Notes: generated from the letters alone by a model not told the origin. A stretch of DNA of 36,251 nucleotides from Patescibacteria group bacterium (GCA_022563755.1 JADFMT010000007.1:1-36251); one strand, 5' to 3'; shown: positions 1 to 36,251, numbered from the stretch's first letter. Numbers and translations are program-made.

Positions 1-161
1 GATTTGTAATAGTAAACGGTATCGCCTTCTGGACAAAACATGATGTCCGTTTTTCCAGAACCAAATTCTTCAACGCCGTGGCGCGAAAACTTAAATCCCT
101 TCCTATAAGCCAATCTGGAAGTGGCTTTTTTATTTTGAATACGTCTTGTTGGTTTTTTCAT
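1..161 (-). CDS. Unknown small basic protein, 3' part outside window
   Basis: An open frame starts with ATG at 161 on the minus strand and is still open at the window edge (53 complete codons). The N-terminus is very basic (MKKPTRRIQNKK), followed by SRLAYRKGFKFSRHG and then a CPEGD/VYYYK segment that could begin a zinc-binding site. It lies 41 nt after the permease stop on the same strand, so it may be the last gene of that operon or have its own start; a TAAAAT box lies 11 nt before the ATG. Codon use and residue mix look like a real nucleic-acid-binding protein. I do not recognise the family, and without the C-terminus no function can be given. Confidence 0.55.
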   Translation of the reverse strand, partial: MKKPTRRIQNKKATSRLAYRKGFKFSRHGVEEFGSGKTDIMFCPEGDTVYYYK

Positions 162-202
162 AAACTATGTGATTTTAGCTCTGCTCCACAACTTACTTTA
201 TC

Positions 203-1339
203 TTACAATACGTTCATGATTTCCAAAAATATGCCGGTTGAGAGTCCAATAATCAACAGCCACCGAAGCCAAGTTTTTGGACCTAAGAGTAAATGACGAT
301 GCTCAGGAAATATTTTATGAAGCCTGCGCGCCATCTCAATAATAAAAAGCCCCAGTATTCCCAGAAAAACCGCACCCACCAATCCCAAAACCTTGATAAA
401 ACCCGTAATCCCCAGCAAAAAAAGTAAGAGTGCTGGTAAAACGGTTAGAAGCCAGGCAAGAGATTTTGGGCGACTGTAATCAAATATAAAAATACTTTTC
501 AGGTCGGCCGCCATGGCAAGATACGAGGTAAAAACGGCAATGAGTCCAATTAAAGAACCCAGTAAGATCGCGACACTTCCCACACGGGAAGCAAGGCCGG
601 AAATGGCATCCTCGGTTGTAAAAGCGCCCGAAACTCCCAAGATTGCGGCAATAAATACAAAATACACAACCGAGGAGGCAAGAAGACTCCAAATGATAAC
701 ATTCTTAAAATCGCGCAGCGTTGCCCCTTTTAAAATATCACGCGCTTCCGGAAGGCTCGCAAACCCTCCAAGGGCAAATAGCCAAATGCCGTAAGGTAGA
801 AACCAGGAGGAGGTATCGCCCACCAAAAAGTTCTCAAGTCGAAACTCGGGAACTGAGATGCCAAATAAATAGAATACGAATAAAAAAAGCGGAATGGTCA
901 GATAAAAATTGAGGGTGCCGATTCTTTCAAACCGAAACAAACTAAAAAGGGCTGCGGTTACAAAAAAGAATATGCTTAAATTGAATACGGAAATCGCAGG
1001 AAAAAAAACGTTAAGAAAAATCCCGCCCAAGATTCCATAGGCTAAAAGTGTGCCGTGATACGCAAAAATCGTTGTAACAAAGGCAAAGAATTCAGCTTTC
1101 TTTCCTAAAAACTTGCGCACATATCCCGTAAAACGGTGCTGCCCCTCGGTTAAAAATGCAATCTCACCGTACATTAAGTGAAGTACGGTCATAAAAAAAA
1201 GCGCAACTGCAAAATGCACTACTCCCCAAAGAATTCCTGCACGCGCAAAACTAAAAGGTAAAGCAAAAATGCCGGCTCCAAAAATCATGCCGACCAACGT
1301 CCCTAAGCCATCACGATAGAGCTTAAATTTACTTTCCAT
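203..1339 (-). CDS. Amino-acid permease (APC superfamily, aromatic amino-acid type)
   Basis: A 378-aa protein made almost entirely of hydrophobic segments (about 10-11 membrane helices). The N-terminus has the glycine-rich GMIFGAGIFALPFSFARAG segment in helix 1, typical of the aromatic/hydroxy amino-acid permease and APC families, where this unwound region binds substrate. It should import an amino acid, perhaps tyrosine or tryptophan, by proton or sodium symport; the substrate cannot be read from sequence. It is slightly shorter than E. coli TyrP/Mtr (about 400 aa). The ATG at 1339 lies 7 nt after the upstream stop, so it is the distal gene of the ndk operon. Import of amino acids fits a host-dependent or scavenging cell. 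Confidence 0.85.
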   Translation of the reverse strand: MESKFKLYRDGLGTLVGMIFGAGIFALPFSFARAGILWGVVHFAVALFFMTVLHLMYGEIAFLTEGQHRFTGYVRKFLGKKAEFFAFVTTIFAYHGTLLAYGILGGIFLNVFFPAISVFNLSIFFFVTAALFSLFRFERIGTLNFYLTIPLFLFVFYLFGISVPEFRLENFLVGDTSSWFLPYGIWLFALGGFASLPEARDILKGATLRDFKNVIIWSLLASSVVYFVFIAAILGVSGAFTTEDAISGLASRVGSVAILLGSLIGLIAVFTSYLAMAADLKSIFIFDYSRPKSLAWLLTVLPALLLFLLGITGFIKVLGLVGAVFLGILGLFIIEMARRLHKIFPEHRHLLLGPKTWLRWLLIIGLSTGIFLEIMNVL

Positions 1340-1346
1340 GAAGCAT

Positions 1347-1922
1347 TTATATCTCCACTACTTTTTCTTTACGGATGAGCTCAATGATTTTGTCAAGTAA
1401 CGTCTTGGGATCTGGTTCATAAACAATCTTTCCCGGACCGCGGTGCGATTTTTCAACGATCTCCTGGATAATCTCGGCTGTGCCGCCGGTGCCTATAAGA
1501 ACACCGATTGGCTTTTGATCTTCAAAGGCAATCGTAAATTCGTTGAGCGTGCCCATTCGGCCGCAGCCAATAATAACCGCGTCTGCCGATCGAGTAAGTA
1601 GCAGGTTGCGGCCAGAATAATTAAAACCGGTGTAGACAATCATATCCATGTAATCCACCGGAAGCTTATAGCGCTCGATGTGTTCTTTCTCGGTTGCGGC
1701 AGGTGAAAGCCCAATCGTAAAACCGTTTTCTTCTTTCGCACCAATCGCGGCCCAATAGGGAAAACCCGTGGTTGCGCCGTTGACTAAAATCGCCTTGTGC
1801 CGCACCACTTCACGACCAAGTTCCTTAGCTTTCTCAAGCGCATCCGGCGCGCAGTGATCGGTTTCCGCTGCGCCAGAAACTGCAATTTTAAATTTTAGGT
1901 GTGAATGAGGCGAGGGTTTCAT
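1347..1922 (-). CDS. TIGR00725/LOG-family Rossmann protein
   Basis: A protein of 191 aa with an N-terminal beta strand (KFKIAVSGAA), a GATTGFP loop and the PGGxGT-like turn replaced by GCGRMGTLNEF, as in the TIGR00725 branch of the SLOG/lysine-decarboxylase-like superfamily. Classical LOG proteins release cytokinin bases from nucleotides using a PGGxGTxxE motif; here E of TLNEF is kept, but substrate and reaction are unknown for this branch. The frame is open further upstream to an ATG at 1973, but that would overlap the nuclease gene by 47 nt. The ATG at 1922, 4 nt after the upstream stop and just before the first strand, is preferred. Part of the six-gene minus-strand operon. Confidence 0.75.
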   Translation of the reverse strand: MKPSPHSHLKFKIAVSGAAETDHCAPDALEKAKELGREVVRHKAILVNGATTGFPYWAAIGAKEENGFTIGLSPAATEKEHIERYKLPVDYMDMIVYTGFNYSGRNLLLTRSADAVIIGCGRMGTLNEFTIAFEDQKPIGVLIGTGGTAEIIQEIVEKSHRGPGKIVYEPDPKTLLDKIIELIRKEKVVEI

Positions 1923-1926
1923 GATC

Positions 1927-3282
1927 TCATCGTAGCTCAAATTGCTCGGCGTAGCTAGGCGCTCGTGCGTCAATTCCTAAGTAATCACGGATTCTCTGCA
2001 CTAAAAATAAAGCGGCGGCTGGCTCGCCCTGAACCACAAACACTTTTTCTAAAAAATCAACAGAATTTTTTACAAAATCTAGTAGCATATCGCGATCTGG
2101 ATGGGCAGAATATCCTTGGATGGTCTCAATCCGGGCTTTCACGGAAATTTTATCTCTAAAAATACGAATAGTCTTTGCGCCGTCCTGAAGTTGCCTGCCC
2201 CTGGAGCCGGCGGCTTGATAACCAATCATTAAAAGCGTGGAAGACGGATCTGAAAGGTATCGACGCTCATGATGCACAATCCGTCCGCCGGTCGACATGC
2301 CCGAGCCTGCAATGATAATTTTGGGCGCAGGTACCTCATTGATCGCTTTTGACTCCTCAGTGCTTAGAGTAAATTTTAATCTCGGGAATTTAAACACTTC
2401 GTCTCCTGAGGAGATAATATAGCGCGCTTTTTTGTTGTAATAGTGTTCGTATTTTTTATAAACTGCCGTGGCCTTGATCGCCAAAGGGGAGTCAACAAAA
2501 ATGGGCACTTCGGGAATCCGGCCATTCTCAACTAATTCATTTAATTCAAAAAGGAGTTCTTGGGTGCGCTCGAGCGAGAATGCCGGTATCATAAGCACTC
2601 CTTTTTTCTTCACCACATCTTCAATGATACGCTCAATCTTTAGCCGGCGCTCGTTGCGGTTTTCATGCAGACGATTGCCGTAGGTAGATTCAATAATTAA
2701 AAAATTTGCGTCCGTAATTTTCTCAGGCGGCCTTAAAAGTGGAGTTGGTGGATTTCCAATATCGCCGGTAACCACGATTTTCTTTCCTCCCGCCTTAAAC
2801 TCAATCATGGCAGATCCCAAAATATGTCCGGCATCGCGCAGCTGAATAGTAAAATCCCCCACCTTAAACTCGCGATGGTACTCCAGTCCTTCCCACTTCT
2901 CAAACGCCCGGCGCAGGTCATCTTTATCAAAAAGAAGAGGAGTACCCTCACTTTCTCTTAACATGAGCCCCAAGCTATCCTCAAGCATAAGGCGAGCAAG
3001 ATCCCGGGTTGCCGAGGTTGAGAAAATCTTTCCCTGAAATCCTTCTTTTACGAGTTTTGGCAATCTGCCCGTATGATCAATATGCGCATGGGTCACGATG
3101 ACCGCATCAATATCTCCGGCATTGAACGGGAATGGTTCGTGATTGCGCTGCTCGCATACCCGAGGACACTGAAAAAGCCCGCAGTCCACCAGCACTTTTG
3201 TCCGCCGGCCGGCGGATTCGACCTCAAGCAGATAACAAGCGCCTGTCACTTCCTGCGCTCCTCCGTAAAAAGAAATCTTCAT
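1927..3282 (-). CDS. Metallo-beta-lactamase/beta-CASP RNA nuclease
   Basis: A 451-aa MBL-fold protein with the metal-binding motif THAHIDHTG (H65, H67, D69, H70), a second His in the AGHILGSAMIE segment, and GDIGN. These are followed by the beta-CASP cap and the closing MSTGGR and GYSAHPD motifs. This set defines the CPSF73/YSH1-like bacterial and archaeal ribonucleases (two zinc ions, endo- or 5'-exonuclease). It should act in RNA processing or decay in the cytoplasm. There is no KH domain, unlike archaeal aCPSF1, and the length suits the KH-less group. Its ATG overlaps the stop of the upstream gene (ATGA), which implies translational coupling. Confidence 0.92.
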   Translation of the reverse strand: MKISFYGGAQEVTGACYLLEVESAGRRTKVLVDCGLFQCPRVCEQRNHEPFPFNAGDIDAVIVTHAHIDHTGRLPKLVKEGFQGKIFSTSATRDLARLMLEDSLGLMLRESEGTPLLFDKDDLRRAFEKWEGLEYHREFKVGDFTIQLRDAGHILGSAMIEFKAGGKKIVVTGDIGNPPTPLLRPPEKITDANFLIIESTYGNRLHENRNERRLKIERIIEDVVKKKGVLMIPAFSLERTQELLFELNELVENGRIPEVPIFVDSPLAIKATAVYKKYEHYYNKKARYIISSGDEVFKFPRLKFTLSTEESKAINEVPAPKIIIAGSGMSTGGRIVHHERRYLSDPSSTLLMIGYQAAGSRGRQLQDGAKTIRIFRDKISVKARIETIQGYSAHPDRDMLLDFVKNSVDFLEKVFVVQGEPAAALFLVQRIRDYLGIDARAPSYAEQFELR

Positions 3283-3713
3283 GTACTCATTATATCATCT
3301 GACGGGAGCTTTCTAGTATAAAAATACAAGAAATAAATGCTCGCTATAAGAGCTCCCAAAAAATCAAATAACAAATCACTTAAAGTATCGGACAGGCCCA
3401 GTTGGGCGGGCGCGACGTCGTAGAAACGAGCAAAATAATCAAAACTAAACTCAAAAAATTCCCAAAAAACGCCGATTAAAACAGAAAAGCTCACAAAACT
3501 AACAAGAAGCATCCAAGACGGAACATTTAGGCGAGTCGCGCGATAGAGAAGAAACCAAAAGACAAACGCAACAATCCAAAATCCTCCGGCAAAATGCAAA
3601 GCTATATCCAACCACCAGATTTTGTAATATCCGGCATTCACAACCGCCCAGGCATGAACGCCTAAAATTAAAACAATAAGTAAGATTAAAAATATGCCGA
3701 GTCTCTTTGTCAT
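3279..3713 (-). CDS. DUF2238/YjdF-like integral membrane protein
   Basis: A protein of 144 aa with about four membrane helices. It shows the WWLDIALHFAGGF segment (Trp, Asp, His, Gly) and FWEFFEFSFD, which resemble the conserved WxxDxxxH and WExxEFxxD patterns of the DUF2238/YjdF family. The function of that family is unknown; the charged residues inside helices suggest a transport or metal-related role. An in-frame upstream ATG (3779) would sit deep in the preceding gene, so the ATG at 3713, 1 nt after that gene's stop, is chosen. Its stop overlaps the start of the RNA nuclease by 4 nt. Confidence 0.65.
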   Translation of the reverse strand: MTKRLGIFLILLIVLILGVHAWAVVNAGYYKIWWLDIALHFAGGFWIVAFVFWFLLYRATRLNVPSWMLLVSFVSFSVLIGVFWEFFEFSFDYFARFYDVAPAQLGLSDTLSDLLFDFLGALIASIYFLYFYTRKLPSDDIMST

Positions 3714-3714
3714 T

Positions 3715-4254
3715 TTAGACTTGTTTCTCGCGACCCTCTGTTGTAGATCGCCCACCCTGCCACTGACCGCGATACGCACTCACTTCCCCCTTGATCTCGA
3801 TAAAAAATACTTGCACATACCGAGCGCCCATTTCTATCGTGACCGAAATCGTACCTGCATTATAGAGTGCGGGGTGTATGGTTCCCGAAAAACCAGGATC
3901 AACAATGGATTGGCGAGAAATAACGCCCATACGATGTAGGGTTGCGCGCGGCTTTATGATGCAAAAAAGGTCGCGCGGCATATTAAATTTCTCTATCGTT
4001 TCCGTTAACACATATTCTCCGGGCTTTAAAATGAGCTCGGTCTTTTTACGGGGGTTAAATTCGGAAATAAGAACCGCACGGGGCGTCTCCCGTTCTTCAA
4101 CTCCTAAAAACGCCGTGCCCTCGAGCCGGAAAGCTTTTTTAATTCGAAGATCAATAACCACGCTTTCAGGATTTTCTAACTCTCGCTCTGAAAGATTCTC
4201 AATTAATTTTTCCTCACAAATACGCTTATGAATCTGGTCGGTCCCCAATATCAT
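3715..4254 (-). CDS. dcd: dCTP deaminase/dUTPase-family protein with altered active site
   Basis: A 179-aa protein of the trimeric dCTP deaminase/dUTPase superfamily, clear from KPRATLHRMG and VDPGFSGTIHPALYNAG. The Asp of the VDPGFSG motif (D119), which in dUTPases positions the attacking water, is kept. The Glu that acts as general base in E. coli dCTP deaminase (E138, in IVLEFYN) is replaced by Ala (A129 in IHPALYN), and the deaminase Ser before the conserved Arg also appears changed to Ala. This suggests dUTP/dCTP binding or pyrophosphatase activity rather than deamination. It lies 3 nt after ndk and 1 nt before the membrane protein, so nucleotide metabolism and this gene are co-expressed. 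The symbol names the family only. Confidence 0.8.
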   Translation of the reverse strand: MILGTDQIHKRICEEKLIENLSERELENPESVVIDLRIKKAFRLEGTAFLGVEERETPRAVLISEFNPRKKTELILKPGEYVLTETIEKFNMPRDLFCIIKPRATLHRMGVISRQSIVDPGFSGTIHPALYNAGTISVTIEMGARYVQVFFIEIKGEVSAYRGQWQGGRSTTEGREKQV

Positions 4255-4257
4255 ATC

Positions 4258-4848
4258 TCAAAACATTACATCTTCGTCTGAGCGTTTATAAGAATGAATT
4301 TCCTCTGGACCAAACCAATGTTTTATCTCATGTGCGGCTTCTTTTTCATCCCCCGAGGCATGAATAAGATTACGAACTGCTCTTTTTTCAATATTGGCTG
4401 CGATTGGAGTATCTACGGAAAAATCGCCTCGGATTGTTCCCGGAGCTGATTCAATAGGATAGGTATGTCCTGTGATTTTTCGTACGGTACTGATCGCATG
4501 CATGCCCTGGATGATCATGGCAACGACCGGTCCTGAGGTTATATACTCTTCAAGCCATCCTTTTACCTTTCTCCCAATCTCTTTATGATCCGTGGTTCCC
4601 ATTTTCTCTTTAAGGTCAAGGCCTTGCTTTTCAAAGGCAATCCTATTTTTTTCTCCGATCATCTCCAACCAATCGTCTTCTCCAAGGTAATGCTTGGCAA
4701 TATACTCTTTTGTTGGCCAACTCATTTTTAGCGCAATCACTTTAAGCCCCCGTTTCTCAAAACGGCTTAGAATCTCACCAATAAGTCCGCGCTTCACTCC
4801 GTCCGGCTTAACTAAAACCAATGTTCGTTCTTCTTTTGGGTGTGACAT
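4258..4848 (-). CDS. ndk: Nucleoside diphosphate kinase, long form
   Basis: A 196-aa protein. TLVLVKPDGVKRG at the N-terminus and RNLIHASG at the end of the fold carry the substrate-binding Lys and the phosphorylated active-site His (H163). It transfers phosphate from ATP to NDPs and dNDPs. Normal bacterial Ndk has about 140-150 aa; the extra residues lie between residues 55 and 100 (after the HYLGEDDW segment), a surface insertion seen in longer forms. NLIHASG replaces the usual NxIHGSD. It is the first gene of the minus-strand operon and has its own promoter with the -10 box 9 nt before the ATG. Confidence 0.93.
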   Translation of the reverse strand: MSHPKEERTLVLVKPDGVKRGLIGEILSRFEKRGLKVIALKMSWPTKEYIAKHYLGEDDWLEMIGEKNRIAFEKQGLDLKEKMGTTDHKEIGRKVKGWLEEYITSGPVVAMIIQGMHAISTVRKITGHTYPIESAPGTIRGDFSVDTPIAANIEKRAVRNLIHASGDEKEAAHEIKHWFGPEEIHSYKRSDEDVMF

Positions 4849-4857
4849 AACTTCATC

Positions 4858-4886
4858 ATTCTAATAAATGATTCACGAACTCGCAA
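4858..4886 (-). promoter_or_regulatory. Promoter of the ndk operon
   Basis: On the minus strand TTGCGA (4881-4886) and TAGAAT (4858-4863) are 17 nt apart. The -10 box ends 9 nt before the ndk ATG, so the mRNA would start almost at the start codon. It lies in the 41-nt gap between the upstream MBL gene and ndk. Confidence 0.55.
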
Positions 4887-4889
4887 GGC

Positions 4890-5750
4890 TCAATCTGTAA
4901 AATAAATATTTTCTCCGTCACTTTCTACAATAATCGTGCCGTCCGTATCTGTGCGAAAAATGCGGATGCCGGCGGCTTGAAGTTTGCGAATGGTTTGGGC
5001 ATGCGGGTGGCCGTAACGATTTTTCCTGCCTACCATGATTACTGCGAGTTGTGGCGCGACTGCGTCCAAAAACGCGCCGGTTGTAGAATTTTTTGATCCG
5101 TGGTGCGCAACTTTTAATACATCGCTTTCAAGGATGTCGCCCTCCAAAAGAAGATTAAATTCTCCACCTCTATCTAAATCGCCTGTTAGTAAAAAAGATG
5201 TGCTGCCGTAGACAAGACGGCCAACAACCATCGCTTCATTTATATCGCCTGTTGCGACTTCGTTCTCACGAGGCGACAGCACATCGAAATAAATGTCATC
5301 TTCAAGCCAAATCCTCATGCCGCGTTTTGCAAAAATGCGCTCTATGTCATTTTCTTCAGTCAACTTCTCCCACTCTGAAAACTCCGCAATAGCGTGAAGC
5401 GTTCCGGGCTCAAAAGTATAGTCAACCTCATATCTTTTTAAAACTTCAACAAGACCTCCGATATGATCCTGATGAGGATGAGTCAAGATTAACGCATCAA
5501 TTGAGCGGTCATATGCGGGCATAACACCCGAGAGCTCTGCTAAAACTTTTTTATTTGCGCCGCCGTCAATTAATATCTGATTTCCATTTGGAGATTCAAT
5601 AAAAATCGCATCTCCTTGACCAACATCAAGAAACGCAACAGTCAAAATGTCGCTCCTCTCTTCTGAAAAAACCGCATACCAAATAAAAATACTCAAAAGA
5701 AAAAGCACTCCCAGAAAATACCATTTGAGATTTTTCATGAAAGAGTGCAT
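4890..5750 (-). CDS. Secreted ComEC/Rec2-type metallo-beta-lactamase protein
   Basis: A 286-aa protein: one N-terminal membrane helix (about residues 8-27), then an MBL domain with FLDVGQGDAIFI, LTHPHQDHIGG (HxHxDH), a GDLDRGGE metal ligand and VAHHGSKNSTT. These are the hallmarks of the C-terminal domain of ComEC/Rec2, thought to degrade the non-transported DNA strand outside the membrane. Here it is a stand-alone anchored protein, while the ComEC channel gene at 10449-11924 ends without this domain. Together they could make a split ComEC. The ATG at 5750 follows a TATAAT box by 6 nt (leaderless). A start at residue 5 is also possible. Confidence 0.85.
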   Translation of the reverse strand: MHSFMKNLKWYFLGVLFLLSIFIWYAVFSEERSDILTVAFLDVGQGDAIFIESPNGNQILIDGGANKKVLAELSGVMPAYDRSIDALILTHPHQDHIGGLVEVLKRYEVDYTFEPGTLHAIAEFSEWEKLTEENDIERIFAKRGMRIWLEDDIYFDVLSPRENEVATGDINEAMVVGRLVYGSTSFLLTGDLDRGGEFNLLLEGDILESDVLKVAHHGSKNSTTGAFLDAVAPQLAVIMVGRKNRYGHPHAQTIRKLQAAGIRIFRTDTDGTIIVESDGENIYFTD

Positions 5751-5756
5751 CTAGCG

Positions 5757-5762
5757 ATTATA
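5757..5762 (-). promoter_or_regulatory. -10 box 6 nt before the MBL start
   Basis: TATAAT on the minus strand, ending 6 nt before the ATG at 5750 and directly after the T-run of the purCE terminator. No convincing -35 box is visible. It predicts a leaderless mRNA. Confidence 0.5.
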
Positions 5763-5763
5763 A

Positions 5764-5797
5764 CAAAAAGGCCAAAGGAGTAAGATACCCCTTTGGC
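5764..5797 (-). terminator. Intrinsic terminator after purC-purE
   Basis: On the minus strand GCCAAAGG (5797-5790) pairs perfectly with CCTTTGGC (5778-5771); the loop is about 11 nt and a CTTTTTG tail follows. It lies 17 nt beyond the purCE stop. Confidence 0.75.
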
Positions 5798-5814
5798 TAA
5801 TGTTAAATGTTATT

Positions 5815-7305
5815 TTAATTTTTCAGCAGCTCTGCGATATCCAAATCGAACTCAGCTTCCTTTATTGATCCAACCTCGGCAGGCAAAAACTCGCCTGTAA
5901 CAGCAAGTTCGCAAGCATCTCGAAGGTCTTCCGCCCCAAAAAAAGGCTGACCGTCCTTGTCCAATAGAACTGGTTGACCAGGCAACTCTTTAATCGAGAG
6001 TCGTGCAGCAGAGTCTGCATCTTCTGTACCGCCTTCCATCGCTACACCAATCACCGGAGTATGGTAATTGCCAAAATATCGCAACAAAGATACAAGTACA
6101 CCAGGAAGAGCAGCAGCTTTACCCGCAGCTGCAACGACGACATCCGCAGATGTATCTTCAGCATATTTGAGTAATACTCCTGGGTTTCTGTGACAGCTAA
6201 TGATGTGTAGAGACGGTCTCACCAACCCTTGTTTTTTTGATGCTTCAAGATAGACAAGGGTGGGTTTGGCATACTTAAGATCTGACCTACTGCCCAACAC
6301 AACATCAACACGCACAGGAGTTGGCTGAACATCAATGCCCATCTGATCGCGCTGAAATACCTCCAGCTTCTGATCGGTTAATCGCCAAAAGATGTAGCGA
6401 TAAAGCCTGGTTGTTTGCTCAAGCACCTCGGCTGGAACCTTCAAACAGTGAACATAGGAAACGTCTTCAGGATTTGCAGGATCACGTTCGTGAATACCAT
6501 GTTCCATTCCCCAACCACGCATAAATTGCTTATCAAGGGATTGTGGAGTTCGGCCTTCAAGTATCGCTCGTTCCCAGTCTTTCACATCCCAGAAACGACT
6601 TGAATCGGGAGTTATTACCTCGTCCCCCAAGCAGAGACGGCCCTCGCTATTAAAGCCCCACTCAAGCTTGAAGTCAGCGATTACAATTCCATGACTCAAT
6701 GCTATTGCATGAGCAAGCGCATATACCTGCAATGAAAGATTCTCGGGATCCTTTCCATACTTTAAAGCAATGCTCTTTGCGTCAACGTGTTCGTCATGCC
6801 CAACCTCTGCTTTTGTTGTTGGAGTAAAGATGGCACAAGGAAGTCGTGAACCATCCCGCAACCCTTCTGGCAACCGATGACCACATACCTCACCCGTTTT
6901 TTTATATGCTACAAGGCCGCTCCCTGTAAGATATCCTCGTACAATTGCTTCAAACGGAAGCATGTCGAGTCTCTTTACCACCAGGGCCCGTTTTTGCAGT
7001 TTGGGATTGCCTTGAAGAGCTTTGGGTAGATATGCATCAATGCCAGAACCATAGGCAACAATATCCTGCATAGAAGGATCTAGTACGATTTTGCGCCAAA
7101 ACACATTCATTGCCGTAAGGATCGCTCCTTTGTTTTGAACCACAGCGGGAAGCACGAAATCAAAGATACTGATTCGATCACTTGCAACCGGCAAGAGGTT
7201 ATCTGGATGATCTGGCAGATCATAGATGTCCCGTACTTTTCCTTCAGAAAAAAAATTCAATCCTGAGACAAATTCACGACTGACGGCTAGGGGAATCTGA
7301 ACCAT
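5815..7305 (-). CDS. purCE: PurC-PurE fusion: SAICAR synthetase plus AIR carboxylase/mutase
   Basis: A 496-aa two-domain enzyme. Residues 1 to about 320 are SAICAR synthetase (GKVRDIYDLP, ASDRISIFDF, VRGYLTGSG, IADFKLEWG, DEVITPDSSRFW), the ATP-dependent joining of CAIR and aspartate. Residues about 333-475 are PurE (VVLGSRSDL, SCHRNP, AAGKAAALPG, TPVIGVAMEGG), which makes CAIR from AIR. The product of the second domain is the substrate of the first, so fusion could channel it, as in animal PAICS, though the domain order and PurE type must be compared separately. There is a strong AAGGAGG 7 nt before the ATG, a leader with a hairpin, its own promoter and a terminator, so it is a single-gene unit. 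Confidence 0.93.
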   Translation of the reverse strand: MVQIPLAVSREFVSGLNFFSEGKVRDIYDLPDHPDNLLPVASDRISIFDFVLPAVVQNKGAILTAMNVFWRKIVLDPSMQDIVAYGSGIDAYLPKALQGNPKLQKRALVVKRLDMLPFEAIVRGYLTGSGLVAYKKTGEVCGHRLPEGLRDGSRLPCAIFTPTTKAEVGHDEHVDAKSIALKYGKDPENLSLQVYALAHAIALSHGIVIADFKLEWGFNSEGRLCLGDEVITPDSSRFWDVKDWERAILEGRTPQSLDKQFMRGWGMEHGIHERDPANPEDVSYVHCLKVPAEVLEQTTRLYRYIFWRLTDQKLEVFQRDQMGIDVQPTPVRVDVVLGSRSDLKYAKPTLVYLEASKKQGLVRPSLHIISCHRNPGVLLKYAEDTSADVVVAAAGKAAALPGVLVSLLRYFGNYHTPVIGVAMEGGTEDADSAARLSIKELPGQPVLLDKDGQPFFGAEDLRDACELAVTGEFLPAEVGSIKEAEFDLDIAELLKN

Positions 7306-7342
7306 TGCATTTCCTCCTTATAGAATGTCAGATAACAAAAGC

Positions 7343-7363
7343 TTTCTTGAGACTATCAAGAAA
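7343..7363 (-). repeat. Inverted repeat in the purC-purE leader
   Basis: TTTCTTGA (7343-7350) and TCAAGAAA (7356-7363) form a perfect 8-bp inverted repeat with a 5-nt spacer, between the candidate promoter and the Shine-Dalgarno site. It could be an operator, a leader hairpin, or a weak terminator of the upstream DUF5667 gene; the minus strand after it is only partly T-rich. Confidence 0.45.
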
Positions 7364-7376
7364 ACATCTGGAGATC

Positions 7377-7405
7377 ATACTATCTAAATTGTATAAGTAA
7401 GTAAA
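7377..7405 (-). promoter_or_regulatory. Candidate promoter of purC-purE
   Basis: Minus strand TTTACT (7405-7400), 17-nt spacer, TAGTAT (7382-7377), giving a leader of about 65 nt. A second possibility, TTGATA with TTATCT about 18 nt on, overlaps the inverted repeat. Confidence 0.45.
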
Positions 7406-7421
7406 GTTTGATCTTATATTC

Positions 7422-9827
7422 TTACTGAACCGTCATGATCTGACCATTTGAGGCCGTAACCGTTTCTGTAACATCGCTGCCCGATGCAACTCCTGTTACG
7501 GCTATGGATGGCGCTGGAGCAATTCCCCAGCTAAAAGTATCACCCGTGGAAACAGCTGGTGCAACATTGCATTTCAGTGCAAGAATCTTTATAGCTCCTT
7601 TTGGAATAACCAGCCCGTTATCAAGCGTGAATGAGACATCACTCCCTGATATAACGGTAACCGTTGGATTAACAACGTTTGAACCTGTATTAAGTGCAGT
7701 AGTGCCGTCAAACAACTGACATGTGTTTAATCCACTTGCTGCTGTCGCAAATGTGTATTTCAATGGAATGAGCGAGAATCGTACGTCCTCACCGGATGCG
7801 GTTACATCAAACTGGTAGTTGGCAAAGGTAAACATCTGAGCGCCTGCAACAATGTTTTGTGCTGTAGGGAAAGAGGCAACGCTGATTGCCAAAGCCGCCA
7901 CTTTGACTGTCATCTTGTTCATACTGAAGCTGCCTTGTGAGATGGTAATGGTATTTCCGGTTGTCTGACCCGTAATCGTTGTCCAATCAGCTGAAGGATT
8001 GCTTGAAAGAGTATACTCGGTGCCATTCCCGATGTTCGCAGCAACCTTACCTTTTAGGGTGTAGACGCTCTTTCCTACCGGGAAGGTTACGGTATCGGTA
8101 AAGGTAATCGAGGTGCCTGCTCCGGTTGCATCAATCGGTCCCGCTACAACAGAACCATTTGGATCAACCATGATTATATTGGTAAGCAAACCACTACCCG
8201 AACCGGATGTGGTAGCAATCGTGAATTTCATACTCGACACTGAGATTGCTTCACCCTTGAGATCAATCTCAAATCCACCCAGTACCTGGTTTGGAACGTT
8301 GACTGCAATGTTTTGTGCAGGAACCTGATTTGATTTGCTAATAACTACTGTTGTGTCGGATGGTGTATTAAATGATGACTCTGTTGAGGTTGCTTTGTTA
8401 TTGGCAGCATCAATCGATTCAACAATAAAGTGATACGTAGTATCTGCTGTTAAATCGGTGAGTGTTATAGAATGGCTTGTTACCAATGATACTGTGCTTG
8501 AGGCTGACACATCCACTGGATTTTCTAAATCAATAGGAGTGGTCGTTGAGAAGTGAACTTTGCTGGTTGCTGGCTCACTGGTTGCCCACGTAATGGTTGC
8601 GGACGTTAAGCTCGCAACAGTAGCAGAGACTACAGAAATGACGGGTGCAGTGGTATCCGATCCACCATCATTGTCTCTAAAGAAATCTCCTAGCTTCTTA
8701 CGAATGCCTAGCGCCTTAAGCAGACCGGGTGGAATATTGCCCGATTTGCCCGCTCCATCTGTAAGCAGTTCTTTGATTCGCTCAAATCCATGCTTCTCTA
8801 TTTCTAAAGCATCAATAGCCGTATCTTTTCTGAATTCTGCCCTATTTTTATCCGCTTCGATTTGAAGAAGTCTTTGACGAATTTGTTTCTCAGCCTCTAT
8901 ATCCCCTAATCTAACAGCATCGCGTAATTCTCTATGAAGCTTTCTTTTTTCAGCAAAGAATTCTTTTTTTGCATTGTTAAATTCTTGTTTTGCAATCTTT
9001 TTTTGGAGATGGAAATTACCTACAATCTCGGTAGGAGCGGATGAACTAACTAGATTCGTTAAAGATGCAGCCGAGGAGAATACCGAATCGTCCTCAAAAA
9101 GAAAGGTAACAATAATTTTGTTAGCCTCTTCCTCAACATTAATTGACGCAAGATCAACTCTGTCTAAAGCCCTGACAAGTGCGGGCAATCTATCCGCAAA
9201 CCTTCTTGCCAACCTATTTCTACGCTCAGCTAGACGTTCGAGACGTTTTAAGGTTTTTTCAAAATCCTTAAATTGGTCTTTTCCTTGGTGAGATATTTTC
9301 TTAAAAAGATCTTCAGCTTTTTCTAGATTTTTTTCAGCTCGAAAAATAGTGCCTATAATAGTTGCCCCATCAAACGTCCCGGGCTCTAGGTTTTCTCCAG
9401 TAGTTGTCGCGGTAGTAGTCGCAGTAGTGGTCGCGGTAGTAGTAGCAGCATTCCCTGCATCAGTTTGAGTTTCAATTTCAACTTCTTCTAACCTTCTTTC
9501 TGCTAATTTCAATACAAAATCAATTCTATTTTCATCACCAACAATGAAAAAGCTTTGAAATTGTTCTGATAAAAGCTTCAAAGGATAAAGAGTATCTGAG
9601 GGCAAGGCGGCTTGAGCAGAGTTTACAAAACCACCCCCAATACTAAAAATAAGGACCACTGCTATCAAAGAGGTAACAAATCGCTTTGTGAAGAAGTAAG
9701 AACGCACAGATTTATTCTCCTCGGCCGTATTTACAAAATTCAAACGAAGAGTTTTAAGCCATTTTTGATCAGGCTCTATTTTTCTAAGCTTTTTTATTTT
9801 CTTTATAATATGAAAAAATCTAAACAT
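7422..9827 (-). CDS. DUF5667 surface protein with FnIII and adhesin-like domains
   Basis: An 801-aa protein. A cytoplasmic basic N-terminus (about 50 aa) precedes one membrane helix (about 51-70) and the DUF5667 region (ALPSDTLYPLKLLSEQ, AERRLEEVE), then a threonine-rich tandem ATTT repeat (about 127-142), a charged coiled-coil stretch, an FnIII domain (about 392-490) and two or more beta-sandwich repeats ending VTASNGQIMTVQ. It should be anchored in the membrane with most of the chain outside. The gene overlaps the end of the ECF sigma gene by 8 nt. This arrangement, and the cytoplasmic N-terminus joined to a sensor-like exterior, suggests an anti-sigma or surface-sensing role. That role is inference. 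Confidence 0.8.
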   Translation of the reverse strand: MFRFFHIIKKIKKLRKIEPDQKWLKTLRLNFVNTAEENKSVRSYFFTKRFVTSLIAVVLIFSIGGGFVNSAQAALPSDTLYPLKLLSEQFQSFFIVGDENRIDFVLKLAERRLEEVEIETQTDAGNAATTTATTTATTTATTTGENLEPGTFDGATIIGTIFRAEKNLEKAEDLFKKISHQGKDQFKDFEKTLKRLERLAERRNRLARRFADRLPALVRALDRVDLASINVEEEANKIIVTFLFEDDSVFSSAASLTNLVSSSAPTEIVGNFHLQKKIAKQEFNNAKKEFFAEKRKLHRELRDAVRLGDIEAEKQIRQRLLQIEADKNRAEFRKDTAIDALEIEKHGFERIKELLTDGAGKSGNIPPGLLKALGIRKKLGDFFRDNDGGSDTTAPVISVVSATVASLTSATITWATSEPATSKVHFSTTTPIDLENPVDVSASSTVSLVTSHSITLTDLTADTTYHFIVESIDAANNKATSTESSFNTPSDTTVVISKSNQVPAQNIAVNVPNQVLGGFEIDLKGEAISVSSMKFTIATTSGSGSGLLTNIIMVDPNGSVVAGPIDATGAGTSITFTDTVTFPVGKSVYTLKGKVAANIGNGTEYTLSSNPSADWTTITGQTTGNTITISQGSFSMNKMTVKVAALAISVASFPTAQNIVAGAQMFTFANYQFDVTASGEDVRFSLIPLKYTFATAASGLNTCQLFDGTTALNTGSNVVNPTVTVISGSDVSFTLDNGLVIPKGAIKILALKCNVAPAVSTGDTFSWGIAPAPSIAVTGVASGSDVTETVTASNGQIMTVQ

Positions 9828-10395
9828 GATCGTTAAATTGTTGTTTTAGCTTTTTAAGCGACCTATAAATAGAGACGTAGATCGCGTTGGGTTTCTTACC
9901 GGAAAGTTCTGCAATGTCTGGAATTGAGAGACCGTCCACAAATCGCCAGTGGAGAATTTCTGTTTGCTCTTTGGGTAAAATCTGAAACGCTTTAACAATC
10001 CGTTTTACCTCTACAGCATTCTCCATGCTCTCAGGAAGATACTGATCATCAACAAGGGTATCTACCATACTCTCATTGATCAAAACGGTTTTTGCGCCTC
10101 TACCTCGCCAATGATCGGCCATAACATTTCGCAAGACCCGGTAAAGAAACGCAGGATAGGATTTAATGGTCTCGCCACCCTGCACATACTGCCAGGTCTG
10201 CAGGAAGGTTTGTGAGACAAAATCCTCAGAAAGTTCCTTGGAACCCACGCGCACTAAACAAAACCGGTAGAGCTTCGGCGCACATTCATCGAAAGCCCGG
10301 ATAAAGACTTTCTCAACTTTTGTATGAATGGAAATGGCTTCGCTTTTCACGAATGGTTTTGAGATAGCGCCCCTCATAGTATTATGAACGCCCAT
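9820..10395 (-). CDS. ECF-type RNA polymerase sigma factor
   Basis: A protein of 191 aa with region 2 (FIRAFDECAPKLYRFC, SEDFVSQTFLQTW, FLYRVLRNVMADHWR) and region 4 (LPKEQTEILHWRFVDGLSIPDIAELSGKKPNAIYVSIYRS), the layout of sigma-70 family ECF factors. It should direct RNA polymerase to a small regulon, probably surface genes, given the overlapping DUF5667 gene. The frame is open upstream to a TTG at 10452 that overlaps the comEC stop (TTGA), which would suit coupled translation but add 19 low-complexity residues. No candidate start has a good Shine-Dalgarno site, so the start is uncertain; the first ATG is used. Confidence 0.85.
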   Translation of the reverse strand: MGVHNTMRGAISKPFVKSEAISIHTKVEKVFIRAFDECAPKLYRFCLVRVGSKELSEDFVSQTFLQTWQYVQGGETIKSYPAFLYRVLRNVMADHWRGRGAKTVLINESMVDTLVDDQYLPESMENAVEVKRIVKAFQILPKEQTEILHWRFVDGLSIPDIAELSGKKPNAIYVSIYRSLKKLKQQFNDHV

Positions 10396-10448
10396 ACCTA
10401 GAGAAGACGGTTCCCGTAGCCAAAATCTTACAGGATGCTTGCTCAGCG

Positions 10449-11924
10449 TCAACTATTGCGTTTTCTCAATACGAAATAAGCCAGAAGCCCATACAGGAAG
10501 AAGGCAGCGACGGCTGGAAAATGCGAGATGGTAATCTCGGAAAAGAAAGGCTTGGCAAGAATGTCGGCTACGGCGAGTTCGTATGAGGCAAAAAGATAGG
10601 TAATCCACGCAAAGGGCATGGCAAGAATGCCGCTCACCCATCCAATAACCCCTGTTAAAAATCCAAAAAGCATGGTCAGCGGCACAAAGATTAAAATCAA
10701 AAGATTCGCAGGCAAGGCAACCACAGAAAACGTGCCCATGGTATAGAGAAGAAGCGGGGTTACGGCAAGCTGTGCCGATAGTGTCGCAAGGCCGTATTCT
10801 CGGATCTGAAATTTTTTAGGCAAAAACCTTACAAATCTTTCCAGATGGGGCGAAAGGTACAAAAGCCCAAGCGTTGCTAAAAAAGAAAGTTGAAACGACA
10901 CGTCAAATCGTAAAATTTTAGGATTAGCTAAAAGCATCAAAAAACCAGCAACAAAAAGCGCGATCTTGGCCTGGTACACTCTTCCCGTAAGACCTGCAAA
11001 ATACAAAATCGCAGCCATAATAGAGGCGCGTACCACCGTAGCCGACGCACCGGTCAGGATCGCAAAAAGAAAAATGCCAACAAGACCCGCGCTGACGCTT
11101 AAAGCATACGGAAGAAAACCAGCAAAAAATCCTGCAATGGAACGTGCAACAATCGTCACATTGTAACCCGAAAGAACCACAATATGGATGACTCCAACTT
11201 TACGAAAATCCTCCAACACCTCCGGAGGCATACTGCGCTTCGCTCCCACGGTCAGCCCGCCTAAAAAAGATGCTTGTGGTTCGGGCAACGCGCGCGACAG
11301 ACTTTCAAGATATTTTCGCTTAACGGCAAAAAGCATTCGCTTAAGCCGCCAGCCCTCGCCCGATCCCGTCTTGGTAATCGCGGGAAAAACCATCTCTAAG
11401 AAAATATCGTCTTTGGCCAAATATGCGCGGTAATCAAAATCCGAGAAATTTTCAGGCTCCTTTACTACTCCCCTTATCTCGAGCGTATCTCCATAAGAAA
11501 ATTCAGGGAGGCGGCGCGTAATGAGCAAAAGTTTAACCGATGAAATGTTTTGCCACTGCCTCTCTTGCCAATTGAGCATTTCATGCGCCTGAAAAATTAG
11601 GCGCGTTGAATTTTCGCGCTCATCTGGTTCCTCGACAATCGTGCCCCGAAGAAATATGCTCTCACCCATTACATTTTTCAATTCCAAAGGAATATCTGCT
11701 CGATCCTTGGTTTCATAGCGAAGAATTCCCAAACTTAATGATAAAAGCGCAATCCCAAGAAAAAGAAAAACGGATCCTTTATATATCCGCGAAAAAACAA
11801 AAAAGAATATACTAATGATTCCAAGCAACGCCGCGAATCCCCAATCGATCGCAAAAAAAGAGCGTGCCAAAATCCCTATTCCAAATCCGGCAAGCATGAG
11901 AACAAAAATAACCCGACGAAACAT
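10449..11924 (-). CDS. comEC: ComEC/Rec2 DNA-uptake channel without nuclease domain
   Basis: A 491-aa polytopic membrane protein: two or three N-terminal helices, an OB-like soluble domain (about 75-170, IFLRGTIVEEPDERE) and the Competence domain with GGLTVGAKRSMPPEVLEDFRK, VIHIVVLSGYNVT and TGASATVVRASIMA. It should move single-stranded DNA across the membrane. Full ComEC has about 750 aa with a C-terminal MBL domain; that domain is missing here and a matching protein is encoded at 4890-5750. The start is ATG at 11924; TAAAAT lies 6 nt before it on the minus strand, so it may be leaderless and divergent from tRNA-Glu. Confidence 0.92.
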   Translation of the reverse strand: MFRRVIFVLMLAGFGIGILARSFFAIDWGFAALLGIISIFFFVFSRIYKGSVFLFLGIALLSLSLGILRYETKDRADIPLELKNVMGESIFLRGTIVEEPDERENSTRLIFQAHEMLNWQERQWQNISSVKLLLITRRLPEFSYGDTLEIRGVVKEPENFSDFDYRAYLAKDDIFLEMVFPAITKTGSGEGWRLKRMLFAVKRKYLESLSRALPEPQASFLGGLTVGAKRSMPPEVLEDFRKVGVIHIVVLSGYNVTIVARSIAGFFAGFLPYALSVSAGLVGIFLFAILTGASATVVRASIMAAILYFAGLTGRVYQAKIALFVAGFLMLLANPKILRFDVSFQLSFLATLGLLYLSPHLERFVRFLPKKFQIREYGLATLSAQLAVTPLLLYTMGTFSVVALPANLLILIFVPLTMLFGFLTGVIGWVSGILAMPFAWITYLFASYELAVADILAKPFFSEITISHFPAVAAFFLYGLLAYFVLRKRNS

Positions 11925-11926
11925 GG

Positions 11927-11954
11927 TTGAATTTTACGTAAAATTCAGTATAAT
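11927..11954 (+). promoter_or_regulatory. tRNA-Glu promoter with a central 18-bp palindrome
   Basis: TTGAAT (11927-11932), 16-nt spacer, TATAAT (11949-11954). The perfect palindrome GAATTTTACGTAAAATTC (11929-11946) fills the spacer and also contains the minus-strand TAAAAT box in front of comEC, so one site could control both directions. Confidence 0.65.
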
Positions 11955-11977
11955 AGATAGAGTTTTAACCAATCCCC

Positions 11978-12049
11978 GCCCCCATCGTCTAGTGGTTAGG
12001 ACGACACTCTTTCAAGGTGTAAACACCGGTTCGATTCCGGTTGGGGGCG
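11978..12049 (+). tRNA. tRNA-Glu (UUC anticodon)
   Basis: A full cloverleaf. The acceptor GCCCCCA pairs with TGGGGGC, the anticodon arm has loop CTTTCAA (anticodon TTC), and the T arm is ACCGG-TTCGATT-CCGGT. The discriminator is G; the 3' CCA is not encoded. Confidence 0.95.
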
Positions 12050-12070
12050 CAATCTTACAACAAACATAAA

Positions 12071-12802
12071 ATGGAAAAGGAAATCAAAATTAAGACAACG
12101 GACAACCACCTCATCTACGGAACGCTTGATGAATTAAAAAAGCCAGATAAACTTATCATTTTTGTTCACGGATTAACCGGTGACCAAAATGAACACATTT
12201 TTTATAATGCCGTAAAATTTTTTCCAAAAAGAGGATATGCAACATTTCGATTTGATTTATATTCGGGCGAGAAAAAAGGAAGAAGTTTAAGCAAATGCAC
12301 AATAAAACTGCATGCTCAAGATTTGAATCGAGTGATTGCCTACTTCAAGAAAAGGTTCAAAAAGGTATTTCTCGTTGGTCATAGTTTAGGTGGGGCTACC
12401 ATCTTAGTATCAGATATTTCAAAAACCACTGGCGTTGTTTTGTGGGATCCTTCGTGTAATCTCGGGGAAGGTCTTGTAGGGATCGATAAATATTGTAAAT
12501 ATAATCGATGCCTCAATGCCTACATTTTTCAATGGGGAACAGAATATATTATTGGAAAGAAAATGTATGAGGAGTGGAAAGATTTCCCTGGGCCAAAAGA
12601 ATTAATGAAAAAAGTTCATAAACCCATAAAAATTATTTGTGCCGGCAAAGGCGTTCTCGTTAAAGGCGGAAAAGCATATTTCAAATACGCCGCTAAACCC
12701 AAAGCCTTTGTTATTATCCATAAGGCATATCATAACTTTGATGAAGAAGGAATAGAAGAAAAGCTCTTTCAAGAAACGCTAAGCTGGATTAAAAAATACT
12801 AA
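12071..12802 (+). CDS. Alpha/beta hydrolase (serine esterase/peptidase type)
   Basis: A protein of 243 aa with a complete alpha/beta-hydrolase triad pattern: FVHGLTGDQ (oxyanion strand), VGHSLGG (nucleophile S105), an Asp in the second half and a C-terminal His in KAYHNFDEEG. It is most like acyl-peptidase or cinnamoyl-esterase-type cytoplasmic hydrolases; the substrate is unknown. An ATG further upstream (12041) lies inside tRNA-Glu, so the ATG at 12071, 21 nt after the tRNA, is used. It has no Shine-Dalgarno site and may be cut out of a tRNA-mRNA transcript. Confidence 0.85.
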   Translation: MEKEIKIKTTDNHLIYGTLDELKKPDKLIIFVHGLTGDQNEHIFYNAVKFFPKRGYATFRFDLYSGEKKGRSLSKCTIKLHAQDLNRVIAYFKKRFKKVFLVGHSLGGATILVSDISKTTGVVLWDPSCNLGEGLVGIDKYCKYNRCLNAYIFQWGTEYIIGKKMYEEWKDFPGPKELMKKVHKPIKIICAGKGVLVKGGKAYFKYAAKPKAFVIIHKAYHNFDEEGIEEKLFQETLSWIKKY

Positions 12803-12886
12803 CCCTCAAATCCAAAACGTGTCCCGATACGGGCCGCACAGAAGGAAATAAGTTTGTCTAAAAACTTGGAGTTCGTTCCGGTCTTT

Positions 12887-12915
12887 TTGACAAAATGTTT
12901 CATTCCTATTAGATT
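12887..12915 (+). promoter_or_regulatory. purB promoter
   Basis: TTGACA (12887-12892), 17-nt spacer, TAGATT (12910-12915). It gives a purB leader of about 55 nt. Confidence 0.6.
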
Positions 12916-12934
12916 GTAGACTGGCAAGTCTACA
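12915..12934 (+). repeat. Perfect hairpin at the purB transcription start
   Basis: TGTAGACT (12915-12922), GGCA loop, AGTCTACA (12927-12934): a perfect 8-bp inverted repeat that overlaps the end of the -10 box. An operator is the simplest reading. The T-rich tail after it also allows a weak terminator for the hydrolase gene. Confidence 0.55.
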
Positions 12935-12975
12935 TTTCTTTGTTTGTAAATAAACGTTCTTTTACAGGAGGATAC

Positions 12976-14355
12976 ATGAAAACAATGCGCGATATATACG
13001 ATAACATCTCGCCACTTGACGTCCGGTATTGGCGCAAGGATGTGGCGGAGTATCTCTCTGAGAACGGATTCACTCGATACAAGCTCCTTGTGGAGCTTGC
13101 GCTCGTGAAGGTTTTGCATCACCACGGCATTTGCCCTGAAACGGTCGTCAAGGAAGTCGAGACGGCATGCGACCAAGTTACGACTAAGGAAGTCTACGAG
13201 GAAGAAGCTCGGATTCAACACGACCTCCGCGCGCTCGTAAACTGCATTCGCAACAAAGTGAGCGACGGCGCGAAGCCATTTGTTCACATGATGGCGACTT
13301 CGTACGACATCGTTGATCCGGCGAATGCCGCTCGCTACAAGGATGTGGTCAATGAAGTGCTTCTCCCCTCTCTCATAGAGGTAGAAAAAGCGCTTATCAA
13401 TATCACGCTGCGAGAAGCACAGACAGTGCAGATTGGCCGAACGCATGGCCAGCACGCTGTCCCGATCACCGTTGGATTCGCGCTCGCCGAATATGTAAGC
13501 CGTCTTGGAAACTGCATCGAAAACCTAAAACGGCTCGCTACGGAACTTCCTGGTAAGTTTTCAGGAGCAGTGGGCGCCTACAACGCCTCTTCTCTATTCT
13601 TTAGCGATCCCGAGGGCTTCGAAGCGGAAGTGCTCGCCGAGCTTGGACTCGAGCCAGCCGAACACTCGACGCAAATCGTGCCGCCGGAAGCACTAACGCG
13701 GCTTTTGTGTGAAGTGACGATTATAGCTGGTGTGCTTGCCAACCTCGCAGACGACATGCGAAATCTTCAGAGAACCGAGATCGGAGAAGTTGGTGAGGAG
13801 TTCGAGGTAGCGCAAGTTGGTTCCTCGACCATGCCGCAAAAACGTAACCCCATTAACTTCGAGAACGCCAAGAGCCTCTGGAAGATCGTTATGCCGCACA
13901 TTATCACGGTATTCATGGATCAAATCAGCGAACACCAGCGCGACCTTACCAATTCCGCATCCGCGCGGACCTACGGAGAGACTATTGCCTACGTGGTTTC
14001 GATGGCAAATCGCTTCACGCGCACAATGCGGAAGCTCACGGTTGATCACGCCAACTTGGAACGCAACCTCGCCATGCAAAAGGGGTTGGTCGTCGCCGAA
14101 CCCCTCTACATCATTCTCGCATCACTCGGACATCCTGACGCACACGAGAAAGTGCGAGCACTCACGCTTCAAGCACAGCGAGAGACACGGCCACTCGAAG
14201 AAGTCGCTGCCGGCGATACGGAGATACAAACGTATCTCGAGAAAATGGCACCGCGCCAGAAACGCATTCTCTCGAACCCTTCTCTCTATACCGGCATCGC
14301 CGCAAAAAAAGCAAAGGCGGTTGCAGAGCGTTGGGGGCAAAAACTCGGACTCTAG
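12976..14355 (+). CDS. purB: Adenylosuccinate lyase
   Basis: A 459-aa member of the fumarase/aspartase superfamily. It has IGRTHGQHAVPIT (about residue 155) and the signature SSTMPQKRNPINFENAK (about 284-300), with the flexible catalytic Ser loop. It cleaves SAICAR to AICAR and adenylosuccinate to AMP. The frame begins earlier (12940), but AGGAGG at 12966-12971 selects the ATG at 12976. The gene has its own promoter, hairpin leader and a strong terminator. It is more GC-rich, with different codon use from the AT-rich genes nearby. It works in the same pathway as purC-purE and purD in this window. Confidence 0.93.
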   Translation: MKTMRDIYDNISPLDVRYWRKDVAEYLSENGFTRYKLLVELALVKVLHHHGICPETVVKEVETACDQVTTKEVYEEEARIQHDLRALVNCIRNKVSDGAKPFVHMMATSYDIVDPANAARYKDVVNEVLLPSLIEVEKALINITLREAQTVQIGRTHGQHAVPITVGFALAEYVSRLGNCIENLKRLATELPGKFSGAVGAYNASSLFFSDPEGFEAEVLAELGLEPAEHSTQIVPPEALTRLLCEVTIIAGVLANLADDMRNLQRTEIGEVGEEFEVAQVGSSTMPQKRNPINFENAKSLWKIVMPHIITVFMDQISEHQRDLTNSASARTYGETIAYVVSMANRFTRTMRKLTVDHANLERNLAMQKGLVVAEPLYIILASLGHPDAHEKVRALTLQAQRETRPLEEVAAGDTEIQTYLEKMAPRQKRILSNPSLYTGIAAKKAKAVAERWGQKLGL

Positions 14356-14364
14356 TCCGTTCAC

Positions 14365-14405
14365 GGACGTTGTCGTTTACTCGACAACGTCCATTTTCAT
14401 TTTTA
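14365..14405 (+). terminator. purB terminator
   Basis: GGACGTTGTCG (14365-14375) and CGACAACGTCC (14382-14392) form a perfect 11-bp stem with a 6-nt loop, followed by ATTTTCATTTTT. Confidence 0.9.
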
Positions 14406-14433
14406 AACTTGAACATTGTCTAACCTTAATTAT

Positions 14434-14469
14434 AAAAAAACCGGGCCTTCCTACTAGAGGAAAAGCCCG
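14434..14469 (-). terminator. Terminator of the 372-aa unknown gene
   Basis: On the minus strand ACGGGC-TTTTCCT and AGGAAGGCCCG fold into a stem with a small internal bulge, and a run of seven T follows (plus-strand A-run 14434-14440). It faces the purB terminator, so the two genes converge. Confidence 0.85.
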
Positions 14470-14478
14470 TAAACAATA

Positions 14479-15597
14479 CTATTTAAACTCTCTTTCAAAA
14501 ACCACTTCTTCCTCGCTGGAAAACTCCTTCACTTTATGCACCCGGAGACACGCAGATATACCTCTACCTTCAGCTTTTTTCCACTCGCGAACAAACTGGC
14601 AGGCTTTTGAGTATTCGTCTTCTATCACCTCTTTCGATTCCCGTAATTCCTGAAAGTTCAGGCTTATGCCAAAGGTAACCTGAATTGCTTTAAGGGAGAG
14701 GTACCGAAGACCTAGGTTGCCGCGTATACCTGGGCCGCTTCGAAACCCGTGTCCATCCGTCGGCTGCATTTTTTGAATCAGCTTTTGGCTAGCATCTTCC
14801 AATGCTTTAAGACGAGAAATCATGTCGGCCTCCAGCACCCCTATGGCGCTTTCGTTAAACAAATCACCGAGACTCTGGCTTATTCTTGCATCTCGGATCC
14901 AAAGTTTCATGTCGCTATTACGCGCACGGGCAATCGCGAGTATTTTTCCAACTTCAGATTGCCTAGATGTTCTTGAATCCCGATTGGGTCGGCATTCTTC
15001 GGATTGGAGCCTTAGTAGACAGAGTTCCAAGCGATGAGGAGAGAAGCTTTCATTGGTTGCGGCTCGAACCACATCCAGGATAATCGAATCCTCCTCCTTA
15101 AACCTCGTTTTGATACTGACAAGAAATTCAAAGAAAGTTAACGTCTCTTCTGCATCGTCAGTCTCTCGCCACCAATCAGCAATCGCAGTCAACATCGCCT
15201 TTCGAGTCTCAAGCAAAGTAGGAAATTCACTGGACTCCTTATTCCTTGCTCTAGACTGTGGCAATTTTTCATATAACGGCATGAAATGATGGGAGCGTGC
15301 TTTTTGTGCTCGTTTTTTTGCTTCCACAACCTCTTTGCTATATGACTCAACAACCATGCCGCCGTTCTTTCCCTCCCTGGCAAGCAAAATACATTCCCTG
15401 TCATCAAAGGCATGGCGCAGCCAATTAAGATAACGCAAAGCAGATTCGTCAGCATGTGCTTCTACTGCATCCAGAAACATTGCTTCAATCTGGGGAATCT
15501 GATTCTCAGGAGAGAGAGGTTTTAATGTATGGTAAGCACCGAATTCTCCTTCTTCTCTGATGGCGTCCAAAACTGTTTTATACACTTCTGTATTCAT
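14479..15597 (-). CDS. Unknown soluble 372-aa protein
   Basis: I do not recognise this family. The protein is hydrophilic and rich in Glu, Arg and Leu, with predicted long helices (for example about 100-165 and 255-300) and no signal peptide or membrane helix. A DGHGFRSGPGIRGNLGLRYLS segment (about 282-302) is the most structured-looking glycine-rich part. The start is supported by AAGGAG 6 nt before the ATG at 15597. It has its own strong promoter (about 137-nt leader) and terminator, so it is a regulated single-gene unit and not a fragment. Confidence 0.7.
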   Translation of the reverse strand: MNTEVYKTVLDAIREEGEFGAYHTLKPLSPENQIPQIEAMFLDAVEAHADESALRYLNWLRHAFDDRECILLAREGKNGGMVVESYSKEVVEAKKRAQKARSHHFMPLYEKLPQSRARNKESSEFPTLLETRKAMLTAIADWWRETDDAEETLTFFEFLVSIKTRFKEEDSIILDVVRAATNESFSPHRLELCLLRLQSEECRPNRDSRTSRQSEVGKILAIARARNSDMKLWIRDARISQSLGDLFNESAIGVLEADMISRLKALEDASQKLIQKMQPTDGHGFRSGPGIRGNLGLRYLSLKAIQVTFGISLNFQELRESKEVIEDEYSKACQFVREWKKAEGRGISACLRVHKVKEFSSEEEVVFEREFK

Positions 15598-15740
15598 GAC
15601 AATCTCCTTGCAGCCGCAGCCACATAACCTCCCTTTCCGCAGAAAGAGAGTTTCAGCAAAAACCCGCAGGTAATCCGCTGAAAAGTTTAAAAGAACCCTA
15701 TTAAGTAAACACCATGCTTACTATTACTATACCCGCCCGC

Positions 15741-15769
15741 ATCTTATCTATTACGGATAAATCAGTCAA
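15741..15769 (-). promoter_or_regulatory. Promoter of the 372-aa unknown gene
   Basis: Minus strand TTGACT (15769-15764), 17-nt spacer, TAAGAT (15746-15741). It leaves a leader of about 137 nt without an obvious known element. Confidence 0.65.
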
Positions 15770-15826
15770 GATCCTTAAATAAAATTGTCATTTGTCTAAC
15801 CTTTCGAAATATGCTAAAAATGATGC

Positions 15827-16252
15827 ATGGTTACGATAGACATACCCTTTTCTCCGGTTAATCTTGAAGAGCGAAAAAAGCTGGATATACGGCCCGGTGA
15901 TACGATTCGTGTCTGGCAACGAATTAAGGAGGGAGATAAAAGCCGTCTGCAGGCGTTTGAAGGATTGGTGATTGCGCGTAAACACGGCCGCGAGCCCGGT
16001 GCCACGTTTACGGTGCGCAAAGTAACCAAAGGCATCGGCGTTGAGCGAATCTTTCCCCTCTATTCACCCTCGATTGAAAAAATTGAACTTATAAGCCGCT
16101 CGAAAGTCCGACGAGCAAAACTCTATTATATCCGTGAAAAAGCGGCACGCGAGATGCGAAAGAAAATGAAAAAACTTCAGCGCGTTGAAAAAGTGATGTT
16201 TGAAAAACAAAAAGAGCCCGCCAAAGACGAGGAAGAAACAAAAAAAGAATAA
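15827..16252 (+). CDS. rplS: Ribosomal protein bL19
   Basis: A 141-aa protein with the bL19 core ([32 protein letters not shown], then [32 protein letters not shown]). It binds 23S rRNA at the subunit interface. The C-terminal 30 residues are a Lys/Glu-rich tail beyond the usual length of about 115 aa. The ATG is at 15827; TAAAAA lies 6 nt before it, suggesting another leaderless start. tRNA-Leu follows 4 nt after the stop and is probably co-transcribed. Confidence 0.96.
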
Positions 16253-16256
16253 TACT

Positions 16257-16339
16257 GCCCAGGTGGTGGAATTGGTATACACACTAGGTTGAGGGCCTAG
16301 GCTCGCAAGGGCGTGAGGGTTCGAGTCCCTCCTTGGGCA
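16257..16339 (+). tRNA. tRNA-Leu (GAG anticodon)
   Basis: A class II tRNA with a long variable arm. The acceptor GCCCAGG pairs with CTTGGGC, the anticodon stem CTAGG/CCTAG closes loop TTGAGGG (anticodon GAG), and the T arm is GAGGG-TTCGAGT-CCCTC. CCA is not encoded. It starts 4 nt after rplS. Confidence 0.95.
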
Positions 16340-16342
16340 CAC

Positions 16343-16370
16343 TTGACAAACCAATACCTTCTGTTATAAT
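16343..16370 (+). promoter_or_regulatory. Promoter of the secreted protein (copy 1)
   Basis: TTGACA (16343-16348), 16-nt spacer, TATAAT (16365-16370); near-consensus and the strongest promoter in this half of the window. It starts 3 nt after tRNA-Leu. Confidence 0.85.
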
Positions 16371-16374
16371 GGCC

Positions 16375-16396
16375 TCACCCAGAAAGGACTGGGTGA
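16375..16396 (+). promoter_or_regulatory. 5' leader hairpin (copy 1)
   Basis: TCACCCAG and CTGGGTGA form a perfect 8-bp stem with loop AAAGGA right at the predicted RNA start. A matching hairpin occurs in copy 2 (17320-17341). It may stabilise the mRNA or bind a regulator. CTACGGAGAA then lies 4 nt before the ATG. Confidence 0.65.
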
Positions 16397-16434
16397 TGTG
16401 TTCTTTTTAAACTCAAAAATCTACGGAGAACCTC

Positions 16435-17115
16435 ATGAAGTTCCAGAAAGCAATCTTAGTCGGGTTAATGCTCGCGGTAGTATTGTCGGCAGCGGCTTTC
16501 AGTACGGCACGCGCGCAAAATAACGGGATCGTTGACGTCGTTATTACGGCCGGTGTCAACGACGACTTTGCTCTGCCAATCGAGCAAACCTCGCCGAGCG
16601 CCGACCTCCTCATCCTCATGGATTCATACGGCGGGGGTGATAGGGTCTTGTTTCCCCACAGACAGTTTGACGATCTGGCCAACAACAGAGTCTTTGGCCA
16701 TACCTTTACAGGATTGCCGCAGGACATTATCGCGGCAACACTTGAGATTCGTATGTTCGCGGGCGGCAGTAGTTTAGTATCGAACGACGCCATTCATCTT
16801 GAACGTACTGGAGTCAATGACGCGTTCACGTCTTGGGGAATGGGGCTTACTGCCTTATTTAACCTGGAGACTGGACATCTAGAATGGGATGCGGGGAGTG
16901 ACTACACGTTTATTTTAGACCTCGCGAACCTGCCTCCAGACGGACAAGGCGACACGGACATCATCCCTTTCATGAACGCGGACCACGCTCTTGATGTCTA
17001 CGTCCAGGACGACACCGCGGTTGATTACATGATCCTCACCGTCACAGTGCCAAGGGGAAAAAGGTTACTATTTGCCATATCCCTCCCGGAAATCCATCCA
17101 ATGCTCAAACAATAA
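16435..17115 (+). CDS. Secreted beta-rich protein, C-terminus continues in -1 frame
   Basis: A 226-aa protein with a signal peptide (MKFQKAILVGLMLAVVLSAAAFSTARA, cut near residue 27) and a secreted domain of unknown function (LLILMDSYGG, VDVVITAGVNDDF, HALDVYVQDDTAVDYMILTVTVP). The frame-0 end after residue 207 (KRLLFAISLPE) looks unnatural. In the -1 frame the sequence runs on as VTICHIPPGNPSNAQTI, then NAHLNHGDTLGEC and a Lys/Gly-rich end, stopping at 17234. That is a known CHxPPGN...HGDTLG cell-surface motif. The frame change falls on GGGGAAAAA (see 17055-17061). Either programmed frameshifting gives two products or the gene carries an indel. It is driven by a strong promoter and a good ribosome site. 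Confidence 0.75.
   Translation: MKFQKAILVGLMLAVVLSAAAFSTARAQNNGIVDVVITAGVNDDFALPIEQTSPSADLLILMDSYGGGDRVLFPHRQFDDLANNRVFGHTFTGLPQDIIAATLEIRMFAGGSSLVSNDAIHLERTGVNDAFTSWGMGLTALFNLETGHLEWDAGSDYTFILDLANLPPDGQGDTDIIPFMNADHALDVYVQDDTAVDYMILTVTVPRGKRLLFAISLPEIHPMLKQ
17055..17061 (+). other. Candidate -1 frameshift heptamer
   Basis: G GGA AAA in frame 0 fits the X_XXY_YYZ slippery pattern. A -1 slip joins frame 0 (signal peptide and domain) to a frame that is open from here to TAA at 17232-17234 and encodes a recognisable CHxPPGN/HGDTLG tail. The full product would be about 265 aa. A simple homopolymer indel gives the same picture. Confidence 0.5.
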
Positions 17116-17284
17116 CAGTCGGCGCTGCTGCGGTGAATGCTCATCTAAATCACGGAGATACTCTGGGCGAGTGTAAAAAAGATGGAAGGGGAGACCACGG
17201 CAACGGTGGAGAGAAAAGTCCTGGTATACAGTAAGACAAATTTCTCCTGCCTAGATTTCGAACTATCTCTAATATCGGACACAC

Positions 17285-17391
17285 TTGACAAACTTCTATC
17301 TCTTGCTATAATAGGCGCATTGTCCAGAACGAACTGGATGATATCTGCCCGAGTAGGTAGATAGTGCTCTTTTCAATAAACCTACGGAGAA
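17285..17391 (+). promoter_or_regulatory. Duplicated promoter and leader (copy 2)
   Basis: TTGACA (17285-17290), 16-nt spacer, TATAAT (17307-17312), hairpin TTGTCCAG/CTGGATGA (17320-17341) with loop AACGAA, and CTACGGAGAA (17382-17391) before an ATG. The order and spacing repeat 16343-16434, but the leader is about 25 nt longer. Stem changes keep base pairing, including two G-U pairs. Confidence 0.75.
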
Positions 17392-17396
17392 GCCTT

Positions 17397-17555
17397 ATGA
17401 AGCTTCAGAGAATCCGCGCCGGCCCGGTATTGTTTTCCGGCCATAGCTGGCATAAAAAAGTCAACACCTCGGCCCTCCTGTTCATCGATCCCGGCACCTC
17501 CGCCGCGGTGGACATCGCCAGAACCGCGGCCACGACGAACACCATACCCGTCTGA
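17397..17555 (+). pseudogene. 52-codon remnant after duplicated leader
   Basis: ATG AAG begins as in copy 1 (MKLQRIRAG against MKFQKAILVG), 5 nt after the same CTACGGAGAA site, but the likeness ends after about ten residues. There is no signal peptide, the composition (STSALLFIDPGTSAAVD) is unlike a folded protein, and the frame stops at 17555. Probably a decayed or replaced duplicate of the secreted-protein gene; a real 52-aa product cannot be excluded. Confidence 0.4.
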
Positions 17556-17567
17556 CCCCTGGCCTGC

Positions 17568-17643
17568 GAGGTCGGAGATACTGTAACGCAAGGCCCGGTT
17601 CCCCCCCCTAACCCCCTTGCGAAAAAGCGGTGTCTCCGACCTC
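17568..17643. repeat. Inverted repeat flanking a C-rich core
   Basis: GAGGTCGGAGA (17568-17578) and TCTCCGACCTC (17633-17643) are perfect 11-bp arms, extendable to 14 bp with one G-U pair, around a core with two C-runs and GCGAAAAAGCGG. This resembles dispersed noncoding palindromes rather than an insertion sequence. With flanks it fills much of the 355-nt gene-free stretch 17556-17910; the remainder holds the terminator and promoter listed next. Confidence 0.55.
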
Positions 17644-17746
17644 AACCCACAACAACCAAACAAAGGAAGCACGATGCCCCGAAGCGGAATACCTCCCTAG
17701 GTAAAACTACGGGAATTGCCACAAAGGCCATTTCCCTCATAAATCC

Positions 17747-17785
17747 CGCCCAGATGAGTCAATCTCGTCTGGGCGTTCATTTTTA
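17747..17785 (+). terminator. Terminator after the duplicated unit
   Basis: GCCCAGATGAG (17748-17758) pairs with CTCGTCTGGGC (17764-17774), 11 bp with one G-U and a 5-nt loop, then TTCATTTTTATT. Confidence 0.8.
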
Positions 17786-17826
17786 TTCTTCCATTTTTTG
17801 CTGCAATAAGTTTCTCAACCTACTTC

Positions 17827-17855
17827 TTGTAAATTAGCTCCGGTAAAAGCATAAT
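17827..17855 (+). promoter_or_regulatory. Candidate promoter of the EF-Tu-domain-like gene
   Basis: TTGTAA (17827-17832), 17-nt spacer, CATAAT (17850-17855), about 55 nt before the ATG at 17911. Confidence 0.45.
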
Positions 17856-17910
17856 AGAATTGGTCGTTTAGAAAATTTTATTCGTTTCACTCTAAGATTT
17901 CTAAAAAATT

Positions 17911-18165
17911 ATGGCAGAAAAAGAACTCGGCAAAGTCATCCATTATTTTGATAAAGCCATGGTGGCCGTAATCAAGCTTACCGGCGGCGGCCTAAAGCTG
18001 AACGAGAGTGTAAAATTTGTGAAGGGTGAAATAGAACACACCGACACCATCAACTCAATGCAGATTGAACACGAAGACATTAAGTCGGCAAAAAAAGGGC
18101 AAGAGGTTGCGGTAAAAGTTTCCTCGCCTGTCAAGGAAGGAAGTATTGTCTATAAAGCAGAATAA
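17911..18165 (+). CDS. Translation elongation factor-like protein (EF-Tu domain 2-like)
   Basis: An 84-aa single-domain protein that matches the small 'translation elongation factor-like' family: GKVIHYFDKAMVAVIKL, TINSMQIEH, KKGQEVAVKV, VKEGSIVYK. The fold is the beta barrel of EF-Tu domain 2, also found at the end of U32 peptidases. It has no GTPase domain, so it is not a translation factor itself; the role is unknown and may involve RNA or protein modification. tRNA-His follows 5 nt after the stop, so the two may share a transcript. Confidence 0.85.
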   Translation: MAEKELGKVIHYFDKAMVAVIKLTGGGLKLNESVKFVKGEIEHTDTINSMQIEHEDIKSAKKGQEVAVKVSSPVKEGSIVYKAE

Positions 18166-18170
18166 CCCAT

Positions 18171-18243
18171 GGTGAGTGTAGTGTAGTGGTTAGCACAGGA
18201 ACCTGTGGAGTTCCTAGGGGGAGTTCGAATCTCCTCACTCACC
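18171..18243 (+). tRNA. tRNA-His (GUG anticodon)
   Basis: The extra 5' G (-1) characteristic of tRNA-His is present opposite C73. The acceptor GTGAGTG pairs with CACTCAC, the anticodon stem GGAAC/GTTCC closes loop CTGTGGA (anticodon GTG), and the T loop is TTCGAAT. CCA is not encoded. The 3' end overlaps the stop region of a recombinase remnant on the other strand. Confidence 0.95.
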
Positions 18244-18561
18244 CCTTAAAGGATGACTCTTCGCTAAAGCGATAGCGTCAAACGGATTTCGCAAGGAAAA
18301 CTCTAGCTTTTTTCCGTTTAGCTGGCAGTTCTGAAGTAGGTAATTCAAAAATTGCCTTTTTTCTTCTGTTTCAGAACTTTCAAATATCTCTAACGCTCTT
18401 TTAGCCAAATTTAGCACAGTATTTGCGGTAATATGAAATTCGTAATCGGCGTCTGTATGCGCCTGCATTTTTTCTTCTAATTCGTTCTGCTTTTCTTTGT
18501 ATTGCTTCAACTTTCTGTCATATATGTCCGTAGTAATGCCCGCCGAGGATAAGCAGAAGTA
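18235..18561 (-). pseudogene. C-terminal remnant of a large serine recombinase
   Basis: An open frame of about 105 codons whose sequence (GITTDIYDRKLKQYKEKQ, then YEFHITANTVLNLAKRALEIFESS, EEKRQFLNYLLQN and a LEFSLRNPFD end) is the coiled-coil and C-terminal part of serine recombinases common in these bacteria. The resolvase catalytic domain and zinc ribbon are absent; a TAG closes the frame at 18564-18562. Its TGA stop is formed by tRNA-His bases (18235-18237). This is a truncated integrase next to a tRNA, the usual trace of an integrated element. An internal TTG at 18510 could start a 91-aa peptide, but a function is unlikely. Confidence 0.75.
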
Positions 18562-18841
18562 CTACATAGATCAGCTCACAGCATACGGATTTATGTTTCG
18601 TGAACATGGACACGGGGTATCAAATCGAGCATACCTGTTACATTATTATGTAGCAGATAAAACGAATCCTTCGCTTAAGGTAAAATTTGATGCGCACGTT
18701 GATTTGGTAAAGATTGATATCGATGGGATTAAGAAGAAGTTTATTGATATGATTAAACTCCTCAACGGAAAATATCCCGGGCACAATCCCGAATGCGACA
18801 AATGTTCTTTTTATGAAGGAAGAGCAGAAAAAGTGGTTTAG
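18536..18841 (+). pseudogene. C-terminal fragment, PD-(D/E)XK (Cas4-like) nuclease type
   Basis: A 101-aa frame (MPAEDKQKYYIDQLTAYGF, HGHGVSNRAYLLHYYVAD, ending HNPECDKCSFYEGR). The ending with a CxxC before the C-terminus, and the tyrosine-rich QLTAYGF segment after a lost catalytic part, resemble the last third of Cas4/PD-(D/E)XK-type nucleases of about 250 aa. The catalytic Asp and Glu-x-Lys are missing, so it is a fragment, joined head to head with the recombinase remnant. It could be a small functional protein, but there is no Shine-Dalgarno site. Confidence 0.5.
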
Positions 18842-18879
18842 TTATTATAATTTGATGAGCAATTTGAGTGCTAATTGCC

Positions 18880-18908
18880 TTGATTATGCAGTTTCTAGAA
18901 TATATGAT
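18880..18908 (+). promoter_or_regulatory. Promoter of the zinc-ribbon/Mrr pair
   Basis: TTGATT (18880-18885), 17-nt spacer, TATGAT (18903-18908), 40 nt before the ATG at 18949. Confidence 0.5.
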
Positions 18909-18948
18909 AGCTTTAAGGACAAATTAGCGATAATCTAACTAATATCAA

Positions 18949-19125
18949 ATGGATAAAAATAAAGACGTAAAATTAGTAAAATGCACAAATTGTGGCAAGG
19001 CTTTTTACGTTGAAACAAAATCTAAAGGAGAGGTGAAATTCATTTGCCCTTATTGTGAAAAGGAAGTAACAGTTAAAATTAACGATGAGACGCACAATGA
19101 ACCACAACAGCCAGAAAACCCCTAA
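18949..19125 (+). CDS. Small zinc-ribbon protein
   Basis: A 58-aa protein with two CxxC knuckles (KCTNCGKAFY near residues 11-20 and FICPYCEKEV near 31-40), a rubredoxin-like zinc ribbon, and a hydrophilic tail. It probably binds nucleic acid or a partner protein. It overlaps the start of the Mrr-type endonuclease gene by 41 nt in another frame, which suggests that they form a functional pair (for example regulator or accessory subunit). The DNA is AT-rich, as in the next gene. Confidence 0.7.
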   Translation: MDKNKDVKLVKCTNCGKAFYVETKSKGEVKFICPYCEKEVTVKINDETHNEPQQPENP

Positions 19126-20104
19126 GCTTCCTCCCCTCGTCGTTTCCAAGGCAACTAGCAGGCAAGCAATTGAAGGAAACCAAGCAGTAAAAAGCTTGGT
19201 TTCTTCAAGGTTGCTGTTAGATAAAGACCTGAATAGATTTCTTCTGGAGCTTTTAGGTAAAACTAAAGAAATGAATCGGCTTTTAGAGTATAAAGATGAC
19301 AATGTTTTGTTGAGTAGAATTTTAGGAGACGCGCGGCCAACGCCATATTCAAGGTATTTAATGTTGTCTCGGCGACATCTTATAAATAATCGCTTTACGA
19401 CGAAAAATAAAAAAGAGAATAAAGTCTTTGATGCAGAAATAAAGAACCGATTACTTCAAGCGCAAAAGGAATTAAATCAAAAATTAAAGAACAAAATAAA
19501 GCTAATATCAAACCAAATTCAATCAGGGCTGGATAATTTTGAAAGGAAACATAGGGTTGAATTGGACATTTTAGAAACTCTGAATCTATATTTTTGCAAA
19601 GCTTGTAAGAAAATAGTTTTCCTAGATAGATTTCGTGCTACTACTTGCGAGTGCAATAATAAGCTTTCTAATCCTTCGGATTGCCAAACGGCAGATATTC
19701 ATAAATTTGGGGGTGATGTTATCAAATTTATTGAAAATAATGTTTGGCTTGAATTTGGAATGGATTATCTTCTTAAAAAGCAGGGGTTTGAAACTCAGTG
19801 CGGAGTTAACATTTTAGGGCATTCAGGGATTGTTCACGAAATAGATAATTATGCCGAACAAAAAGCAAATAAATTAAGAGTTTTTGGCGAATGCAAAAAC
19901 ACAGATATATCAGTAGGAAATGTTCTTGTGTTCGCAGGAAAAATGCAAGACATCGGATGCTATAAAGGTTTTATATTTACTACTGCCTTGGGAACATCAA
20001 AAGACGTGATTCACTTAGCTCGTTCAAAACATATTGGCATCATTGAACAAGTTTTAGAAAAGAAAAATATAGACATTATTAAAGAGATGGACAAAAGTTA
20101 CTGA
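19085..20104 (+). CDS. Mrr-type restriction endonuclease-like protein with zinc finger
   Basis: A 339-aa protein. An N-terminal helical, lysine-rich half (1-155) is followed by a zinc ribbon (YFCKACKKIVFLDRF then TTCECNNK, about 168-195) and a C-terminal restriction-endonuclease fold. The latter has HEIDNY (Asp), VFGECKN (Glu-x-Lys, the PD-(D/E)XK core) and GFIFTTALGTSKDVIHLARSKHIGII, as in Mrr. It should cleave DNA, possibly modified or foreign DNA, in the cytoplasm. No methylase lies beside it, so a type IV-like role is the best guess. Composition is markedly AT-rich compared with purB or the redox genes, a sign of transfer. A second ATG at 19097 is possible. Confidence 0.7.
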   Translation: MRRTMNHNSQKTPKLPPLVVSKATSRQAIEGNQAVKSLVSSRLLLDKDLNRFLLELLGKTKEMNRLLEYKDDNVLLSRILGDARPTPYSRYLMLSRRHLINNRFTTKNKKENKVFDAEIKNRLLQAQKELNQKLKNKIKLISNQIQSGLDNFERKHRVELDILETLNLYFCKACKKIVFLDRFRATTCECNNKLSNPSDCQTADIHKFGGDVIKFIENNVWLEFGMDYLLKKQGFETQCGVNILGHSGIVHEIDNYAEQKANKLRVFGECKNTDISVGNVLVFAGKMQDIGCYKGFIFTTALGTSKDVIHLARSKHIGIIEQVLEKKNIDIIKEMDKSY

Positions 20105-20326
20105 GCACTATCAAAAAACTGGGTCTAACGGTGTATAATTGCCGGTTCACTAAACAGTTTGAAGTCCTGCCGATGGTGCAATAATGCACTCTAAACTTTT
20201 GAGATCTTGCGCTATCTGTATCCAATCCAGAGTTCTGAACCTATCCCACAACCGACCCATGTTTCGTCGGCAAAAATAATGCTGACCACCCTAATATGTT
20301 TAAGAAACCCTATAAAGAGAATTGTG

Positions 20327-20677
20327 ATGAATACAAAGGATAACATTACAACCATGAAAGAAGCGCAGGTGCTCGTAAAAGCATTTGCAAAGCGGAATAA
20401 CTGGAAAGACGTGCCTAATATTGACAAGTTTGACCATCTGCATGAAGAGCTTTTAGAAATGTCGCAGCACTTACGGTATAAATCCGAAGAGGAACGGAAA
20501 CAATTTGTTGCCGACAATAAAGAAATTTTTGTAGATGGCATCGGGGACACGTTTTTTGCGTTGTGCCGCCTTGCAAATCAGTTGGATGTAGATATGGAAG
20601 ATGCCTTTGATCTCGTAAAAAATCGTATTTTAGAAAAATATAATCATCAGAACCCCGAGAATAATATCACGAGGTAA
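20327..20677 (+). CDS. MazG-like nucleotide pyrophosphohydrolase
   Basis: A protein of 116 aa with the MazG-type metal site: EELLEMSQHLR (E-E-x-x-E like) and DGIGDTFFALCRLANQLDVDMEDAF (D...D), in an all-alpha fold. It should hydrolyse (d)NTPs to monophosphates and PPi, a house-cleaning step. The frame extends upstream to 20207 without a good start; the ATG at 20327 is just before the conserved part. Only 7 nt separate it from the HAD gene, so they are co-transcribed. The 222 nt before it (20105-20326) show only a short GTGCA/TGCAC palindrome. Confidence 0.8.
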   Translation: MNTKDNITTMKEAQVLVKAFAKRNNWKDVPNIDKFDHLHEELLEMSQHLRYKSEEERKQFVADNKEIFVDGIGDTFFALCRLANQLDVDMEDAFDLVKNRILEKYNHQNPENNITR

Positions 20678-20684
20678 GAACCAT

Positions 20685-21287
20685 ATGATTAAAGGAATTA
20701 TTTTTGATCTGAGCGGCCCCATCATAACAGAAGACACTGATATCATTTTTGAAAAACATTCGCTTCATAAAGGATTGGAAGAAAATGCGATCAAGAAGTT
20801 GATAAAAGAATATTATCACGGAGCACATCAAGGCGAGTTCAAAGATATTGCTGATTTTTTTGAAAAAACGAAACCGTCTATTGCGATTACCGTGCAAGAA
20901 TTGAATGAAGTGATGGAAGAGATGCATGCAACAAAACGAATCAATCCGGAGATGGTCAAGCTTATTTTAGAGCTTAGGAAAAAATATAAAGTTGCGCTTC
21001 TGACCAACTTTACCTCTGACCTCGAGCGATTTTTAAAAGATATGTTCAATATCTATCATATCTTTGATATCGTCGTGAATTCCTATGACATCAAAGCCAA
21101 AAAACCAGACGCCGAAGCGTTTAATTATACGCTTAAGAAACTTGATTTAGAACCTCAAGAGACCGTTTTTATAGACGATAAAGAGGAAAATGTAGAGGGG
21201 GCTCAAAAATTAGGAATTAAAAGCATTGTGTATAAAGATTTCGCCCAATTCAAGAAAGACTTTACGCAAGCCCTTGTGAATTTTTGA
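20685..21287 (+). CDS. HAD-superfamily hydrolase
   Basis: A 200-aa HAD subfamily IA protein: motif I IIFDLSGPI (nucleophile D8), a four-helix cap, motif II LLTNFTSD, motif III Lys in KAKKPDAEAF, and motif IV FIDDKEENVEGA. The second residue pair of motif I is DLS, not DxD, so the usual acid/base Asp is Ser. This occurs in some phosphatases and epoxide-hydrolase-like HADs, and the reaction may not be ordinary phosphate ester hydrolysis. The substrate is unknown; together with MazG it may clean up unwanted nucleotides. Confidence 0.85.
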   Translation: MIKGIIFDLSGPIITEDTDIIFEKHSLHKGLEENAIKKLIKEYYHGAHQGEFKDIADFFEKTKPSIAITVQELNEVMEEMHATKRINPEMVKLILELRKKYKVALLTNFTSDLERFLKDMFNIYHIFDIVVNSYDIKAKKPDAEAFNYTLKKLDLEPQETVFIDDKEENVEGAQKLGIKSIVYKDFAQFKKDFTQALVNF

Positions 21288-21374
21288 GCAGCGCCCTCTC
21301 ACTATAAACGACTAAGCTGGTTACATAATTCTCACGATCGTACGAATTACGTACATAAAATGGAATCGGATTGG

Positions 21375-21403
21375 TTGACAAAACGGTTTTATTTTGGTAA
21401 AAC
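21375..21403 (+). promoter_or_regulatory. Promoter of the FnIII surface protein
   Basis: TTGACA (21375-21380), 17-nt spacer, TAAAAC (21398-21403), only 6 nt before the ATG at 21410. The predicted mRNA is leaderless. Confidence 0.65.
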
Positions 21404-21409
21404 AGCATT

Positions 21410-22468
21410 ATGCAAAAAACCATATCGGTCATTTTTTTGGCTACAATTATCGCATGGGGCGCCCTATACCCTTTCTCGAGTGCGGTCGCAACCCATGAAC
21501 CTGAAATACGGATTCCGGTAGTAACGACGATCTCCGCCGTGGATATCACCTCGTCCGAGACTACCTTAAATGCTTCAATAAACCCCAATGGCACGGGTGC
21601 GCTTGCCTGGTTTGACTGGGGAATCAGCACCTCGTTTGGCAATGGAAGCGCAGTAGAAAATATTGCAAGCTGGACCGAGCCAATTCGCTTTACCGCTAAA
21701 CTCTCGCATCTCGAGCCCGGCACTACTTACTACTTCCGCGTCGTTGCGCAAAACGCTCACGCAACCGTGCAGGGAAACATTCTAAGCTTTGCAACTCCTG
21801 GAACCCCGGGCCTAAACCCGTCGCCTCCGATTATTGTTCCCTCGCCCCCAATCATCCCCGTGCCTCCGCTTCCCCTACCTACCGGCACGCGTCCATCAAT
21901 CTCAACTCTTGGGGCAACCTCGGTCTTTCAGCGCTCTGCACTCATCCGGGGCAGCGTGAATCCAAATGGCAGCGTCAGCACTGCTTGGTTTGAATGGAGG
22001 TCTACGACATCAACAGAAAACGTTACAAATAGCCAACCCGTAGGCGCAGGAACCATTCCCGCAAATTTCTCTTTTATTCTTACCGGACTTTCTCCCAACA
22101 CGATTTACTATTACCGGGCAGTCGCGCAAAATCCCTTTGGAATTACGCGCGGCCCAACCATAAGCTTTACCACGCAATCCTTGGTGGTAATTTCTCCGCC
22201 CACCCAGCCAACACCCCCGCCGGCACCCGTATCCAAAGTTAAACCCGCCCCAAAACCTAAACCTGCAGATAAACCCGAACCAAAAACTACTCCCACTACA
22301 ACCGAGGAGACAAAAGCAACCTCAACCTCTGGTTTTCTCGCGCTTCTCTTTGGAAGCACGGGCCTTTCAAATGTGCTCATCTGGTTTGTCATTATCCTGC
22401 TTCTCATTATTTTTGTGGTTGCGGTCTACTACATCTACAAAGCGGTATTTGCTGGCCGAAAAGAATAA
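21410..22468 (+). CDS. Secreted two-FnIII surface protein with C-terminal anchor
   Basis: A 352-aa protein. A signal peptide (about 1-28) precedes two FnIII-like modules (NASINPNGTGALAWFDWG, then IRGSVNPNGSVSTAWFEWR, each ending in a YYFRVVAQN or YYYRAVAQN strand). These are separated by a proline-rich linker and followed by a Pro/Lys linker, then a membrane helix (about 323-346) and a short basic tail (KAVFAGRKE). It should be displayed outside the cell, held by the last helix. There is no LPxTG motif. Proline repeats may span the envelope. Likely an adhesin or a structural surface protein. Confidence 0.8.
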   Translation: MQKTISVIFLATIIAWGALYPFSSAVATHEPEIRIPVVTTISAVDITSSETTLNASINPNGTGALAWFDWGISTSFGNGSAVENIASWTEPIRFTAKLSHLEPGTTYYFRVVAQNAHATVQGNILSFATPGTPGLNPSPPIIVPSPPIIPVPPLPLPTGTRPSISTLGATSVFQRSALIRGSVNPNGSVSTAWFEWRSTTSTENVTNSQPVGAGTIPANFSFILTGLSPNTIYYYRAVAQNPFGITRGPTISFTTQSLVVISPPTQPTPPPAPVSKVKPAPKPKPADKPEPKTTPTTTEETKATSTSGFLALLFGSTGLSNVLIWFVIILLLIIFVVAVYYIYKAVFAGRKE

Positions 22469-22514
22469 AGAATAGTATAATAATATATATTAACAGCTAA
22501 ATAAAAGAAGAATT

Positions 22515-22718
22515 ATGGCGCTTTTCGATTTCTTTTTAAAAAAACAAAGTAAAGAGGGTGAGGAGACCTTCAAGTGCGTAAAATGCGGCAAGGAAAAAAA
22601 TAAATCTCAGGGTGTATTTATGCTCGAGGGATCGACCTTCTGCTGCAAGCGCTGCTGCGGGGACCAAGCCAAGGGTGAACACAAAAAGAACAACGACAAA
22701 ACATGCGAATTTTGTTGA
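22515..22718 (+). CDS. Small Cys-rich protein
   Basis: A 67-aa protein with eight cysteines: FKCVKCGKEK, then FCCKRCCGDQ, and TCEFC at the very end. The CxxC pairs suggest a zinc- or cluster-binding finger; the N-terminus MALFDFFLKKQ is typical of small conserved proteins of this group. The function is unknown. It lies 20 nt before the alternative oxidase gene and could belong to that unit. Confidence 0.7.
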   Translation: MALFDFFLKKQSKEGEETFKCVKCGKEKNKSQGVFMLEGSTFCCKRCCGDQAKGEHKKNNDKTCEFC

Positions 22719-22738
22719 GGAACGTGGTTTAACCATTC

Positions 22739-23431
22739 GTGAGAAAATTTAACTATACACGAGGAAAAGAGCTCGACCTTAGAGAGGAACAAGAGAAAAC
22801 TCTCAAAACCCCCAAACACAAAGCAAATATATTTTTGCAAGTGATGTTTCTTGTCATGGACCTCTGTTACGGAAAAAAGGGAAGCCTTTTAAAGTTTAAG
22901 GCACTCGAGATGCTAGCCCGTTATCCCTATATCGCCTGGGAAAATGCCTCGTATCATGCAATTACCGTAGCCCATTCAAGACCCGACTATCCCAAAAAAG
23001 AAACCTTTGATAAGGCGTTGCACCTCATGCGTTTAGGAAGAGATGCTCAGGACAATGAACAGCTTCATTTAATGTTGATTGAAGATATTATGAGACAAAA
23101 TCAGATCAAACAAGGATGGCTTCAGGGTTACCTCATTCCGCATATCCTATCCTTTGGATATTACTATCTCAATACAATACTCTACTGGCTGCACCCGATT
23201 TGGTCATTTGAGATGAATGCGGGTTTAGAATCGCATGCAGAATATGAATATATGCTGGCGGTTCGAGAACATCCAGAGTGGGAAGAAATCCCAGTCGAGT
23301 CAGAATATTTTCAATACTATCCAAAGCAAAAAACCCTCGCAGACCTTATGAGAAGAATTGCTCTTGATGAACGAGACCATCGCTATAGGTCTCTTGAAGA
23401 GATAGACCGATTAACTATAATCAATGACTAA
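22739..23431 (+). CDS. Alternative oxidase-like di-iron protein
   Basis: A 230-aa protein starting with GTG. It carries all six di-iron ligands of alternative oxidase in order: E57 (ALEMLARYP, like LETVAAVP), E107 and H110 (NEQLH, like NERMH), E164 (GLESHAEYEY, like LEEEAIHSYTE), E211 and H214 (DERDHR, like DEAHHR). AOX is a monotopic membrane protein that oxidises quinol and reduces O2 to water without pumping protons. The two hydrophobic membrane-binding helices are visible (about 30-43 and 131-155). Its end overlaps the next gene by 8 nt. With VKOR downstream it may be the electron sink for disulfide formation; it could also remove O2. Confidence 0.85.
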   Translation: MRKFNYTRGKELDLREEQEKTLKTPKHKANIFLQVMFLVMDLCYGKKGSLLKFKALEMLARYPYIAWENASYHAITVAHSRPDYPKKETFDKALHLMRLGRDAQDNEQLHLMLIEDIMRQNQIKQGWLQGYLIPHILSFGYYYLNTILYWLHPIWSFEMNAGLESHAEYEYMLAVREHPEWEEIPVESEYFQYYPKQKTLADLMRRIALDERDHRYRSLEEIDRLTIIND

Positions 23432-24146
23432 AGGTATACAAATTTTGCTAGCCGACCCCCTAATCATTGTCGCAATTACTGCGGGTTTTATCCTTTTGAT
23501 TACCCTTCTTGTGCTGGTAAGAAAACCGCAAAGCAGTTGGGCAAAACTCTTTTTTTTCTGGATTCTCGCACTACCCATTATTGCCGTAACGCTCTACTTA
23601 GCCGGAGGTACGATCTATAAAAATATCTCTTCAGCCACGAAAGGTCCCGTGCACTGGCATGCGGATTTTCGTATTTTTCAGTGCGGCGAGGAACTGGATT
23701 TGGTAGATCCTTCAGGCCTTTCAAACCGGGTGGGTTCACCGGTAGTGCATGAACATGGAGATAATCGTATCCATATCGAAGGCGTACTGGACAGGTTTGA
23801 GGAAGCGTCGTTGCAGGGATTTATGGAGGCAATCGGCGGCACGCTTTCGCGAGACAGATTGAACGTTCCCACGAATGAGGGACTAGCAACCATGAAAAAC
23901 GGAGATTTATGTCCGGATGGCAAAGAAGGACGCCTTGAGGTATTTTTGTGGCAGACGACGAATGACGTCGCCCGGCAACAAAAATTACGCGACTATATAA
24001 ACTATGCAATCTCGCCTGAGACGCTGGTGCCGCCGGGTGACTGCATTATTTTTGAGTTTGGAAGCATTAACAAAGAGAAAACCGATTCTATGTGCGAGCA
24101 ATATGAGGTCGCGGAAGCAAGAGGTGATCTAATCATTGTTCGCTAA
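23424..24146 (+). CDS. Membrane-anchored His/Cys-rich extracytoplasmic protein
   Basis: A 240-aa protein: two N-terminal membrane helices (about 10-31 and 38-60), then an outside domain with HWHADF, VVHEHGDNRIHIEG and four cysteines (FQCGEE, DLCPDG, PGDCII, SMCEQ). The clustered His residues look like a metal site, and the Cys residues could form two disulfides, so it may be a substrate of the VKOR pathway in this operon. I do not recognise a named family. It overlaps the AOX gene by 8 nt and lies 5 nt before the CcdA-like gene. Confidence 0.7.
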   Translation: MTKGIQILLADPLIIVAITAGFILLITLLVLVRKPQSSWAKLFFFWILALPIIAVTLYLAGGTIYKNISSATKGPVHWHADFRIFQCGEELDLVDPSGLSNRVGSPVVHEHGDNRIHIEGVLDRFEEASLQGFMEAIGGTLSRDRLNVPTNEGLATMKNGDLCPDGKEGRLEVFLWQTTNDVARQQKLRDYINYAISPETLVPPGDCIIFEFGSINKEKTDSMCEQYEVAEARGDLIIVR

Positions 24147-24151
24147 ACACC

Positions 24152-24859
24152 ATGCTTGAAGCACAACTACCCATCCTCCTTACGGTAATGGCCACGGCCG
24201 CCATCGACGCGATCAATCCCTGCGCGATTGGAGTCTTGATCCTCATGATCTCAGTCATCCTCTCCTCCGGCGGCAGCACGAAACGTCTCTTGTGGCTCGG
24301 TTTTCTGTATACGCTTTCGGTTTTTACGGTCTATCTTTTAGCCGGCCTCGGTCTTGCCTATTTCTTTACCACCATCCCCTTGATTGTTACCGAATATATT
24401 TCGATTGCAGTCGGTGTCATAATTATCGCGGCAGGGCTTTTTGAGATAAAAGACTACTTCTGGTACGGTCGCTGGTTCTCGCTCGGAATTCCGGCGAGGT
24501 TTGCAAAAAAAATCCACCTGTATTCCAAACGCGTCACGGTGCCGGGCGTTATCTTTCTGGGCGCTTTTGTCTCGGCGGTTGAGCTACCCTGCACCGGCGC
24601 GCCCTATCTTGCCATCATCACCATCCTCTCGCAGTATTTTGACTTCACCGCTTTTCTCCTTCTGGTCATTTATAACCTCATTTTTGTATCACCTCTTATC
24701 ATTATATTAATTCTGGTTGCCGCAGGCATACAGATTCATCATATTAAAATCTGGAAGCAGGGTGCTCGCGGGTATATGCGCTTATTCATTGGACTGCTTT
24801 TGGTTTCTTTAGGATGGCTTTTGATGCTGATTGCGAATGGAACGATCAACTTCGGCTAA
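24152..24859 (+). CDS. CcdA/DsbD-like thiol-disulfide transporter
   Basis: A 235-aa protein with about six membrane helices. Two conserved in-membrane cysteines stand in INPCAIG (C24) and ELPCTGAP (C147), the hallmark of CcdA and the DsbD beta domain. It carries reducing electrons from cytoplasmic thioredoxin to proteins outside. It may balance the oxidising VKOR in this gene set by keeping chosen Cys pairs reduced or by isomerising wrong disulfides. No haem-binding gene is nearby, so cytochrome c maturation is not indicated. Confidence 0.88.
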   Translation: MLEAQLPILLTVMATAAIDAINPCAIGVLILMISVILSSGGSTKRLLWLGFLYTLSVFTVYLLAGLGLAYFFTTIPLIVTEYISIAVGVIIIAAGLFEIKDYFWYGRWFSLGIPARFAKKIHLYSKRVTVPGVIFLGAFVSAVELPCTGAPYLAIITILSQYFDFTAFLLLVIYNLIFVSPLIIILILVAAGIQIHHIKIWKQGARGYMRLFIGLLLVSLGWLLMLIANGTINFG

Positions 24860-24893
24860 ATCAATCCGCCTGTTAAGGCAAATGATCTAGGGT

Positions 24894-24899
24894 TATAAT
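24894..24899 (+). promoter_or_regulatory. -10 box before the ATP-cone gene
   Basis: TATAAT ending 12 nt before the ATG at 24912. It suggests an internal, nearly leaderless transcript for the ATP-cone-VKOR part. No clear -35 box. Confidence 0.4.
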
Positions 24900-24911
24900 G
24901 ATATTACTGTT

Positions 24912-25187
24912 ATGACACACCCGCATATTGTAAAACGAAAAGAGCACGAGGAACCGTATGATAATCATAAAGTATATGCGTCCTGTTATGCGGCGTGCTT
25001 AAATACGAGTCTTTCAAAAAAGGAAGCGGAGACGATTTGCGCCGAGGTGATGACAGACCTGGATCGCTGGATAGAAGGGAAAGACATGGTCCGGTCTGAA
25101 GAAATTTTCAAAGAGATCACCCAATCCATATACAGGCGCAATAAAGAAGCGGCGTTTATGTATAAAACCCATCTCGATGTATCATGA
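24912..25187 (+). CDS. Stand-alone ATP-cone domain protein
   Basis: A 91-aa protein that fits the ATP-cone fold alone: HIVKRKEHEEPYDNHKVYASCYAACL, then EAETICAEVMTDLDRW, EIFKEITQSIYRRNKEAAFMY. ATP-cones sense ATP/dATP in ribonucleotide reductases and in NrdR. NrdR's N-terminal zinc ribbon is absent, and no nrd gene is present. Its stop overlaps the VKOR start (ATGA). It may regulate this redox cluster by nucleotide level; that is inference. Confidence 0.75.
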   Translation: MTHPHIVKRKEHEEPYDNHKVYASCYAACLNTSLSKKEAETICAEVMTDLDRWIEGKDMVRSEEIFKEITQSIYRRNKEAAFMYKTHLDVS

Positions 25188-25603
25188 CCCCACATGCACT
25201 TTTATTTACGCTTGCCGCGATTGGAATTAGCGAGACTGCCTATCTCATTCGCGAAAGAATCGCCCATAAAGATCCTGTCTGCCCGATCGGAACAGGATGC
25301 AATGTGGTACTTGGCAGCAAATACAATAAAATTTTCGGCATTATTCATAACGATATCCTGGGGCTTGCCTCATACATCGCGCTTGCTTTTCTGAGTGCTT
25401 TTTTGGTTATTGGAATTGGACCGCTCACTCTATGGGTGATCTTGGTTAAAACACTTATTTTTATTGGAATCGCAATGTCCTTCTTTTTGATTTACATCCA
25501 GTGGCGAATTATTAAAGCGTGGTGCTTTTGGTGCCTGATGGCAGTATTTATCGTCTTTAGTATGGAAATTATTGTTTTAACCAGTAATCTTATTTTGGTA
25601 TGA
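25184..25603 (+). CDS. Vitamin K epoxide reductase (VKOR) family, disulfide-forming
   Basis: A 139-aa membrane protein with four helices. It has the VKOR loop Cys pair (C33 and C39 in VCPIGTGCN) and the active-site CxxC (C114, C117 in WCFWC). Bacterial VKOR oxidises a DsbA-like partner and passes electrons to quinone; it thus does the work of DsbB. No fused thioredoxin domain is present, so the partner must be separate; it was not found in this window. Overlaps the ATP-cone and DoxX-like genes by 4 nt each (translational coupling). Confidence 0.9.
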   Translation: MTPHALLFTLAAIGISETAYLIRERIAHKDPVCPIGTGCNVVLGSKYNKIFGIIHNDILGLASYIALAFLSAFLVIGIGPLTLWVILVKTLIFIGIAMSFFLIYIQWRIIKAWCFWCLMAVFIVFSMEIIVLTSNLILV

Positions 25604-25971
25604 AAACGTATGGATTTCACATTTTACGCGTTGGCATGGCAATCACGTTTTTGTGGATTGGAGTACTGATTTTCCAATCTCCTGAAGCATGGGCTGGATT
25701 TATTCAGCCTTGGGCTCGCGATCTTCTACCGATCTCCCCCAGAACCGCATTGATTGCAACCGCCATCTTTGACCTCACGATCGGGGGATTTCTTTTGATT
25801 GATGTATTTACCTGGCTTGCCTCACTTCTGGGCGCTATACATTTAGCAAGCATCCTTGCCGTATCAGGAATTGATGCGATTACGGTTCGGGATATCGGAC
25901 TTTTGAGTGCCATGATCTTTTTATCCGTAACATCCTGGCCACATAGATTTTCTTTTAAAAAATTATTATAA
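25600..25971 (+). CDS. DoxX-like membrane protein
   Basis: A 123-aa protein with four membrane helices and an IRDIGLL-like VRDIGLLSA segment in the last part, as in the DoxX/DUF6041-type families. DoxX proteins take part in quinone- or thiosulfate-linked redox chemistry and detoxification; the exact role is unknown. Its ATG overlaps the VKOR stop (ATGA), which fits a shared redox task. Confidence 0.7.
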   Translation: MKTYGFHILRVGMAITFLWIGVLIFQSPEAWAGFIQPWARDLLPISPRTALIATAIFDLTIGGFLLIDVFTWLASLLGAIHLASILAVSGIDAITVRDIGLLSAMIFLSVTSWPHRFSFKKLL

Positions 25972-25972
25972 T
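25967..25972 (+). promoter_or_regulatory. -10 box before the DUF5667-cupredoxin gene
   Basis: TATAAT, 8 nt before the ATG at 25981, overlapping the stop codon region of the DoxX-like gene. It predicts a leaderless transcript in addition to read-through. Confidence 0.5.
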
Positions 25973-25980
25973 ACACGTAT

Positions 25981-27207
25981 ATGAAACACACCATTATTAT
26001 TTACTCACTCGCACTTTTTTTATTGATCTCATCAGCTGGATGGGCAGGAGCGCAGGATAAAGGGGTCGCATTGCCGGATCCAGGCTTATTGCCAGACTCC
26101 CCTTTTTATTTTCTAAAAAGAATTTTTGAGGAAGCTGGTACGCTTTTCGTTTTTAGCCGAGAAGCTCGCTTGGATCGCTTTATTGCTTTATCAGAAAGAC
26201 GACTTGCTGAGGTGCGCGCACTTTTTGACAAAGAAAAAACCGAGCGCGCGCTAACAGCGCTTGATCGCTACGGACGCGCACGCACACGTGTCGAGAACCA
26301 ATTTAGAAGAGTAGAAGAACGCGGAGACGACACAAAAGATTTAGCAAAAAAGGTAGAAGAATCTATAGCAAAACATGTTGTTGTTTTGGAAGAGGTTCTT
26401 AAACGAGCGCCGGAAGCCGCAACCGAGGGACTTAGACGTGCAATCGAATCCTCCACAAAAGTAATTACAAAAATGCGAGAACCGTCGGTTCGGCTGCTTA
26501 GTACTCCTCGAGCCGGAAGAACCAATCGGAAACTTAACGTAACGTGGCGCGTAAGCAGCCCATTACGCAAAACAATCAACCACACGGCAGTCCACTTCGG
26601 CTATACGTCCCGACCCGGAGAACTAGGGCTTAATATTGCGCCGCCCAACGCTGGCTATCCAGGATTAACGCCAACACACGCAAAGAAGCGATCCGAAATT
26701 CCAGCAACGTTTTCGGACAAAATCGTACCTGATAAGGTCGGAACACTATATCTTCGCGCTCATGCAATTATTGATGGAGGGCATTATTGGGGTGACGAGA
26801 CATCCATAGAAATTAAAGGGGGTTTCTTGTTCTCCCCGCCCGAGACACCAAGACCGAAACCTAAACCTACACCTCCCCCCATTTCGATACCCGGGCCAGT
26901 CCTTCCCGTACCTCCGCCTGTTCTCTTAAAAACATTTATCATTGAAGCCGATGATGCAGGATTTTATCCAAACGGTAATCTAACCGTAAATAAGGGCGAT
27001 ACGGTAAAAATTACGTTCAAAGTGCGCTCGACCGGTGTCTATTTCGGCGGCCTGGACTTTCGCGGAGCTCCTTATTTCACCTCGCCCAAAGTTTTACCCG
27101 GAGGAGAAACTACGGTTGAGTTCACCGCAGATCAAAGCTTTACCTATTCCTCCTATTGGCCCGCAAGTTCGATTCTCAAATCAAGCGGAACTATAACCGT
27201 CGAGTAG
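25981..27207 (+). CDS. DUF5667 protein with a cupredoxin-like C-terminal domain
   Basis: A 408-aa secreted protein. A signal peptide (about 1-25) precedes DUF5667 (LLPDSPFYFLKRIFEE, LDRFIALSERRLAEV; about 30-165, helical), a beta domain (TWRVSSP...THTAVHFGY-like, about 175-280), a proline-rich linker (about 285-312) and a cupredoxin-like domain (FIIEADDAGFYPNGNLTVNKGDTVKI, about 315-408). The copper ligands expected in a plastocyanin-type site (two His, Cys, Met) are absent, so it is structural or lost its metal. It closes the redox gene set and shares DUF5667 with the 801-aa surface protein. Confidence 0.75.
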   Translation: MKHTIIIYSLALFLLISSAGWAGAQDKGVALPDPGLLPDSPFYFLKRIFEEAGTLFVFSREARLDRFIALSERRLAEVRALFDKEKTERALTALDRYGRARTRVENQFRRVEERGDDTKDLAKKVEESIAKHVVVLEEVLKRAPEAATEGLRRAIESSTKVITKMREPSVRLLSTPRAGRTNRKLNVTWRVSSPLRKTINHTAVHFGYTSRPGELGLNIAPPNAGYPGLTPTHAKKRSEIPATFSDKIVPDKVGTLYLRAHAIIDGGHYWGDETSIEIKGGFLFSPPETPRPKPKPTPPPISIPGPVLPVPPPVLLKTFIIEADDAGFYPNGNLTVNKGDTVKITFKVRSTGVYFGGLDFRGAPYFTSPKVLPGGETTVEFTADQSFTYSSYWPASSILKSSGTITVE

Positions 27208-27309
27208 CGGCTTCTCTTATCCACACTTGCTCTCTATTCTCTTCTCTGCTACGCTCTCTGGTTAGAGCATCTTTTCAATCAAACACCACCGCAACGAAAG
27301 GAAATGGTT

Positions 27310-28179
27310 ATGACAAGCGTCTCTCAAAGCGCTGTTCACCACCTGATTGATCCGGTTGATCCTCACGAGTTCGCTATCGCCGTAAGAAAGCTACGGTCAT
27401 TCTTTGATAAGCGAGGATTCGTGGAAGGGCATTTCCAACATCGTTTGGAGCCATTGGGCATTCTTGCTGCCTGCGAAAATCCTTTTAACATTGCTACTTT
27501 TAACTATGCAGGCCAAGTCTGGCCCCTTCCGCAAACATCCCAAATGTGGATGGAGTACGAACTCCTTACAAACCCCGATGTGCCGGGATATTTTTGTATC
27601 AGCACAAGCTTCCGCCAAGAACCAGACCCAGTCGAAGGACGACACAACCTTATATTTCCGATGTTCGAATTTGAGACACACGGGGATATGGAAACGCTTG
27701 CCGAGCTCGAAAAAGATCTTCTTGAACACCTCGGCTTCGGCTCCACCAGCAATTTCCCGGAAATTCTCTATGATGATGCGATGCTTCGTTACGATGCCAA
27801 TGAAATTGGCGACGCAGAAGAAAAAGCGCTATACGCCACCTTTGGTGACGCCTTGCTCCTTACAAGATTTCCGAATCACACCTGGCCCTTCTGGAACATG
27901 AAACGAGACGGTAAGCACGCAAAGAAAATCGACGTAATCCTTTTCGGGGTAGAAACGATCGGATCTTCTGAACGAAGTTCCGATCCAGAAGAGATGCGCC
28001 ATTACTTCTATACTATTAGTGATGGCGCCTATGCAAAGACGCTCTTCGGCAAATTTACTCGTGAACGAGTGGAACGAGAGCTCGATTTTTTCCTCAGCCT
28101 TCCTTTTATTACTCGCTGCGGCGGCGGGATGGGTATGACACGGATGATTCGGGCGCTTAAACTAGCGGGCCAAATTTAA
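27310..28179 (+). CDS. AsnRS/AspRS-like class II catalytic core (asparagine synthetase-like)
   Basis: A 289-aa single-domain class II synthetase core: motif 2 [16 protein letters not shown] and motif 3 [13 protein letters not shown], nearest to aspartyl- and asparaginyl-tRNA synthetases. The N-terminal anticodon-binding OB domain is missing. Archaeal proteins with this form (AS-AR type) make asparagine from aspartate with ATP. That is one likely role; an AMP-transfer role on another target is the other. It is much shorter than a true AsnRS (about 430 aa). Two Met codons are near (27304, 27310); AAAGGA spacing favours 27310. A hairpin GCTCT/AGAGC lies in the leader (27251-27266). Confidence 0.8.
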
Positions 28180-28196
28180 TAATCATTGCGTAACAA

Positions 28197-28227
28197 AAAG
28201 CTCCTATGTAGGAGCTTTCTTTTTTTG
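28197..28227 (+). terminator. Terminator after the AsnRS-like gene
   Basis: AAAGCTCCTA and TAGGAGCTTT form a perfect 10-bp stem with a tiny TG turn, followed by CTTTTTTT. It is immediately followed by the -10 box of the VIT gene. Confidence 0.9.
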
Positions 28228-28228
28228 C

Positions 28229-28234
28229 TATAAT
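28229..28234 (+). promoter_or_regulatory. -10 box 6 nt before the VIT start
   Basis: TATAAT directly after the terminator T-run and 6 nt before the ATG at 28241. There is no Shine-Dalgarno site, so the mRNA should be leaderless. Confidence 0.65.
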
Positions 28235-28240
28235 GGAAAA

Positions 28241-28942
28241 ATGGTGGATGAAGAACGACGGCATCAAAAAGGTGCGAAATACTTGCGCGATGCGGTCTAC
28301 GGCGCAAATGACGGCATTGTAACCACCTTTGCAGTTGTTGCAGGTGTGGTGGGCGCCTCTCTTTCGCCCGTTATCGTTATTTTGCTGGGAGTTGCAAGTC
28401 TACTTGCAGACGGTTTTTCCATGGCTGCCTCCAGTTTTTTAGCTACGCGCTCAGCCAAAGATGTGTTTGAAAGAGAGCGCGAGGTAGAGAAATGGGAAGT
28501 TGCTCACCATCCAAAATTAGAAGAGGCCGAAATCCGCGAGATCCTTGTTAAAAAAGGATATGGAGGAAATGATTTAAAGGAAATGATTACACTTATTACA
28601 AAAAATGAGGAATTTTGGATTGACTTTATGATGTATGAAGAGCTAGGGTTTTTACCGATTGAGGATGGCAGGGCATTTCGGAGTGCGATCGTCACCTTTT
28701 TTGCTTTTATTGGCGCGGGTTTTTTGCCCATCGTCCCCTACCTATTCATAACAGGAGACGCAAGTGCGTTTTTGTGGTCAGCGCTCTTTGCGATCCTTGC
28801 ATTTTTTATTGTTGGCGCGCTTCGTGCTTTCTTTACCGCAAAATCCTGGTTCTGGTCCGGCTTTGAGATGCTTTTGGTTGGCGGCTTTGCCGCCTCCATT
28901 GCCTACTTGGCAGGCTTTTTGATTAAAATTCTCATCACTTAA
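28241..28942 (+). CDS. VIT1/CCC1-family iron/manganese transporter
   Basis: A 233-aa protein with the family's N-terminal [24 protein letters not shown] helix and [19 protein letters not shown], a charged cytoplasmic metal-binding helical domain (ERERE...EEAEIREIL, about 80-140) and three further C-terminal helices. It should export or store Fe2+/Mn2+ by proton exchange. Metal handling may be linked to the di-iron oxidase upstream, but the AsnRS-like gene and a terminator separate them. Confidence 0.9.
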
Positions 28943-28946
28943 ATCT

Positions 28947-28972
28947 GCAATTCTCACAATCGTGAGAATTGC
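28947..28972. terminator. Hairpin between convergent VIT and HtrA genes
   Basis: GCAATTCTCAC, AATC loop, GTGAGAATTGC: a perfect 11-bp inverted repeat. There is no T-run on either side, so it is an atypical bidirectional terminator or a dispersed repeat; 21327-21348 contains a related AATTCTCACGATCGT sequence. Confidence 0.5.
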
Positions 28973-29009
28973 GCAGCAACGCGTAGATCAAGGTTTTTCT
29001 TTCTTCGCG

Positions 29010-30074
29010 TTATTGAGAATGATAATCCTCAATAATAATTTTTTTAGCGATTTTTTTGCCGTCTCTTAAAATTTCGAGCTCCAAGGTATCGCCAATTTTA
29101 CGAGTGGCAATCATGTCTTCCAAAGTTTCTTCTTCGGTAATGCGTTTTCTATCGCACGAAAGAATAACATCGTGTTCTTTAAGACCGGTTTTCTCCGCCG
29201 CACTTCCCGGGATAACCGCGTAATCGTTCGGCGCGCCTTCGTTGATAATCAATGCGCCGTAGTCAAGCGGCAGACGGAACCGTTCTTGAAGAAGACGGTT
29301 CAATATCATATAACGAATCCCCAGAAAGGGACGACGAATGCGGCCATATTTTTTAATCTCTTCTAAATCTTTTTTGGCGCGCTCAATCGGGATGGCAAAT
29401 CCGATGTTTTGTGCGCCAAACACGATGGCTGCGTTAATCGCAATAGCTTCTCCCGTAAGGTTGATAAGCGGCCCCCCGGAATTTCCGGGATTAATTGCGG
29501 CATCGGTCTGAATAAGTCCCCTCAATCGTTCTTGATGACCTGAAAAATCAGTTATGGCAGTAATGAGTCGCGAGAGACCAGAAACAACTCCGGTTGAAAC
29601 CGTATTTTGAAATTCTCCTAATGCATTTCCAATCGCAATAACACTCTGACCCAGCTTAACCTCTCTCGTAGAATCCAGCTCCACCACCGGAAGGTTCTTT
29701 AAATCTATCTTAAGAACCGCTACATCGTTGATCGGATCGACCGCAAGGATTTTGGTTTCGTGTCTTTCTCCGTCGCCGGTAATAATCGTGTAGACGGCGT
29801 GGCGATCGGCAATCACATGTTTGTTTGTCAAAATCAGACCATCTTCATGTACAATGAATCCAGACCCGCCGCCCAGCTTAACGCGCCCCGATTCATCCCG
29901 GGGAGCTTGACGTAACCTAGATTCTAAAAACGCTTGCTCGCGCGGATTTAAATGATAAAACTCGTGCGGTAATTCCGAGGCAATCTCTTCTAAATCTTTT
30001 GCAACCGCAATACTGACCACCGCGGGTAAAACTTTCTTAACGGCCTTAATAATTTGTTGTTGGTAATCTGCCAT
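29010..30074 (-). CDS. htrA: HtrA/DegP-type serine protease without export signal
   Basis: A 354-aa trypsin-like protease with the complete triad H86 (TNKHVI), D117 (NDVAVLKI) and S199 (GNSGGPL), then one PDZ domain (about 255-345). DegP, DegQ and DegS have a signal peptide or membrane anchor; here the N-terminus (MADYQQQIIKAVKKVLPAVVSIAVA) has none, so it probably acts in the cytoplasm as a quality-control protease. The ATG at 30074 lies 8 nt after a minus-strand TATAAT box. Confidence 0.9.
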   Translation of the reverse strand: MADYQQQIIKAVKKVLPAVVSIAVAKDLEEIASELPHEFYHLNPREQAFLESRLRQAPRDESGRVKLGGGSGFIVHEDGLILTNKHVIADRHAVYTIITGDGERHETKILAVDPINDVAVLKIDLKNLPVVELDSTREVKLGQSVIAIGNALGEFQNTVSTGVVSGLSRLITAITDFSGHQERLRGLIQTDAAINPGNSGGPLINLTGEAIAINAAIVFGAQNIGFAIPIERAKKDLEEIKKYGRIRRPFLGIRYMILNRLLQERFRLPLDYGALIINEGAPNDYAVIPGSAAEKTGLKEHDVILSCDRKRITEEETLEDMIATRKIGDTLELEILRDGKKIAKKIIIEDYHSQ

Positions 30075-30082
30075 ATACTCGC

Positions 30083-30088
30083 ATTATA
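30083..30088 (-). promoter_or_regulatory. -10 box before the HtrA gene
   Basis: TATAAT on the minus strand, 8 nt before the ATG at 30074; no Shine-Dalgarno site. Predicts a leaderless transcript. Confidence 0.55.
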
Positions 30089-30143
30089 TCGTATACAACC
30101 AGTAAATAAAACACTGCCTTGTAGGCAAGTGCGCATGCAAACT

Positions 30144-31099
30144 TTATTTATTTCCCGTAAGCTCTGATGCAATATAAGCAATGGCTACGCTGATTGCAAG
30201 TCCTACCATAATCTTAAGGAAGTCTTTGAAAAGCATGGGAAATATAATTCTTGCCTCACCGGCATCCGTATGGGCTCCCCTGATCGCCGTCTCTCTTCCT
30301 GCAAGAAGACCCACAAATACCCAGGTAGTGCTATAGGAATGTCATTATATTCTTTAAAGCCCCAGAGAACAGGGTGTAAACGATATCGATGATGGTAGCG
30401 CTCCGGATGAAGCGCGTACTCGTTTTTGAAAGAACAATCGATTGGATTTTGCCTCCCTTGGCATAAAAAATGATTCCTAAAAATACCGTAATCAACGCAA
30501 GTGTCCCGATCAAGATACCCCAAGCTCAGCTTCCGCGGGAGGTAGGCCGATATGTTTGCCATATCATGCATAAGCCAATTTGCCCACAGAAATCCTGTTG
30601 CCACCCATTGGGCAATAACCCAGTATTTTCGATGGCTTCCCTGCGGCTGATGCCTCTCATTCAAGTATCTGGCAAGAATCGACCAGATAAGAAGTGCAGT
30701 GATTACAGCTATAACATAACCGGCAACGCTTTTTGCAACCATGCTCTCTACGGTTTTGCCTGTGGCAAATACAGAGAGAACCAGAAATGTGGTGCTTACC
30801 GGAATGCCAAACCGAGTAAGTAATAAAAGGGCCGCGGGAGCAATGGCATGAAAAATAGTGAATTCATCTGGCCGCGGGATACGGTTCAGTCTTCCCCAGG
30901 CAATATCGCCGTCATTGATATACCATCCATAGCTCAATATTAAGCAAAGAATTGAGCCAGCATATAGCGTGAGCCAATACCACTTTATGTTCTGGTTTGA
31001 AGACAAAAATGTGCCCAGGGTTTGAATACTGTCATTTGCCACCACCGCATAAGCCGCCAAGATAAACCCGGAGGTCATCCAGACTATACTTAACTCCAT
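30144..31099 (-). pseudogene. PiT-family phosphate transporter with three frameshifts
   Basis: Clear PiT/SLC20 sequence is spread over three frames. Frame A from ATG 31099 has AAYAVVANDSIQTLGTF, GIPVSTTFLVLSVFATG and WLMHDMANISAYLPRKLSLG. After about 30530 frame B continues LIGTLALITVFLGIIFYAKGG to FSGALK (30345 area), then EYNDIPI in frame A, then STTWVFVGLLAGRETAIRG in the third frame to TAA at 30144-30146. A complete protein would be about 317 aa. The first shift lies near a GGGG run. Three shifts suggest a pseudogene; sequencing error is possible. The start has an excellent AAAGGAGG site. Confidence 0.8.
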
Positions 31100-31159
31100 T
31101 ACGTTCCTCCTTTACTGATGTTTTTCTACCATGTCTTTGTATAGAACTTCCTTTTTCAT

Positions 31160-31188
31160 AATTAAATTACAGACATGGATTTGTCAAT
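31160..31188 (-). promoter_or_regulatory. Promoter of the PiT gene
   Basis: Minus strand TTGACA (31188-31183), 17-nt spacer, TAATTA (31165-31160). Its -35 overlaps the plus-strand -35 TTGTCA (31182-31187) of tRNA-Arg, whose -10 is TAGGGT (31204-31209). Confidence 0.55.
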
Positions 31189-31218
31189 GGGAGAAAAGCA
31201 CGGTAGGGTGGGAAGAAA

Positions 31219-31293
31219 GCCCTCGTAGTTCAACGGATAGAACAGTGGCGTCCTAAGCCATTGATGTGGGTTCGACTCCTGCCGAGGGCACCA
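31219..31293 (+). tRNA. tRNA-Arg (CCU anticodon), CCA encoded
   Basis: The acceptor GCCCTCG pairs with CGAGGGC; the anticodon arm GTGGC/GCCAT closes loop GTCCTAA (anticodon CCT); the T loop is TTCGACT. Discriminator A is followed by an encoded CCA (31291-31293), unlike the other three tRNAs of the window. Confidence 0.93.
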
Positions 31294-31321
31294 GCTAGCT
31301 TGTCGGCATTCATTTATAATT

Positions 31322-31855
31322 ATGATAGAACTTGAAAGAACGTATTTAGCGAAATACCTCCCCGAGGGAATAAAAAACTGTAAGGCAGAAGATTTTATTG
31401 ATATTTATTTTCCAAAAACTCATATTCATCCAAAAATTAGAGTCCGTAAAAGAGGTGATAAATACGAAATTACAAAAAAGCAGCCCGTAACGGCGGGCGA
31501 CGCGTCGCGCCAAGAGGAACAAACGATTATCTTAAACGAATCAGAATTTAAAGAATTTGAAAAATTAGACGGAAAGAAGACGCACAAAATGCGATATTAC
31601 TATACCTACCAAGGGATGCCTGCGGAAATCGACGTCTTCCAAAGAGCATTAAATGGTTTAGTTCTGATTGATTTTGAATTCAAGACCGTTGAGGAAAAGA
31701 ATCATTTTATCATGCCTTCTTTTTGTTTAGTTGAAGTTACGCAGGAAGAATTCATTGCAGGAGGAATGATCTGCGGAAAATCCTATAAAGATATTGAGGA
31801 TAAATTGAACACATTTCATTATTCAAAAATACTTCCTAGTCAATCTATGCTCTAA
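31322..31855 (+). CDS. CYTH-domain phosphatase/cyclase-like protein
   Basis: A 177-aa CYTH protein: N-terminal ELERTYL (the ExExK tunnel motif, here with Thr-Tyr in place of Lys), RVRKRGDKYEITKK, IDVFQRALNGLVLIDFEFKT and C-terminal strands. CYTH enzymes bind triphosphates in a beta tunnel with Mg2+ (adenylate cyclase IV, thiamine or inorganic triphosphatase). The altered first motif makes catalysis uncertain; polyphosphate or nucleotide triphosphatase is the best guess. Its stop overlaps the next start by 1 nt (TAATG). Confidence 0.8.
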   Translation: MIELERTYLAKYLPEGIKNCKAEDFIDIYFPKTHIHPKIRVRKRGDKYEITKKQPVTAGDASRQEEQTIILNESEFKEFEKLDGKKTHKMRYYYTYQGMPAEIDVFQRALNGLVLIDFEFKTVEEKNHFIMPSFCLVEVTQEEFIAGGMICGKSYKDIEDKLNTFHYSKILPSQSML

Positions 31856-32337
31856 TGGCTTCAAAATATGTTATCCCGATCCTTTACGAAACCTATCTAG
31901 TTGTTATAAAAAACAGCGTGGGTTCTCGTCTTTTTCGTAATTTTTATGCGAACGTGCGGGGGAAGAAAACGGATATTATGCAACATGGAGCACTTTCATG
32001 TGCCTTTTTTGTGTCTTCAATTCTTGCGATGTTCAAATTAATTGGAGAATTTCATGGAACCGTAGATGGAACGGCGAAAGATCTAAAGCAGTCGGGATGG
32101 AAATTAATTACAAAACCCAGGACGGGATGTATACTCGTTTGGGGAAAAATAGTATCTGACAAGAAAAACTCCCATAAACATATTGGATTCTACATCGGAA
32201 ACCGTAAAGCGATCAGCAACAACTCCAAGTTAGGGCAGCCGGTAATTCATCACTGGACCTTTGGCGCAAAGAACGGTAAACCAAAGCGGAAAATTGAAGC
32301 GATATACTGGCATAAAAAACTGAACCAAAGGAAATGA
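31855..32337 (+). CDS. CHAP/NlpC-P60-like cysteine amidase, putative
   Basis: A 160-aa protein. A likely catalytic Cys sits in HGALSCAFFVSSIL (C49, start of a helix as in NlpC/P60 and CHAP) and a His in HKHIGFYIGNRKAISN (about 121), with VWGK between. These give a papain-like fold that cuts peptides or amides in peptidoglycan. There is no signal peptide, so export is unclear. It is coupled with the CYTH gene (TAATG) and the amidase gene (4-nt overlap), suggesting joint action on the cell wall. Confidence 0.6.
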   Translation: MASKYVIPILYETYLVVIKNSVGSRLFRNFYANVRGKKTDIMQHGALSCAFFVSSILAMFKLIGEFHGTVDGTAKDLKQSGWKLITKPRTGCILVWGKIVSDKKNSHKHIGFYIGNRKAISNNSKLGQPVIHHWTFGAKNGKPKRKIEAIYWHKKLNQRK

Positions 32338-33503
32338 AATATAAGATTTTTATAATTATAATCGTCCTCTTATTTGGTCTAATTACCCCCCTTCTGTGGT
32401 TGAACGATATGCGCAATTACCTTGCTTCTCTTTTTTTTGTAAATGATTTAACAAGTGCAGACGTACGAGCACACTACCAGCAAGGGAGTGTTTCTATCCT
32501 TATTGTTCCCGGGCATGACAACAAGAATTACGGCACGTGGTACAAAGGAATGAAAGAAGTGGATCTTGTTGCCGAAATTGGGGAAAATCTATATGAATAT
32601 CTTGCGCGAGACGGCAGATTCAATGTGACACTGGTGCGCAACCGGAACGGATACACACAAGAATTTTCTGATTATTTTACAAAACAAAAAAATAATATCG
32701 CGTTTTTTATCCGTTCTGTATGGACTTATTTCAATGAATTAACAAGAACACAACAAATAGCGATCTCACCCCAAAAAGTCCATCATAATCGGGTAAACAG
32801 AAAAACACAGATTGCGCTTTATGGAATCAATAAGTGGGCAAATGATCATAATATTGACATCGTCCTTCATCTACACTTAAACGATTACTCCGGGCGTCGC
32901 TCGTGGGAAAGAAAATATGACGGATTTAGCATCTATATTCCGTCAAAGGAGCTCCCGAACCATGAAGTCTCCCAAGAACTAGCTCGTCATCTTCGCAAGG
33001 TATTTTCACGCTACTGGGCGGCAAGCAACCTTCCAGTTGAAAAAAGCGCGATTATTGAAAGCCCTCTGCTTATTGCAACCGGAGCTGCCGGTTCGCTTCG
33101 AAGCGCAGGCGTTCTTATGGAATACGGATATATCTATGAGTCACGGTTCCATACTGATCTAATGCTCAAAGAAGCCGCATTCCGCACCTACCAAGGACTT
33201 CTTGCGTTTTTCATGGATGGAGAAAAAATTGCCGATGATTTCTCCTGGGTCTTTCCTTATGAGTGGGAAAGAAATATTTCTTTTGAAAGCAGACTTAAAG
33301 AAGATATTGCAGCAGCTCAAGCAGCGCTTTTTGAGCTTGGATTCTATCCGCCACCGGATATGACTAGAAGACAATGCCCGATCAACGGCAACTTCAGAAC
33401 CTGCACCAAAAAAGCTCTTGCAAACTTTCAAAAACAAATGGGGATTGCGGGAAACGGCGAGTTCGGCCCCAAAACCCGAGCCGCATTGAATAAACTTTTC
33501 TAA
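32334..33503 (+). CDS. N-acetylmuramoyl-L-alanine amidase with peptidoglycan-binding domain
   Basis: A 389-aa protein. An N-terminal membrane anchor (about 4-24) is followed by an Amidase_3 domain with zinc ligands in VPGHDNKNYG (His), KEVDLVAEI (Glu), LHLHLND (His) and catalytic Glu in VLMEYGYI. A C-terminal PG_binding_1 domain (about 320-389, AQAALFELGFYPP...FQKQMGI...FGPKTRAALNKLF) completes it. It cleaves the stem peptide from peptidoglycan outside the membrane, in cell separation or wall turnover. Distal gene of the CYTH operon; the purD promoter lies in its 3' end. Confidence 0.87.
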   Translation: MKYKIFIIIIVLLFGLITPLLWLNDMRNYLASLFFVNDLTSADVRAHYQQGSVSILIVPGHDNKNYGTWYKGMKEVDLVAEIGENLYEYLARDGRFNVTLVRNRNGYTQEFSDYFTKQKNNIAFFIRSVWTYFNELTRTQQIAISPQKVHHNRVNRKTQIALYGINKWANDHNIDIVLHLHLNDYSGRRSWERKYDGFSIYIPSKELPNHEVSQELARHLRKVFSRYWAASNLPVEKSAIIESPLLIATGAAGSLRSAGVLMEYGYIYESRFHTDLMLKEAAFRTYQGLLAFFMDGEKIADDFSWVFPYEWERNISFESRLKEDIAAAQAALFELGFYPPPDMTRRQCPINGNFRTCTKKALANFQKQMGIAGNGEFGPKTRAALNKLF

Positions 33504-33514
33504 TGAGATAGGAT
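33486..33514 (+). promoter_or_regulatory. purD promoter
   Basis: TTGAAT (33486-33491), 17-nt spacer, TAGGAT (33509-33514), with the -35 inside the end of the amidase gene. Leader of about 40 nt with AGAGGAGA before the ATG. Confidence 0.6.
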
Positions 33515-33559
33515 TTAATATTCTTTCAAACAGTACCTTAACAACGAAGAGGAGACAAA

Positions 33560-34834
33560 ATGAGAATCCTGATCATAGGTAGTGGCGGAAGAGAACATGC
33601 CCTTGCTTGGAAACTACACCAATCTTCAATCGAGAAATTGTACGTGGCTCCGGGGAATGAGGAAACGAGATTTTTTGCCCAAAACATACCCATCCATCCA
33701 ACTAACATCGAGAGACTCACTCGGTTTGCAAAAGACAATCGTATCAATCTTACGATCGTTGGGCCTGAGAACCCTCTTGCGTTAGGCATTGTGGATTCTT
33801 TCCATTCTGAAAGACTGCGAATTTTTGGACCCACAAAAGCTGCAACTCAAGCCACAGAGGCTTCTAAAGCGTTTGCAAAACGATTCATGGCCGAAAACCA
33901 CATCCCAACAGCACCTTTTCGTATATTCAGGAAATATGAAACCGCATTAAACTATCTTCGAAAGTGTGGTGCACCGATCGTTGTTAAAGCAAGCGGCCTT
34001 GCAGCAGGAAAGGGCGCTTATCCTTGCGAAACGTTGATAGAAGCAGAACACGCGCTGAAAGAAATCATGGTTGATCGCATCCACGACAAAGCAGGCAAAA
34101 AAGTTGTCATTGAAGAATTTCTTGAAGGACAAGAAGTTTCAATCCATGCTTTTTGTGATGGCAAAACCTCTATATTAATGCCGCCTTCCCAAGATCACAA
34201 AATTATTACCGTTGGCGGCAAAAAGCTAATGACCGGAGGAATGGGTGCATATGCGCCCGTGCCTTGGGTTAGCGATGATCTTTTGCATCAGATTCAACAA
34301 GAGATTGTTGAGCCAATGACTAAAGGGTTAAGGGAATCCGGACAGCCTTTTGCCGGCTGCCTGTATCCGGGTTTAATGATAACGCCGCAGGGTCCCATGG
34401 TTCTTGAGATCAACGCGCGCTTTGGTGATCCTGAAACCCAAGTGTATATGCGCCTACTCAAAACCGATTTACTCGACATCATGGAAGCGTGTATCGAGGG
34501 AGGGCTTGCAGATATTAAAATTGAATGGAATTCAGGCTTTGCGGTTTGCGTAGTTCTTGCCTCGGACGGATATCCCGGCGAGTATGAAGTCGGAATCCCT
34601 ATCTCTGGTCTTGATAAGGCAGAGAGAATACCGGGGATTGTTATTTTTCATGCCGGAACAACGCGTGATGATACGGGACAAGTTGTAACAGCGGGCGGAC
34701 GCGTTCTCGGCGTGACGGCAGTCGGCGAGACGCTAGAAACCGCATGCGCCAGAACGTACGAAGCAGTAAAGCAGATTCACTTTGACGGCATGCACTATCA
34801 AAAAGATATTGGTGCTAAAGCTTTTACCTTTTAA
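33560..34834 (+). CDS. purD: Phosphoribosylamine-glycine ligase (GAR synthetase)
   Basis: A 424-aa ATP-grasp enzyme: N-terminal IIGSGGREHALAWKL, the ATP-binding region APIVVKASGLAAGKGA and VVIEEFLEGQEVSIHAF, GGMGAYAPVP, and metal site LEINARFGDPETQVYMRLL. It joins glycine and phosphoribosylamine in step 2 of purine synthesis. Length matches the family (about 420-430). GAAGAGGAG lies about 6 nt before the ATG. It has its own promoter and terminator. With PurC-PurE and PurB in this window the organism probably makes purines, although purF, N/T, L and M are not here. Confidence 0.95.
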   Translation: MRILIIGSGGREHALAWKLHQSSIEKLYVAPGNEETRFFAQNIPIHPTNIERLTRFAKDNRINLTIVGPENPLALGIVDSFHSERLRIFGPTKAATQATEASKAFAKRFMAENHIPTAPFRIFRKYETALNYLRKCGAPIVVKASGLAAGKGAYPCETLIEAEHALKEIMVDRIHDKAGKKVVIEEFLEGQEVSIHAFCDGKTSILMPPSQDHKIITVGGKKLMTGGMGAYAPVPWVSDDLLHQIQQEIVEPMTKGLRESGQPFAGCLYPGLMITPQGPMVLEINARFGDPETQVYMRLLKTDLLDIMEACIEGGLADIKIEWNSGFAVCVVLASDGYPGEYEVGIPISGLDKAERIPGIVIFHAGTTRDDTGQVVTAGGRVLGVTAVGETLETACARTYEAVKQIHFDGMHYQKDIGAKAFTF

Positions 34835-34846
34835 ATGGTAAAGATC

Positions 34847-34890
34847 AAAGCCCAGTACCAATTCATTGGCACTGGGCTTAAAATTTGTTG
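34847..34890. terminator. Shared terminator between purD and the zinc-finger gene
   Basis: AAGCCCAGT (34848-34856) pairs with ACTGGGCTT (34871-34879), with an inner CCAAT/ATTGG pair in the loop, followed by AAAATTTG. A-rich on one side and T-rich on the other, it can serve both convergent genes. Confidence 0.75.
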
Positions 34891-34902
34891 AGAGAGTTAA
34901 AT

Positions 34903-35169
34903 TTAGGCTGCCTGTTTTTTCTTGGGACAGTCACTTGAGTCGTGCTGGAATGGTTTTCCTGGATTTTCCTTTTGCATTCGAAGAGCTCGCCTGAGTTCTC
35001 CATTTGCCATCACTTCATGGCATTTCGAACAGGCTGCACATTGCTCGTGAAAATCTTTCCCACAAGCACTTACCACGATTTCTTGTTTCTTTTTTGAATC
35101 AACACCGGGATTCTGCAATGGCTTGCCGCAGCGATGACAAGTCTTTTCATAAACTCCTTTGCCTTCCAT
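34903..35169 (-). CDS. Small LIM-like zinc-finger protein
   Basis: An 88-aa protein with CHRCGKPL, ACGKDFHEQCAACSKCHEVM and a final CPKKKQ. The CxxC-(about 22)-CxxxxHxxCxxC spacing is LIM-like and unusual in bacteria. It probably binds zinc and a partner protein or RNA. The function is unknown. GGAGGGG lies 4 nt before the ATG at 35169, and a strong divergent promoter (35261-35289) drives it. Confidence 0.7.
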   Translation of the reverse strand: MEGKGVYEKTCHRCGKPLQNPGVDSKKKQEIVVSACGKDFHEQCAACSKCHEVMANGELRRALRMQKENPGKPFQHDSSDCPKKKQAA

Positions 35170-35260
35170 AAAACCCCTCCGTACTCTCTATGGTTTCCTC
35201 TTTTTATTTAAAAGAGTCAATTTATATACCAGGCTCCATACCCGATATACCCCACTATTC

Positions 35261-35289
35261 AGTATATAGGATGCAAATCAATTTGTCAA
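35261..35289 (-). promoter_or_regulatory. Promoter of the zinc-finger gene
   Basis: Minus strand TTGACA (35289-35284), 17-nt spacer, TATACT (35266-35261). Close to consensus; only 7 nt from the opposing -35 box of the pyrD leader promoter. Confidence 0.8.
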
Positions 35290-35296
35290 GACACCC

Positions 35297-35325
35297 TTGA
35301 CAGGGATTTAGGCTTTTGCTATAGT
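35297..35325 (+). promoter_or_regulatory. Promoter of the pyrD leader
   Basis: TTGACA (35297-35302), 17-nt spacer, TATAGT (35320-35325); near consensus. It starts a leader of about 245 nt before pyrD. Confidence 0.8.
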
Positions 35326-35331
35326 GAGGAC

Positions 35332-35466
35332 AGCAAAAGATCTTTCCAATCCAGAGGAGAGACGGGTTCTCGCTAGCACGTCTACCCCCCCCCGACTGCT
35401 AGCTAAAAGGGGATTTTCCTCCTTTTTCCCCCTTTGCCCCCAAACCCGCCTCTCCTTCAACCACCC
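35332..35466 (+). ncRNA. Structured leader before pyrD (attenuator-like)
   Basis: A predicted three-way junction. An outer stem GGAGAGACGGGTT (35356-35368) pairs with AACCCGCCTCTCC (35443-35455) with one mismatch. Inside it are arm GCTAGCA/TGCTAGC (35372-35378 with 35397-35403, C-run loop) and arm AAAGGGG/CCCCTTT (35406-35412 with 35429-35435). AATCCAGAG (35348-35356) matches the first part of the PyrR-binding consensus known upstream of pyrimidine genes, but the rest is out of register. A terminator follows. This accounts for the 408-nt gap 35170-35577. Confidence 0.55.
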
Positions 35467-35500
35467 ACCCTTCCGGTTACGATCGGAAGGGTTTTTTATT
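35467..35500 (+). terminator. Intrinsic terminator inside the pyrD leader
   Basis: ACCCTTCCG (35467-35475) and CGGAAGGGT (35484-35492) form a 9-bp stem with an 8-nt loop and a six-T tail. It lies between the promoter and pyrD, so transcription of pyrD must pass it, or pyrD has a further promoter near 35500-35560. Confidence 0.88.
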
Positions 35501-35577
35501 GAAAAAAAAACGTGCTATGGTACGCTTCTAAAAGACAGTGTAAATGCTGCACCTTAAAACAGAGGAGATAGAAACGG

Positions 35578-36251
35578 ATGGAACTTCAAACGAACTTAGC
35601 TGGTATTTCGCTCGAGCACCCACTCATGAACGCTGCAGGAACCTGTAAACTGCTTGAGGGCAAAGATGGAGTAGAGAAGCTCGCTCGTTCAGCCACAAGC
35701 GCAATCATGATAGGATCCATACCTCTTGAGTTTCGGGAAGGCAATAGCGGTAATGTGTATTGGGCGGATGGTAGATTTTCATTAAATTCCCTGGGGATAC
35801 CGAATCCGGGTGCCAAGTACTATAAAAAGGCTCTTCCGGAAATGGTGCGGGTAGCACACGGCCAGGGCAAAAAACTCTTTGTGAGTGCTGCGGGATTCAG
35901 CCCTTCCGAATACGCCCAATTAGCAGTCGTGGCATTTGAAGGAGGGGCAGATCTGGTTGAGCTTAATTTTGGCTGCCCAAACCTATGGAAAGACGACCAA
36001 CAAAAACGCATTGCCTGTTTCGATCCAGACTTAAGCGGCGAAATCCTATATTTTACTGAAAAAGAAGTCGGGCAAGAAGCAAAAATAAGTGTCAAAATTT
36101 CTCCTTTCTCTGATCCTTTTGCTCTTGGTGAAATTGCGAATGTGATTAAGCAATCGAAGATGGTAAAGGCGGTTACCGCAATCAATACCTTTCCTAATGC
36201 CTTCGGTTACGACGGAAAGGGAAATCCATGCATTACTCCCGCGGGTGGACT
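35578..36251 (+). CDS. pyrD: Dihydroorotate dehydrogenase, 3' part outside window
   Basis: 224 complete codons, open at the window edge. MELQTNLAGISLEHPLMNAAGTCK and GADLVELNFGCPN (FMN-binding strand and Asn) with VKISPFSDP and AINTFPNAFG match class 1 dihydroorotate dehydrogenases. It oxidises dihydroorotate to orotate in pyrimidine synthesis; the electron acceptor (fumarate or NAD) cannot be read from the part present. AGAGGAGA lies about 9 nt before the ATG at 35578. It is controlled by a structured leader and terminator. Dihydropyrimidine dehydrogenase-like enzymes share the fold and are an alternative. Confidence 0.82.
   Translation, partial: MELQTNLAGISLEHPLMNAAGTCKLLEGKDGVEKLARSATSAIMIGSIPLEFREGNSGNVYWADGRFSLNSLGIPNPGAKYYKKALPEMVRVAHGQGKKLFVSAAGFSPSEYAQLAVVAFEGGADLVELNFGCPNLWKDDQQKRIACFDPDLSGEILYFTEKEVGQEAKISVKISPFSDPFALGEIANVIKQSKMVKAVTAINTFPNAFGYDGKGNPCITPAGG

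Follow-up and report, generated by a model that had tools for sequence, protein, structure and literature searches.

The alternative oxidase (AOX) passes quinol electrons to O2, and VKOR delivers to quinone the electrons of DsbA-type proteins. In Actinomyces oris, VKOR depends on menaquinone and an NADH dehydrogenase, and added menaquinone-4 rescues a ubiE mutant (PMC5478893; PMC11208910). The Patescibacteria are ancestrally without electron transport chains, according to a survey that screened heme-copper and bd oxidases only (PMC7507113), so that AOX lay outside its scope and would be missed. Our literature search found no description of AOX in Patescibacteria, nor any paper joining AOX with VKOR or DsbB.

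Here, we analyse a locus in a window of 36,251 nucleotides (the whole stretch of DNA considered) from a Patescibacteria group bacterium (GCA_022563755.1 JADFMT010000007.1:1-36251; genome G000, 781 kb in 47 contigs). A preliminary description had read positions 22739-27207 as one cluster, in which AOX and VKOR could form a closed chain from protein thiols to oxygen. The cluster stands from AOX to DoxX, with two changes to its limits: the block begins at 22515 with a further gene, and 25981-27207 encodes an unrelated DUF5667 protein. The genes are as follows:

22515..22718, + strand: Cys-rich (zinc-ribbon-like; ZnC) protein, 67 aa, first block gene, conserved in relatives
22739..23431, + strand: divergent AOX, 230 aa, GTG start, identified by Pfam, ligands, AlphaFold2 model and Foldseek
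23424..24146, + strand: predicted exported protein, two-TM, with an extracytoplasmic His/Cys-rich domain; relatives in G423, G511 and G037
24152..24859, + strand: putative CcdA/DsbD-TM-like thiol carrier, by C24, C147 and identity to cassette CcdA
24912..25187, + strand: stand-alone ATP-cone protein, 91 aa (Pfam PF03477, 29.3 against a cut-off of 25.8)
25184..25603, + strand: VKOR with both Cys pairs, without a fused thioredoxin domain (Pfam VKOR, 76.5 bits against 27.5)
25600..25971, + strand: DoxX-like membrane protein (Pfam DoxX, 25.9 against 23.6)
25981..27207, + strand: DUF5667 secreted protein (Pfam DUF5667, 58.3 bits)

The alternative oxidase

Judged by family, modelled fold and ligands, the product of 22739-23431 is a genuine but divergent alternative oxidase, presumably active as one, and it is the only AOX copy in the window genome. 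It scores 29.2 bits against Pfam AOX (PF01786), above the curated cut-off of 22.7, and carries all six di-iron ligands at the residues first listed for it (E57, E107, H110, E164, E211 and H214; four Glu and two His), each invariant in 25 aligned sequences. N106, A167, Y171 and D210 are likewise invariant in these 25 sequences; we take them to correspond to N161, A216, Y220 and D265 of trypanosome AOX, and N106, Y171 and D210 presumably match its catalytic network. The AOX fold is borne out by an AlphaFold2 model with a pLDDT of 91.3, for which the top 14 folds in a Foldseek search of the PDB are all Trypanosoma brucei AOX (TM ~0.6-0.66), as are all 13 matches with E<=0.001. Phmmer and hmmsearch of the AOX against PDB sequences gave no match; it was the fold comparison that settled the assignment.

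By alignment, the pocket positions L56, A167 and Y171 are kept, and the position two after E164 is His where trypanosome AOX has Glu. Five residues before the first Glu stands K52, a Lys in 23 of the 25 aligned sequences, at what we assume to be the site of R118, the canonical pocket Arg of trypanosome AOX; the quinol pocket may therefore be altered. This replacement and the weak Pfam score (29.2 bits) would suit a di-iron enzyme that acts on something other than quinol and, for example, assists the exported His/Cys-rich protein encoded next in handling metals or thiols. So would the presence of that exported protein, the P-type ATPase and MgtE genes of the relatives' cassette and the missing UbiA match, the last two described below. 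The fold, however, matches AOX (E 1e-4), with COQ7 far behind (E 0.18) and ferritin and other di-iron proteins at about 0.2 or more, and N106, Y171 and D210 are invariant, so that we consider a substrate other than quinol very improbable.

The thiol-redox block

The named block genes all lie on the + strand, from 22515 to 25971, and overlap by 8 nt (AOX and exported protein), 4 nt (ATP-cone and VKOR) and 4 nt (VKOR and DoxX), which agrees with the preliminary description of one strand with overlaps of 4-8 nt. The CcdA-like and ATP-cone genes are separated by a 52-nt gap that contains TATAAT, and a single transcript for the block is therefore uncertain.

The ATP-cone protein, the VKOR and the DoxX-like protein named in that description are upheld by Pfam. 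Both Cys pairs of the VKOR (C33/C39 and C114/C117) and its S45 are invariant, and the protein aligns with Synechococcus VKOR (3KP9/4NV6); it is 51-58% identical to its orthologues in G002, G003 and G019, in which a DoxX protein 57-62% identical to that of the window also adjoins VKOR (twice in G019). The ATP-cone protein is 43-51% identical to those in the cassettes of G423, G511 and G037, genomes of other families. The first block gene product matches no Pfam family above cut-off; its conservation is 54-65% with G002 and G003, which belong to the same family and have the gene at the same position, and 47-60% with the cassette copies of G423, G511 and G037.

Two of the earlier assignments stand in amended form. 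The exported protein is present, and its His/Cys-rich domain contains HWHADF...C, HEH... and four Cys, the correction being that it has two N-terminal hydrophobic segments; its relatives in G423, G511 and G037, where it is strongly matched, are 38-47% identical. The product of 24152-24859 does have the two Cys reported (C24 and C147, in NPC and LPCTGAPY motifs and invariant in seven sequences), and these, with weak family scores (SfLAP 33.2, just under the cut-off of 35; DsbD, E 9e-4), give a weak indication that it is CcdA-like. Phmmer and hmmsearch found no match for it among PDB sequences, and its single-sequence model (pLDDT 54) is too poor for a fold search. Its identity is 62-69% with the CcdA in the cassettes of G423, G511 and G037 and 38-40% with CcdA of the same family.

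Neighbourhoods in relatives and probable insertion of the AOX

In G002 and G003, which belong to the same family, AOX is absent and the gene order is ZnC - VKOR-thioredoxin fusion - CcdA - VKOR - DoxX. G019 has two VKOR-DoxX pairs; the closest VKOR-DoxX orthologues (51-62% identical) are found in genomes without AOX. Being kept in these relatives, VKOR-DoxX is to be seen as an old unit. A DUF5667 protein was not found beside VKOR-DoxX in relatives, and the one in the window probably lies outside the redox block. The cassette of G423, G511 and G037 consists of ZnC, the exported protein, CcdA and ATP-cone, with a cation P-type ATPase nearby and MgtE in one, and neither AOX nor VKOR was detected within the 11-12 kb examined. 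These gene orders identify the window block as a mosaic, in which ZnC - [AOX] - exported protein - CcdA - ATP-cone is joined to VKOR - DoxX.

The AOX is the sole member foreign to both cassettes, and it has no conserved neighbourhood. Precisely at the AOX junction (the 8-nt overlap), the window exported protein is without the ~50-residue signal-peptide end of its relatives, a shortening that fits insertion; no remnant of the lost end is readable in the exported-protein frame inside the AOX gene. A joint arrival of AOX, exported protein and CcdA as one unit was considered and rejected, because the exported-CcdA-ATP-cone cassette is intact in AOX-less genomes.

Relatives and origin of the AOX

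A single-sequence scan of genome_contigs returned no AOX relatives, and a two-row alignment query recovered them at 21 loci, in Bacteroidales (many of them sediment MAGs), Dehalococcoidia, Myxococcales, Desulfobacteraceae, Geobacteraceae, Verrucomicrobia and others. Their gene contexts vary, and tblastn of the window neighbour genes against these 21 loci found none, with VKOR absent at E<=1e-3. The gene of the nearest relative (L008, Dehalococcoidia, 41-43% identity) follows closely on that of a NarI/4Fe-4S/CCG membrane protein, a quinone-linked type. Within the window's class, AOX is present in 8 of 384 genomes, in unrelated contexts. In both G017 and L028, AOX stands between uvrC and ddl.

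In the tree, the window AOX falls among AOX of other phyla, Dehalococcoidia included, and apart from other Paceibacteria AOX, the separating long branch having a support of 95/100; the AOX of G100 and G130 form a third, canonical group. The window AOX thus placed, on a long branch of its own (1.28), looks to have been acquired horizontally, apparently from another phylum, and then inserted.

AOX-VKOR pairing across genomes

We compared the positions of AOX and VKOR in ten AOX-bearing genomes of the phylum. The two genes adjoin in two of the ten, namely the window genome, where 1.75 kb separate the AOX end from the VKOR start on the same strand, and G100, where a canonical AOX (81.6 bits), of a type different from that of the window, is head-to-head with VKOR (116.8 bits). 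VKOR is on a contig other than that of AOX in G631, G674, G723 and G130, the last a relative of G100; AOX occurs without VKOR in G017, G452 and G673, and the VKOR match of G433 is below cut-off. The AOX-VKOR neighbourhood that was expected in relatives is therefore mostly not there: with 2 of 10 AOX genomes, none of the 21 genome_contigs loci and VKOR-DoxX occurring without AOX, the pair is not a conserved module.

G100 is the only independent case, the window genome having been chosen for its pairing. At least one direct AOX-VKOR adjacency among six further genomes with both genes has a chance of ~1.3%, a rough, post hoc figure that assumes ~900 genes placed at random and has one genome (G100) behind it; the family and class of G100 are represented by six genomes in the comparison. 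The G100 pairing keeps an AOX-VKOR link alive and is suggestive, no more.

These observations bear on a dedicated, heme-free disulfide respiration, in which electrons would run from protein thiols through a DsbA-like protein, VKOR and quinone to AOX and O2, with AOX mainly serving VKOR. The proximity in the window, the independently acquired AOX beside VKOR in G100 with its low chance figure, and the VKOR-quinone-NADH dehydrogenase link in A. oris (PMC5478893) all speak for such a chain. Yet AOX is not beside VKOR in 8 of the 10 AOX genomes, three of which lack VKOR, G130 has the two genes on separate contigs, the same-family VKOR-DoxX pairs have no AOX, and the ~1.3% is rough, post hoc and drawn from one genome; we regard this reading as unlikely. 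We give a similarly low probability to its fuller version, in which the chain would run on scavenged quinone, would have arisen by insertion of the foreign AOX and would have a parallel pairing that evolved separately in G100.

Quinone and electron sources in the window genome

No UbiA-type quinone prenyltransferase is matched in the window genome, whereas all 14 control genomes have one. On this result, the known UbiA/MenA step of quinone synthesis seems closed to the cell, and any quinone is probably scavenged. A DsbA-like partner, the other component sought in the genome, is there: one PF13462 protein (133.6 bits, CPFC motif; G000:C40), with a DUF3105 protein and a TrxR/AhpF-like reductase as neighbours. 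Three Pyr_redox_2 proteins are encoded, and one of them aligns along almost its full length with NDH-2 of solved structure (best PDB match YjlD, 170 bits; C. thermarum NDH-2, 131 bits). A VKOR partner and a second possible source of quinol are therefore available.

The NDH-2-like protein allows a further reading, namely the disposal of O2 and NADH, in which electrons would pass from NADH through this protein and quinone to AOX and O2, and the proximity of VKOR would be a chance of insertion. NDH-2 and AOX are a classic pair, the NDH-2-like protein aligns full length with solved NDH-2, and most AOX relatives are lone genes in unrelated contexts, many of them in usually anaerobic lineages. The NDH-2-like gene, however, is on a contig other than that of AOX and has sufBC-type genes as neighbours. 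It is also not AOX-specific, since G001 retains it and has neither AOX nor VKOR; moreover, AOX landed inside the redox block, with an 8-nt overlap with the next gene. We consider this route rather unlikely as the main one.

Proposed mechanism

For the closed thiol-to-O2 chain of the preliminary description, a real AOX, a VKOR and a DsbA-like partner are at hand; against it stand the mostly unconserved neighbourhood, the missing UbiA and the NDH-2 alternative. The reading we favour, at about even odds with all others together, gives AOX a general role: it would drain to O2, without pumping, a small pool of borrowed quinone that receives its electrons from VKOR and/or NDH-2. We place this above the dedicated chain, the NADH route and other di-iron chemistry. 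The steps of this general drain would be as follows:

(i) A foreign AOX gene presumably entered an extracytoplasmic thiol-redox block that already existed, landing between its first two genes.

(ii) Quinone would be supplied by a host or the surroundings. Only if it is present could VKOR and AOX share one membrane pool, and without it neither would work as proposed.

(iii) VKOR would reoxidise the DsbA-like protein and pass the electrons to the quinone pool, and the NDH-2-like NADH dehydrogenase may deliver electrons into the same pool.

(iv) AOX would oxidise quinol at the membrane, reducing O2 to water without proton pumping, and the benefit may lie in O2 removal and re-oxidation of the quinone pool.

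(v) In the other direction, the CcdA-like protein could carry reducing power to thiols outside the cytoplasm.

An acquired heme-free quinol oxidase in cells seemingly unable to make quinone raises the questions of whether quinone is borrowed from a host and whether O2 serves such cells as the sink for disulfide formation or for NADH.

Comparison with known systems

Like the carriers of the CcdA/DsbD reducing pathway, the CcdA-like protein is a small multi-helix membrane protein with a pair of invariant Cys (NPC and LPCTGAPY motifs), and it differs in matching the curated families weakly. The DoxX-like protein is over the Pfam cut-off for its family, which includes the mycobacterial membrane-associated oxidoreductase complex, and is the partner of VKOR in this group; what sets it apart is its pairing with VKOR in Paceibacteria.

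The MdbA-VKOR-menaquinone system of A. oris and the window genome have in common a VKOR with both Cys pairs and a separate DsbA-like protein, with quinone the expected acceptor (PMC5478893); in contrast, the window genome has no UbiA-type gene match, and its candidate terminal oxidase is AOX.

Compared with T. brucei AOX (3VV9/3VVA; PF01786), the window AOX shares the motifs that hold the six ligands (LE, NE..H, E and DE..H), the conserved Asn/Tyr/Asp network and the AOX fold, whereas its identity is ~18% and the residue five positions ahead of the first Glu is Lys in place of the canonical Arg. It is a short 230-aa form from a little-described clade found in Bacteroidales, Dehalococcoidia, Desulfobacteraceae, Myxococcales and others. 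The individual pieces of the locus are of known kinds; the short AOX clade in usually anaerobic lineages and the combination in a Patescibacterium are a new variation on them.

Cassettes and disulfide-gene clusters in related genomes

The Cys-rich, exported, CcdA-like and ATP-cone genes recur in relatives as a conserved Paceibacteria cassette, located at three loci:

L102, 3495-5682
L103, 3836-6474
L104, 5269-9915

At these loci, the cassette comprises a 67-aa Cys-rich protein, a His/Cys-rich extracytoplasmic protein with two TM segments, a CcdA-like protein, and a stand-alone ATP-cone. Close by lies a gene for a cation P-type ATPase or for MgtE. Alternative oxidase (AOX) is absent from the cassette at all three. 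The apparent role of the cassette looks like thiol/metal handling.

A dense cluster of disulfide genes is found in G002, a small genome of the same family:

L052, 1003-4835: DsbA-like, VKOR, Cys-rich protein, VKOR-thioredoxin fusion, CcdA-like, VKOR, and DoxX genes

This one small genome carries three VKORs. In the window's own genome, consecutive DsbA-like, DUF3105, and TrxR/AhpF-like genes lie on contig C40 (L090, 2197-4529), adjoined by a GAPDH-like gene.

Other genes in the window

5815-7305: SAICAR synthetase and AIR carboxylase domain, fused
27304-28179: class II (D/K/N) aminoacyl-tRNA-synthetase-like protein, short at 291 aa, which may be an asparagine-synthetase-like enzyme
28241-28942: member of the VIT family (iron/manganese transporter type), encoded past the downstream end of the redox block

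A sigma-70-like factor adjoins a DUF5667 protein at 7422-10452, and a second DUF5667 protein follows DoxX at 25981.

A divergent AOX clade

In two Paceibacteria genomes (L027, L028), AOX is flanked by uvrC and ddl, with a peptidoglycan-binding-like protein separating uvrC from AOX at L028.

The relatives of the window AOX (21 loci, L008-L028) form a divergent clade in which the canonical Arg is replaced by Lys. Many of these loci come from sediment MAGs, and the clade is found in lineages commonly regarded as anaerobic, among them Bacteroidales, Desulfobacteraceae, Dehalococcoidia, and Geobacteraceae.
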